A stretch of 64,000 bases of DNA, from the NCBI GenBank assembly GCA_037833965.1, contig AP031353.1:15130501-15194500 (forward strand), given 5' to 3'. The position numbers were made by a program, and so were the translations under genes. Positions 1 through 64,000 of this stretch are shown one piece after another. The stretch's first letter is position 1. The number at the start of each line of letters is the position of its first letter. This DNA is from Marchantia polymorpha subsp. ruderalis (lineage: Eukaryota > Streptophyta > Marchantiopsida > Marchantiales > Marchantiaceae). The notes beneath the pieces were generated by a model that made no database searches, had not been told where the DNA came from, and saw only the letters and a list, made by a program, of their open reading frames with translations.

Positions 1-1867
1 GAAAGTCGAATAGAGTCGTGGATCAGGTTATCTGTGTGTTCGCAGTCGCGCATCTCGGCAGCCAGCCAAGCATGCGTAAGGCCGTGCTTCGAATTTGGCC
101 GTAGAGTGGTCGTTCGTTCGCTGCAGGCGTGCGTGCATGAGACGGAGGATTTTCGCTGGGTTAGAGACGGGTTCGTCCGCTTCCGGGCTTGAGGTTTCGT
201 CAGGAGGATTGTCGAGAGGGGTGTGAGCGTTTTCGTGGGTCTCGCAAGCGGGCTCCGGTTCTTGGGCGAGAGTGCGGTTTTTTCTGGTCTTCTGGGCGCA
301 GGCAGAAGCCTGCGCTGCGTTTGCGTCGGTGTGGATAATCTGAACAAACGCTGTGTGCCTGAGGGCGGCCCGTTCTTCGAGTACAAGCAATGTCGGAACA
401 AGTTGGATGGATGATAGATTTCCAAAAACGGAGATACCTGATCAGTAGTACTTGTCTGCTTGTGTCGATCGTGTTTTTTGGGAGAATGTACCATTGTGAC
501 TGAGATGTTTGAAGCTCCAACTCTGTCAAGTCCTAGATCTCCTGCTGAAGTTCTTAACCCAACCCCAAGGTTTCCACTGTTACTTGATTGTTTGAGCGAG
601 TCCAAAGGTGGTGCGAAGACATTTTGAGTTGTATTTCCGCTTTGAGGATAACCCTGGCCAGCAGTCAGCTGATTCACGAGATCAGGATTCTGTAGAAGAA
701 GGGTAAGAAGAGCTGGATCATGTGCTACTGCACCCCCAGCAGATAGTTGTTGGAGTAGCAAATCAAGCCCACTGACATTGGATACCCTCCTCGACTGATC
801 AACAGAAGAATCTGCAGCACTATACCCACTTCCAGGTTGAAACATATTGTTTGAAGGTTCTGCCATGAAACTGTTCAAAGCTATTCCAGACGGCATCCCA
901 TTTGTGGTTGGGGCAGTCATATGGTCTGTTGAAATCTGCATTGCAGAAGCAGCCTTCCAGTGATTATTGTCTAGGAATATCTCAAATGTAAGACTATCGT
1001 CATAATTCGGCTCTTCTTCCCAGGGATCTTTAGGGTCACTTGGTATAGTACTCGCATCTGGATAGTAGGCCTCCTCTTCTCTCTTCACGCGAGCAGACTG
1101 CATTTCTTTCTCTTTACTGTCTTCTCCCGCAGCTACATTCCTTTGAGGGTCCAGATGAAATTCTGCTGGAATTCTCCATCGAATCATGTTCGCTCTTAGA
1201 GCAGCATAGAAATCAATGATGGCAGGTTCTTTTGGTGGAAACCGAGAACTAGAACTCTCAACAAACTGTTGTCCCTCCTTGACCTCTACTTCATTTTCAG
1301 GAGTCGGAGAAGGTATTGTATACAACGGTACGCCAGTCGCGGGGCGTCCCGACCCCATCTGTGGATAAAGCTGCCCCGATACTGGGGCAGAAGGATGGTT
1401 TTGGTCCAAAAAGGCCGGATGTGTGTTTGTCACGGTGACAGAAACGGGATTATCTCTGGGCATATTTTTGGTAGGTCTTACTACTTCACCTCCGACAGGA
1501 AACACTGTTGCATCACTCGGTTCCTTGCATGAAAAAAGCCTGGAACCAACGTGTCTGTCGGTTGTTGTACTTGTTGGGGTATCATTGCGTGATGCACAGA
1601 CTCCATCAACCCCGGGTTAGAGCTGAAAGGAGTGAATATTTGAGACTCATCTGCTGAAACTGACGTGCTCTTTGGATACGTTTTCTGAGGAATAGAATCG
1701 AGAATGGCTGCTGATGACAAAATACCTTGAGAACGGTCAGATGTGGATGTAATCACTCTCTGGGGTATATCTTCCGGACTCAACGGTGTACTGACAATTT
1801 CGGAAAGATCTGGAGGTGAAGTGGGGTTCTCAATAGGAGGACGCTCAGGTGATGCGTATAGACGATA
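1..1867 (-). pseudogene. LD: LUMINIDEPENDENS-like gene fragment with probable frameshift
   Basis: Read right to left, one frame is open from about 1617 to the left window edge. It contains RANMIRWRIPAEFHLDPQ (about 1145-1200) and DPKDPWEEEPNYDDSL (about 990-1040). These match what I know of the conserved region of LUMINIDEPENDENS, a plant homeodomain-family nuclear protein linked to flowering-time and RNA-processing control, where a TPPE-type block is followed by a PKEPWD...YDDSLTPEI block. The part nearer 1867 is read in another frame (from about 1867 to 1481, low-complexity Ser/Pro/Thr-rich). The frames switch within 1490-1620, most simply by a 1-bp indel near the A6 run at about 1532. No homeodomain or further 5' exon is visible to the right, where a retrotransposon follows. 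The similarity is weak below about 420, so the 3' limit is uncertain. It could be a broken duplicate, or a real exon whose intron I fail to see. Confidence 0.55.
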
Positions 1868-1901
1868 GATAATGCACATGGACGCTCATGTGATGCGTAT
1901 A
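1840..1901. repeat. Short tandem duplication, period 40 bp
   Basis: A 22-base block beginning GGACGCTCA and ending GATGCGTATA occurs at 1840-1861 and again at 1880-1901 with one mismatch. It lies at the right-hand end of the LUMINIDEPENDENS-like open frame and repeats the coding motif RLYAS(P/H)ERP. It may mark where the similarity to the gene ends. Confidence 0.8.
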
Positions 1902-2543
1902 ATCTCTCAATAGATTAACGTAGGATCCCAAGGAATCTTTCTAAACTATGCCTTGTCCGAATTGGAAACTGTGAAGATAGTATACAAGAACAGTGAATCT
2001 TTGCATTTAAGTGACTTCATTTGAAGTATAGTAGGAGGTGTAGTTGAGTGGCTTGTGTCACTACACACTCTGGTATTAGTATAGTATAAATGCAGCAGAA
2101 GTAGTAAACTCAGAAAACTAAAGACACTACCAAACTGGTGATATTAGTTTCTTGAATTTGAGGTTATTTGGAGTAGCTACTGTAGTTTCATTGAGTTCAG
2201 TTGTACTCCTTGTCACAAGAAGAATAGTAGAAGCAATTTTCAGTGCAGATGCTTCTTAAAATTTCTCCAAAATGTAGAATTGGAGAAGTCATTGCTTAGT
2301 CATGGTGTGGAGGTTGACAGGAAGCTAAGGTGATGATGTAAAACTATTAAATTGGTTTAATAGTTTTAGTGCTGAATTGTGAAAAGCGTGGAGTAGTATC
2401 TGAAACCAAAGCACATTTGCTTGGTGGATGTTCAGTCTGATGTGAAAAAAAAAAAAAGGGAGTTTAGGGGTTTTGAGTTATAAGAACCTCATCTGAAGAG
2501 GCCGGAAATTTGCATTCGGTCTCACTTACTCTAGTCTTCAGTT
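1902..2543. other. Spacer, no gene seen
   Basis: No coding-like frame is visible on either strand. A run of 14 A lies at about 2442-2457. Nothing else is supported between the LUMINIDEPENDENS-like fragment and the presumed left end of the retrotransposon. Confidence 0.6.
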
Positions 2544-2960
2544 TAAGGTGGAGTGTGACAGTCCGGCGTGAAGATTCTCTATGCGACTTGGTGGACGTGA
2601 TGTCATTGTAGGCACTGGAGGCGGAAGGTGACAGGGGCGTTGGAGATCAAATCGGGATCGCGATGCGATGCGATGTCCCGTGTGTGTTGTCTTGTTTTGT
2701 GCTGTGTTTCCTTTAGACTGGAGAGTCGTTGCTAGCTGGTTGCTTGTGTTTGGATCCTCTCCAGTCTTGCTTCCTAGTGCGCGCCCGTGTAGGGGTGACG
2801 TTGAGTTCCGGAGTAGTTTTACTCCTGTGTGCTGGCGATAGGGGGCTGGACTTGATCACCGGCTGGCCTATCTATGTTTCTCTCACGGTGAGACTGGAGT
2901 GATGACCAGTAGACCGTGAGAGTCTTCTTGCTGTGATGACAGGTTAGGTTGCCCATACCC
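2544..2960 (+). repeat. Putative 5' LTR of the methyltransferase retrotransposon
   Basis: The segment starts TGTGACAGTCC and precedes the gag frame by about 500 bases with no coding potential, as expected for an LTR plus leader. A possible LTR end, GATGACA, lies at 2935-2941. I could not recognise a tRNA primer-binding site, and there is no second LTR copy in the window to define the limits, so both ends are estimates. Confidence 0.35.
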
Positions 2961-3117
2961 CTTAGCTAGTAAGGCTAGAGTAGCTCAGTGCGGCACGACG
3001 TCAGGGGCGGATTGGGTTATTGGGTGGAGATCTGGCAGTGATGCCAGTTGATGTCTCGTCATCACGGAGCAGTCTAGTGGTCCTGTTGAGGACCGCGGTG
3101 GATTTACGCGGAGTGGA

Positions 3118-4734
3118 TTGAGGTATCGGCTACCTTCACCTATTTCGCCAGTTGTTGCGGAGCAGGACCAGAGTGTTGCATACACAGAGTCTTTGGTGGT
3201 GATATCGTCTAGTGTTCCAACCCCGTTGATTTGGGACATGGACGGGATGTACGGGGCCGCGAAGGGCCCTCGACGTTACTCTGGTGCAGTGGGCACCATC
3301 AAGCTTGATGATTTTATTCAAGAGTTCGACACGTGGTGTGATATGCAGTTTCTGCGTAACCCCACGTTGTTTACACCCTTCTTTGCATGGAAGGGGTTAT
3401 TCCAGCATTTGGAGGGGCCTCCCATGGACGATTATCATGAGTTTGGTAGAGAGTATGGTGCAGAGATTGATGCATGGAGACGGCATTGGTCTCCGAACTA
3501 CTCATCCATTACCCAGGGTGGTGTGGGTACCAGTGGAGGTGCGAGTATCGGCATCAGTGGAGGTGCGAGTAGTAGCATCAGCGAGGGTACCAGTGGAGCA
3601 GTTGGCACAACTGGTACTAGTACTAGCAGCGGTATTGTTAGCATTGCCGGCGGCAGCACAAGGGGAGATGCAAGTGGCGTACCTTCGTTTAGCCCCATTC
3701 TTGAGTTCTTCCAGATATTGAGGAAGAATTATCAGGGGGTGAAAACGGAGAAGTTGAGGAGCCTCCAGGAGTTTGAGCGGAAGACTGGTGAGAGTCTTCG
3801 TGAGGCATACACTCGTATGCGACGGCTCATTTCAGTTACTCACGGTGTGACTGAGGCACAGGCTGTCCAGTAGTGGTATCGGATCCTGGACAGAGAGTTG
3901 CGGAGGAGAGTACGTGATGCTATTCTCATGAGCGACTCATCACCCACATTAGCTCATGTGTTTGCTCTTTCTGAGAAGATTGAGCTTAACATGGTGGAGG
4001 AGAGGGTGGTGACGTCTACATTTGCGAGGGACACGACCACTACTTCGCGTATCCCACATAGCCCAGCGCAGTCTCGCCCCATAAGTGGGAGTCGTGGAGG
4101 TCATACACGACATCCTTCAGGTCACAGAGAGCATAGTGCGCGGGCACCACTGCCTTCATTTTCGGGCCAGCCACAGGGACCGTCATGTTGGACATGCGGA
4201 GGAAGTCATATGAGGAAGGATTGTCCCCAGGAGTGACAGGGACAAACTCCACATGCTAGGCCACAGCCGGCACAGGTGACCTGTGATCATTGTCATCGAC
4301 CGGGTCATCCTCGAGAGCGTTGCTTTGACCTTCATCTTGAGTTGAGATCTGGAGGTAGAGGTCGTGGAGGTGATGCTCCGCGAGGCCGAGGTGGTCGAGG
4401 TGGTAGAGGTACCGGGGCCATTGAGCGTACCGCAGCGAGTGCTACTTCCGCCACAGAGAGCGCTATGGCTGCTCGGATTGAGCAGTTGGAGTAGAGGCTT
4501 GCTACTATGGCTGGTCTGGGGGCGAGCACTTCCACATCTTACGAGGGAGAGGATTTCTCCTATTTGGCCAATGTAGCACAGGTTGAGGCATCAGTTGCAG
4601 TGACCAGAGGTGGTGCTCGCACTTCAGAGCCACGAGGTGCGACTAGTTGGACCCTCAGAGGGGTGAGGGTGGACGTCAGTCTAGACTTCCCCAGTCCTTT
4701 TTGTTGTCAGAGGTGGGTAGCAGTTCATCTATGA
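3118..4734 (+). pseudogene. Retrotransposon gag, three premature stops
   Basis: A single frame encodes the capsid/nucleocapsid part of the polyprotein once stops at 3871 (TAG), 4234 (TGA) and 4492 (TAG) are read over. The first third is a gag-like helical region followed by a Gly/Ser/Thr-rich stretch (about 3505-3680). Two zinc knuckles follow: CWTCGGSHMRKDC (about 4186-4224, C-x2-C-x3-H-x4-C) and CDHCHRPGHPRERC (about 4282-4323, C-x2-C-x4-H-x4-C). An RGG-type Arg/Gly stretch lies at about 4345-4420. Such knuckles and RGG tracts bind the genomic RNA during packaging. No convincing initiator ATG is present; the frame is open back to about 3052. All three stops are one transition away from Gln or Arg codons. 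Confidence 0.8.
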
Positions 4735-5903
4735 GACCTGCACCGCCTATTGACACTAGAGTGAGAACTGAGGTTCTTACATCATCTGTTGTGGACGCAG
4801 ACGTGCCATCTAGTGCAGTGATGCGGATGGCCACTTCAGTCTTGCGATCTCCATTGTTTTCAGCCACGGAGTTGATAGACTCTGGTATTGATTTGGCTCG
4901 AGTATTTCGGGTAGCAGCCACGTCGTGTGAGCATGGGAGAGTCGCTGCTACGAGTGCCGAGATACGTGAGGATACAGTTGAGGACCCATCCTCAACGTCT
5001 ACATTGTTCAAGGAGACGACTTGGCAGGCCGCAGCGGCGAGGATGGAGTCCTTACCAGCTCGTCCAGCCATTGATCGCGAGAGTATTGTTCCTGGTGTAT
5101 GTATGGTGGACAACCGAAGTGGTCTATTTCGGTTAGTGAGTTCTACTGGACAGGTGTATGTCCTAGCCAGAGTTTTGTTGGATTCTGGTGCACTGCCCTT
5201 GATGTTGGGCAAAACTGCATGCATTAGTTTGGGCATTCGGAGGTCAGAGTTGGAACCTTGCCTATTCCAGATCCAGACATCCCTTGGTGGCGCCAGCAAT
5301 AGGTCTTACTGTATGACCAGGGAGAGCATAGCGGTGCAGTTGAGGCATGATCATCCTCATGATAGCTCGCAGTTTGAAGTTCGTGCTGTGGTTACATCAG
5401 CAGAGGCATATGATGTGCTTGTTGGTGGAGTGGTGTTATACCCGATGGGCTTTTGGATGGACTATTGGACGGAGACTGCCGCATATCGTCCTGGTTGGCA
5501 GTCCGGAGATGGACGTCTAAGCGAGCTGCCAGTGAGATTTATTTCTCGGGATCGACCTCTTGGATCTTCATCAGCGGTCTTGGCATCTGTAGCGGGTTTT
5601 AGCGGAGTGCTTACCTGGCCCGATGACTTGTTGGAGGGAAACATGTCTGCCGACGATACCTCAGTCTACGAGGATGTGGAGGAAGTTGTGAGTTTCACAG
5701 CGGCGGTGACTTCACCCTTAGATGTTCCACTGTGGAGTTCGTGCCAGACACTACAGTTGGAGGCTAATAGGTTGGTGAAAAAGGCTTGGAGTGAAGCCTC
5801 TTTACCGGCAGAGCCAGACAGGGCTTCAGCTGATCGGCTAGTTAGTGGGTCTAGCGCATTGTCTCCATTGATTACTACACCTATTGCATGGGAGTATTCC
5901 TCA
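4647..5903 (+). pseudogene. Retrotransposon aspartic protease and linker to methyltransferase
   Basis: This frame is -1 relative to gag and overlaps it at 4647-4732. The signature LLDSGALPLMLGK (DSG codons at 5181-5189) is the active-site loop of a retropepsin-type protease that would mature the polyprotein. A later VLVGGVVLYPMGFW block (about 5417-5460) resembles the second conserved strand region of gypsy proteases. The following ~145 codons have no recognisable domain and join directly, in the same frame, to the methyltransferase. I see no canonical slippery heptamer in the overlap, so the gag/protease frame change may be a simple indel. Confidence 0.7.
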
Positions 5904-6862
5904 GAGGGCATTTGTTTGCTGGATCTTTTTGGTGGAATCAGCACAGGTTTGGCTGCAGTGTTGCAGTCAGGTATTCTCGTAAGGAGATATTTGTATGTGG
6001 AGAAGGACGAGACTGCACGTCGAGTCTCTTCACGACATGTTGCATAGTTGATGCGGCGTTTTCCTTCGTTGTTGCCGCGATCAGCTGTCCGAGGATTCCA
6101 GAAGGCGTTGCCTTCAGACATTTCATTGCTGGGGGCGCCAGACCTTGATCGCGTTGGCCATATTGATATGGTGATTGCGGGCTGGCCATGTCAGGGACAC
6201 ACACGCGCTGGACATGGGACAGGGTTGCATGATCCCAGATCTCGGATGTTTTGGGAGATGATGCGAGTGTTACGTCATCTCCAAGTGCAGCAGACACGTT
6301 CTCCAGCATACATTCTGAAGAACATACCATTGTTGGGTTACACTCGGGCCCAGTTGATGGCTAGTGTCCATCAAGTCCGAGCATGGATTGGATCAGCAGT
6401 ACTGTTGGATGCTGCGAAGGTTGGATCCCGGGCTCATCGTGCACGTTTGTGGTGGATCAACCTTTTGCCGCGTGAGATATTGCGCCATGCATATGATTCG
6501 GTGCAGGGTGATTCTACACTCACCGTTGACAGTATCTTGGATGTTTCCCGACACTCTCAGGTAGTGAGAGTTGCTGACAGGTCACCTATGGCGTTGGTGA
6601 ACCGCGTAGGTCAGCCTCGGATGGCTTTACCTACATTTGTCAGTTATCCAGCATCACATGCATATCGTGATGGGGGACTTGGACTACTATGGGACAGTAC
6701 CCTACATCAGTTGGTGGAGCCCAACGCTGATGAGAGAGAGCGTGCGATGGGGTTTCTTACTGGTGTGACCGCGGCTTCTTCAGTTTCAGAGGCGTTGCGT
6801 CGTCAGGTTTTGGGTCAGGCTATGGACATGAACTGCTTGACGTGGATTGTGAGCTTGGGTTT
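5904..6862 (+). pseudogene. Retrotransposon-encoded C5-cytosine DNA methyltransferase domain
   Basis: C5-methyltransferase motifs occur in canonical order. Motif I is LLDLFGGISTGLAA (about 5916-5957), which binds S-adenosylmethionine, followed by an acidic VEKDE motif II. Motif IV is GWPCQG with the catalytic Cys codon at 6189-6191. The motif VI position reads LKNIPLLG where family members have ENV, so the catalytic Glu is Lys (AAG at 6318-6320). Motif VIII-like VGSRAHRARLWW is at about 6418-6455, and a motif X-like RRQVLGQAMDMNCLTWI is at about 6798-6848. One TAG (6045) interrupts it; it replaces a codon one transition from CAG. The order is not permuted, unlike plant DRM enzymes, and PCQG differs from the PCN of DNMT3/DRM types. 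The domain lies in frame between protease and reverse transcriptase. As it stands it cannot be catalytic. Confidence 0.88.
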
Positions 6863-7112
6863 GGCCGAGCAACGCCGTTTGCGCGCAGATTTGGTGGTTG
6901 TTACACCACTTATTAGCTCATTGCCTACCGGGACGGTAGTGGCAATGGCTGGGGGCGACAGGCGAGATATTCGGCATCCTTGGAGTTTATGGGACGTGAC
7001 AAAAGGACTTGCTAGAGTTGCAGCCCATGCAGTTGGAGAGGATTCTCAGGTGGAGGCGGCTACGAAGGAGGGTACGGAGAATCCTTCTTTGCAGTGTGTA
7101 GCGTAGCAACCA

Positions 7113-8084
7113 TTGACAGTGTCGCCTCCCTCTAGTGTGCCTATGGAGGAGGAATGGGAGCCATTGATTGGTTCCCAGATCACAGGAGGAGAGAAGCAAC
7201 GATTAACACAATTCCTACGAGACTATAGGAGTTGTTTTGCCTTCAGTATGAAGGAGTTGGGTGCGTTGATTGGACCCGGTATACGGATAGAATTGGCTAG
7301 TGATACGCCAATCTTCCGTCGTCCTTATCGATACAGTGAGATGGAGAGAAATTTGATTCGGAGTAGGACGTTGGACCTACTGGAGGCTGGACTAGTGGAG
7401 TTATCGCATGGTGAGTATGCGTCAGCCACTGTCATGCCGGTGAAGAAGGATGTACATGGCAACTACACGGATAGGCGCATGTGTGGAGACTACCGTCCTA
7501 TCAATCGGCAGACGAAGTCCGATAAGTATGGCATGCCTATACCTGAGGAGATCTTCGATGTGGTGGGACATGCGAGGATTTTTAGTACTTTGGATCTTCG
7601 GGCAGTATACCATCAGTTGCCAATTCGGGAGGAGGACAAAACCAAGACAACGTTTTGGGGCGTCAACTCCCACGGCAAGGATTGTTTGTATAAGTGGCGA
7701 TTCTTACCCTTTGGGTTGAAGAATGCACCTGCCGAGTTTCAGAGGGTTATGGACAGAATCCTGGCGGGGCTGGATTTTGTCAGATGTTACATTGATGATA
7801 TCTTGGTGTTTAGTGACACTGTGGAGCAACACAAGATACACTTGCAGATTGTGTTTGAGCGATTGAGGGCTCATGGTTTGAGGTTACATCTTGGGAACTG
7901 TAAGTTCTTCCAGGAGAAGGTTGAGTACTTGGGTCATGTGATATACCCAGGTGGTTTAGGAGTTCAGCAAGCAAAGGTGGAGGCTATTGCACGCATCCCT
8001 CGTCCCACGGATGTGAGTAGAGTTCGTGCATTTATGGGTTTAGCGAACTACTACCGGAGGTATGTGATGGGTTCAGTGCTATAG
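7113..8084 (+). pseudogene. Retrotransposon reverse transcriptase
   Basis: The same frame as the methyltransferase continues after TAG 7104. Reverse transcriptase blocks are visible: CGDYRPIN (about 7483-7506), FSTLDLRAVYHQLPI (about 7580-7625), KWRFLPFGLKNAPAEFQRVMD (about 7692-7755) and the catalytic YIDDILVFS (YIDD codons 7788-7799). FMGLANYYRRYV marks the C-terminal connection. The frame then shifts at about 8066: the expected GFSAIAKPLN continuation is read in the next frame, so one base seems to be lost. The polymerase residues themselves are intact. Its role would be copying element RNA into cDNA in the particle. Confidence 0.9.
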
Positions 8085-8600
8085 CCAAGCCTTTGAACCA
8101 GTTGCTGAAGTCAGATCAGGAGTGGCAATGGGGAGATGAGCAGGAGAGAGCTTTTGTTGAGCTCAAGGCCAGGTTGGTGGCCGCTCCCATCTTGAGGAGA
8201 CCTATCAGAGGTCGTCCATACCAATTGCACACTGATTGGAGTATGTTGGGACTTGGAGTGGTGTTGACGCAGCGTGATGATGAGGGCAAGGAGTTTGTGG
8301 TTGCGTACGCTAGTCTTTCGAACAATGCAGCGGAGTCGCGGTATAATTCGTACGAGGAAGAGTGCTTGACAGTGGTGTGGGCTGTGGCGCACTTCAGGTG
8401 TTACTTGTTTGGTACGCAGTTCACCCTTGTTACTGATCATCAACCGCTCAAGTGGTTGATGGAGTCCGACAAGCTTATAGGGAAGCTTGCACGGTGAGCT
8501 CTCATCTTACAGGAGTACGACTTTCAGGTGGTGCATAGACCTGGAGTTGCGAACCTAGATGCCGATGGTTTGAGTCGAAACCCATGCACTAGCCAGGAGG
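8068..8600 (+). pseudogene. Retrotransposon RNase H
   Basis: The frame resumes with AIAKPLNQLLK and continues through an RNase H domain with LHTDWSMLGLGVVLTQ (first Asp, about 8225), SYEEECLTVVWAV (Glu, about 8350) and LVTDHQPLKWL (Asp, about 8425). A TGA at 8495 sits where gypsy elements usually have Trp in LARWAL, that is TGG to TGA. The stretch QEYDFQVVHRPGVANLDADGLSR after it is the usual RNase H to integrase junction (a VHRPG..N..AD-type motif). Confidence 0.85.
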
Positions 8601-9685
8601 ATGACACTGGAGCTAGATGGCATGGTGAGGTTGACGAGGAGATGGTGCCTGGTTGGCATGCATCTGCCTTCATGTGTTGGTTAAGTGGAAACTCCAGCAG
8701 AGAGGATCATCTGACATCTTACTCTAGTAAGAGAGTAGATGGTCGATCTCCAGATCTTGAGGTTGAGGATGGTGGTGTGGATCAGCGTGATGTACACGAT
8801 GATGCATTGGTGTTGGAGTTCCCACGGACCAGCATGGTGCCAGGCACAGTGGGTGCCAAGGAGCGAGATCGTGTTCTCCAACGGGCCAAGAGGTACCGAT
8901 TGGAGGGATCACATGTTCTCCGAGTGTGGGAGGACGAAAGGGTACGAGTAGTACCACATCCAGCCCAGAGAGCACGCATTGTGAGGCATGCTCATGAGGA
9001 GTTGGGACATTTTGGAGTGAAGCGTACATACAGCTTACTCCTTGGTCAGTATTGGTGGCGTGGTATGCATACTCAGGTACAGCAGTTGGTATCACGTTGC
9101 ATGGTTTGTGATCGAGTGAGGGCATCATTCAATGCCCCGACACCAGTGTTACATCCATTACCCATCACGGGGTTGAGTTACCGTTGGAGTTTGGACTTTG
9201 CTGGACCACTACCTTTGACTGTACGACATCATCGGTATGTGTTGGTGATGGTGGAGCATTTCTCCAAGTGGATTGAGTTGGTGGCATTACCTGACAAGGC
9301 AAGTGAGGGAGTAGCGTATGCTTTTCTTGACAGAGTGCTTAGTCACTATGGTGCACCAGCTGAGGTGTTGACCGATCAGGGAACGGAGTTTCAGGATGGG
9401 TTTCAGGTCTTGTGCGACAAGGCACTGATTGATCATCGGACCATGTCGCGAGATCATCCAAAGGCGGATGGTTTAGCTAAACGTGTTGTACAGACGGTGA
9501 AGAGGGCGTTGCGCAAGTATGGTCTGCAGAAAGGTCATCTTGGGGACTGGGATATCCAGTTACCGTGGTTGGCCATGGGATATCGGTTCAGTCGGCAGGC
9601 ATCCTTGGCTTCCTTCTCACCATATTTTCTATTGTACGGCCGAGACCCAGACTTGCCAACACGCCAGCTAGGGGGACGAAGTTAA
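8600..9685 (+). pseudogene. Retrotransposon integrase, truncated, catalytic Glu replaced
   Basis: An HHCC zinc-binding module is at about 8975-9110 (HAHEELGHFGVKRTY ... CMVCDR). The catalytic core follows: WSLDFAGPLP (first Asp, about 9190) and VLTDQGTEF (second Asp, about 9368). The third acidic residue, expected in a DGLAERV-like context, reads DGLAKRV, with AAA at 9479-9481, so the DDE triad is broken by a G-to-A transition. The frame ends at 9685 just after GRDPDLPTR, before the GPY/F region and any chromodomain. The stop is created by the GTTAA repeat at the junction, so the element is truncated rather than naturally ended. Confidence 0.88.
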
Positions 9686-9703
9686 GTTAAGTTAAGTTAA
9701 GTT
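9678..9703. repeat. GTTAA microsatellite at the retrotransposon break
   Basis: Four perfect GTTAA units (9681-9700) lie exactly where similarity to integrase stops and AT-rich unrelated spacer begins. It is probably filler or slippage at the deletion junction. Confidence 0.85.
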
Positions 9704-11066
9704 CTAAATAGAAACATGAGATTTTTTGTAGATAAATTATTTATAATCACGTTAATATGTGATAAGGACAAATGAAAAGCAAGATCAAGTAAATCACGAT
9801 AGCATTTTAGAATTTGTGAAAATCTTTAAATTGATGTATTTTTTCATAGAGCAACATGTGATATAAAAAAGCTTCAACTCTAGAATGATGAAATATGCAT
9901 CAATATTGAATGAAAATGAACACTTACTTATTCTAGATGTGTGCACAAAAGAAACTATCACTGTTTTTTATTTTGAAAGCTAGAAATTTAGAACAGCATA
10001 AGATACTTGATGGATAGCATTCATGTAAAAAGTATATTTTGAATTTTTTCATGTTTAAAAAGTACATATATGAAACATCCTATATCTAAAGATTTTTTTA
10101 AACACATTTCATTATGAAGTGGTACTTGTGTAAATGACTTATGGTTTGTATTATATTAAATCTAGATTATGTTTTTCTTTCAACAAAAAAGTACGCATTC
10201 TGTAATCAAAATATCTCTGTTATTATTGAAAGAAAAAATTTCTTCTGCAAACCTTCATGAAGGTAGATTTTAGTTCATTGTCATACATACAGAACGATGA
10301 ACATTCAATGCTTACATTTTTTTCACAAGTAGTATTTGTAACCACAAAATCTACACCACTGAGCTTGAAATTTCAAACCAATAGTAGATCTATCTAAATC
10401 CTAATGCAAGTCATAATCTGTGAGATATCTACACTTTTAGCCATATTAAAATAGTCCAAAGGCTGGAACTTGTTCAAGCCCGCATCCTTGAAGAACCACA
10501 CCTTGCCAGAATTTAGATGTCCGTAGAGTGGAAAATAAAGAAGTCTTCGTAGTATAATGTATTTAGCTCTATTACTAATCAAACTAACTACATTCATACT
10601 TTTGTGTCATAATAAACATCTCATACCTAATGTCAACCTTGGTAGTTGTACTGCACAACCCAAATGGAAAACTGGTCATATGGATCCATGTCCATTAGTA
10701 TCACAAATTCTCTCAATGTATAGATATACACTAAATTGTACCGTAATCATATATTATACAAGGTCTATACTCTAATTTTTTAAATTTTATTGCAAACTAT
10801 TTTATCCACACGTGTAAAGAAAATGGGTGGAAGAAGTAAAAACTTAACCTCATAGTAGTGGTGGGAATCCGAAAGCCCTAATGCGTGGTGTAATACTCTC
10901 TACTCTTGCAGGAGAAAAAGTTTAAAGAGTATAAGGGGAATGAGTTTTCTTCATGTTGATTTGTATAGACTATAGTTTCATACAAGAAGATACATCCTCA
11001 CAAGGAGTTATGCTACAAACTTCCGATATCATAGAAACTTACCAGCATCTCAATTTCCACGAGCCA
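9704..11066. other. AT-rich spacer, no gene seen
   Basis: Short random frames only, with many poly-A/T runs. No LTR copy matching the left end of the retrotransposon is visible here, and I see no similarity to the neighbouring genes. Confidence 0.6.
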
Positions 11067-11140
11067 TGCGATATGCGGGGAGTCGGAACCGGGTGCAATT
11101 CTCGGAAGGCAATTATCCTAACCATTAAACTATTACAACG
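11067..11140 (-). pseudogene. Degraded tRNA-Gly(UCC)-like sequence
   Basis: On the minus strand a 20-base block, GGTTAGGATAATTGCCTTCC, equals the D-loop to anticodon segment of plant nuclear tRNA-Gly with anticodon TCC, as I remember that tRNA. It is followed by a T-arm-like GGTTCCGACTCC with one inserted base in the B box. The anticodon stem (ATTGC against GAATT) and the acceptor ends no longer pair. It is therefore a tRNA pseudogene or the head of a tRNA-derived SINE. No 3' tail typical of a SINE is evident. Confidence 0.6.
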
Positions 11141-12063
11141 ATGTATGACATCATCCATGGAGAACTGCGTTCATTACATAGTTGATGTAAACCGTCATCT
11201 TCATTCCCTTCCTTTAACGAGACAAGAGGAGCTGAGCCGAGGATTGTTTTGTAACAAAGTATAAGCTATAGGCTAATTCGATATTAAGAAATGCTTGGAC
11301 ACTATCAACAAGTAAATATTAATGTCAATATTAAATGAAACCTTCAAGATAATAAACTTGAAAGTACTTAGAATAAAATTTAATAATACAAAAATTATGG
11401 ATGTTGAACTGAGAGGCCCGGGGTTTCTCGGGGAAATTGTTCTTGCAATTTACGTGAACAACAGTTGTCACAGACCGGAAATATCTTCAAATGTTGAGGA
11501 TTCGAGAAGTTACTTGGCCCCCTGTCTTCCACTTCGAGAACCTGTGCATGGTTTGTCACGGTAAGAGAGAGAGAGCGAGCGAGCAAGCAGCGAACCTTCT
11601 ACTGCACCAAATGGCAGCCGTGCCCTGTCCCGACGCGGATAGAGAATTGCTCGACGTGGTTCACAGTGAACCAGAAGACGTCGTGCTGCAACCGAGTGTG
11701 AGCAAGAGCCTACGTGGCCCAGATAAGGCATTCTCGTGAATATCCAGGACTACGAGTGGCTGGCTACCGACGGGCCTTCTGCCCGACCTTTATTCTGTAG
11801 CGTCAGGCCGAAGATTGCTTGCTCGGCAGGAGAAGTGCCTCTCAGCTCCGTTGCTGTCACGACCACCGAATCTCCCCCTGCGGTGCGCTGGAAGTTCGTC
11901 CGTGTTCATATATTGTCAGTCGGAACTTGCAGAATTTTAAAAGTGCGAGTGGAAGAAAATCAGAACGCTAAGGTTGAGAATTGTGGAGTGAGGTCAGAGG
12001 ACACGAATTCGCCAGATTATTGTGGAGCTGAAATCGCCAGATTATTCGAGTTGAGGAGTGGCG
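11141..12063. other. Upstream region of the plastid glycine-rich protein gene
   Basis: The sequence becomes GC-richer from about 11500 and carries a GA-rich run (about 11563-11582) typical of plant 5' regions. Several short frames overlap here but none looks like a protein. Promoter and 5' untranslated leader of the gene starting at 12064 are the likely content. No clear TATA box was found. Confidence 0.5.
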
Positions 12064-12777
12064 ATGGCTGCGTTGGCAGTTGGCTTTTGCCAGCCCTGTG
12101 CATTGTTGAACGCCCCGATCAGAAGGCTTTCTGTGTGCAAGAGTGTTAGTGCTGGAAGATTAGCATGGGATCCTTTGCATCGGCGCACAGGGTTTAGTCT
12201 TTCTACCCTCTCGAGTAGAAGAGAGCCTAAGCTAGTGACATCGTGGAGGGCCAGCTCTGAGGATGAAATCGAAGTGGTGGAAGCGCGTGAAAGCGTCGAG
12301 GTTTCGAAAGGATTTCTGGAAAAATTGACTGAGAGTTTGAAAGATTCTTGTAGTTCGGCTGTGAAACCTGCTTTGGCTGTCTTCCTCGCGGGAATGTTGC
12401 TTCTCCAGCCTATGGATGATGCTATGGCTGCAAGTTCGGGCGGTAGGATGGGTGGGCGTGTGTTTAAATCGGCGCCAGCTCCAAGCAGGTCTTACTCCGG
12501 TGGTGGTGGTGGTGGAGGAGGCGGCGGCAGGGGTTACGCAGCTCCTCCAATTTATGGGTCGCCTTATGGATATGGTTCTCCATTCGGATTTTCACCCTTT
12601 AATCCATTTTTTGGTGGTGGCTATGGGTACGGTGGTGGCGGTCTCCTCCTAGGGCCTTCGATTGGATTTGGTGGCGGAGGCTTCTTCCTCTTTGCCATGA
12701 TTGCCTTCGTAACTCTTCGAGCCATTGCCGGTTTTTTGAGGAATCGATTCGACGACAGAGACGACTTCGACGATTAA
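12064..12777 (+). CDS. Plastid glycine-rich membrane protein, FLAP1/DUF1517-like N-terminal part
   Basis: A 237-residue intronless frame. The first ~65 residues are Ser/Arg-rich with few acids, as in a chloroplast transit peptide. A hydrophobic segment (KPALAVFLAGMLLL, about residues 104-117) is followed by AMAASSGGRMGGRVF, then a Gly/Tyr/Pro-rich stretch with a run of ten Gly, and a second hydrophobic segment FFLFAMIAFVTLRAIAGFL (about 204-222). The A-SSGGRMGG motif, the glycine-rich stretch and the following membrane segment are the start of FLAP1-type DUF1517 proteins, thylakoid/envelope proteins tied to light acclimation. The soluble DUF1517 core that normally follows is absent: the frame ends RNRFDDRDDFDD. 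I saw no downstream exon for it. It is either a short paralogue or a truncated copy. Start chosen at the ATG at 12064. Confidence 0.75.
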   Translation: MAALAVGFCQPCALLNAPIRRLSVCKSVSAGRLAWDPLHRRTGFSLSTLSSRREPKLVTSWRASSEDEIEVVEARESVEVSKGFLEKLTESLKDSCSSAVKPALAVFLAGMLLLQPMDDAMAASSGGRMGGRVFKSAPAPSRSYSGGGGGGGGGGRGYAAPPIYGSPYGYGSPFGFSPFNPFFGGGYGYGGGGLLLGPSIGFGGGGFFLFAMIAFVTLRAIAGFLRNRFDDRDDFDD

Positions 12778-12921
12778 AGGATGTTCTAAGTGCTTGTGGA
12801 TTTCAGGAGAAGAGCATAGAACTCTTTGAGTGAGTGTACAAATTGTTACTTAGGTTGTAAAGTAGAAAAGTATCAACAAAGATACAATTCAAAACAATTC
12901 TTGATGTCAGTTGTTTTTGCA

Positions 12922-13157
12922 CTAAGCTCTCTTGTTGGCATGGCCGTATTTCTTCTCACCACCGGTGATGTCTAGCTTCTGGATCTCTGTCAGTTCATTG
13001 CCGTTTTCAAATCTTAACTGTGCCTTTTGTTTAATATCTGAATGGCACTCATATCAACATACACCGATTAGAATTTCACAAATTTAGTCAGATACATTAC
13101 ATCATTTACGGAAGGTGACAGGAATGAGCATAGTATCGTCTGTAATTCTAGTCCTGT
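12922..13157 (-). CDS. Two-exon C-terminal coding tail of an unidentified protein (partial)
   Basis: On the minus strand two short exons, 13110-13157 and 12922-13037, join in phase across an intron of 72 bp (donor GTAAAT, acceptor TTCAG). They give TRITDDTMLIPVTFHIKQ followed by a 32-residue tail ending DITGGEKKYGHANKRA and a TAG at 12922-12924. An acceptor-like TTAGCAG precedes the outer exon. The translation looks conserved rather than random, but I do not recognise the family and could not find the upstream exons. It lies tail-to-tail with the plastid glycine-rich protein gene. It may be the 3' end of a real gene or a relic. Confidence 0.4.
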
Positions 13158-16100
13158 CTGCTAACTACATGTTCAGACCACATCATAATTTCTACTCTCG
13201 TTGTGTCTAGCGCATTTTATTATCGAGTGAACATGTCGATGAAATATTTTTCGAGACACAAAGTATGAAGTGAAGGGAATTGGCGAAGCAGTGATAGTTG
13301 CTGGCAAACGGTCTTAAATTCAGTTTAGTTTCTGGACATGAGTATTTGGAATAGTGACACCGTTTTAAAATCTGTCTGCGATCTCATCCTTTCCTATGCT
13401 CGCTTTTTCCACTCAGATTTTACTTACAGCAATTGCTGAAGGTGGGGAATTAGAGCTGTGTGAAAATTTGAAACAAGATGGAATACTCTCAGTCGCTTTT
13501 TATACCACTTTTGTAGACAACGTTGTTTTAATCGGTGGCGGTCACTAATATCCTGTGTACCCTACTTGAGTGTATACAGTTTTTTATATGCTCCAATTCT
13601 TCTAGCATCTGAAGAAATTGTTGCTTTGAATTGAATGGTGTATGTGAAGATTTCACTCCAACGTAACGTCACAAGCCGAGAATATTCTGAATAAGTCAGC
13701 CAACAACGCAACAAGAAACAGAGGTGGTGTTGATCACTATGATCCTGTAATTACTCTGTCAGGACTTCAAATTTGCAAGGATTGCCTCAGCCCTCTCAAC
13801 TTTGGCCGCCTGCTATGCTATGCTTGACATAACATGAAATCTTTCTACCCTCAAGTACACTTTACGCCAGTAGAACAAGTCGGTTCTGTTGCACCAGTCC
13901 TAGTCTTAAAATCCAATCAAGCGCTTATTCACATGAAAATTTGTAAACTCAGCAAGTAAACGTATCAAAATTTGGCTTCAAAAGGTAAGCAACATTCTAT
14001 GAAGAGGACAAAAAAGTGGCCAATCATGCTGGATTCACCCTGACAACGCGGACTCACTTTGTCAACTCCAGTGTGAAAATCAATATGGGCTAAATGGCTT
14101 CACCTACCAGATGATTACATATATGTAATCAATTCATATTTTATTTAATGTAGATCAACTGACGCTAGGTTAGCAACTTCCGAATTCTTTAGACCGTGTC
14201 TGGTGAAGGGGTGCACCTGACATAGACATTCTTGAATAAGAGTCGAAAGCGTCAACTATAGGATCACGAGCCGTCTCTCTGTAGTATCAAAAGATCTCAT
14301 TCAAGCTTCGACTACATCTGTTTGAATGGGCAGACGCATGTGGAAGGAGCTCGTCTAAACGAAGAAAGAGTCATTCACAACAATCAGGTAAGCAACGAGA
14401 GCGTGTCACCAATAAACCCGAAAGTCCGAAAAGAGCAACCCAAATACCTGAATATCAATGACCTCAACGTGAGTAAATATATGCATGATGACAACCTGAC
14501 AGCTTTCGGTATCAAATATCCATCACAGCGTCAGTGAACGATCGGGAGGCTGCATACCGCAAGTTAAAAGGTCGGATCAGTCGATAGGAAGAGGACACTC
14601 GTACGCTGCTCACATTTGTATAAGATTCTTGATCGGATATGTGAATGCGTTTCGGATATCTTCTGAGAATTTCCTCAAAGACATTCTTGCAGTGCAATAA
14701 CGTGAGAAAATGACAAATAGAAGTTGTTAATCACTCCAGTCAAAGCTGTCACGTCCAGGGAACATCCTCATCTGTTCTACAGAGGTTTCTTTTGTCCCGT
14801 TCTCATGTATATTGACCTTTGTAGTATCCCCAATTTCTCCTGGGTTGAAATTGTCTTCCACTTTGAGAGCAGATAATATACGAAGGTTCCTTCTTTCTCA
14901 AACCATTTCATTCGCTGTGAAAATCACTTTCTCTCTTTCTCCAGCAACCGCAAACAGGTCTAAGCACATAAAATGTGGTTTTTTACTCTCCCTCCAGGGT
15001 AAGCTTGGCGAATGAAAAGAAATTTTGAAATGAAAATAGACGCTAAGACTAGCGTAAATCAAATGACGGATGTATGAAGAATGGGTTAAAAACTATCGAG
15101 TTTATGAAACCATTCCCTTGAATGCACAAAAATTATGGAAAAAAATCTTTTAAAAAAGGGACAAGATTTTTGACTTTTTAAAATTCATCCCGTCAATTTT
15201 CTTTCAGATCTAGACAATCCAAAACTAACTTCCTCAAACCAATATTTCCAAAACCCCATGTGAAGTTTGTTCATAATTGCGAGACTACCTAAATTATATG
15301 ATCCAGAAGGGAATTTAGTAGATTCATGAAGAGAATTTATTTTGGCAAGACCTTCGGTTTGATAATCATGTCGAGGGCTTTCATCATCTCCATCCCGAGT
15401 AATTTAGAAACTTCTTATTTACTATGCTGATTCTAACCTAACGTATGCCATTTGGGCAATCCATGCTATGGACCAGGATTGCACGTAATATATTCTTTGT
15501 GGTGTCTTTTGTTTGAAGTACATGAACGAGCTCTGCACTGAAAATGCTGGACATGTACTGATAGCGAGTGTGAGGTATTGAAGGAAGTTTGAGCTCCTTG
15601 AGCTAGAGCTTGGAAATATTTCAGCATGCATTGGCACTTAAGTGTATAATAATATCCTACTGAATATACATACTCATGTATATCCCACATGCGATGATCG
15701 TATCTCCAGATCTAAAGTGGAGAAGAATATTGTTTCGTCAGAGCATCATACCTTACGCCAAACCCTCGATGTTATTTTCACTTTCGTCAACTCCCTACAA
15801 TCTAAACAGACTAGGATGAAAATCTAACAGCCAAGAACGTTGCTTACCGAGGTCATATAAGAAACCTGTCAGTTTTGGGGCTTCATCCTTGAGCTTCTGT
15901 TCCTCGAACATACCCCTAGAGTACTATATTTGTTGCGACGTCAAAGGAAATGGTCGCTCCCTGCATTTGGCCGAAAACTCACAATCCTGTGTATGGGTTC
16001 TGACATCGCCTCACATGATAAAACCTTGTTCTTAGGGTTTCAAATGGATGTTTACTAGACGCCTTGAGTGGAGAGGAAATACATTAATAATATTAATATT

Positions 16101-16530
16101 AGGCGCTGTACAATTGCGGAAGTACAAAAGATGCAAAAAACAAATTTGAAGTCGAGTAAGACAAGGAAGTCGAAGGTTGTGCAGTAATAGAATAAACAGG
16201 GCAATTGAAGACAAGATGGCAAAAGCGTCTCATTTGTCTGCACTCCGGCAGTCAAGGCCGGAATTGCTTTTACGACATCTTTCCGTTAGTTGTCAGAAAT
16301 GCGCGCGATCCTTCACGGGAGTGGATGGAACCGAAACGAGGACGACGGGGATCCTACCTGCGATATCTTCGGCCGAAAATACACTGCCGGCGAGAGCAAA
16401 AGACCGATCTCGCGGGGTGGCGCTGACCTGGTCCCCTATAGGAGACTGACTATCGGCAGTATCGGGAACGTTAGTAGAGGACCCCGGACCCCGGGGCGAG
16501 GCAGACATGCTAGACTCTCTCTGTGTGTTG
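13158..16530. other. Spacer, no gene assigned
   Basis: No frame on either strand shows a recognisable domain. If the coding tail at 12922-13157 belongs to a longer minus-strand gene, its upstream exons should lie here, but I could not identify them. Confidence 0.5.
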
Positions 16531-16532
16531 AA

Positions 16533-16552
16533 GCTGCTGCTGCTGCTGCTGC
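16533..16552. repeat. GCT trinucleotide microsatellite
   Basis: About seven perfect GCT units upstream of the ERF gene, in a GC-rich promoter-like region. Confidence 0.9.
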
Positions 16553-16980
16553 ATCCATTATCCCGCATCCGCAGCGTGATCCGAGTAATAGAAACCTTGC
16601 GGCAATAGAGACAGACATACTGAGAACGATAGAGCGGAACGATGGTGTAGACACACCTTTTGTGGTGGATATAAGCAGCCGCTGCATCACACGAGGTTTG
16701 AATATCTATCCATTGCATCATCGTCTCCTCTCTTTCACTGCCAACTTTCTCTCCCTCTTCCTTCTCACCAATCTCACTTCCACCTTAACTTCACAATAAT
16801 TATCTTGCATTTTCTTGGTTCCAAGTTTATACCACCGCCTTCTTCCAAATCCCAGCGGACTCATCACAGCCAGCAATTCCACATTCATCGTGAGCAAAAC
16901 CTCAAGGGACCTCCTTGCGCTTATGGATTACTGGGCAGCGGGAATCGAGTCTGTGGATCGCAGTAACAGTTTCTAGCAAA

Positions 16981-16987
16981 TATATAG
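16981..16987 (+). promoter_or_regulatory. Candidate TATA box of the ERF gene
   Basis: TATATAG lies about 204 bases before the ERF start codon, after a pyrimidine-rich stretch (16730-16800). It is a reasonable core promoter position, but the pyrimidine tract could equally be 5' untranslated leader of a longer transcript. Confidence 0.4.
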
Positions 16988-17190
16988 ATTGTGGGAAACA
17001 GCTCTCTGACTTTTGGATTCATAGATAATCAACACATACCCGACGACACATACAGACGATTTACGTACCCGTAAGCAGATCATTCAATCAATCTGCTCGT
17101 GGGTTTTTGATTGCCGGTCATCACAAGCGATCGTCGGGTCGATCGAAGCTCCTGTTGCTGTAGCAGCAAACGACAGGCGTAGGAATAAAG

Positions 17191-18672
17191 ATGGATATCA
17201 GCAGATGCACGAAGCTGGAAAGTAAGCCGGGCTCACCGTCGCTCGGAGAGCAGCTGACCGTCATCAGCAACTGCGGCTTGCGCAAAGAGAGCTCCCCAGA
17301 GTCGTGCAGGGAAGGGAGAATTCGGAGAGGAGCCCTGGGAGCAGAAGCGGGAATCCAGAAGAGCAAGAAGCGTTTCGTGGGCGTGAGGCAAAGGCCGTCG
17401 GGGCGATGGGTAGCGGAAATTAAAGACACCACGCAGAAGATCCGCTTGTGGCTGGGCACTTTCGACACGGCTGAGGACGCCGCTCGTGCTTATGATCAAG
17501 CAGCTCAGATTCTCAGAGGCGCTAATACTCGCACCAATTTCGTCCCGGGACCTCTGGCCGATGCTTCCGCGCTGCCATCGAAAGCCGCGAGGCTGCTCCT
17601 CCTGCGCAAAGGTGCAGCAGCAGCTGCTGCTAAGAAGGCTGCAGCTGCAACCCAAGCATCCACAGATCAATCCAGCAGCAGCCATGATCATGGCAGGAAA
17701 CTGATGGCGGGATCCCTCTCCCAACGACAGCAGCTGAAGGCAACGTCGATAGCTGACTACCAAGCTCAGACCTCTGCGAACTCTTCTTCTCTCCACGGCC
17801 TCTCGTCGCTGCTAATGAATGCTTCATATCCACAGCAGCAGCAGCAGCATTCTCATCGGTCAACTCCAGCAGGTTCTCCACCGTCAATTAACTTGACCTC
17901 TACTTACAATGTGAACCTGAGCTCATGCGTAAACGATTCCAGAATGCAGAAGCCGTCGATGAACAAGCCGTCGGAAAGCCGGGCCTTCGAGCCTGGCGGT
18001 GCTGGTGAAGGAATTGTAGAAGATAAGGATTCTGCTCGACTTTTTAGTTCCTGTAACATGTCCGCAGCTGATAATTCAGTTGCCCACTACAATGCCATAG
18101 GCAACTTTAACCGACAATTTCTACAGAACAAGAACATTCGTAGCTGCTCAGACTATCCCTACGCCAGCTGCGAGAATGGTCTGATTCGTGAAGAGCAGGA
18201 TTACAACTGCGTTGCAGCTCCTGGTCGGATGGACAGTTTGGATGCGGATATCAGCTGCAGCGCTTTGTCAGGGTTGGAAGATGTAGATCCAAGTTGCGTG
18301 GATGCGTTCGACTCTTGGGCCGAGATGAATATTTTGAACAGTGACCTCGCTTCCTCCATGCACATTCCCAGCTGCGGCTCGATTCAGTCGGACTTTGTTG
18401 TGGACTCGACTGCTGCTGCTGATGATCTTCAAATGTCCGAGCACATGAGGAGGAGGATGTACGAGAGGAACCTGTCGGCGAGTCTGTTCGCCATGAATGG
18501 GGTTCAAGAGTGTCTGATGCTGTACAGCAGCTGCTCCGAAGCAAAGAGCGGCAGTGCAGTGCCCTACTGCATGTCTTCTCCGTCGTTGTCACTGCCTCCC
18601 TCTTTCAAAAGGTCTCTCTGGGGTCAGCTGGCTTCCGAGGCAGTCAGAATTCCGGATGGACACAATGTGTGA
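17191..18672 (+). CDS. AP2/ERF-domain transcription factor
   Basis: An intronless 493-residue protein with one AP2/ERF domain at about residues 61-118. It opens [17 protein letters not shown], continues [21 protein letters not shown] and ends [12 protein letters not shown] single domain with WVAEI and the Ala/Asp pattern of ERF rather than DREB proteins indicates binding to GCC-box-type DNA in the nucleus. The QKIR and [10 protein letters not shown] details resemble ERN/RAP2.11-like ERFs, but the subgroup is a guess. Residues about 134-150 are Ala/Lys-rich, and the rest is Ser/Gln-rich with acidic patches, plausible for activation. The N-terminal 58 residues are basic and unstructured. The ATG at 17191 is the first in frame after the candidate TATA box. 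Confidence 0.92.
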
Positions 18673-20495
18673 AACGGGGCGGACCATTCTCTGACCATCA
18701 CCCGGATGTGGCAGGCCTTCAATCAGCAGCAGTAGCAGCAGCTGGATCATTGTCCAAATCTCATTCATTCGCCGAGAGCAGCAATTCTCAGACAGTCACT
18801 GGCGAGTGCCCTAGCCATGATTCTTTGTGGAACTCATTTGACTTGTCGCGTCTGTGTGTGGTTGCATGATCATGAGTTCGAGATGACCATTAACATCCTA
18901 TCCTGGGATGTAACAGGCGCGGTCGTGTCAAGATCGACATAATGTACATAAAGCTCTCAGACCGTGAATTTCATCGTCCTAGCTACGGGCACCTGAGCAA
19001 GTCACTTCGCTGTCGAGCCGTGTTTAATTGTGACTTGCATTGAGCTTCAGAAACCAGTCAGAACACCCATTTTGAGATTCGTAGTTTTGAGCAAACTTGA
19101 AGTTAAGATTTTGATCCTCAGCTTTAAGATTCCAGTCACAACCTTCGAATTCAATCAACTCATGAGTTGAAAATAGAGATAGAATTGAATATATAAATCA
19201 TGTTTAGGCGACCTAGTTTTTCAATTTCCATCCGCATTACTGTCGCCTCTCAGATTTCATATTCGACCCACAAGATTCAAAACGGCTTTGAAGCTGAAGT
19301 AAAATCGGGTCTCACAGACTAGAAATCGTAATTGATCACTTCTTTCTTAGCTAATATTCAGCAGGAGAAATTTGAACTTCTTCATTAAAAGTGAGGAAGA
19401 TGAATTCGGCAGATTGTCCAACTTGAAGCTTGAGGTCTCAAGTTCAAGTTGAGGAAATGGAACATATTCATTCTCTTTCTATGAAGATGAGCGACTTTAT
19501 TTCATTCAAGCTAATGTCGAACCATAATTATGCTCAGTGTTGAATGAAAATTATCTTCAGCAACAGCAGCGTTGTTTCTACGTTTTCCAGATCTCTCGGG
19601 AGATTTCTCTAAGTTTCATGATGTTCAGACTAGGAAACGGGTCCCTCTAGTAGGTGGTCATAATCCTGACAATATCTATCAAGTCTACCAGGAAGTAGTT
19701 TGTGCAGTTTTTCATACGGATCGTAACCAGTTCTGAAAATGGGTTGAGAAAATTGATTTGGAGTGATTGATCAAGTGCAACCTGTGTCGTCGTTTAAACA
19801 ATCCACACAAGTTTCCCGACTTTGTAAGTTCAAGTTTCGTGTTGCAGCTCAAGGTGAGTCCATGAGCAGATTATACGTACGTCAAATCTGGTTTCATATA
19901 CCACACTGCGATCTCTTTGATAGAGACGATGAGTCTCATGCACATTCAATAAAATATAATCTTTTGCTTCAATATCAGGCGGTAAGTTCGATGGGTACTA
20001 TAGCAATGAGTAACATGTGAGGCCGTGGCTTCAGCAAGCCACAAATTGCAAGTACTGTGATATCTTCTCAAATTTGTAAACAACACCAACCGATGCGCTC
20101 TCACTCAGCATGCACAAAAGCCATGATGCCAGTCGACTAGCCTAGCCTGCTTCAGTAACGAGCAACTATGATCACCAGGTTTACAATGGCGCCTGGAAGG
20201 CCGTCCAAGCCCAAATTCTCAGCAGCAACTCTTAGCACTCATGTCCCAGAGGACAGAAACTTGCATAAGCAAGAAAACGAAACCACGTTCCTCCTCACTC
20301 CTCATTTAGACTTTGGCCTTTGCGGAAAATATACCGAGAAGTGAGAAACCCCATGGCCTTAAGGTAAGTTTTCGATCACAGTGATCTCTCAAGTACCACA
20401 TCCGCTTCTGATGCCTTGGCATTGGTGTATCTCAAGCGGAATCGGGAATCGAATTTAGACCAAGACCACCCCAAGCTAGCTCGAAGTGTACACAT
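18673..20495. other. ERF 3' region and spacer
   Basis: The first ~230 bases keep a CAG-rich composition like the coding region and are probably 3' untranslated. Beyond about 19000 nothing coding is recognisable. Confidence 0.5.
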
Positions 20496-20535
20496 GTACC
20501 AGCTCAGAAAGAAAGCTTTCTTTCTGAGCTTGTAC
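20496..20535. repeat. 40-bp near-perfect palindrome
   Basis: A 28-bp perfect palindrome with no spacer (arm GCTCAGAAAGAAAG, 20502-20529) extends to 40 bp with a single mismatched pair. It could extrude a cruciform or form a hairpin in RNA. No gene adjoins it. Confidence 0.9.
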
Positions 20536-23500
20536 GAACATCCCTGAAACAGGAGATCCAGATAGACGCGTTTTGTAATCCATGGCGCCCGAGTGCTGAG
20601 TGCTCGGTGCTCGTTTGCCGGCGCTAGCCATAGTTTGAACTGATACGTACGCAGAAGGCAGAACATGGTACAGTGGAGCGAGAGATGAATGTCAACAACC
20701 GGAGGAATCCGTAGGCAAACGCAGGACGGAGAGATCGGGTACCTTGAGGTACGCCAGGGTTAAATCGGGAGCTGGGCAAATGTGCCACTGATTGAGAGAT
20801 GATGAAATCAAAACAGCATATTCAAAGCCCGGAGAGTAATGGGGAAAAAGCTCCGTGAGCTCCGGAAGGCGCATGGATATCGATACGTGTGCATGCACCA
20901 TGAAGGCCCGACCTGATGATTGCTTTTGCTCGTATGGAAACGCGTAAGCCGCTCGGTCTCAGCTCGCCATTGGCCGCCAGACAGCTCTGCACTGTCTCGC
21001 TGTCGTTACAGTCGCTTAAAGTGCAACTTCCTCTCCCTTTTCCCCTTTCAACGTCGCCCCCTTCCCGTCTTGAGTACCGGCCGTACCTCCATCCATCCAT
21101 CCATAGCTCCCAAAACAATCCATCGTACCCTTCGCCCTGTAACGTTCGCTCACTCTCGACCTCCTGAGGGTTTACGGAATGGCTCGTACAGGGCGACTTC
21201 AAATCCATTGAAGATCTAGCTCGCTCGCTCTCCACCGATCTACATCACAAGGACATGTGTCCACTGTGATGAAGATTGCAAACTCAGTCTTGTTCTCATT
21301 CGAAGGGTCGGTCGTACTTGCAAGACGGGCAACTGGTTCTGGTTTTGTTTTGAGCCTGTAGCTTGAGTGAACTTCGTGATTGAGCTTCAGTGAGTTTGAT
21401 TACAATAAATCGTCTGTGTTACAGTATGGGAGAAAGTACGTACGTACGTGTTGTGCGGTGGACCAGTTTTTACAGGTGCTCGTATTTGTTGGCAGCAGCT
21501 GCTGGCCACGGGTGGAATCTATTATTATTCCACAATGTTTCAGATGTATGAAGGCGGAGGAATAGGGCTTCGTACGAGCTGGTGACTGAGTTCTTTAAGA
21601 TGGCTTTGGTCTTCTTAAGGAATGGCGCCCCCTCCCTGGACCTTTTGGTATCAGTTTATGGTTGTGTGTCTCTCTGTGCGTGTGCTCGAAATCTACCAGA
21701 CGGACATAATACTGTACTACAGTTAACAGTACCATAGTAACATGTAAGCTTTTCTTCGACCTTTCGCCGCTTGCAGCCTTTTGAAAGATTTGATGAGCGA
21801 CGCTGCATGCATGCGCGGCTTCTAAATGTTCCAACCCTTGTCAAGCTCATGGACTGAGCGTTTTGTGTGATGAAGTAAGTTTACGACGCATGACGAGCAA
21901 AGCAACTGCATGGGCAGGTTTCGATCTTTTCTTCATTATCATGGTTTTGATGTTCACATTTAGACCAGTGCCCGGATCGATCCTTCCTTCGAACATTTGA
22001 CATTAAGCACGAATACGAGCTGCCTTACAACGCTGCAGGAGCACTGCCTTGCCTGGTACTCATGGCACACAACTGAAATGAAAAACGCTTCAGCAGCTAG
22101 CTACTGGCCTGGCCTACTGTTGTAATAAACACACCAGCGAGGGCTTAGGATGCTGGAATTCTTCCGCGAATAATCGTATCTGAATTCATTATGCCAAACA
22201 TAAGACAAATCTTACCGCCAAGGCCAACACAGTCCAACACAGTGTTCTAACCTGAGTTGCAGCGAAGTCTACAATAAAGTGCGCATGATGAAGAAAACTA
22301 TGAACCGTGCTAGATCTAGACCCAAATCCAGATCTATAGCTAGACTTCATTAGTCTAAGCTAAATAAAAGATCATAATCAGCCTAGAAACTCTGAACTGT
22401 ACTGGCTGAAGGGATTTTTGGAGTTCGCGGCGTTACTGATGTGAATCAAGTCCAGGACGAGGACGAGGACGTCGGTGTCGACCCAGAGCAGAGCAGGTGA
22501 GACGTTTTGAGCCGGGTACGAATAACGAGTCTCGTTGGACAAAACTTGTCGACTGATTGTGGTACGACTGAGAAATTCCTGTGGATCTGTCTACACTGTC
22601 GAAGTAGGACGAACGTACCTACCGATCTAGACGGAGAGCATATGTTGCTCTGAGGACGAGCAGACAGATTAGATTAGATGGGGCTGCGTATGGTTCCAAT
22701 TGTCAGTGGCTCGAGTCTTAGTGCCAAGTGCAACAAGTGCCTGTTATATCTGCTGTACCTTGCGGAAATACGTCAAGGGCAAGAGTCAAAACGATGCGAG
22801 CTTCTGCTGCATGAGGCGAGAATGATTTTCTAGTCTGGGGACAAGCTCGTCCCTCGGCCAGTTGCTGTGCCCCGCTGAAGTTCCAAGCCCTGCACCATTA
22901 TCTAGTTTGAGCGTCGCCCCTGCTCAGCCTTATTTTTTGCTTCCGTTCGATGGGGGAAAGTGAATTATCATGAGGCCGAGTGGCAACAATATTTAGCTGC
23001 AGCTGCAGGAGCAGTACCATCAATGAATTATAATTCGGAGCATGCCTGGAAACCGAAGCTTGCGGCATTCCGATGCCAGACATTTCCAGGCGGAGGACAT
23101 GCATGCTGTTGTGTTGTCGTTCGGGCGACCAATTTAGAAGGTGCAGAGTTGAGGGTCAGCGACAGCAACAGAGCTAGACCTTGGCCGGTCTGGGTGGCCA
23201 TGGCTGCTGCCACCGGATCACTCGCAACTCTGTGCAAGATGAGCCAAATGCGAAGCTGCATGTGAATGCCACTGGCATTCTGGAATTTCAAGGCCGGGAG
23301 TTTCATGTAATGAAATATAATGTGATGCAGTTGTACAGAGTTTATGTCCACACTACCTTCGAAAAGGTTCTGCTAATCAAGAGATGGATAACTGTCACTT
23401 CCACAAAACCGTATCATATGATTAAATGGTAGAGTTAGTGAGAGAACCGTAGATCGGATTCTGATACTAGCGAATATTACTCAGTACCTTCTGGATTCTC

Positions 23501-25090
23501 GAATAACTTATCTACACCGTATAATACCCCAAGCGTTCACCGTATGAGATTGATCATGAGTGTATGATGTATATAACGCAAGGATACAAAGAAGAGTACT
23601 TCAGAGAGTGTGTACGCATCTGTTGGATTCTGTGAAACTACAGTTGAAAAGAGAAAATGTGGGAATTCTACGCGTGTTAGTGGAGCAAGAGATGGATAAC
23701 TGCATGGAGTAAACAAGATGCCTATCTTGGACAACACGCTGTAGGGTTGTACTAAGTTCAAGGTAGCCGTGTATCTAATTTCCAGATCGGCAATTTAGAT
23801 TTCAGATTCTCTACGTTATGTCTGCGTTTGAAGACTCCTCATAACGACCGGGTGTCGCTTACTCTAACCGGTGCAGGAGGAGCACGAGTACGCTACACGA
23901 GCAAGTGCGAACGTACGATGCGATGCCATGATGCGTACGTTTGATCCCGCAAAACATGGAAGAGGGAAAATCTCCTCATGTGGGGCGTTGCGTTGCCTTG
24001 CTTCCACCGAAGATTATCGAAGCAGAACGCCCCGCCTCAAATTTCTTAATCTAATCGACGATTGTATAATCTCTTCCAGACAGTGTGGGATGTGGATCCG
24101 AGCCCCCAACAGGGAAGTCAACACATTAGTGGTGTACAAGGACAGTCACCAATGTGGGAATGAATGTACCCGCTAAGGAGCTTCGAAGCATAGGGTCCGG
24201 TGGCAGGAAGTCTTTCCGGAATTGGAGAGAGGGAAACTCCCACGTTCAGAGTCTTGCTACATTTCGAGGCTTGCTGTACATGTGTTTTTATCGAGGTGAT
24301 CGATTCAAAGTCATAAATGGTGTTATTCGAGGGTGCAGTCTTCTTGTTTAAACGAGACGAATAAAACATATGAAGATTCGAACCTTGTTCATTTGGGGAG
24401 GTGGGTGGGATTCTCTACTTTGTGCGAGCACATATTGAGAAAGTGTTGGTGGATAGCCTACGAGAAGAACGGGAGATTTTAAAGAACCGAAAGCCGCAGT
24501 AGAAAGAAATTGACGAGTATCTCTCAATCAATCAACCAGTGGTAGCTCAAGACCGAGGTGGGATTCGTCGCTGGCGCCGTCGGTCCGTGCTTCCATGCCC
24601 AGCATTCTTGGCCGACAAATATCCATCAGGCGGTCGCAGCTAGGGCTCATGTTTTAGGCACCTCTGTCAGACTCTAGTCAGAAATTCCCTTTCTGCAACC
24701 GCAGTGCGCAGGTTTCCGAAGGACCGTATTTCACTTGGACATGATCTGCTCCATCACGCACTCTAATTTATGTGGATATCCTTTCATTCGGTGGCGGGAT
24801 AATGTTCTTGGTTAAATCACAACACAACTCCCTTCTCTCCCAACTCAAGGCTGCATTCTTTTCCCTATGGGTGATCCGTTGGTTCAGATGGCCACCGGAT
24901 CAGGTGCGTCACCTTGTCATAATCTTTTCGATTCCTTGTAGAAATTTTCATTCCCTTTGGTTTGTGGAACCGAAAACCAACTCTTCTATTTCTAATGTCT
25001 GTTGGCAAGGTTAATTATCCATGAGAACTTGGGTGATTTGGTTAATTAGCACTCACTCTACTAGTATAGTAGGGACCGGATCTACCGAAC
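20536..25090. other. Spacer, no gene assigned
   Basis: Scattered short frames without recognisable domains. A short (GTAC)n run is at about 21436-21448, CCAT units are at 21088-21103, and a GAGGAC repeat is near 22459. None supports a gene. Confidence 0.5.
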
Positions 25091-25094
25091 TAAG

Positions 25095-25705
25095 TATGTA
25101 CTACGGCCCGTTCTCTAGTGCCACCCCATCGTACTTGACTGGTGACTTCTCCAGTGACTTCGGTTGGGACAGAGCAAGTAGATTGTAGCAAATGTTAGTC
25201 GCGTTACAGGATGCTTGGAAATATTCATCAACTCTGATTCATGTGAATCTGCAAAATTGCCCTTGTTAGTGTTGTCAAAGCTCCATTTCAAGCTCTCGTT
25301 TTGCCCACTAACACCTGCAAGAATAGTTTTTCCCTTTTGCCATCCCTTTAGAGCATTTAGCCAAATGCTCACGAAAATGACCCAACAGATTCAAAGAAAA
25401 TTGCGTGGGGATGTACTTCGGCCCGTTCTCTAGTGCCACCCCATCGTACTTGACTGGTGAGTTCCTGGGAGACTCTAGCAAACGGTAGTCGTGTTGCAGC
25501 CTGCCAAAAAATATTCATCAACTCTGATTCATGTGAATCTGCAAAAGTGCGCTTGCTAGTGTTGTCAAAGATACATTTCAAGCGCTTGTCTTGCCCACTA
25601 ACACCTGCAAGAATAATTCTTCCCTTTTGCTATCCCTTCACAGCATTTCGCCAAATGCTCACAAAAATGTCCCAACAAATTCAAAGAAAACTGCGTCGGG
25701 ATGTC
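25095..25705. repeat. 315-bp tandem duplication
   Basis: The block starting at 25098 (GTACTACGGCCCGTTCTC) recurs at 25413 (GTACTTCGGCCCGTTCTC). Long stretches agree, for example ATTCATCAACTCTGATTC and TTGCCCACTAACACCTGC in both. The two copies have diverged by substitutions and a small indel near 25145/25460, so the duplication is not recent. No domain is recognisable in either copy. Confidence 0.85.
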
Positions 25706-27033
25706 CAAGAGTTTTGGACTGGGGTTGGACCAATCTCTAGAGGTAGTAACCATAGTTGCACAATTTTCTCAGCAAGAAGAATCCTTGCTATATATGACAC
25801 GAAACAACCTCCACGATTCAAGAAATCATAAATTCTGTCAAACTCAAAGACTTAAGCTCTATCCTTAGTCCATGTTTTCGAGGAGTTGGTTGGCTTCAAC
25901 GAACCAACTCATCATGCGTTAGTTGCTCCGATCATTTGGGTGACTTGGCTAATTATCTTTCACTCTAATATAGTAGGTTCAAGGATAATTAACCTAAACA
26001 GAGTGATAACCAGCGGTTCACTAATTTTAATATATTCATTTATAGTTCATTTTGATCAAGTATCAAAATGAACAGTAAAATCCACAAGAAGAAAAGTGTC
26101 CACATCTTTCCAAAAACAACGAATTGCCAAAGCTATCGAGTATTTTAAGTATTCTATATCATATAAGCTACCAACTTGTGATACCATTAGGGCGCGGCAG
26201 CTGGGTGTGACATTTCTAGGTATGGGATTTGAGCCAATCCATACACATGAAAGTACAGGTTTTGTTGGTGTTATGATGGTCATTGTACCTCACGAAGTTC
26301 TCGGTGCTCTTGCTAAATTCTGCAAATATTATGGTCTACAAGGGTGTCAAAATTTTTTCAGTTGGTTATAGAGATGGAGAGAATGTCCAACATGATGAGG
26401 ATTGTGTAAATTGTGATAAAAGGCATGGAGCACACTTGTTCTTGTCATTTTGCCTAAACTACTTCACAACACAAAGCAAAAATTGGATGCTTATTCAGGT
26501 CCATCTTCTACCATGATAACCCTTGTTCTGTCTTGAAGGAGATTAAAGATGTGGTGGGTGCAACTAAGTTACTGGGAGGAAGATGAGCTCTCACTTTTGT
26601 TCTTTGTTAAATGGACGAGACTTTCTTCTTGGCCTAGGTTGGTTTATTCATCAATTTATGTGATTTACATTTCATTTATGTGTCTCTGCTTCATTATTTC
26701 TTATTATTACGATATTGTTGTAGCTATTAGTTATTGTATCTGTAGTTGTGAGTCACTTGTATTGTATCATAACACAGGCATTGAAAAGGGTTCAAGAATT
26801 CACGTCAATCCAGATTAAAAGTTCAGAAAAAACAAGAAGTATCTACAAGCTGTCAATTCCTCCATGTTGTCCAACATTTATGTACTATTGTGTACGTAAT
26901 TTCATCTTTGAATAACAAAGGGGAGGTAAATGGTAAATAGATCAAGCCCGTGGGACCCAAAGGGTCAAAAAGCTAAAAAACAGAAAACAAACAAACAACA
27001 AACTCCAAACCAGGAGAGAACCAAAAGAACCCC
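25706..27033. other. Spacer with small inverted repeat, no gene seen
   Basis: AT-rich sequence with only random frames. A 12-bp inverted repeat with a 5-base loop (GTTCATTTTGAT / ATCAAAATGAAC) lies at 26045-26073. A ~50-bp motif with the core CTAATATAGTAGG at about 25930-25980 has a relative at about 25030-25076. Confidence 0.5.
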
Positions 27034-27360
27034 CTAGCTAGTGCCCATACCACTAGAACAAATACTAAAAACGTCACTCATAAAACTACCTAAATCGTAA
27101 TTCTCAAGCTGCAGTAAAAAATAAAAATTCTCAACAAAAACCTTATGAGACACTCTAATCTCAATATATCTAGTACAAGTAACAAACACATGCTCTTCAT
27201 CCTCAACTTTTCTTCCATCACATACCTTACAGATACGTTCACTCCTATCAATGTTCAACAAACTCACTTCCTCAATCCCAAGACTATAAGATATTGTTCT
27301 ATGTCAAGCAATAATATGACATAAAAATGTAGAGATGTCCGCAAGTAAATATCATCGTTC
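27034..27360 (-). pseudogene. Relic of a retroelement reverse-transcriptase zinc-binding C-terminal region
   Basis: Read on the minus strand, the frame gives an ISYSLGIEEVSLLNIDRSER stretch followed by ICKVCDGRKVEDEEHVFVTC. The C-x2-C ... EDEEHV-x3-C pattern is characteristic of the C-terminal zinc-binding (zf-RVT-like) module of non-LTR retroelement polymerases in plant genomes. Two TGA stops lie upstream in the same frame (about 27301 and 27353), both at plausible former CGA codons. It is a short dead fragment, and no polymerase domain accompanies it. Confidence 0.6.
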
Positions 27361-29633
27361 ACAATAAACAAACATAGGATTCACACGAGAACTAGTTAGC
27401 CGTCACTTAGGGTTAATTAGCCCTCACCCTAATATACATGATTCTCTGATTGGTACTACACTCTAAACTTATTGCTACTCATCCGAGTAACCTATAACAC
27501 TGCAACTTCCAATGAGAGAAGAGTGTGGAGTAGAATGAGGTCTAATTAGCCCTAAGAAAAGAATAACCACTAGTCCATAACAAGAGAAATTGTCTTGCAG
27601 GACATGTTAAGTGAAGAAGTTCAATAAGCTCTTCGGTGGACTTCATGGGCTTGCGAAGATCTTTATCTTCCACAAAAATTTTGGCATGCTCTGAGGATTG
27701 GAAAGTAGGCGTGTATGATTACTCTGCAGAAGAACAAACTTAGAACCCACTACAGTAGAGCTGTAATATGTCCAATGTAACCCTCTGGTTTGATATTTCC
27801 GACAAAAAACTCAATTCCTAGAGTAGGAATGGACTCGTGTTAAGCTTTGGTTCCAGCAAAAGTAATGTAGCTCCTTAGGCACTGAAATCTCCAGTCCGTG
27901 GCCTCGGGTTCATCCATATTCTTGGACAGCCCGAGAACGCCAACGCTCTTCCATGTAATTGCGACTCTGGTGTGAAGGACTCTTATTTACAGAGCTGTCC
28001 CGGTGCAGTCTATCAGATCTATCGCACTGTATACATATCACTTCTTCGTGTGTCCAGTTAATTTCAATTGAACATATCTCCTCCCTCAGTACAACAGCAA
28101 CTCACCGATTGCTATCTATTTGCATCCACTTCAGTTCATTGCATTCTGTCATGTACTCCCACATTGTTCTGAGCGACTGTAACCGAATGGGGTCCAATCT
28201 TCGATTTGGGTCGCTTACATCTTCTTACACCCTTTCAGACAGTCTATACCAAAGAACCTTCAGAGACAGAGAGCATAAGTCTCCAAATTAGTGACACATT
28301 TTATCCTTGTTCAGTCGGCACATCTCCATACCCCACATGGAAAAACTGGAAACAAGGTCCTGATGGGAATGGATAACCAGGTTAAGCTTTGGTTACATAA
28401 TCGTCAGATCGTGAAACGAATTCCACTTGTCAAGCTTTATTAACCTTGAAGCAGATGGCATGAGATTTCTGCTGCTGTCATTCCACAAGCTTACAAATGA
28501 ACGTCCTTGGTGAAGACACAAGGAGGAACCAGACATGTCGTGGTTTCCTACTTCAAACTGCCCTCTTCAATGTTCACCTGTCATAGCCTGTAAACCTTGG
28601 ATACTCTGTTTTCGCTCGGCGAAGCTACGACGAAGGACGAGGAGCAAATTGGGACGAAGACTAAGTTCCTGTTAATGTCCATAGATGTGTTCGGAATTTC
28701 TAGATTTCAACCAAGTAACTCATCCTCCCGTCAAGTTCGTGTGTCCAAAGGATATCCTGTGTCAGAGTAGAGTCTTTGGACGTCGAATCAGAGCTTAGGA
28801 ATTCAAAGTAAGTTCCAATTGTGTGCTCGGTTACTGTGGTAATACCCCAAAGTCCTGGTTCGAAAGTTCAATCAAAATTAACGTTCCTTGTTCGAGATTG
28901 TGATGCTGTGAATTCACCACTGATGGTGACAGTGCCCTTTCGACGACCAGGAACTTCGCAAGGCTCTGCCAGTGTTTGTAGCAAACAAAACTATTCCTGA
29001 AGATGTTAAGAGGACAACATTGGAAGGAACGATAGTTCTCGCTGACCCATTCTGCACAGGTGAAGTGCAGCTTTAACATAAGCTATGTTTGCAAGGCAAG
29101 AGGACCCTCAGAGTTTGAGATTATCGATGCTTAACCGCTATAGCAGTGGAACCAAACAGCACAAATAGAACAGACTTTCTCCACCTCTTAGGGATACATG
29201 TGACACTGTATTTGGGGGTCATAGATAAGATCCCCTAGAGAAAGAAATAGCTTCATCATGATGGTCCTGTCAGTGCTCGATTGTAATCTGCGTCTGCCAA
29301 TCAGAAGAGCAGAAGCAAGAAGCTTCCCGTGCTTTGTTATAGAAGCTTCCCCTTCCCCTTTTAGAAGGTACAGTATGAAAGCTGATGCACACTACAAACG
29401 AGGTTTCTGACCTTCACTAGGCTCCACTTTGATTTTGATTTATGTTTTCCGTTTTAGTCCGCTTCGGACTTCCGTAGTATAGCACCTTTTACTCTCATTC
29501 CTTAATACAAAACGGAGATGTGACATCGCCATTACGTTCATCCTCATAGTGTTTGACACACAAGCAATTCATTGAAAGCGTCACCCTTAATCACATACTT
29601 TACAAATAGATTCATTTCGATCGGCAAATTTCT
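27361..29633. other. Spacer, no gene seen
   Basis: No recognisable coding sequence. The last few hundred bases probably include the 3' untranslated region of the minus-strand gene that ends at 29634. Confidence 0.5.
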
Positions 29634-29966
29634 TCACCTAATAAATAGCGAAACTATCCATTGAACGATGGAGGACACTGCCCAAAGAACTCCGAGCATA
29701 ACAACAAGTCCGGCTATGATTGTCAAGACTGGTGGTCCACTGCTATTCTCCACGTCCTTTGCTCCAGGGCTGGAATCGGAAGCCACGGGCTTCTCCTCGT
29801 TGCTTATAATTTCCTTCTCACTACTCGCTTGCAAAACCCACTCACGTTGCTTTCTCCCAATCCTTGATGAAGTCCTTAAGCTTCCTACACATTGCAGAGG
29901 ACATAACCCAATCATTTGGGTGAAAAGAGACAAGTTAGAGCAAGTAGTCCAAAGTTTGGGTTTCAT
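29634..29966 (-). CDS. Small single-pass membrane protein, probably plastid-targeted
   Basis: A 110-residue frame. The first ~48 residues are basic and Ser/Cys/Leu-rich with no acids (ending KQREWVLQA), like a plastid transit peptide. An acidic linker with EEKPVASDSSPGAKDVENS follows. The C-terminus is a strong membrane helix, PPVLTIIAGLVVMLGVLWAVSSIVQWI. This architecture of transit peptide, short acidic stroma-facing linker and C-terminal membrane anchor is common among small thylakoid or envelope proteins of unknown function. I do not recognise a named family. The ATG at 29966 is the only upstream Met that gives a transit-like start, but an additional 5' exon cannot be excluded. Confidence 0.6.
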   Translation of the reverse strand: MKPKLWTTCSNLSLFTQMIGLCPLQCVGSLRTSSRIGRKQREWVLQASSEKEIISNEEKPVASDSSPGAKDVENSSGPPVLTIIAGLVVMLGVLWAVSSIVQWIVSLFIR

Positions 29967-32110
29967 ATTAGCTCCAAGATTACATCTCGTATTTTAGGAC
30001 CCCACAGCAATTCCATCTAGAGCAAGACACAGGAGAATGTCACTGACACACTAATCTTCAAACTCCCCACCTTCTTGGGTGTCATCGGACAATCAATTAG
30101 CGTCTGCTCAAGGCAGATTGGACTTCTCAACTCAGAATTTTCTGTATTCAAGAGTCGAAGTCAAACAAGAACTAACTCAATTGCTTTACATATAACTAGT
30201 GCTCAAACTTCGTGTTCAAAACAGCAAGAGTCATCCTGTCAATACCAGACTGTACCGAGTCAAAGCAATCACATACTGGAGCCGTTCGGATTTCCTCTTC
30301 CTATAAAGCACCAGAGTAGACTTACAACAACAGGGAGTAGGAATTTTTTCACATTGAGGTTTAAATCCCCATAGACAGAGCAAGGCAGAACGAAGGCACG
30401 TGGCCAATCAGTAGTTAAAAGGATAAACAGAGCTTTAGAGTCTTTGAAGTACAGAAGCTGGAAGAAACACATTGATCTTCTATGATTATTTCAGCGGCGA
30501 GTATTTGGCACTACAATTTCATTCGCATGAGTTCCAAGAAGCTTTCCATGGGGACCACGACCTGGGCTTTTGCTAGAAAAGAGCTCGTGATGTTATTGAA
30601 CATTGGACTGCTCATCTCTACATAGTCAACTTTGATCTCGAAACGACTGGCAAATGGTGAGAAGGCTTGGTGATGCTACAAGAAACAGATTTGAAAGAAA
30701 ATTCGCTCGTGTAGGTTTAGTTCGCAAGATCTGGCACACCCAACGTGACAGGAAAGAGTAACTCCAATTTATGAACTTCTCACACGGACAAGGAATGTGT
30801 AAAAGTTTCGGACAGAAACTTTGCACAAAACTGGCAGATGAATCAAACAAATTCTAGGATTTCCAGTTTTGGTCAGTGATGAGTGCCCGTATGACAGCTT
30901 GCCATGCGTTACAAGAAATCTACCAAAGTGAACAGAGCGCCACATAACACGAACGCAACATGACAGTGCAGGCCTTACCGCAATGGTGCAACTTCTCTGC
31001 GACATCCTTCCTCCTGCGATCCAAGAGCAAGCAAGCTATCAAGCCCCAATCCGCAAGAAGAAAGACATTCGACCTTTAATGCGCTACCATAGACGTAACA
31101 AAGTCATCCGATGGAGATTCGTGGAATGAATTTCACAGTCCAGACTCATAGCCATAGCTGCCAAGTTCATTACATTCCCATTTAGAGCAGCTCAGTGCAC
31201 AGTCGACTCTCCAATCTTCCTAAACCCGAACAATTTGAGACCTCACAGCAAGCATTGGAAATCAGATCACGAGTACAAGCTCGATCGTACCGCAGAAGTG
31301 CAGACGACTGAAATGTCGAGAGGCGGGCACTCTTGCTCCGGACAGGCGGGCACAGACCGGGAATGCCGAGGACGGAGAGCTGCGCAGTCAGAGCCATATT
31401 CCGCTCGTACAATCAATCCACGCGAGGCAGAGAGAGTAATTGTGAAATCGTGAAATCGATGCGCAGCTGCGCCAGCGATGGCTGCGAAGATAGAGCACCC
31501 TCCTCTCCGCTGGCGACTGGATGCCGGAACCCGACGCACCGGACGTTAGCTGACGTTATCGGCTTTCCATCGTTTTGTCTTCTAGTACACGGTCCACATT
31601 TCGAACTACTGTGCTCCACTTCACGTGAGATGTACGAGGGAACGTTAGGGGCTGCAAACCCAAATTCCTGAGGCACGTTCGGGAGTGAGCACCTCGCCCA
31701 TCCTTCGCACATCACTTCTACGCAGAAACATGCAACCCTGCTCGGTATGAGGAGAACGACGAAGAGTTTTCAAGGCCGCTAGAGACGAGATGAATCGCTG
31801 AAGAACCCTCCACCGCCACGGATGAAGGAGAGTGCAAAGTGTCAGTGTTAGCTGCGGGCATACAGACGTAACCAACTAGACAAGATTAACTCACGTGTAA
31901 CAATCATATTTTCTTGTACAGGAGTTATTTTTCACCACTTGTTGCTGTTTTGCGAGAGCAGATTGAATGCCGATACGGATTATGGTGTAATATTCTTGAT
32001 TTTCGTTACTATTGCTTCGCACGAGAAAAGAAAGTACGAGTACATAAAATCCGTTCCTCAATACTGTCGACGTACTTGGGGAAGTGGACTTTTACACCCA
32101 ATTAGTAAAA
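29967..32110. other. Spacer; possible minus-strand promoter region
   Basis: The GC-richer segment 31200-31700 contains overlapping short frames on both strands without recognisable domains. It may be 5' untranslated or promoter sequence. I see no certain gene. Confidence 0.4.
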
Positions 32111-32386
32111 CTTGATAACAATTAGACCTTTCTGATACCTCCTTCACTAACCTCGTAATCGCGCGCTTTAGTCATTTGACTGGGCTTTATAGTCGTCTTG
32201 CTAACCTTCGCTATGATCTCGCAACGCTGGTATTTATTGAGAATTTTCTCGTTTCTTTCTTCGACATTGCAGCTAAAAAAAACAATTATAAAGTTAATTA
32301 TAAAATTATTATTAATTTGTCTAAATTGCGCTAAGTAAGCACAGTACTGCCAGGTTCAAGTTGCGTACTTAGGCGAGAGACTACTG
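32111..32386 (-). mobile_element. Truncated pogo/Tigger-type transposon end with HTH remnant
   Basis: Reading leftwards from 32386 the sequence starts CAGTAGTCTCTCGCC and continues through TAAGTACGCA, matching the terminal inverted repeat of the larger element at 35588-37691. About 100 bases inside, a frame gives NKYQRCEIIAKVSKT and then DYEVSEGGIRKV, the N-terminal CENP-B/psq-like helix-turn-helix region of pogo-family transposases, related to CEIVAKLSKT ... YNVSEGDIRKVW in the larger copy. A TAA follows and the rest of the transposase is missing. Confidence 0.65.
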
Positions 32387-33394
32387 AAATGATTCCAAGC
32401 TTATACCATGCCTCAAACACTCCATCTTTCGTCCAGCCCTTTCGAAGCATGAAATTTGTGATTGTTGTCAAATGCTCTTCGCATGCCACTGAAACACACA
32501 AAATAAAGATTCTCATGGTTCAAAGTCTTGGCTTCATATAATATGAACTAGGAGAATTTCTTTGCTGAAACTTTTTGAAATTGCTACAATGGCCCATTGT
32601 TTGTAACCACGGTGTTCATCCTCCGACATAAAGGGAAGGGTTTGCACATAAACCTTGGTGTTTACACATAAAGTGAAGTTTCCCTTTATGTGTAAAACTT
32701 GACCCGAACTCTTTCTGTTTACTTCGAACGAACATCCAGACGTTTTAGGACTTTATCTGCCTCACATCGTTAGAGCTCAAGAAGTCAAAAGACCAGTACG
32801 AAATATGTCCGAAATAAAGTTTTGCGAGTATGTTTTGATCTTTTGGAAGATGCTACTACTGGGTTTGCTATGCTTCCCTTATTAATATGTAACAGATATT
32901 AAATTTTGTTAACAAATATTGATTTATGTTGGGATTTTGAAACTGAACAGAAGATATTGCTAGAATTTGTAATGAATATTGTTGAACAATGTGCAATATC
33001 AATCTTTGCTGTTGAGATTTAGTAAAAATCATGAAATGATGTTAAACTTGAACTTAGTAATAATATATCAATCTAACACTATTTTTTTTGAATGCCATGA
33101 ATAATCTTCATGATGTCATCAATATTTAATATTGAAGTTCAAAAATATCATGATTATGTGTTAAAATTTATCCTGATAATATATTATTATAATATTATAT
33201 TCCCACGCAAGATTATATAATATATTATTGATCACGCAAATTGGCCAAGTAAATACGGACACAACACACGTGCAGCTGATTAGGCGCGGACAGTTTACGT
33301 AGTGCGTAGAATGTGCAAAGAGCTGCCACGTGGCAGGACATGCTACAAGGATAGATCAAACGTGCAGACATGTAAGCAAATAGTTCGAGCAATC
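32387..33394. other. AT-rich spacer with a 13-bp hairpin
   Basis: An inverted repeat TTTACACATAAAG / CTTTATGTGTAAA with a 10-base loop lies at 32661-32696. The rest is strongly AT-rich and shows no coding sequence. Confidence 0.6.
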
Positions 33395-33580
33395 GTAGAC
33401 AGGTTGGATAACGAGGACAAGTTTGAGCAGTCTCATGTAACTTGTTGAAGATGTGACAAGACTGGTCACATCAAGAGAGACTATCATGTGAAGGTCAAAG
33501 GCGCAGTTCTTCCTTCATTAACAAACGTTGAAGAATACCTCAACCTCGAGGATGACGATCTGCCGAATGAAAGTTTATGA
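33395..33580 (+). pseudogene. LTR-retrotransposon gag zinc-knuckle relic
   Basis: One frame gives VDRLDNEDKFEQSHVTC, then a stop, then RCDKTGHIKRDYHVK and an acidic tail with EEYLNLEDDDLPNESL. The C-x2-C-x4-H-x4-(C) layout is a gag zinc knuckle, probably Ty1/copia-type. The inner stop is TGA and the last Cys is Tyr (TAT), both explicable by G-to-A transitions. No other retrotransposon domain is readable nearby. Confidence 0.5.
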
Positions 33581-33749
33581 TAGTTAGAGTGTTATAGATT
33601 TGACTACAAACCAGGTTATGTACAGCAGAATGAAGCGCGTCGACATCCTGTATCATTTTATTAAACAAGAGATTTCTGATAAAACGACTGAATTAGTCAA
33701 GATAGACAAGTAAATTTAATCCAACAGATGCATTATTTAATGACCAATT

Positions 33750-33900
33750 CATGTATTTTGGATTAACCTCTAGTTAGCATAGTTGAGCATAATTGGAGCA
33801 AATCAAGTGAGTTGAGATAGATAATGTGTTTTTTGGATGAAGCATGTGTGGTAACTCAAATTATAAATCCTCTCACAGTCTTGTAAATGCTAGAGTAGCA
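33750..33900. repeat. Left copy of the direct repeat flanking the satellite
   Basis: Blocks such as TTAACCTCTAGTTAGC, CAAATCAAGTGAGTTGAG, GAAGCATGTGTG and ATTATAAATCCTCT occur here and, in the same order, at about 38070-38290 on the other side of the satellite. The two copies differ by substitutions and one insertion of about 80 bases in the right copy. Confidence 0.75.
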
Positions 33901-35587
33901 ATTCGGTGATGCGATTCGAAGAATCTAAGAGGTGCACAAGCAAAACACTGAACCTTCGGATTAGTTCAAGCATGCAGTCTTGTAAATGTTAGAGTAGCAA
34001 TTTGGTGATGTGATTTGGAGAATCTAAGAGGTGCACAAGCAAAACACTAAACCTTCAGAGCAGTTTAAGCATGCAGTCTTGTAAATGCTAGAGTAGCAAT
34101 TTGGTGATGCGATTCAGAGAATCTAAGAGATGCACAGACAAAACACTGAACCTTCAGAGCACTTCAAGCATGTAGTCTTGTAAATGCTAGAGTAGCAATT
34201 CGGTGATGCGGTGATGCGATTGAAAGAATATAAGAGATGCACAGGCAAAACACTGAACCTTCGGAGCGATTCAATCATGTAGTCTTGTAAATGCTAGAGT
34301 AGCAATTCAATGATGCGATTCAAAGAATCTAGGAGGTGCACGGGCAAAACCCTTAATCTTTGAAGCAGTTCAAGTATGCAGTCTTATAAATGCTAGAGTA
34401 GCAATTTGGTGATGCAATTCAGAGAATCTAAGAGATGCACAGACAAAACACTAAACCTTCATAGCAGTTCAAGCATGTAGTCTTGTAAATGCTAGAGTAG
34501 CAATTCGGTGATGCGGTGATGCGATTGAAAGAATATAAGAGATGCACAGGCAAAACACTGAACCTTCGGAGCGGTTCAATCATGTAGTCTTGTAAATGCT
34601 AGAGTAGCAATTCAATGATGCGATTCAAAGAATCTAGGAGGTGCACGGGCAAAACCCTTAATCTTTGAAGCAGTTCAAGTATGCAGTCTTATAAATGCTA
34701 GAGTAGCAATTTGGTGATGCAATTTAGAGAATCTAAGAGATGCACAGACAAAACACTGAACCTTCATAGCAGTTCAAGCATGTAGTCTTGTAAATGCTAG
34801 AGTAGCAATTCGGTGATGCGGTGATGCGATTGAAAGAATATAAGAGATGCACAGGCAAAACACTGAACCTTCGGAGCGGTTCAATCATGTTGTCTTGTAA
34901 ATGCTAGAGTAGCAATTCAATGATGCGATTCAAAGAATCTAGGAGGTGCACGGGCAAAACCCTTAATCTTTGAAGCAGTTCAAGTATGCAGTCTTATAAA
35001 TGCTAGAGTAGCAATTTGGTGATGCAATTCAGAGAATCTAAGAGATGCACAGACAAAACACTGAACCTTCAGAGCAGTTCAAGCATGTAGTTTTGTAAAT
35101 GCTAGAGTAGCAATTCGGTGATGCGGTGATGCGATTGAAAGAATATAAGAGATGCACAGACAAAACACTGAACCTTCATAGCAGTTCAAGCATGTAGTCT
35201 TGTAAATGCTAGAGTAGCAATTCGGTGATGCGGTGATGCGATTGAAAGAATATAAGAGATGCACAGGCAAAACACTGAAACTTCGGAGCGGTTCAATCAT
35301 GTAGTCTTGTAAATGCTAGAGTAGCAATTCAATGATGAGATTCAAAGAATCTAGTAGGTGCACAGGCAAAACCTTTAATCTTTGAAGCAGTTCAAGTATG
35401 CAGTCTTATAAATGCTAGAGTAGCAATTTGGTGATGCGATTTGGAGAATCAAGGAGATGCACAGGCAAAACATTGAACCTTCAAAACAGTTCAAACATGC
35501 AGTCTTGTAAATGCTAGAGTATCAATTCGGTGATGCGATTCAAAGAATCTTGGAGATGCACAGACAAAACATTGAACCTTCGGAGTA
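33876..35587. repeat. ~99-bp satellite array with ~305-bp higher-order units
   Basis: About 17 tandem monomers are recognisable from the core TCTTGTAAATGCTAGAGTAG, starting near 33876, 33975, 34074, 34173, 34280, 34379, 34477, 34585, 34683, 34782, 34889, 34988, 35088, 35195, 35302, 35401 and 35500. Most are 98-99 bp. A variant of ~107 bp carries a doubled GTGATGCG. From 34173 to 35088 three monomer types alternate in a fixed order (long GTGATGCGGTGATGCG type; CGGGCAAAACCCTTAAT type; TTTGGTGATGCAATT type), giving a higher-order period of about 305 bp repeated three times. The last monomer is cut at 35587 by a Tigger-like insertion and resumes at 37692. Confidence 0.93.
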
Positions 35588-37691
35588 CAGTAAACTCCTA
35601 GTTAAGTACGCACTCGTTTAGGTACACATCTTGGTAAAGTACGCAATATTTTCTGGAAAAAATAAGGTTCACATTTATTCAGTTCATCAGGTCATGAATT
35701 GTTTCAAGTTTTAAAGTTTCTTGCGCTTGGCTTTCAAGCTAAGAGCCCGGATCTTACTTTGAAACAGTTCAAACGACTTTCTAATATCATCAAAGTCTAC
35801 TCAGCCTCGGCTTGAATCTCCGAGCACATCAACTAATCTTCTATGTCAACAACTTGCTTATACATTGATTCGAATCCCTTGAACAAAAAGTTGTTTCCTT
35901 ATTCTTCATATGTCACTTGTGATGTTACATATTCATTCTCGTTGACATCCTCTTTATTTTCTCCTGAATGCTTCATCGTTTGCAAAAGCTGGTCAACATC
36001 TTCCAAACAGAAAAGAATTTGGAAGATGCTTGCAGTTGCAAATTTTTCATTGTCTTCATCATCGATGTGAACAAATTCTCCAAGCTCATCTTGGAGAAGG
36101 GAAAGATTTAGAGCAGAAAGAGCTTGGACAACTTCGATCACTAACTCCTCTTCTTCGTTCTCTGCTTCTCCATCAGTTTCTAATGGCATGATGTCTGCCT
36201 TGATGAATGCACTCTTAATGGACGTGTGTGACACAGAGTGACATGCTTCCTTAACATAATTCGCAGCATCAAGAAGATGAGCTGGATTTCTGTAAGCAGC
36301 TCTAATAGCACCTCGTCGTAACCTTCGCCCTTGCTCTTTCTTGCAATTTTTGCTTCATCGTCCAATTGAAAAAAGTTAAGAATGTTCTTGAGATAAAGAT
36401 ATTTAAATCGCTTCCTCAAAGCTGCGACTATGCCCATATCACAAGGTTGTTTTCATCTAGTACAATTTGGGGAAAAGAAGGCGATCCTAATGTTGTCATG
36501 TTCAAAAAGCCTCAAAGTGCCCCAGCGCATTGTCCATCAACAAAAGGACCCGACCTCCGATTTGTTTTTCACTTCTGGCAGAAATATTTTGTTGAACCAC
36601 TTCCAGCATGTTTTCTTATACATCCAAGCTTAACATTGATTGAAATAAGTAACAAGTCACTTACGGTCCTTGATACAAGCCGGTTCTTTCGGTTTGCCGA
36701 TCAAAGCGCTGGGAATTTTGTGAGTTCCAACTGCATTGGCAAACACGATCAGAGAAATCCGATCTTTGGATTTTTTCTTAACTTTGATGGTCGAAATGTC
36801 TTCATCTGGCAATAAAAGACTATACCTTGGCAAGAGACGGAAAAAAAGTCTTGTCTCGTCCATATTGTAAACGTTTTTGGGTTCATAATGGGCAATAGTC
36901 GCATAGAGCTCGTCCAAAGCTGCTAGCAATTGTGAATCGGTCTTGTTGACTTCAGCTCTTCTCGTGAAGCAACATCTTCTGCAACCCTCGTCGCTGCTTG
37001 AATCTACGTAGTCATTGCCATGACGCCTTGAAGTCAATTTTTGGTACCGATAAACTCCATGCAATGCTTTTCGCCTTTGCAATGGCAAGAGACGGTGGAA
37101 CAAGAAGAATGGCTCAACGCATTGTGTCAATCCAGATGTAAAGCATGTCTTCAACCTCGGTGAAACGATCAAGTGACGAGCGAAATGTATTCTTTTTAGC
37201 TTCTTCCGACATTTAAGCAGATCTTTCTAAAACCTGCTGCCGCTTCTCCCACACCTTTCTAATATCGCCTTCACTGACATTGTATTCGCGCTCTATAGCC
37301 CTTTTACTAGAAGCATTTGTTTTGCTCAGCTTCGCTACTATTTCGCATCACTGAGACTCATTGAGGAGTTTCACACTTGTGTTCTTAGACATTTCAATAA
37401 CGCGAAACGGTGAAGGTGAAGAATGAGTATGCTTGAGTACTTGGCCCGCTCATATCGTTGCAGGACACGTTGAACATGAAGACATAGCTCGTTATCGGAA
37501 GCTCCTCTTTGAGTTATGGAACCACTCAACCAGTTATTGGCAAGATTCAAAAAGAAAGAAAGCTGTAGCGTTGCCGATAGTCTGCCGTGATCTTTTATGT
37601 TTCATGACAGATTCGTCAAAAGTATGCACCTACCGGCTAAGCACGCACAAACCTACAGGTTCAAGGTGCGTATTTAACGGGGAGACTATAG
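35588..37691 (-). mobile_element. pogo/Tigger-type DNA transposon inserted in the satellite
   Basis: A 2.1-kb element flanked by TA on both sides (35586-35587 and 37692-37693). Its left end CAGTAAACTCCTAGTTAAGT and the complement of its right end CTATAGTCTCCCCGTTAAAT are imperfect terminal inverted repeats that both continue into TACGCAC. Removing the element and one TA restores an uninterrupted satellite monomer (CGGAGTAGTTCAAGC, as seen intact at about 37787). The interior encodes a broken Tigger-like transposase on the minus strand. Confidence 0.88.
35899..37400 (-). pseudogene. pogo/Tigger-like transposase, multiply broken
   Basis: From right to left: an N-terminal helix-turn-helix segment with CEIVAKLSKT and EYNVSEGDIRKVWEKR (about 37225-37350), then NVYNMDETRLFFRLLPRYSL with the first catalytic Asp (about 36825-36885), FANAVGTHKIPSALIGKPKE (about 36680-36745), a degraded MDNALGH segment with the second Asp (about 36510-36530), and CDMGIVAALRKRFKYLYLKN with the third Asp (about 36370-36440). 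An acidic C-terminal region (to about 35899) contains ALNLSLLQDELGEFVHIDDED. At least four stops and frame changes separate these blocks, so no functional enzyme is encoded. In functional family members the protein cuts at the inverted repeats and inserts at TA. Confidence 0.85.
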
Positions 37692-38010
37692 TAGTTCAAG
37701 CATGCAATCTTGTAAATGCTAGAGTAGCAATTCGATGATGCGATTCAAAAAATCTAGAAGATGCTGAGGCAAAACATTGAACCTTCGGAGTAGTTCAAGC
37801 ATGCAATCTTGTAAATGCTAGAGTAGCAATTCTGTGATGTGATTTGAAGAATCTAGGAGATGCACGAGCAAAACATTGAACCTTTGGAGCAGTTCAAGCA
37901 TGCAGTCTTGTAAATGCTAGAGTAGCAATTGGGTGATCCGATTTGGAGAATCAAAGAGATGCACGTGCAAACTATTGAACCTTCAAGGCAGTTCAAGCAT
38001 GCATGATATG
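37692..38010. repeat. Right-hand remainder of the ~99-bp satellite
   Basis: The interrupted monomer resumes at 37692, and monomers start near 37705, 37804 and 37903. Spacing is 99 bp and the core TCTTGTAAATGCTAGAGTAG is intact. The array decays after about 37995. Confidence 0.9.
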
Positions 38011-38064
38011 CACATATCCTGTACCTGGTCAAAAGGTTTTCATCAATTACAATGTTAGATTCAT

Positions 38065-38290
38065 GTGTTTATGGTTAACCTCTAGTTAGCGAAGTTTAGC
38101 TAGCTCAACGTTTAGACTTCGGTACTTTATCCAAGGTTGAGTTTGTAAACTGACTTCTTCACATGTTAATCATAATCCACTGCGCAAATCAAGTGAGTTG
38201 AGATAGAGTATGTATTTTTTGGTTGAAGCATGTGTGATTGTTCAGATTATAAATCCTCTTCCAGTCTTGTAAATGCTAAAGTAGCAATAT
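38065..38290. repeat. Right copy of the direct repeat flanking the satellite
   Basis: This copy shares ordered blocks with 33750-33900, including one copy of the satellite core (CAGTCTTGTAAATGCTAAAG at about 38254). The satellite therefore appears to have expanded from sequence already present in this repeat. Confidence 0.75.
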
Positions 38291-38349
38291 GTGATTTATG
38301 TTCTCACGACACAACTTGTTTTTTTCTCATAGACTAGGACAATACGGTG

Positions 38350-38478
38350 ATGCAATTTGAAGAATCCAAAGGTGAGCTAGCTAAAATTCAAACACTAGAA
38401 TTTATTGATAAAGTAGACAAAATACAGAAAAACAATTACAAAATATTAGCACGGAGTTTTGATGTTAAGACCATGTGA
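38350..38478 (+). other. Short open frame sharing sequence with the satellite monomer
   Basis: A 42-codon frame starts MQFEESKGELAKIQTLEF. The bases around its start (GATGCAATTTGAAGAATCCAAAGG) align with the GATGCGATTCGAAGAATCTAAGAG part of the satellite monomer. The family is unknown and the frame is short, so it may be a relic of the sequence from which the satellite arose. Confidence 0.3.
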
Positions 38479-38817
38479 TAAAAAACACTACAAGGCTCTG
38501 ATTGTTATATTTTTAAGTGTTTTTGTTATCAGTTTAAAGTTCTAAATAAATCATAAAGTGTAAAATGGATGAAATTGATATATTTTTAAAAATTATTTAG
38601 CTATATAATATATGTTAAATTATATTATTATATAAATCTAAAATTTTTATCAAAATAAACACAAATTAATTTCTTTTAATTAATCATATATCTTCAAAAA
38701 ATAAAATAATCATGTCTTAATAATTTAAAAAATAATTTTAAATGATTTTAAATATTTGTAATCTATACTAGATTACAAATAGTATAGATTTGTAATAGAT
38801 AGATAGTTACTCTCTGG

Positions 38818-39845
38818 TGACATTCTCTTTTGGATTACCTTTTGCAAAGGATGAGACTTGATTTGAGGAAACTTAAATTTGGTTTGAAATTAAACAAAAG
38901 GTATAAAGTCTAGACTTTTGATAGATTTCATGTGTGTCACATTTCAACTTTTTTAATTTAAAATTAAAGAGAAGGTCTAAAGGCTGGTCGTTCGATAGGC
39001 GACAGGTTGGACCTCTTACGTTGCTTTAAAAACATGTGCACACACGATTCCAAAGCCTCGATACTAGATTCACAGCTTGAAATGACATTCTCTTATGAAA
39101 CACCTTGTGCAGGGTAAAGGTCTTGATTTGAGGAGACTTAAATTTAATTTGAAATTAAACAGAAGGAGTAAAGCATGATCATTCGGTAGGCGACCTTTTG
39201 TACCTCTTAGTTTGTCAAAGAATAGATGCACGGATGATCCAAAGCGATGCATCATAAATTTGGCAAATATTGCGACAGCTTTGATAATAGAATCACGGCC
39301 TCCTCCGATGTCATTTTCTTGTGAAACATCTTGTGCTTGCGATGGAACTTGATTTTAGAATATTTAAATTTGATTTGAAATTAAAGAGATGAGGTAAAGG
39401 CTAGCTAATTGATAGATGTCATATGTGGCATTTTTCAACTCTCCTGGCTTGAAATTAAACATAAGGTTAAAGGCTGGCCGTCCGGTAGATATTAGGTGTG
39501 ACGTTTTTCAAGTCTTGTGGTTTGAAATTAAATGGATGAGTAAAGGTTGGCCGTTCGGTAGGCGACAATTTGGACCTTTTAGTTTGTCAAAGATTAGGTG
39601 CACACGCATGTCTTTCAAGCAATGCATCATAAATTTGGCAAATATTGCAACAGCCTCGATAATAGATTCACGGGCTCGGATGTCATTCTCTTGTCTAAGA
39701 CCTTGTGCCAGGAATGGACCTTGATTTGAGAATATTTAAATTTGGTTTGAAATTAAACAGATGTGCTAAAGGATGGCCTTTTGTTAAATATAATGAGTTT
39801 CATTTTCAACTCTTGTGGTTTGAAATTGAAGAGATTGTCAATTCA
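38818..39845. repeat. Degenerate tandem array of ~230-370-bp units
   Basis: Four diverged units start near 38820, 39080, 39311 and 39680 with CATTCTCTT-like anchors, each followed by a GACTTGATTT-type block and TTTGAAATTAAA. Inner sub-repeats GGTAAAGGCTGGCCGTTCGGTAGG and TTTCAACTCTTGTGG recur at varying spacing, so unit lengths differ. CATCATAAATTTGGCAAATA is shared by units 2 and 3. The array is independent of the 99-bp satellite. Confidence 0.8.
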
Positions 39846-41150
39846 AGTAATATAAAAAAATTATTGCTAGTTTTAAAGTTTGATGTATTCATTAGTTTAT
39901 GAATTTGAAAAATATCTCTATATATTTATTATCTAGTCAAAATTAATAAATTAAAAATTTCCAACTTTATTTTATTCTATAAATGATTCAGATTTTTTCA
40001 TTAGTCAAATTAAATCTATAATAATAATAATAACTAATAATATTATAATTTACTGATATTACTGAAAATTTTCAGTTTTTTTTTTATCATATACAAATTT
40101 ATAAATTAAATTTACACTTAGTTTATTTGTAAAATAAAACATTTTGGAAATTAGAAATATGATAAAAAAAAAAAAAGATTTCATATGAACGTTAAGTAAA
40201 ACTACATTTAAAAGTAACTATAACATGAATTCTAGTTTATGAGAAAAAAATTTAATGTTTTTTGTTGAAAATAACTCTTCTGCAAGTTTTGCAAAATTTT
40301 TGTTCAAACTAAGATTTTTTCATATTGTTGCAGATGATTAAGTTTTCATTATTTGCATTAGTCCGCATGATAAAGATAAATTTATACATTTCGTACATAG
40401 TAGAAATTTACAGTTGTGATGATTTTGTAATTTCTATTGGCATAATAATAATTAAAGACTTTTCAAAAATATTCGATTTTTCGTTAAATATAACAATATT
40501 TTAAATAGAAATAAATTTTTAATTTAAAGTTTCAACAAAAAAGTGATTATAAGAATCAATGAAAGTTAATTTTAAGTCAAATTTGAAATTTTCATTCATT
40601 TTGAATATTATATGGAATTTAAGTATGATCATTTCAATATTTCAAACTCTTTAAAATTTATGTAGTATGATGTATAATTTGTGTGGGATATCCGTTTAAG
40701 AGAATAATCAGATCTGGTTATACTGCTGCATCATGCTCAAACTCAAACTGTTCTTATATCTCGCTGAAACCTAGATTCAACACCCAATAATTTTGATCAT
40801 GACTGTTTTATAGTCATGGCCCTCTTACCATAGATGTAAATCATAAAGTTTTATCATCAGCTATTGCTTTCACCTATCTCTGTTTAACGTGGAACTGAGT
40901 GCAAATTCTAGACGACAAAATCTTATTGCCTTTGTCTTGGAACCTCATGCAAAATTGTCCAATCACCAACATATTGCAGTGATGTTTCGATTATATAAAT
41001 TTAACTTAGGGTTCCCTATTGTTCACCGAGATGCAATGTATATCGTGCATGAATAATAAGGAAGTCAAGTCTAGTAAGTCAAGTTTTTGAATTGACTAGA
41101 TGGAAATTGTCAATGTTCCCTACTCCTGGTAATATATTAAAACATCAAAA
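39846..41150. other. Very AT-rich spacer, no gene seen
   Basis: Long A/T runs and no coding-like frame. It separates the repeat island from the tubulin gene, whose GC-rich 5' region starts near 41300. Confidence 0.7.
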
Positions 41151-41801
41151 AAAGAATAAAAAAGGTTTGTGAGTTGGTAAATTACTGGGATTGAATGAGC
41201 ACGGCGCATTGAAGATTCTCACGATGTTGATAAGAAAAAGCCCAGAGTAGCTGCATCAGTGCTCACCAGATGAGGATCTGGTGAGCACAAGAAAAGTGCC
41301 GGAGATTGTGGTGGACTGCACAAAATCCCGAGTACTCGGAAGCGGATGTGAAAGGAGAGACGAGAGAGCGAGAGATGGAGGAAGGTAGCGGCAGTAAGGA
41401 CGAATGCGATGGGGAGGGGCGCGTGGCGCACGGGGCGGGAAGGGGCCGGGAAGGGGCCGGGCGAGAGGGATCGGAGGGGAGGGGAGGAGAAAAGCGGTTG
41501 AGGAGGATACGGAAGGAAGTAACTGCTTCGAGGCAAGGATCGGTCTCTGAGGTCGCGAATGGGCAGAAGCGGGGCCGAAGGGCGAAGGGCGAAGAGTGAG
41601 AGCCCAGTCTGAAACGAGAGCGACCCGAGCAGCATGTCACCGCTGACTGCTGTGGATTGAAAGGACTTGCGAGCTCTGCTGCAGCTCTCTCCTGTCCGAG
41701 GGCAGTTTTAACCGCCTGCTTCCCCGACCTCCTCCTGCACCTCCTCCCCTCACATTCTCGCCCTCGGCCCCTCCCCCTCTCACTCTCTCACTCCCTCAGC
41801 C

Positions 41802-41810
41802 TTTATACAA
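41802..41810 (+). promoter_or_regulatory. Candidate TATA box of the beta-tubulin gene
   Basis: TTTATACAA lies 272 bases before the start codon, after a long CT-rich stretch (41700-41800) and before a leader rich in CTGCTCTG units. It is the only TATA-like element in the GC-rich upstream region. Confidence 0.5.
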
Positions 41811-42057
41811 CCCTCCCTCGCACAGACTCGCAAGCGGAGATAGATCGAGCTGCTGCTGCTCTGCTCTGCTCTGTCTATCTGCCGTCGTCGTCTGTCGTCC
41901 TCTCTCTCTTCGCCCTGCCCTGTTCTGATCTGCTCTGCTCTGCTCTGGTCTCGTCCAATTGGCAAATTGGCGCTCCACCACAATCCGCCGCTGCGCTCGG
42001 GTCGCAGCAGCAGGAGGAGGAGGAGGAGGAGGGAGGAAGGAAGGGAGCACGAGGTGA

Positions 42058-44568
<2,511 letters not shown>

Positions 44569-47500
44569 GCTCCGCCCTCCCCCTAAGTTTAGACTTAAGA
44601 AGAAGCATCGACCGATCGATCGACGTCCCTTCGATTGGCTCGAGCAACGGTGGGGTCGGACTTTATATATAATACAATTTGGTGGTGTGGTACACGCGAA
44701 TTCATTCTGCAGGAACGAAGCGCACTCGGGCGGACACGAGTGCTGTTTCTTATGAGATTAAATCTCTCGTGTGATTGAGGGAGGGAGGAGGAAGGAGCGA
44801 GCGGGTGCCTGCTGAGCGCTCGGGTGCACCCGGCATGCGCTGGCATGCACGATCTATGGCTGGCTAGCTAGCTCTAGTTCGCAAGGTAGTCGTCAGTCGG
44901 TTGGCATCATCGGAATTTTCGAAAGTGGAGCAGCAGGAGGAGGAGGAGGAGGAGGATTACCAAACACGGAGCCGCAGTTGTACACATTGAATGCATTGAA
45001 TCGTAAAGAATAATATGGATTTGACTGAAGACGGATATGGATGTGTGGCGATTTGGTAGCTAGATAGATGAGAGGACGGAGGGAGGGAGGCAGCAGGCAA
45101 TGCAATGCAAGGCAAGCCACGGGAGGCGAAGAAGCATACTTTTATTATGTAGGTAGATCAGATCAGATAAGACATTCATCATGTGTAGGCAAATTTATGT
45201 ACTCTTAGCACGTAACCTTCAAGAACACTAGACCAAGTTTATTTTCAAATTTCCTTTCCTCCTCTCCCTCCCTCCCTCCCTCCCTTCCTCGATCCTCGTT
45301 CCTCGATCAATTTCTGTCCAGTCCAATCCAATCCAATCCTCACCAGACTAGAACACAGACCATACCAGACCAGACGGGGCCGGAGAGATTCGAGGCGACA
45401 ATAAACTGATCACAGAACCTATAGCCCTCTAGCCTTACAAACTTGAAATGCCATCATGTACGACGCGTTCTAGAGATCTGGAGCTGGAGCCTCATCATTT
45501 AGTTCACTCTCTATACAGAAGCCTAGTTTCCCTACCCCAGAGGCCCAGTCTGATACTTAGGGTGAGTCATCCTCTTTCCCTTTCGATCCGATCCGATCCG
45601 AGACGAGCGAGCACTTGCGTACCACCGGTTGAAAGAATTTTCATCATCCTTGAGATGACGACGGTAGCTAGCTAGCTAGGCTCAGCCCTCCTTTTGATCT
45701 CCAGCCCGATGTGTCGTTCTCTTGTGTCAGTGATCTCTCTCTCTCGCTTTAATGTCCTTAGTTTAAATTTTGCGGAACACAGCAGCCACTTTCTCTTTGC
45801 CCCTCACGCCTTCGAATGTCCGTCCCATTCAGTCAGATTGGTTCAGCTAGGTTTAGGAGGAACCAACCAACCATATGTGAATATTTTGCCATTTTATAAA
45901 GTGATTATATTAAATTCCGTTTCTGACTGCAACTGATCTTGAGGCAGGTAATATGAACCGACACGCTTGCTTGCCCTCGATTTCTCTCTTCTTTAGCATC
46001 TGGATTCACTCTCAAACGTAACCGACCAATAAGTTAGCGATTCGCGAGATTGAAGGGTCCTTGATGTTCCCACTTTCAGCCGGCCTCTACGTACATGCAT
46101 ATACACATGTATGGCTGTGGTCATGACAGAGGCTGCTGTGGGTAATGTGTTCGAGACTGGTATGTCATGTTTCGGTGCCTAGCTGAAGCTTTTGTGCGAT
46201 ATAAGCTTCGGATATAATCGACTGTCGTGTTCCACGCCGATTCAGATGTGTAAAGCACCAGCATATCGAGAGCAATTGTCAGATTGAGGGTTGTCGCGAT
46301 AGTCGGATGTACGTACATAACTGTCAGAGTCTTTGCTGGCAAGCGAGTACGGTAGTACTTCAAGTGAAGCCACGACTTGTACCAAGTCAAAGCTCAAGTC
46401 AGCTTCGAGCATTGACGACAATCTTCGTTCTTGCTGATTGTGCACTGATACCTTCACGATCTGGAAGGAAGACGGCAATGCAGCACTTGTCAAACGTCCG
46501 TTGAATCAGATTCTGTTATGTGATACTCGTCGAGAATAAAATGGCGTTGAAACATGTGAACACATATCATTGTACAAAATTCACCTCAGCACAGAAGTCT
46601 TTCATATACATTACTGGACCACAATCAGGTGGAAAGCAGATTTGCATTTCATGAGATGAACGCGGATGACACGCGAAATCCTGTCTCGTTGATGAAGGTT
46701 TCAGGCTGGCCGACCAGCAGATCACGATCATGCACGTACGATCCACATAGGAGATGGTTGAATGCAAAGATGGTCAGCTTTCAACCACTTCAACCGGATT
46801 TCAACCATAGCATACGGGAATTGGAACGGATTTGGTTACAACTCGGCTTCTTTTCACCGTGAATAGTCAGCGGTTTCTCGGTCAAAACCCTGAGAGTAAC
46901 TTTAAACTGAAGCGTCGACAACAATCGTACAAAGGCAGTTGTGAACTGTCTTCAGAATCTTAGTTAGTTGTAGTTCGGGGCTTAAACACCAACTGAAATG
47001 TCAATCGGCAGTATTCTGAATGGACCTGCAACGTAGGCTCTGCAAGGCCTAGGTTGTTCCAGCAGATCATGTAGGAACTGCCCTTTGGGATAACCTCCAA
47101 ATCAGGAAGCAGGAAGCAGACATTAATTCGAGGAGTGGCGTATCCACAACATCACAATTCAAAAATCCTTCTGCTACCGAAGACCGTTTCAGTCTCCGCA
47201 GAGAGACACTTCGTAACATACTTCAGTTCCAGAGCTCCACTCTTATCCTGCCGGCGCATGGCTAAAGATGTGGCAGAGATGCGACGCATTGAATGTTTCT
47301 GATCGCGTCCAAAGATTCCTTATCGATAGGAGTGTTGACTTTTGTGGGGCAATTATGAGATACCTGATTAGTTTACTAAAGTCCACTCTCCTCATGATCA
47401 GCCAGTTGCGCGTACGCTTGGCTGTACTGGCCAGTGGTACTAGAACTGGTTCGTAGAGTACATGAGTCTCAGAGCGTTTTCAAGTTGACTTCGGCGTGCA

Positions 47501-48154
47501 AGGTCGAAAGTGGTGTCCAACTGAGAGTAGTATTAATAGCTTCGAGCTCTATGGTTTCAGACCATCTCGAGATGGCCTGAGCAATGTAGTAACCGTCAGA
47601 TTGGTACGAGAATATCCAACTATCATCCATCTCTGAGCCCAGACTACCTTACTCTTCTATGGCTTCTGTACTTCAATTCGTTCTCAAACGCGAGCTGGGA
47701 ATGGTGTCACACTTTTAACCGTGGGCAAACTCGACAGCCTTGAGATTGTCTGAAGCTGGTATAGGTTTGATACAATCAGCCGTGGATTTCTTGTGACGAT
47801 TTGATGATTCTGGAGACAGCAATACAGTGGAGACAGACTCTGAGGCAATTGGTCTCCTATTTGAACTGTAACCACCTCTGTATCTCATCCTTTTCTTCTA
47901 GACAGAAAATGGACAGAAATTAATTGCACGAGGTGAGTACAGTTGATGCTTAATTTGTTCAACATGCAATTGTCCTGTCCAGAATCATCAGATTGCTATA
48001 AGACATACATGGCCTTAGGTGGTGGTGGTCAATCACCTCAAGAGGTTTCCAAATCAGACTCGCGAAGAATCTTCTGGAACTTGGTCATGTCATTTATTCT
48101 GCTCACAGAAATTGACATCATTGTAATGCCGTATATTGCTAAATCGCTTTGCTG
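44569..48154. other. Tubulin 3' region and spacer
   Basis: The first ~200 bases are the probable 3' untranslated region. Microsatellites follow: GGA units at about 44935-44957, CCCT units at about 45262-45290, GATCC units near 45585 and GCTA units near 45666. Beyond this no gene is recognisable. Confidence 0.5.
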
Positions 48155-48180
48155 AACTTGCAGATCGTGATCTGCAAGTT
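48155..48180. repeat. 12-bp inverted repeat
   Basis: AACTTGCAGATC and GATCTGCAAGTT are separated by two bases. The arms are perfectly complementary. Confidence 0.9.
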
Positions 48181-48280
48181 TTGCAATTAGCACAAGATTT
48201 TGTACCTTCGGGTTCATGAGGTCTAACCTTGCGTTAAAACTAATTATGTGGGCCTCCCAAGACGTAGATCGATGCATGTA

Positions 48281-48309
48281 AGCCCTGCTCAATAGATAAT
48301 TGAGCAGGG
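48281..48309. repeat. 12-bp hairpin
   Basis: GCCCTGCTCAAT and ATTGAGCAGGGC are separated by AGATA. The pairing is perfect and GC-rich at the base. It is not followed by a T run, so it is not terminator-like. Confidence 0.9.
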
Positions 48310-49302
48310 CGAACGATGATGAAGCTGCGCACCGGCATTTTTCTACGTAAGGGAGAAGCTTCCCCTGATGTTTAGAAAAGACAGGACAATAGAGGGACGA
48401 AGACAGAGAGAGTATAACCTTCTTTATACGTATGCACATAGTATAGAAATTGGACACGTGACAATTTCCTCACACAACTTCTCTGGTCAGGTATGGACTA
48501 AATGTGGGCATCATGAGTCCTGGATGGAGACCTTGCGAGTTGCGAGAGAGATCGCTAGATGCTTTTTTCAATTTTGAAGGTGCCCATTGTCAAGTCCACA
48601 CCAGCTTCCGGAGCAATAATGGTATGTTGATTCTTTCTGATTTCTTCAAGTTTGGATGCTTAATCCAGCCAACGAGCCAACCTTGCTGTAAGCAAAGGAA
48701 GAATTAAGACCTCCCAAGCGCGAACAACAGGCACCCGATATACGGTAGGTTCTCTGTCAGGAGCTTTCCCGTTAGTTAGTTAAAGTGAGGAAAAGTCAAT
48801 CCTAAGGGTTCATGCATCTATCCATTCAAATTCGGTACTAGAGAAGATGGTCACACAGCCTCTCTAGTCACGATACATTGAGTTGTAGCTCAAGCTCAGT
48901 CTTAGAAGAACCCCGGAGAACAACAGCTCGAGGATTCTCGTTAGGTCAATTGTGATTCAAACCCTCTTTGGAACTGAGGTGCGGGGCCGGAGGAGAATTA
49001 TATGACATGCAAGTGTCATTCTCGATCGCGATCGAGAGGATTGACCAGTTTCTCATCCTGTCAACTACATATCTGTCTGTTAGTTTGTTGAAAACGTTCG
49101 TGTGCAGATCGCTCAGCATCGCTGCACTCGGAGTTGGTGTGAACGAAGTGGAAGAGACCCATCAAATCTACACGTCGCAGCAGTTTTGTAAATTCCTTCT
49201 AATGGCCTATTGTGATCATTTTAGTACTCCATGCCAGTCAGTCAAGGGAAAGAGGATCCACGCACACTGATCAAAAGAAATGTCTAGAAATATATAGCCA
49301 GG

Positions 49303-49355
49303 GCGTTTGACAACCACACGTTCCGACAAAATCGGAGCATGTGGTTGTCAAACGC
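49303..49355. repeat. 16-bp hairpin with inner stem
   Basis: GCGTTTGACAACCACA and TGTGGTTGTCAAACGC are perfectly complementary. The 21-base loop contains a further TCCGA / TCGGA pairing, giving a two-part stem. Confidence 0.9.
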
Positions 49356-51556
49356 AAGTAGTGGAGTGCAAGAACAGTCTTCAACGATAAGGCTTTCTTC
49401 AAGCCACAGCACGTTAGCCTCATTTCCCACTGTGCTTCACCTCGCCGTGGGTACTCACATTCGTGGAGGCTTTTCGAATATTTCCCCTTTGCCTGATCAC
49501 GTTCGGCGCTGTAGAAGATTTCGATTGCTTCAGGCGAAGCAAACGAATCTGTATAGTAAGTTGCCCACGGGTAAATTTGAGACCTCAAAGTCACCTGTGC
49601 AGTTCTCTTAAACTTGCAGTTACTCGATCACACAGATGTGCTTTGAAGCATTCTAGAAGGTCCTAATCGATTTCCTCATGACCACGATAAGCACATGTTG
49701 TGAGCATCACCAATTTGGCCGGCAGGCCCGTTGAGCTAAGAGTAGAGTGGTAATGAAACTCCTACCGTAGTGGTTTTACTCCATTCCTTGCTTCACCACT
49801 CGCCGCTGTTTTCTTCAGATTTCGATTAGATATCCTGCATCTACCAGTACTTGTCATGACATTGCTGGAATCTACCTCGAGTATCTAATTCAGAGTCTCT
49901 GTGCCACCTTTGCTATCTATGGGGATCCAAGTATGAGGACGGAGCAATATTTTAGGCTCTGACCACAACATGCAATCATTACGTGATTTGTTGATTTTCT
50001 TTCTAAAATATTTATTTCGTAGGCATATTTCTGGAATCGAGCTTTTGCTACTACAATGCTCTTCATTTCCTTGCGTAGACTGCACGGGGGAGTCAATCAG
50101 CCGAGTGCGTCATTCTTGGACTTCCTTCTTCTCTAGACTCGAACACTGAACCGATGGCTTGGTTCCAGAGGTTTTATTATTCTGTAAATGTTATTCGACG
50201 CAAAATGTAATACCGACAGCTGTAGGATCGCGTGCTGTGCGGCTCCTTGAGATGGAAGGATACACCGGAAGTGGCCACATATAACCTTCGTCAGCACGAC
50301 ATCTCAAGGTACATGACCGTGATAGAAAATTCTGGAATAGTGAGAATCATTTACAAATCTAGAACGATGTTTCGGATCTGGGTATAATATATTCCACAAA
50401 GTCTGTTAAGAATAGGAGTAATCATCAAAGAAAGATCACAGCGAACACCACATTATCTTCACTATAGTACCCGGGACCGTATAGGTTGCGGGAATAATTG
50501 GCCTGCAGATTCCTGAAAGAATGTTGAATGCATTCCCAAGGGGGTTACCGAGTCAACGCAAAACTGAATAAACAATAAAACAGCTGCTTATATGAAATGT
50601 TCGCTTATGTAAACTGAATCCTCAATATATTCCTCTTTTTCATCCGTCGATGAGAACGACTGTTTAGAAGAAAGTAAAGGACCACAAACAAATAAACGTT
50701 TAAGACAATGTGGCACTCAGACCAAAACCAAAGTCTGATTCTGCTGAAAAGTTTTGCACTATACGGTCTATCCAGACCAAATAAACCTCCATTTTAGCTG
50801 GATGGAGTTATTTCGCTAGATCACTTGACTAAAAAAGAGATGGTGCCTGACCTAGTTGAAACTATTGTGAGTAAGAATGACAACAACTGGACTCGGGAAA
50901 ATTGTCAGCATCACATGAAACAGGAGGTGTAAGAGAGTGGCAATTCGTGTATGTGCACGTCCAAAGAAAACAAATCGTGAGAAAGAGGAGCGGAAGATGC
51001 GGAATCTCAGAAGCACAGGTGGATCTCCCAAGAGATGATCGACCTTCCGCCAGATTAGTGCTCACAATATAACCTAGTAAACCGGATCCACTTGTGTCAC
51101 AGATGACGAGGAGACGATACTCCCGGAGAAGATGCTACCTGAAATCACTGACAGTCAAAGCTGAGCTCAACGAAAATTTGGGTTCACTCGATACTTCACA
51201 TTTGATACCCAAATCTAAGTCGGACATAAGACCTCGAATCAATCCAACCCGCCGTATCTGAAGGGATGCGAACATAGATACGCTAATCTTATTCTTCACG
51301 TAAACCGCATGTCATGGTAAACAAGATGCCATGAAACTGCAAGCGTGCGTGCTTGCTTGCTGCGGAGATTGAAACTCACCTCGGCTTGTCGTTGAAGTGG
51401 TCAGTCACATGAGGCTTTTGAATCTACATTTTTCTACTATAATATAAGGAGTTGATTGCTATAGATTGATAGGGGCAGGGCAGAACTGGGGGAGGGCGAT
51501 ACATGATCTCTCATGCCATACTCGCTTGCTCAACCGGTTGACTTGTTCTGAACATG
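49356..51556. other. Spacer, no gene seen
   Basis: No recognisable frame on either strand. The last part is the upstream region of the first phytocyanin gene. Confidence 0.5.
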
Positions 51557-51596
51557 TATAAATGTGGGAGAAGATGATGAGAAAGCATCTTGCAAA

Positions 51597-51603
51597 TATA
51601 AAG
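51597..51603 (+). promoter_or_regulatory. Candidate TATA box of phytocyanin gene 1
   Basis: TATAAAG lies 251 bases before the start codon. Another TATAAAT at 51557-51563 is an alternative. Both precede a CT-containing leader without long frames. Confidence 0.45.
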
Positions 51604-51847
51604 GAAGCCACTGAACCTGATTGTACTCAAACTTGTCCTACAACAATCCCATACTTAGTCTAGTCCTCCTCTGGGAGAAACTTCGAGTTCCTACAAACTT
51701 GAGAATTGCTGAGTTGTGTGCAAGCTCGTTCCATCTAGTCAAACTCAGGAGTTCTTGAGCAGCAATCTGCGAGCTAGGACTCGGGTTTGGCTTAGAGTGG
51801 ACTTGGTCTTATATCTAGGTTGACGTTCTCGCTTACAGTACTTGGCG

Positions 51848-53586
51848 ATGGGTACCGGGAAATGTCTAGCGCTTCTTGTACTTTGCGTTTTGGGAGCACT
51901 GGTGCAAAGCTCCTCGGCCGCTCTTTACAAGGTTGGAGATTCCGCAGGATGGAGCATCCCATCTAGTGCAACATTTTACGATGAGTGGGCCAAAAAGCAA
52001 ACGTTCCAGGTCGGCGATATCCTCGGTAAGGTTCCAGACGCTTTGTCTTCAGTTTCTTCCACCTGCAGATGGAATAGAGTCCCACTGCGCATGCAATGCT
52101 CTTGATTCCGAATCATAAGATAGAAGATTGTCATATTCAAGCTGTGCCTGCAATTTGCACATTGGGTTACTAATAACTGTGCGGGTAGCTATAGATAGAC
52201 TGCTTTGCTACGGCCAAAATTCCATCTTTCAGAACAATATCCCTTGCAACAGCACCTGGAAGTTAATACCAGCGCATTATGTCCAACTTCTGTACATTTC
52301 TTGAGATGTCGACAGTCAGAATTGTTATAGTTTGGATCTTCTATTCGTCGGAATGCCTGAGAATTCACATTACCTCCGCTTCAACCCCTAAAAATCATCA
52401 CAGCTCTTCAAGCTTCGTGGTGCAATCCGCCCACTGACCAAAGGAAAATGTATATTAATCTCTCGATGGCCTGATGAAAGTTGCCAGAGTAAGCTTCGTC
52501 AATAGCTGGATGCATCGGTCGTATGCCCTTACGGAGGAGATATCAATCACCGCTGCTGATAACAGGACGAGACCTCAAACTGACCAGCGTAGCCAAACAG
52601 TCCTAGTTCAAGTCGATTTAGGCTCGTCTGCCTAAGCAGCCTTGCATTCTTCGAGACAATGTCTCGGATCATGCGGTTTTACGCTTGTGCGGATTGTGGG
52701 AATCATAGATTCAGAATATAGCGCTCTTGGCCCCTGGCCGCTTATTTCTGAGCTGCAGAAAAGAGCATGTCTGAAGACAGAAGTCGAGATTGTGGGTATC
52801 ATGGATTCAGAATGTAGCGCTCGTGGCCACTGGCCGCAGGTTCCTGAGCTGCAGAAAAGAGCGTGCCTAGAAACAGAAATCGAGTGTGCGCCTTCACGGA
52901 TCCGAACTCCAGACTTCACAGACTGACGCAGGGAGTGTGTGCATGCAGAATTCGACTATTCGATGGGCAATCACGACGTGCTGTCGGTGACTGCGGCGGA
53001 CGCCAAATCCTGCAACTCGGCGACTCCACTCTTCTCGTGGTCGGTGGCCAACGCCAGAGTCACATTGCTCACTCCCGGAACTCAGAGCTTCATCTGCGGC
53101 ATCTCCGGCCACTGCACGTTGGGCATGGCCATGACCGTGCAGGTTCTGCCGGCTGCTCCCGCCCCTGCGCCACCCGCTCCTCAAATCCCCCCTCCCCCTC
53201 CCGCTCCCCGCACCACCCCCACGACCCCCTCGACCCCTTCCACTCCTCCTACCCCTACCACTCCTTCCACCCCCTCCACGCCCGCTCCCAGCAAGGCACC
53301 CGCGCCCCCCACGCGCCGGTCGCCCGTGCCACCCACGGCCCCGGCCCCAGTGGCAGTTCCCGTTGCGGCACCCGACGCTCCGGCCCCCGCTCCTCGCAAG
53401 GCCAGGAAGGGCAAGAAGCCTCTTGGCGCCCCGAGCCCCGCTCCCATCGAGTTCTCGTTCCCCAGCTCCTCACTCGCAGTCGCTCCAGCTCCAGTTGCCG
53501 AGAAGGCCGCCGCCTCCGGTCTCAGATCTGCCGCTTTCATGGTCGCCGCTGCTCTGGCAGTTTCCTGCGCTTCCCTTCTATTCTGA
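51848..53586 (+). CDS. Phytocyanin (plastocyanin-like) with Pro-rich tail and GPI signal
   Basis: Two exons, 51848-52025 and 52949-53586, joined in phase 1 (GT..CAG), encode 271 residues. A signal peptide occupies about residues 1-24. The cupredoxin domain (25-127) has type-1 copper ligands His68, Cys109, His114 and Met119 and a Cys81/Cys115 pair suited to the conserved disulfide, so it belongs to the Met-ligand uclacyanin/plantacyanin kind rather than stellacyanins. A Pro/Ala/Thr-rich stretch (about 130-220) with AP and TP dipeptides is arabinogalactan-like, and a C-terminal hydrophobic end (AAFMVAAALAVSCASLLF) indicates a GPI anchor. It would sit on the outer plasma membrane or wall and transfer electrons or act in signalling. 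The intron contains a 96-bp tandem duplication. A second family member follows at 57819 in the same orientation. Confidence 0.93.
52692..52883. repeat. 96-bp tandem duplication inside phytocyanin intron
   Basis: Two units starting GATTGTGGG at 52692 and 52788 share GATTCAGAAT.TAGCGCTC and GAGCTGCAGAAAAGAGC. Because 96 is a multiple of three, frames on both strands stay open across it, which creates spurious protein repeats. Confidence 0.85.
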
Positions 53587-56500
53587 TGCGATGGCGGCAG
53601 GAGATAAATGTGGAGCGATGCTGGTTTGATCCGTGAATGGCAATCGAGGCTGCATAATCGTCTGAATCCGATAATCTACGAGCGCAGTGTTCTTCTGGCG
53701 TGAGTGAGCGATCGATCGATCGATCGATCGATTGATTGTTAAATTATGCAACCTTAGCTCGAGACTCTAGACAGTCCACAATTAATTTCACGGTGGAGTT
53801 TTGACCACTTCAGCTGGTGCAGAGGCGGACCGACGACGAACGAAGGGAGCCCGGCCAGATAACAGAACCTGTTAACTTCAATTATAGCATAATGCGTTCG
53901 ATCATTCTTTTGGGTGTTTGGTGACGAGATGGCTTTCGGAGACTCATAATCATTCGGCGGGTGAGTACTTCCACCCGATTAGGGACAAGGAGGGTCATCT
54001 CCAGAACACGAATTTTAGAATAAGTTTTGCCACTTGAGAAACCATCCGGTAGAATAGAGTGGAACGGCAAATTTATGACCATTAGCATATCAGGGTTCGA
54101 AGCTCATCCGCGAGCAATTGTAACCATTTTCATCACACTAAACACGAACCTCTTTTCTATGAGAATTAACCGCAATGACTCGATGGTGGACTGCATGTGT
54201 ATTATGGTGGACTGCTCATTATGCCTGCTGTGGCGGTGGACAGCATGAGAACGTGTGTAACAACTGGCTACTGGCAGAGCGCAGATTCTGATGTGAGCTT
54301 TCTCTTACGTATTCCATTCTAGAGAAGATTGGACTCACTGTTCAGCTTAGAAAATTCCTCATCTTACTCCCGAATGGGCGGCAAGTAGGAAGAATCAACA
54401 GATGCTTTAAGGAATGTCAACTCTGAGCAATAACACTCATTACACAGTCAAATCGGCGCGAATGTATGATACATGTGGTCACTGTGATGCACGGCGAAAT
54501 TGACGTAGTCAGCGTCATTTTCGCCGTTTTTTCCAACCGTCGGGAATTAGCCGTCCTCAAACAATTTCCTTCAATGGCGGTTTCACTTCAGAAGTTCGCG
54601 TGGACCTCATACATTAGTTTCAAAACCAGGGACGAAAACAGACCTTCAGACCGATCAAGACGATCAGTGTTGAGCCAGAGATTTGCATCATTTTCTTCAA
54701 ATTTCCGGCGACTTTCGTATTTTGCTTCAGCGAGTATAGTACGTAGCAGATCTGATAGTGGATATCGTTACGAAGCCCCAGCTGCTCCTGGGCTCTGCAG
54801 AAGACGGGCTTCCAAATTAGTATACTGTTCCAACGCCATGCAAGAAAGGATGGACTTTATGCTGCTACGGGAGAGTTCGAAACCGTCAAGGTTTAGTGCC
54901 CAGAGTCTGAAGATGTGAGTCATATTATTAAATCTTGTGAACACGAGTTTGTTTCTTTGAGGCCGACAACACCAATACCCTTGAACTTGGTTATGTTGAT
55001 CAGTATCCATGTCTGAGACATCGTCTGTTTCACACTCATAATACACGACCTCGGCGGGTGCATATAGGATCCACATCTCTCCCGCCCAGTATCATTACGG
55101 TGGCACGTGGACGGGGACAACCAAGCTACCAAATGGTCGTAATGCACTGTCACACACTTCGGTGCTTCGGTAGTTGCCGTGGAAATGCTCGCGTAGCGAA
55201 ACATGCGAGCTCACAGCAACTCTCCGACTATTAGCTGGTACCAGGGGGTTGCCAGCATTGACTTTCCTTCTTGAATTACTTCTGTAAGATAGGTCTTACA
55301 TACGATGATCGATATGGGTGAATTGTTCATGCCTGGGGCAGCATGTGATCGAGCTCAACAGAGGTAAGAAACGACTACATCTAACAACACGTCTGTAGTG
55401 ACCGCCACCGTTCTGCCCCAGTGGCTGTCCTCTAGATCGCTTCCTAATCTCGAGTCAAAATATGCCCAACGTCAAATGATGCTGAAAGGCTCAAATCCAG
55501 AGATCTCCGCTTCTCCTGTAAGTTTCAGTATTTGAAGCACGTCTGAGGCCCCTTGTCAAGAACGTTTTTTGAAGATTCACGCAGAGCTGGTCTCGTGTAG
55601 AAGATGCGGTTGAATAATTAATTTGGGAATGCGCATAACATAAGTCCATCATGTTCAGAATCTGAATCCATAGTCCTTCCGGATATTGATTAATGGACAT
55701 GATCCACATATTCCTGCAGTCTACTCTAATCAATTCATTTTACCTCATTCACTGTCTATCAGACCACCCAACAGAAACTGAGAGCTATCGACTGCGAAAA
55801 GGTTGCGAATGTAGAGGAAATCTCTGTTAGGTCCACACGGATTCCAAACTAGTCTAGCGAAAATATAGCGCTCGGCGAGTACATCATGGCAGCGTAGTAA
55901 TGTTTCGAATATAGTCCATAATTATTAAGCGCAAATATGTTGCGGTAGGCTAATCTTCTGGTAGGGGGTGAAAAGAAGGTGCATATTACAAAGGATAGAT
56001 ATTCGGACTCCACGTATTGGAGCTTCCAGGTCAATGAGACAAGACAGCGAAGATAGATAGATTCACTTACAGTCCTCACTTTTGAGCCGTACAGGACATA
56101 TGGAGAAGATTCATGTGCCGGTTGTACCTTGAGCGAGAGAGTGCTCAGAAAATGCTACTGTAGTGTTGTGTGATCCGAAGGTACAAGTGAGGAGTGCCAT
56201 GAGTACGGACGCTCCCGTGTATAAGGGCCGTGACCAACTGGGAAGGCAGATCAGGACTTGAATCACACGTTGCATGTAAAACAGAGGAAGTTGATACTGA
56301 TCGTGACTTGATCCAGTCACTTGCAAGTATCCATGGAGCGTGGACACAGAGAGAGTGCCACGGTGCTGGAAGTTCAGTAAAAATTAACGTAAGTTTTGAT
56401 AAGTTTTGATTCAGGCTTGCGTCTGGTGATGTAAGTCTCTTATAATCAATCTGATTCTGAGAGGAATACTCGATGCGGACGTACTCAGCCAGCCGAATTT

Positions 56501-57818
56501 GGTCTGTCATGCCCTTCATATATCAAGAGATACAGTGCAATGGAATATACCTGGTCCGCTTCAATGGGTTTGAACTTGCAAATTGAGCATGTTCTCGAAA
56601 TGTGTGATCAGGTGTCAACCCTCAACCAGTGCAGCGCGCAATGTCATATGCTAAAGGCAAAGAGCCATTTGCTAAAATGCGGCCCAAGAAGAGATGAAGA
56701 AAGAAGTGGTCCAGCCGAGCTCCCAAGCTATATGGAACCGAAGAGGGAATCTGTTGAAGGATGACTGTGCACTTTCTTTCTTGCTGCAGGCATCCATACG
56801 AAGCAGCCTGCCGGACTTGAATTGCTCGTCGGCTTCGCGGTGACGGGCGTGGTGTGCGCCGCAATCGCAGCCACGTATGATAATCTCGTGCTTCTGCAGT
56901 CTTTGCTTTCAGATCCTTTGTCGTGCTCGTCCTTTCGAGCCACCAGCGCCCACGGCTGCGCAGCAGCGTTTCATGCAAGCAGTGGCGGAAATTGAGAACA
57001 GTACCAGGAGGACTTCCTGCTTCATTCTTCTTCTGAATCTGATTCTGCTTCTGGCTCTGGGGATTCAGCTCATGGACCTCAAACACCACCTTCGCGAATG
57101 TCGGCTTCTGTTGCTTCGAAAGGAAAGATCGCTCCTGAAGCTCTTTCCCTCGCCGCAGGCCACTCGAATCGACTCTCTCGCTGACTAGATTGGGAAATTG
57201 GAACTGCAGCTGTAGGCAGTAGTCACTCACTCAGTCACGGAGACGGGATGGGATGCGGTGTGTGAAAGAGACTCGGTACGTCACTAGCTGAGCTATGACC
57301 CGTGAGATGCGACGCAGTACGTAGATCCTTTCTGGAATCTTTGTTCGTGCAGCAGCAGCCGCTGCGTCTATTCGTGGAACAGCCCAGCGAGGAACGGGAG
57401 CCAGCAAAGTGCAAGCCACTGTTGAGCTCAAGTGACCTTGTGGATTGTGCTCGAGCACCTGAGGGAGTAGTGTGAGTGGCTGGCGGGCTGCCTGGATCGG
57501 TTGTTTGCGTAGAATTGAAACCGATCCTGCAGAAAGTGCCTTGCCATAAAACTGGTCCCGTTCTTCTCTGAACTCAAACATCTCTCTGCCGCTCTGCAAG
57601 CAACCATTCTCTCCGGAGCCGCTGCGGTTGTGGACACAGAAGGCAGGGCGAGCTAGGAGTGTATAACAAGGCAGGAGCCTGAGCATTGGCCTTTGTACAT
57701 TGGTCTTCACTTCATTGTCGACGATGGGGACTAATTATTAGTTTCTAGGATTGTCTACACGCTGTGGTAGTTTACAGTTTGACAAACCTTGAGCAGGCGA
57801 TCGACCAAGTGGCTCAGA
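53587..57818. other. Spacer between the two phytocyanin genes
   Basis: 3' untranslated sequence of the first gene with a (GATC)n microsatellite at about 53710-53732, then sequence without a recognisable gene. A hydrophobic-looking frame at about 56787-56990 follows an acceptor-like CTGCAG, but it lacks a start and a known domain. Confidence 0.5.
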
Positions 57819-59689
57819 ATGTCGGTCTCCAAAGGAAATTCGATGATTGTTGCTCTGGTGGTTCTCGCTGCACTGGTTCTTAATGCAGAAGGAACCACAT
57901 ACACCGTTGGCGATGGTTTGGGTTGGACGTTTCCACCGTTGATGGACACTTACGATACCTGGGCTAAGCAGCACACGTTCGTCGTTGGTGACGAGCTTGG
58001 TAAGTTTTTTGATACTCATTCATTCATTATGAAGTTTCTGGAGTCTGTAGCTAGAAGAACCGTCTGCAATTCAATGAATTGGCGGAGCAGGGTGAATGAT
58101 CACGATAGACTCGAGCTTCCTGTGTCAGTCTGTGAGGTGGACGCAATGTCTTGAGAGTGCCAGACTGATCCCTGTTTTCCTGGTTCCTGCATATACAGCA
58201 GGGGCTAGTCAGGCCAAGCTTCTTAGTATTCATGCACTTTGCAATGCCCTTGTTTAGCAACTGGTCTTTGCAGCTTCACATTCGTAAATAGTGTCTTAAG
58301 ATTTGATGGTGAATGAGGATTCTGACGGATGTTATGATATATCTCGGGTTGGCGAATAAATTGCATGATTCTATTGCAGTTTTCAACTATGACGGCCTTC
58401 TCCACAATGTCTTCGAGGTCTCTCAAGCCGACCTGGACCTGTGTGACTACAGCAAGCCTATCGCCAAGTACGAAATGTCGAACGCGAAGGTTACTCTGAC
58501 TAGAGCGGGGTATCATGGCTTCATTTGTGGAGTCATCGGACACTGCCTGGGAAGCATGAAAATGAATTTGGTGGTCGCGGATTCTGCTACTCCTGTACCA
58601 GTCGCTCCGGCTCCAGTGGTGGCACCTTCTCCTCCTCCTCCAGTTGCCTCTCCTCCCCCTCCCCCTCCATCTCCACCTCCTCCTGCTGCTTCTCCTCCTC
58701 CCCCTCCATCACCACCACCCCCAACCTCGACTCCACCTCCATCAGAATCTCCTCCTTCCCCGTCTTGGACTGCTCCCTCTCCATCTCCTCCTCCTTCTCC
58801 CCCGTCTTGGACTGCTCCATCTCCATCTCCTCCTCCCCCATCTTGGACTGCACCATCGCCATCTCCTCCTCCCCCGAGCTGGACTCCGACTCCTTCTCCT
58901 CCTCCTCCCAGTTGGACTCCTACTCCATCTCCTCCTCCCCCGAGCTGGACCCCAACTCCGTCTCCTCCTCCTCCGAGCTGGAGTACTTCTCCATCTCCTT
59001 CTCCTCCCAGTTGGACTCCAACTCCATCTCCTCCTCCCCCGAGCTGGAGGGCTTCTCCATCTCCTTCTCCTCCCAGTTGGACTCCTACTCCATCTCCTCC
59101 TCCTCCGAGCTGGAGTGCTTCTCCATCTCCTTCTCCTCCCAGTTGGACTCCCACTCCTTCTCCTCCTCCCCCGAGCTGGAGTGCTTCTCCATCTCCTTCT
59201 CCTCCCAGCTGGAAACCAACTCCGTCTCCTCCTCCGCCATCGTGGAGTGCCCAATCTCCTTCTCCTCCTTCCCCGAGTTGGACTCCTACTCCATCGACTC
59301 CTCCCCCCAGTTGGAATCCGACCCCATCTCCTCCTCCCAGCTGGTCGATTGTGGATGAACCGACCGCAAGCCCATCGAAAGCTCCATCGTCTCCTCCTCC
59401 TCCTGCCAAGGCAAGGACACCATCGGCCACTCCAGCTCCTGCCCCGAAGAGCAGCCCTCCCAAGTCCTGGTTGGCTCCGACCAAGACTCCCTCGCTCGCT
59501 CCGTATCAGGCCTTCACACCAATCGGTGCAGCTCCTGTACAATCTGTAGTGGCTCCCTCGGAAGTTGTTCTTCCACCAGCCACGGCACCGACGGCACCGA
59601 CGGTGGTTAGCTCTTCCTGGAGCCTGCAATCTGCGACGGCAATGGGGATCAGTCTTCTCGTCGCCGGTTGTGCTGCTCTGTTTCTCTGA
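57819..59689 (+). CDS. Phytocyanin with very long extensin-like Pro-rich region and GPI signal
   Basis: Two exons, 57819-57999 and 58380-59689, joined in phase 1 at the same place as in the gene at 51848, encode 496 residues. A signal peptide (about 1-25) is followed by a cupredoxin domain with ligands His69, Cys110, His115 and Met120 and a Cys82/Cys116 pair. The next ~300 residues are tandem SPPPP, SPSPP and [17 protein letters not shown] modules, the Ser-Hyp pattern of extensins, then a Pro/Ala arabinogalactan-like segment and a C-terminal hydrophobic tail ([18 protein letters not shown]) for GPI anchoring. It is a chimeric wall or membrane-surface blue copper protein. The ATG at 57819 is chosen because it starts a proper signal peptide; no in-frame ATG lies just upstream. 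Confidence 0.93.
58740..59350 (+). repeat. Codon-level tandem repeat of the extensin-like region
   Basis: About sixteen copies of a block of roughly 30-40 bases encode SPxPPPPSW plus TPTP or SASPSP. Neighbouring pairs share synonymous changes, so the array seems to have grown by unequal exchange of ~66-90-base multiples. Confidence 0.85.
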
Positions 59690-62600
59690 ACAATTTCTCT
59701 GAACCTGAGCTAGTGATTCAGAATCTAGCTTTATTCGGACGACTGTGAGTTCCGTTGACAAATCTCTTCTCGAGCTCTATGGAATCTCAGATCTCGAAGT
59801 CGGCTCTTCCAGATATCTACAGAAAACATCACTGCAAGCTTTGACCGTCCGTTCAAAGGTTTCAGGACTGATCGCGGTCTTGATTCAGTCGGCTTCACTG
59901 TAAATGTGGCTACCTGTAGTTAGACTTATCCGAATTTATCATGTCGAATTCGACACTTACAACTTACATGATTAGAGTAGAGGTTGTTTCAGCGGGCTAT
60001 AAATCGCAACACTTTTACAGCAATTATTATCAGATTAATTTGTGCAGCTGCATTAGGCTTACACGTTCACAGGGTGGGCATCCCCATCCACTGAATGTGA
60101 ATAGATGCGTCTGCATAGATTGAAGTCCTAATTTCACACTGATCGACAAATGGCCCAATTGCAATCCTAGTTCAGATCTTCACTCCCGAGCTGATTGCTA
60201 ACCTTGGGACTAGTCACGTTCAACATTCTATTATACCGGCTTCTTGTTCTGCAGGATGTGGCCTTATGGCTCACACGGTTCAGCTAGGAGTAGTTCTTTT
60301 GATCGAAACTAGTTTCACATGTGTTTGAACCAATTTCAAAGAACTCCGCAATAAATTTGAAAGAGATCAGCAGGATGCCTCGGCATCTCCAATTTATTCT
60401 TTCTCCAGAAGTTATTCCAGACTCTGATTTGACTTTGCTTCGCCAGCCGGTACGCTGGATGGATCCCACATCTGCTCTTGCATCATCAGTTTACTTATCA
60501 ATTAAGGCATTGCCTTCGAAGTGATTCCCTTCAGGATATACAAGCATTCTTCTCTTTTGTATTATAATCGCGTCAATCTCCTTTCATGCATCCATCGGTG
60601 TGATTGCTCTTTATATGACAGATATCTGGAGTCAGTCAGTGGGTTCCCTTCGTTGAACGGATCTGCAGGGCAGATCTAGAGGCTACCCGTTGACATTCTT
60701 CACACGAAGAGAGTTTCAGACTATTCTCTGGATATGAAGAATCCTTCTCGATGAAGCACTAACCACGGTGAGATTCTGAATGGTCATGACGCCCCTCCGA
60801 TACATCCATTCGACGGCGTGAGGATGGATCAGGCCTCAGGATGGGGCGTAGATTCCAACCAGGAATGATCACGATTGTAGTCATGACCTGAGTGGGAACA
60901 GATGCTTATTGCACAGGAATGATAGTTCCGTTCCGCGGTCCACCCGCAGTTCATCAGTCCCTCGTATGGAACGTCTGTCATGTATACGTGCATGAGCCCC
61001 GATGGCGGCGGCGTTCGGTGCACCTAGCTATACAGGTCGTGTGAATATTACCCATGACAGCAAGACCAGGATAACTACTGATATTGTAGTTAGTCAATAT
61101 TCCGAAGTGGTTTATGCAACTGCCGCGAAATTTCAGATGGATAATCTCTCTTTCAAAATTGTAGTTGCTGTGTCAATCAAATCCTAAACTTCTTAGCTCA
61201 TTAACCAACATGATGTCAAATGTAATTTAAAGCACTTACGCTAAGTACATGCTTATTTAGTCCCTGGAAACAGAATAACAAGATGAAATTGGATTGCTCT
61301 CTGTGGTGATAGTAGGGAGGTTTGATAAGATGACAATGTCTGAGTACGTTGAGATGTGAAGCTATTATGTAACTAAGAGCAGATTGTTGTGTTCGTAACA
61401 CCGATTTGCATCTACAATGCCTTTGTAAACAAAGAAACGTGGTTATATACTTGATATTTGCAACATAGAAGGGTTAAAGTTCGGTGCTACTCCAGGATAT
61501 ACATCCATGTTTATCATTGTTTCTTTACGGTAGAGCATAATAAACATGTAGCACGTACCATTATAGTGAAACGAAAGGAAAAGTAATCCGGGGTAGACCC
61601 AAAATATCACAACAAACACCTTCTAACTTGAAGTGTTCATTTATTTTGGTTCATTATTCATATCCGAAATCTACACATGATAAATTAAGACGTATTAGAT
61701 TATGCATAATTTTACTATAATCTATTTTTATTCAAAAATCCCGTTTAAACGAATAAACCAAAGAGCCAGAAAACTTCTCGGTAAGTCAAGCAGGGCGTCA
61801 TAAAGATTTATTGGATTGGTAGTTCCCTCTCTGCATTAAGAAATCTTTGAATCTGCGTTTATAGTTTCATGTAGAAGGGCCCATATTGCTCAAAACGACA
61901 TACAGAACAAGACTATGGGATAGTTCAGTTTTTATCCTCACTAAAATTGTAACTGCCGGCCGACACACTATCAAAATCACTCCAATTTTGCTTTGTAATC
62001 TTGGTTCAATTGCGGTGTATAGTAAAGATGAAGTGAGGGATTATGGAAACAATGAGCTTCGTAAAAAGGGTTTGAAAAGAACGAATTTTCAAAATTTTGT
62101 GTTGTCCTTGATGAGGTGGCTTTGTCAGTTTTATGGAAGAACTGGCGAGCAATAACAACGTTTAACCTCCAGCTCATAACCTTAAGTCCAAAGGACACCT
62201 TCATTGTAAAGAAGTTTGGCTCCTTTTGCGAATTTAACCACCTTGTAATCTTTTTAATCACCACATACGAAACATTTTGACCATGCAAGTCACTGTCAGA
62301 GAAGAACGTCTGGGTATCTCAAAATTGCTAGTTATACTTAATTATACGAATTATTCTACTTGACTTTTCTGTAAATCGTACATTGCACATCTTTGATCGT
62401 CACTAAGAACGACAAAATTAGCTTGAATAGGCTGCGTCTACGCATGAAAACGCACAGAACCCTCAATTAAAAAACCTTGACTTTTAGTAATCAATATATA
62501 TATATAGTAATATTATACATATTTGGAATTATCGTGGTAATTTGGAAACATCTTACGTATAAATCAGAACACTTTCCGAATTATCAAGATGGATTTGCTT

Positions 62601-63587
62601 GTCTTTCAAAAAGTCACAAAATTCCTGAAACTAATTTGTAAATTATAATTTTTCGTACATATGATTTTTTAAAGGATCATAAAATCATAAAAATAATTTC
62701 TAATCAAATTTTCTAATCTGAAATTATTCATGCATAAAATACTTATTCCGTTTGCTGATATAATTTATAAAATTAAATCTAGAGAAAATGAAATTAAAAA
62801 ATATTTACTATAGTTGAAACAATTTTCCACTATTATCTGAAGATTAAAATTAATTAACTTCTGTGAGCGTGATTTCTTTATTTATATTGTATCAAATATA
62901 ATTTGAAGATAAGTATAAAGACAATTTGTCGGATATCTCAACTTATTATTTCTCCTACATTATTTAGTGGTTAATATATTGATTTTTACTCTAAGACAGC
63001 TCCAATAAAAAATTCAAAACCTAATGTTATGAATAAAATTTCATACACTCGGAGGTACATGGATCATAATGCGAAGTCAACCAAAATTTTACATCTTCTC
63101 CGTTATGTAACCCGAAAACGATGGATTCGTGTCCGTCGATGTGAAGTCACAATCGAGTTAAACCCTCTTTACTCGAACTCGGTCATTAATGCAATTGTTC
63201 GAGTCCATATCTAACGGCAACCGGGAAGGTGACTGACGCACGAGGGGATGGATTGCCTTGCAGGTAAAACGAAGGAGCTCCCGACGGCCCGACGCCCTGG
63301 TCGCTCGCGGTCTGCCCGGTCGACAGTCGACAGTCGACAATCGAGAGCTGGCCGTCCCAAGGACCGGAGCTGTCAGCGCTCACACTTTTTTCAAGCACGA
63401 TTTGTGTCTGTGCATACAGCGTTGACCACATGAGCGTCGAAAGCTTCGATCATTCCGCAACACAAGGATTTTACTGTCACAATCCGCCCATTCTCGTGCA
63501 CCGCCGAGCCCTAGACCTTCGCTGGTAATCGATCGAACCAAATTTGGTGCATCGGGAAATTGGTCCGAAGGAGTGATTGTGCTAATC
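59690..63587. other. Spacer upstream of SRP19, no gene seen
   Basis: The first ~150 bases are the 3' end of the phytocyanin transcript. From about 61200 to 63100 the sequence is very AT-rich. From 63200 on it is GC-richer, probably the SRP19 promoter and leader. No other gene is recognised. Confidence 0.5.
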
Positions 63588-64000
63588 ATGGGGGACAGCG
63601 AGGGGCCTATCGATGTTTCGAGGTGGGTTGTATTCTACCCAATCTATATCAACTCGAAGAAAACGCTCGCAGAGGGCCGGCGAATTAGTACCAGTGCTGG
63701 TGTGGAGAATCCAAATGTTGAGGAAATTCACGATTGCTGCAATTATCTTAAGCTCCCCTGCTTAGTCGAGGTAAACCCTATTCTACTCCTTCATTGTGTT
63801 GCTATCTGAGTGATCTCGCACCGAGCTGGATGGATTTTATTTTCTTTCCCTTTCTGTTAGCTGCATTTCTATTTGAATTCCGTTCTTGTTCGTTTTGTGC
63901 GCTGATACTCTGTCAATGCCTGATGATGGCAGCCCCACAAAGCATACTCCAGAGACTTTATGCAGAGAGGACGAGTACGTGTACAACTCAAACACGAAGA
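63588..64000 (+). CDS. SRP19: Signal recognition particle 19 kDa protein, 5' part
   Basis: Exon 1 (63588-63770) starts MGDSEGPIDVSRWVVFYPIY and continues INSKKTLAEGRRISTSAGVE, then CCNYLKLPCLVE. Exon 2 starts at 63933 after a GT..AG intron in phase 0 with PHKAYSRDFMQRGRVRVQLK and runs off the window end. The W-[VI]-x-[FY]-YP-x-YIN-SKKT-x-AEGRRI motif and the GRVRVQLK motif are those of SRP19, which binds SRP RNA helices 6 and 8 and helps SRP54 assemble in the particle that targets secretory proteins to the ER. About the first 84 residues are present. The ATG at 63588 gives the family's usual N-terminus. Confidence 0.95.

What the first reader, a model, noticed from the sequence alone, without database searches (positions are those of the whole stretch)
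5904..6862. A Ty3/gypsy retrotransposon of a land plant carries its own C5-cytosine DNA methyltransferase
Seen: methyltransferase motifs I (DLFGGISTGL), IV (GWPCQG), VI position, VIII (SRAHRARLWW) and X (LGQAMDMNCLTWI) lie in one frame between a retropepsin DSG and a reverse transcriptase YIDD, with no LTR or element boundary between them. Established: retrotransposon-encoded C5 methyltransferases have been reported in dinoflagellates and charophyte algae (de Mendoza and colleagues, Nature Communications 2018). Inference: this window extends that arrangement to what looks like a bryophyte, either inherited from a charophyte-grade ancestor or gained again. An element that methylates its own cDNA could mimic silent host chromatin or tune copy number. 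I do not know whether land-plant cases have been described.
Basis: partly seen in the sequence, partly recalled or inferred. Interest (0 to 1): 0.92.

Follow-up and report, generated by a model that had tools for sequence, protein, structure and literature searches.

The report
Liverwort retrotransposon carrying a DNA methyltransferase
A jumping gene that is abundant in a liverwort's genome carries its own DNA-marking enzyme, of the kind plants and animals normally use to silence jumping genes, and selection has kept that enzyme, which lets one test why a genomic parasite would write the mark used against it.

Summary
Confirmed. Window 5904-6862 is a DNMT3-type C5 methyltransferase (MTase) in a Ty3/gypsy-coded element of a liverwort, almost certainly Marchantia polymorpha. 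This copy is dead: in-frame stops in Gag, MTase and pol, motif VI KNI instead of ENV, two frame changes, truncated integrase. The family looks recently active: 183 MTase places in the same genome (at least two are host genes), 24 of 123 scored with an open ORF1, several with identical end repeats. Intact copies read Gag-protease-MTase, a conserved TAG-CAACCA (leaky-stop type), then RT-RNaseH-integrase-PHD, so the MTase sits on the Gag side. Ends are DIRS/PAT-like split repeats (A...B-GC-A-B), yet with 4-bp target duplications in 10 of 10 two-ended copies. Eleven bases after A1 look like a self-priming site. MTase dN/dS between subfamilies is 0.12-0.15. Relatives occur in other liverworts, Sphagnum, partly in Closterium, and on a contig filed under a cyanobacterial MAG. 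The K. nitens element of 2018 is described with the same gypsy domains, Dnmt3 and repeat layout, so this is a land-plant branch of a known kind with new anatomy. Three of three tested leaders hold antisense, spliced host cDNA. What the MTase methylates is untested.

The parts
478..1856 (-). captured host cDNA in the variable leader of the element, antisense, one intron absent
   Evidence: 98.0-98.6% identical to host DNA around G000:C6:17310453-17311725; a 125-nt GT...AG stretch is precisely absent. Lies between A1 plus primer site (C4:15129640, outside the window) and the conserved leader.
2635..3237 (+). conserved part of the leader before ORF1 (about 605 nt)
   Evidence: 93.6-96.5% identical to the same stretch of 8 other copies
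3238..7106 (+). ORF1 of the element: Gag - zinc knuckles - protease - MTase - TAG; broken in this copy
   Evidence: tblastn of Marchantia P0162 (Mp_8g17980, 1248 aa) and P0140 (Mp_4g09160, 1278 aa) covers 3238-7103; stops at 3871, 4234, 4492, 6045 and a frame change near 4645
4186..4323 (+). two CCHC zinc knuckles of Gag, 4186-4224 and 4282-4323
   Evidence: a pair of such knuckles also in P0140 and P0162
5100..5465 (+). retropepsin-like protease (approximate limits), LDSG at 5178-5189
   Evidence: the ORF itself has no Pfam hit at 0.001; the homologous stretch of L029 matches Asp_protease_2 at 7.8e-4, below the curated cut-off
5904..6862 (+). DNMT3-type C5-cytosine methyltransferase domain, motifs I-IV-VI-VIII-X in unrearranged order; motif VI KNI at 6318-6326; stop at 6045
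   Evidence: Pfam PF00145 7.2e-8; family profile best matches DNMT3A/3B, 1.2e-20; model of relative P0004 matches DNMT3A
7104..7112 (+). conserved stop TAG followed by CAACCA (TAG-CARYYA type) between MTase and RT
   Evidence: 10 of 10 fetched genome copies; L029 has TAG-CAATCA
7107..9685 (+). ORF2: RT (RVT_1 7467-7943), RNase H (8129-8494), integrase H2C2 and rve (8960-9454); frame change near 8070, TGA at 8495, similarity to other copies ends at 9661; PHD end missing
   Evidence: Pfam; L049 matches window 7064-9661 at 98.2%

Best explanation
This is a decayed copy of an abundant, recently active retrotransposon family of Marchantia. Shown by sequence: intact copies encode Gag-protease-MTase in ORF1, a conserved TAG with a readthrough-type context, and RT-RNaseH-integrase-PHD in ORF2; the ends are split direct repeats (A, about 293 nt, at the left; B of 118 nt, GC, A, B at the right) with TGTC...GACA termini and 4-bp target duplications. 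Inferred: most translation stops at the TAG, so the MTase is made in Gag amounts and packed in every particle, while RT and integrase come from readthrough. Reverse transcription starts from the RNA's own 5' end folded onto the 11-nt site after A1; the internal B-GC-A stretch templates a circle junction GACA-GC-TGTC, which a DDE integrase cuts, losing GC. Most likely function (inferred): the packaged DNMT3-type enzyme methylates the new double-stranded cDNA before integration, and the mark helps the new copy to be tolerated or protected. The domain was kept by purifying selection and is either older than the split of liverworts and Sphagnum or was spread horizontally.
For: Family and range: 176 hits, 120 listed; named Marchantia polymorpha, M. 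paleacea, Riccia, Calypogeia, Sphagnum; 36 hits incl. a partial Closterium NIES-53 match. Long ORF1s of about 1250-1730 aa and 1281-1299 aa in the 10 chosen copies. ORF2 of 1042-1045 aa with RT, RH, IN and PHD in 8 of those 10. Copies on all 9 contigs. TAG-CARYYA in 10 of 10 copies and L029. Split repeats and 4-bp duplications in 10 of 10 two-ended copies; A1 and A2 identical in 7 of 11. Self-priming: 11 nt after A1 in 10 of 11 copies, sequence variable beyond it, complement at A+113 in 10 of 11, both it and a TATA 30 nt before it in 8 of 11; L029 has different letters with the same pairing. DNMT3 class. Selection: MTase dN/dS 0.12-0.15, RT 0.04-0.06, nine comparisons each, all against one copy. 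Motif IV with CQ in 43 and ENV/ENI in 44 of 49 full-span MTases.
Against: No activity, expression, readthrough, priming or methylation data. Five of 127 RT places show no MTase in the 1.1 kb read; three of these have ORF2 frames of 1018-1042 aa (one with a TGA inside), so the MTase may not be needed in cis. No special CG decay: unpolarised C/T-type differences per cytosine are CG 0.0163, CHG 0.0183, CHH 0.0091, which looks like ordinary host CG/CHG methylation. CpG observed/expected of 0.70-0.72 is only a little under the 0.74 and 0.84 of two flanks. The single-profile score of the best phage MTase (60.6 bits) is close to that of the DNMT3A fragment (63.5) and above host DNMT3 (48.8). The circle-junction step rests on repeat layout alone; by plain LTR rules B2 would not be copied from the left end, so some DIRS-like step is needed but not seen.
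Confidence: 0.7

Rival explanations
1. The MTase does not act on the element's cDNA but in trans: on host chromatin, on competing elements, or as a nucleic-acid-binding part of Gag.
For: It is fused to Gag-protease, before the stop, so it would outnumber RT. The few copies without MTase nearby could be served in trans.
Against: Motif IV with CQ and ENV/ENI are kept in 43 and 44 of 49 full-span MTases, which argues for catalysis, not binding alone. Nothing here separates cis from trans action.
Confidence: 0.3
2. The bryophyte elements captured a DNMT3 on their own, independently of the charophyte elements.
For: The 2018 paper calls the K. nitens case an independent acquisition (PMC5890265, section 9). 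No K. nitens sequence was available for the tree. Support for monophyly of all 37 retro MTases is weak (0.03; 0.86 for 36).
Against: In the tree the retro MTases lie beside, not inside, the pair host DNMT3 + mammalian DNMT3A; a late capture from a bryophyte host gene should nest. Domain order, PHD, TAG context, B-GC-A junction and priming layout are shared with the distant L029. K. nitens has the same repeat layout by its figure legend.
Confidence: 0.2
3. Neutral passenger: the MTase is carried without function.
For: Within one subfamily the ratio is higher (0.23); many copies are broken.
Against: dN/dS 0.12-0.15 between subfamilies over 356-362 codons; motifs conserved over lineages about 50% identical.
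Confidence: 0.05
4. A host or bacterial MTase inserted into this one copy, or an assembly artefact.
For: None found.
Against: 122 of 127 RT places have MTase upstream, mostly at constant start-to-start distances of about 970 (+ strand) or 1210 (- strand) bases; relatives in other species.
Confidence: 0.01

Closest known systems
KnitGypsy-Dnmt3 of Klebsormidium nitens (de Mendoza et al. 2018, PMC5890265; parts 1-2, sections 9 and 11 and passages read)
   Same: Dnmt3-type MTase in a gypsy-coded element; repeats in the DIRS order; Ka/Ks under 0.2
   Different: Here in land plants. The MTase is on ORF1 (Gag-protease-MTase) before a conserved TAG; the paper speaks of the Pol polyprotein ORF. In its main text 'PHD' and 'split' have 0 hits and 'stop codon' 1, on Symbiodinium; its figures and supplements were not seen. 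No sequence comparison was possible.
SymbioDIRS-Dnmt3 of Symbiodinium (same paper)
   Same: Dnmt3-type MTase, A-coding-B-A-B repeats
   Different: Tyrosine recombinase instead of DDE integrase; dinoflagellate host
DIRS/PAT tyrosine-recombinase elements (PMC4157794, passages read)
   Same: Split direct repeats A1-B1-A2-B2
   Different: Those have a tyrosine recombinase and no integrase; here an rve/H2C2 integrase and 4-bp duplications. DIRS methyltransferases named in PMC5890265 are Dam-like adenine enzymes.
Tf1-type self-primed LTR retrotransposons (recalled, no call)
   Same: 11 nt at the predicted RNA 5' end complementary to the site after the left repeat
   Different: Tf1 has ordinary LTRs and no MTase (recalled)
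DNMT3 (animal, bryophyte) and DRM (plant)
   Same: Fold and motifs I, IV, VI, VIII, X in unrearranged order as in DNMT3
   Different: Fused to Gag-protease; 19-26% identical to DNMT3 chains over the aligned part

Membership tests
DNMT-bearing gypsy retrotransposon (KnitGypsy-Dnmt3 kind) | DNMT3-class MTase inside the coding region | tested here: met
   profile vs PDB chains: DNMT3A 1.2e-20; 4onj (a DRM by recall) 3.5e-11; DRM2 1.3e-8; HhaI 4.5e-7; DNMT2-type 1.3e-4; tree
DNMT-bearing gypsy retrotransposon (KnitGypsy-Dnmt3 kind) | gypsy domain composition | tested here: met
   RVT_1, RT_RNaseH, Integrase_H2C2, rve in this order
DNMT-bearing gypsy retrotransposon (KnitGypsy-Dnmt3 kind) | repeats A-coding-B-A-B | tested here: met
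DNMT-bearing gypsy retrotransposon (KnitGypsy-Dnmt3 kind) | MTase under purifying selection (Ka/Ks < 0.2) | tested here: met
   0.12-0.15 in 9 of 9 comparisons with one copy of another subfamily; 0.23 within a subfamily
DNMT-bearing gypsy retrotransposon (KnitGypsy-Dnmt3 kind) | shared descent with the K. nitens element | not tested
DNMT-bearing gypsy retrotransposon (KnitGypsy-Dnmt3 kind) | de novo methylation of DNA | not testable with these tools
   needs an assay
Ty3/gypsy LTR retrotransposon | two full identical LTRs at the ends | tested here: not met
   left end has A only, right end B-GC-A-B
Ty3/gypsy LTR retrotransposon | DDE integrase with short target duplications | tested here: met
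   rve domain; 4 bp in 10 of 10 two-ended copies
DIRS/PAT | split direct repeats | tested here: met
DIRS/PAT | tyrosine recombinase, no integrase | tested here: not met
   Pfam finds rve and H2C2 and no recombinase in L029 ORF1 and ORF2 and in the window ORFs given
DNMT3 fold | structure matches DNMT3 better than bacterial C5 enzymes | tested here: met
Tf1-type self-priming | RNA 5' end complementary to the primer site | tested here: met
   sequence only: 11 nt in 10 of 11 copies; different letters in L029; the RNA start is predicted, not mapped
Tf1-type self-priming | mapped RNA start and cleaved primer | not testable with these tools
   needs 5' RACE or cDNA end mapping

The most novel reading that the evidence does not exclude
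One lineage of retroelements older than land plants joins gypsy coding with DIRS-like ends, self-priming, a PHD reader on the integrase and a DNMT3 writer on Gag. Each particle carries many MTase molecules that methylate its cDNA circle, the integrase cuts the B-GC-A junction of that circle, and the particle's reverse transcriptase copies host mRNAs into the leader during plus-strand transfer, so that insertions arrive pre-marked and with an antisense host transcript.
Probability: 0.3. Interest if true: 0.92.

Novelty: new variant of a known kind. Interest (0 to 1): 0.78.

Why it matters
[quoted passage not shown] these data contradict that for bryophytes. Marchantia is a laboratory plant, so the question why a retrotransposon keeps a silencing-type methyltransferase becomes testable. 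The anatomy also adds a gypsy-type integrase working with DIRS-like ends, whose route of integration is open.

Tried and rejected
Rejected: single insertion or artefact. Bacterial or phage capture: the viral scan gave 28 loci and the prokaryote scan 5; only L029 is a close relative, and it is taken as a eukaryotic element in a MAG; the two phage alignments looked at cover mainly motifs IV-VI. Against this, the best phage (L001, 60.6 bits) scores close to the DNMT3A fragment (63.5) and above the host DNMT3 (48.8) with one profile, so the class rests on the PDB profile ranking, structure and tree.

Failed first: LTRs by direct repeats in the window and between halves of copies, because the left repeat lay further upstream. 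No hit named K. nitens turned up. Print: nine of the ten paper searches bore on the claim (one search was on split repeats) and listed no paper that I saw to describe a land-plant case; most subscription papers are not in that library, and of PMC10952607, PMC8616336 and PMC12344493 I saw passages only. The tree used one fragmentary mammalian DNMT3A, one host DNMT3, 14 phage and 2 bacterial MTases (of 32 in hand) and 37 chosen retro MTases; it was midpoint-rooted.

Dropped or chosen before counts: one search lists only MTases spanning the whole profile (49; the window halves did not enter). The ten copies were chosen for open ORF1, so 10 of 10 open is by choice. In the duplication count one of 11 copies (L087/L088) was left out, as its second B was not in the stretch. 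In one search the 11 mismatches of L048/L049 come from a shorter A2; over the 271 shared bases they are identical. Leaders L068 and L069 (copies L056, L058) showed no A1 and were left out. The L029 primer pair was picked from five inverted pairs of 10 or more bases, for its TATA 29 bases before and the TTCA before its partner. Splice letters were read only for the window's intron; for L054 and L042 the exon blocks come from match coordinates.

Full report
What was checked. The window reads Gag, zinc knuckles, protease, MTase, RT, RNase H and integrase on the plus strand. This copy is broken: stops at 3871, 4234, 4492 (Gag), 6045 (MTase) and 8495 (pol), frame changes near 4645 and 8070, KNI for ENV at 6318-6326, and an integrase whose similarity to other copies ends at 9661.

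Whose genome. The window is G000:C4:15130501-15194500 of a 241.5-Mb genome in 9 contigs. ORF1 matches Marchantia polymorpha Mp_8g17980 (P0162) at 91-92%, gene-model gaps counted, and AP2, tubulin and plastocyanin-like genes lie in the window.

The family. A search with 6048-7106 gave 176 proteins (120 listed; only 8000 candidates scored), with named hits of Marchantia polymorpha, M. paleacea, Riccia sorocarpa, Calypogeia fissa, Sphagnum troendelagicum and S. jensenii. A search with the MTase part of L029 ORF1 gave 36 proteins, including long ORF1s and a Closterium sp. NIES-53 protein that matches over 26% of the query. A Gag-protease query that left the MTase out gave 17 proteins, among them one of Sphagnum fallax, and all 17 carry at least part of the MTase. 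In the same genome PF00145 matched at 123 places (290 candidates, 123 scored), 24 of them in open frames of 1351-1365 aa (counted from its table), and an MTase query scored 150 of 540 candidates, 84-100% identical. The two lists make 183 distinct places on all 9 contigs; at least two are host genes (DNMT3 in L034, a rearranged DRM-like frame in L035). Of 127 RT places scored (of 3273 candidates; all 90-100% identical), 112 have a listed MTase within 4 kb upstream. Of the other 15, 10 show MTase sequence in a 1.1-kb stretch upstream, two show Gag only and three show neither.

L029 is a 9,285-base contig filed under a Synechococcales MAG; its ends overlap by 127 bases. It holds ORF1 (Gag-protease-MTase) and ORF2 (RT-RNaseH-integrase-PHD) and is taken as a eukaryotic contaminant. 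Its MTase is about 50% identical to P0004.

The stop between MTase and RT. ORF1 and ORF2 are in one frame, parted by TAG: followed by CAATCA in L029 and by CAACCA in the window and in 10 of 10 fetched copies. All fit TAG-CARYYA, the tobamovirus-type readthrough context (recalled). None of the other five stops in the window copy is followed by CARYYA. So the MTase is on the Gag side. Two proteins without a species name (P0142, P0148) run from MTase into RT without a stop; some annotated Marchantia and Sphagnum gene models also run on, perhaps by modelled introns. Four more distant proteins (P0151, P0152, P0154, P0155) have the MTase before the integrase, and two of these show RT-RNaseH-MTase-integrase-PHD, so the order varies.

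The ends. Copies share A (about 293 nt, TGTCATGTAG...TATTTCA) at the left and, at the right, B (118 nt, GTTGTGACA...GCACGACA), GC, A, B. This is the split-repeat order of PAT-type elements and the one given for KnitGypsy-Dnmt3. Ten of ten copies with both ends in hand have exactly 4 bp duplicated (GATG, TGTG, GGTT, ACGT, CAGT, CATT, CTAT, CGCT, AAGC, AGTG), as a DDE integrase would leave. A1 and A2 are identical in 7 of 11 copies and differ by 1, 1 and 3 bases in three; in L048/L049 A2 is shorter and identical over 271 bases. The internal junction is CACGACA-GC-TGTCA; L029 has the same letters CACGACAGCTGTCA.

Priming. Right after A1, 11 bases (CTCGAAGAACT) are conserved in 10 of 11 copies and the next bases vary. 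Their complement AGTTCTTCGAG stands at A+113 in 10 of 11; TATA[AC]A is at A+83 in 9 of 11, both together, 30 bases apart, in 8 of 11. L029 has other letters in the same relation: TATA 7210, ATCTTTGTCAAG 7239, CTTGACAAAGAT 7416 after TTCA. This fits priming by the RNA's own 5' end, as in Tf1 (recalled). One copy (L079) has GTTGTGA and a run of A after A1, which looks like an RNA 3' end inside B2.

Selection. Between the copy L058 and nine copies of another subfamily dN/dS is 0.12-0.15 for the MTase and 0.04-0.06 for RT; the nine comparisons share L058 and are not independent. Within the subfamily it is 0.23 and 0.16 over 36 pairs. The MTase is kept, less tightly than RT. Against L029 the synonymous sites are near or beyond saturation.

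Leaders. Between the primer site and the last 605 bases before ORF1, the nine leaders compared (the window and eight copies) hold 1.6-3.8 kb that differs between copies, with stretches shared by some. Three of three leaders tested hold host cDNA in antisense: the window (125-nt intron absent, letters read; a further piece matches another place, C2:28332441-28332734), L054 (a Sec63-domain gene on C8, five exon blocks joined) and L042 (two blocks on C6). The L054 piece also stands at other places, so it was passed on. Antisense capture near the primer site fits a template switch of plus-strand DNA onto an mRNA (inference).

Literature. De Mendoza et al. 2018 (PMC5890265; parts 1-2, sections 9 and 11, and passages) described the K. 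nitens and Symbiodinium elements. PMC6338049 (passages) denies transposon-encoded DNA methylases to land plants. PMC12344493 (passages) speaks of DNMT3 in 'LTR Copia and DIRS' elements of streptophytes and dinoflagellates. Nine searches of an open-access library showed me no land-plant case; the second of these papers' supplements and de Mendoza's figures were not seen.

Verdict. A land-plant branch of DNMT3-bearing gypsy elements with a fuller anatomy than I found described: a new variant of a known kind. The function of the MTase remains inferred.

Noticed in passing
window 478-1856 (-); leaders in L054, L067, L042: Leaders of the element hold antisense, spliced host cDNA; three of three tested have parent sequence with intron gaps elsewhere in the genome.
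   Followed up: partly
P0151, P0154 (also P0152, P0155): A distant group has the MTase between RNase H and integrase, followed by a PHD finger: a second position for the same domain.
   Followed up: no
L045 and 7 other ORF2s of the ten fetched copies; L029:3492-6635: PHD finger at the integrase C-terminus, a possible histone reader in the same element as a DNA methylation writer.
   Followed up: no
L079 (minus strand): After A1 stands GTTGTGA and a poly(A) run instead of the primer site, as if an RNA 3' end had been copied in.
   Followed up: no
L091, L093, L097, L098, L100: Five RT places without MTase in the 1.1 kb read upstream, three with ORF2 frames of 1018-1042 aa (one with a TGA inside): possible MTase-less derivatives.
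   Followed up: partly
L042-L061: Within one subfamily mean synonymous divergence is 0.060 in the MTase but 0.019 in RT, which suggests mosaic copies.
   Followed up: no
L029 (CADCWO010000201.1); P0061: Retroelement sequence filed under bacterial MAGs (Synechococcales, Obscuribacterales), probably eukaryotic contamination.
   Followed up: no
L108 (C9:22743095 region): Carries the window's leader, 97.3% over 2.7 kb: a sister copy.
   Followed up: no
window 17164-18669, 42058-44565, 58313-59686: AP2-domain, tubulin and plastocyanin-like genes of the host.
   Followed up: no
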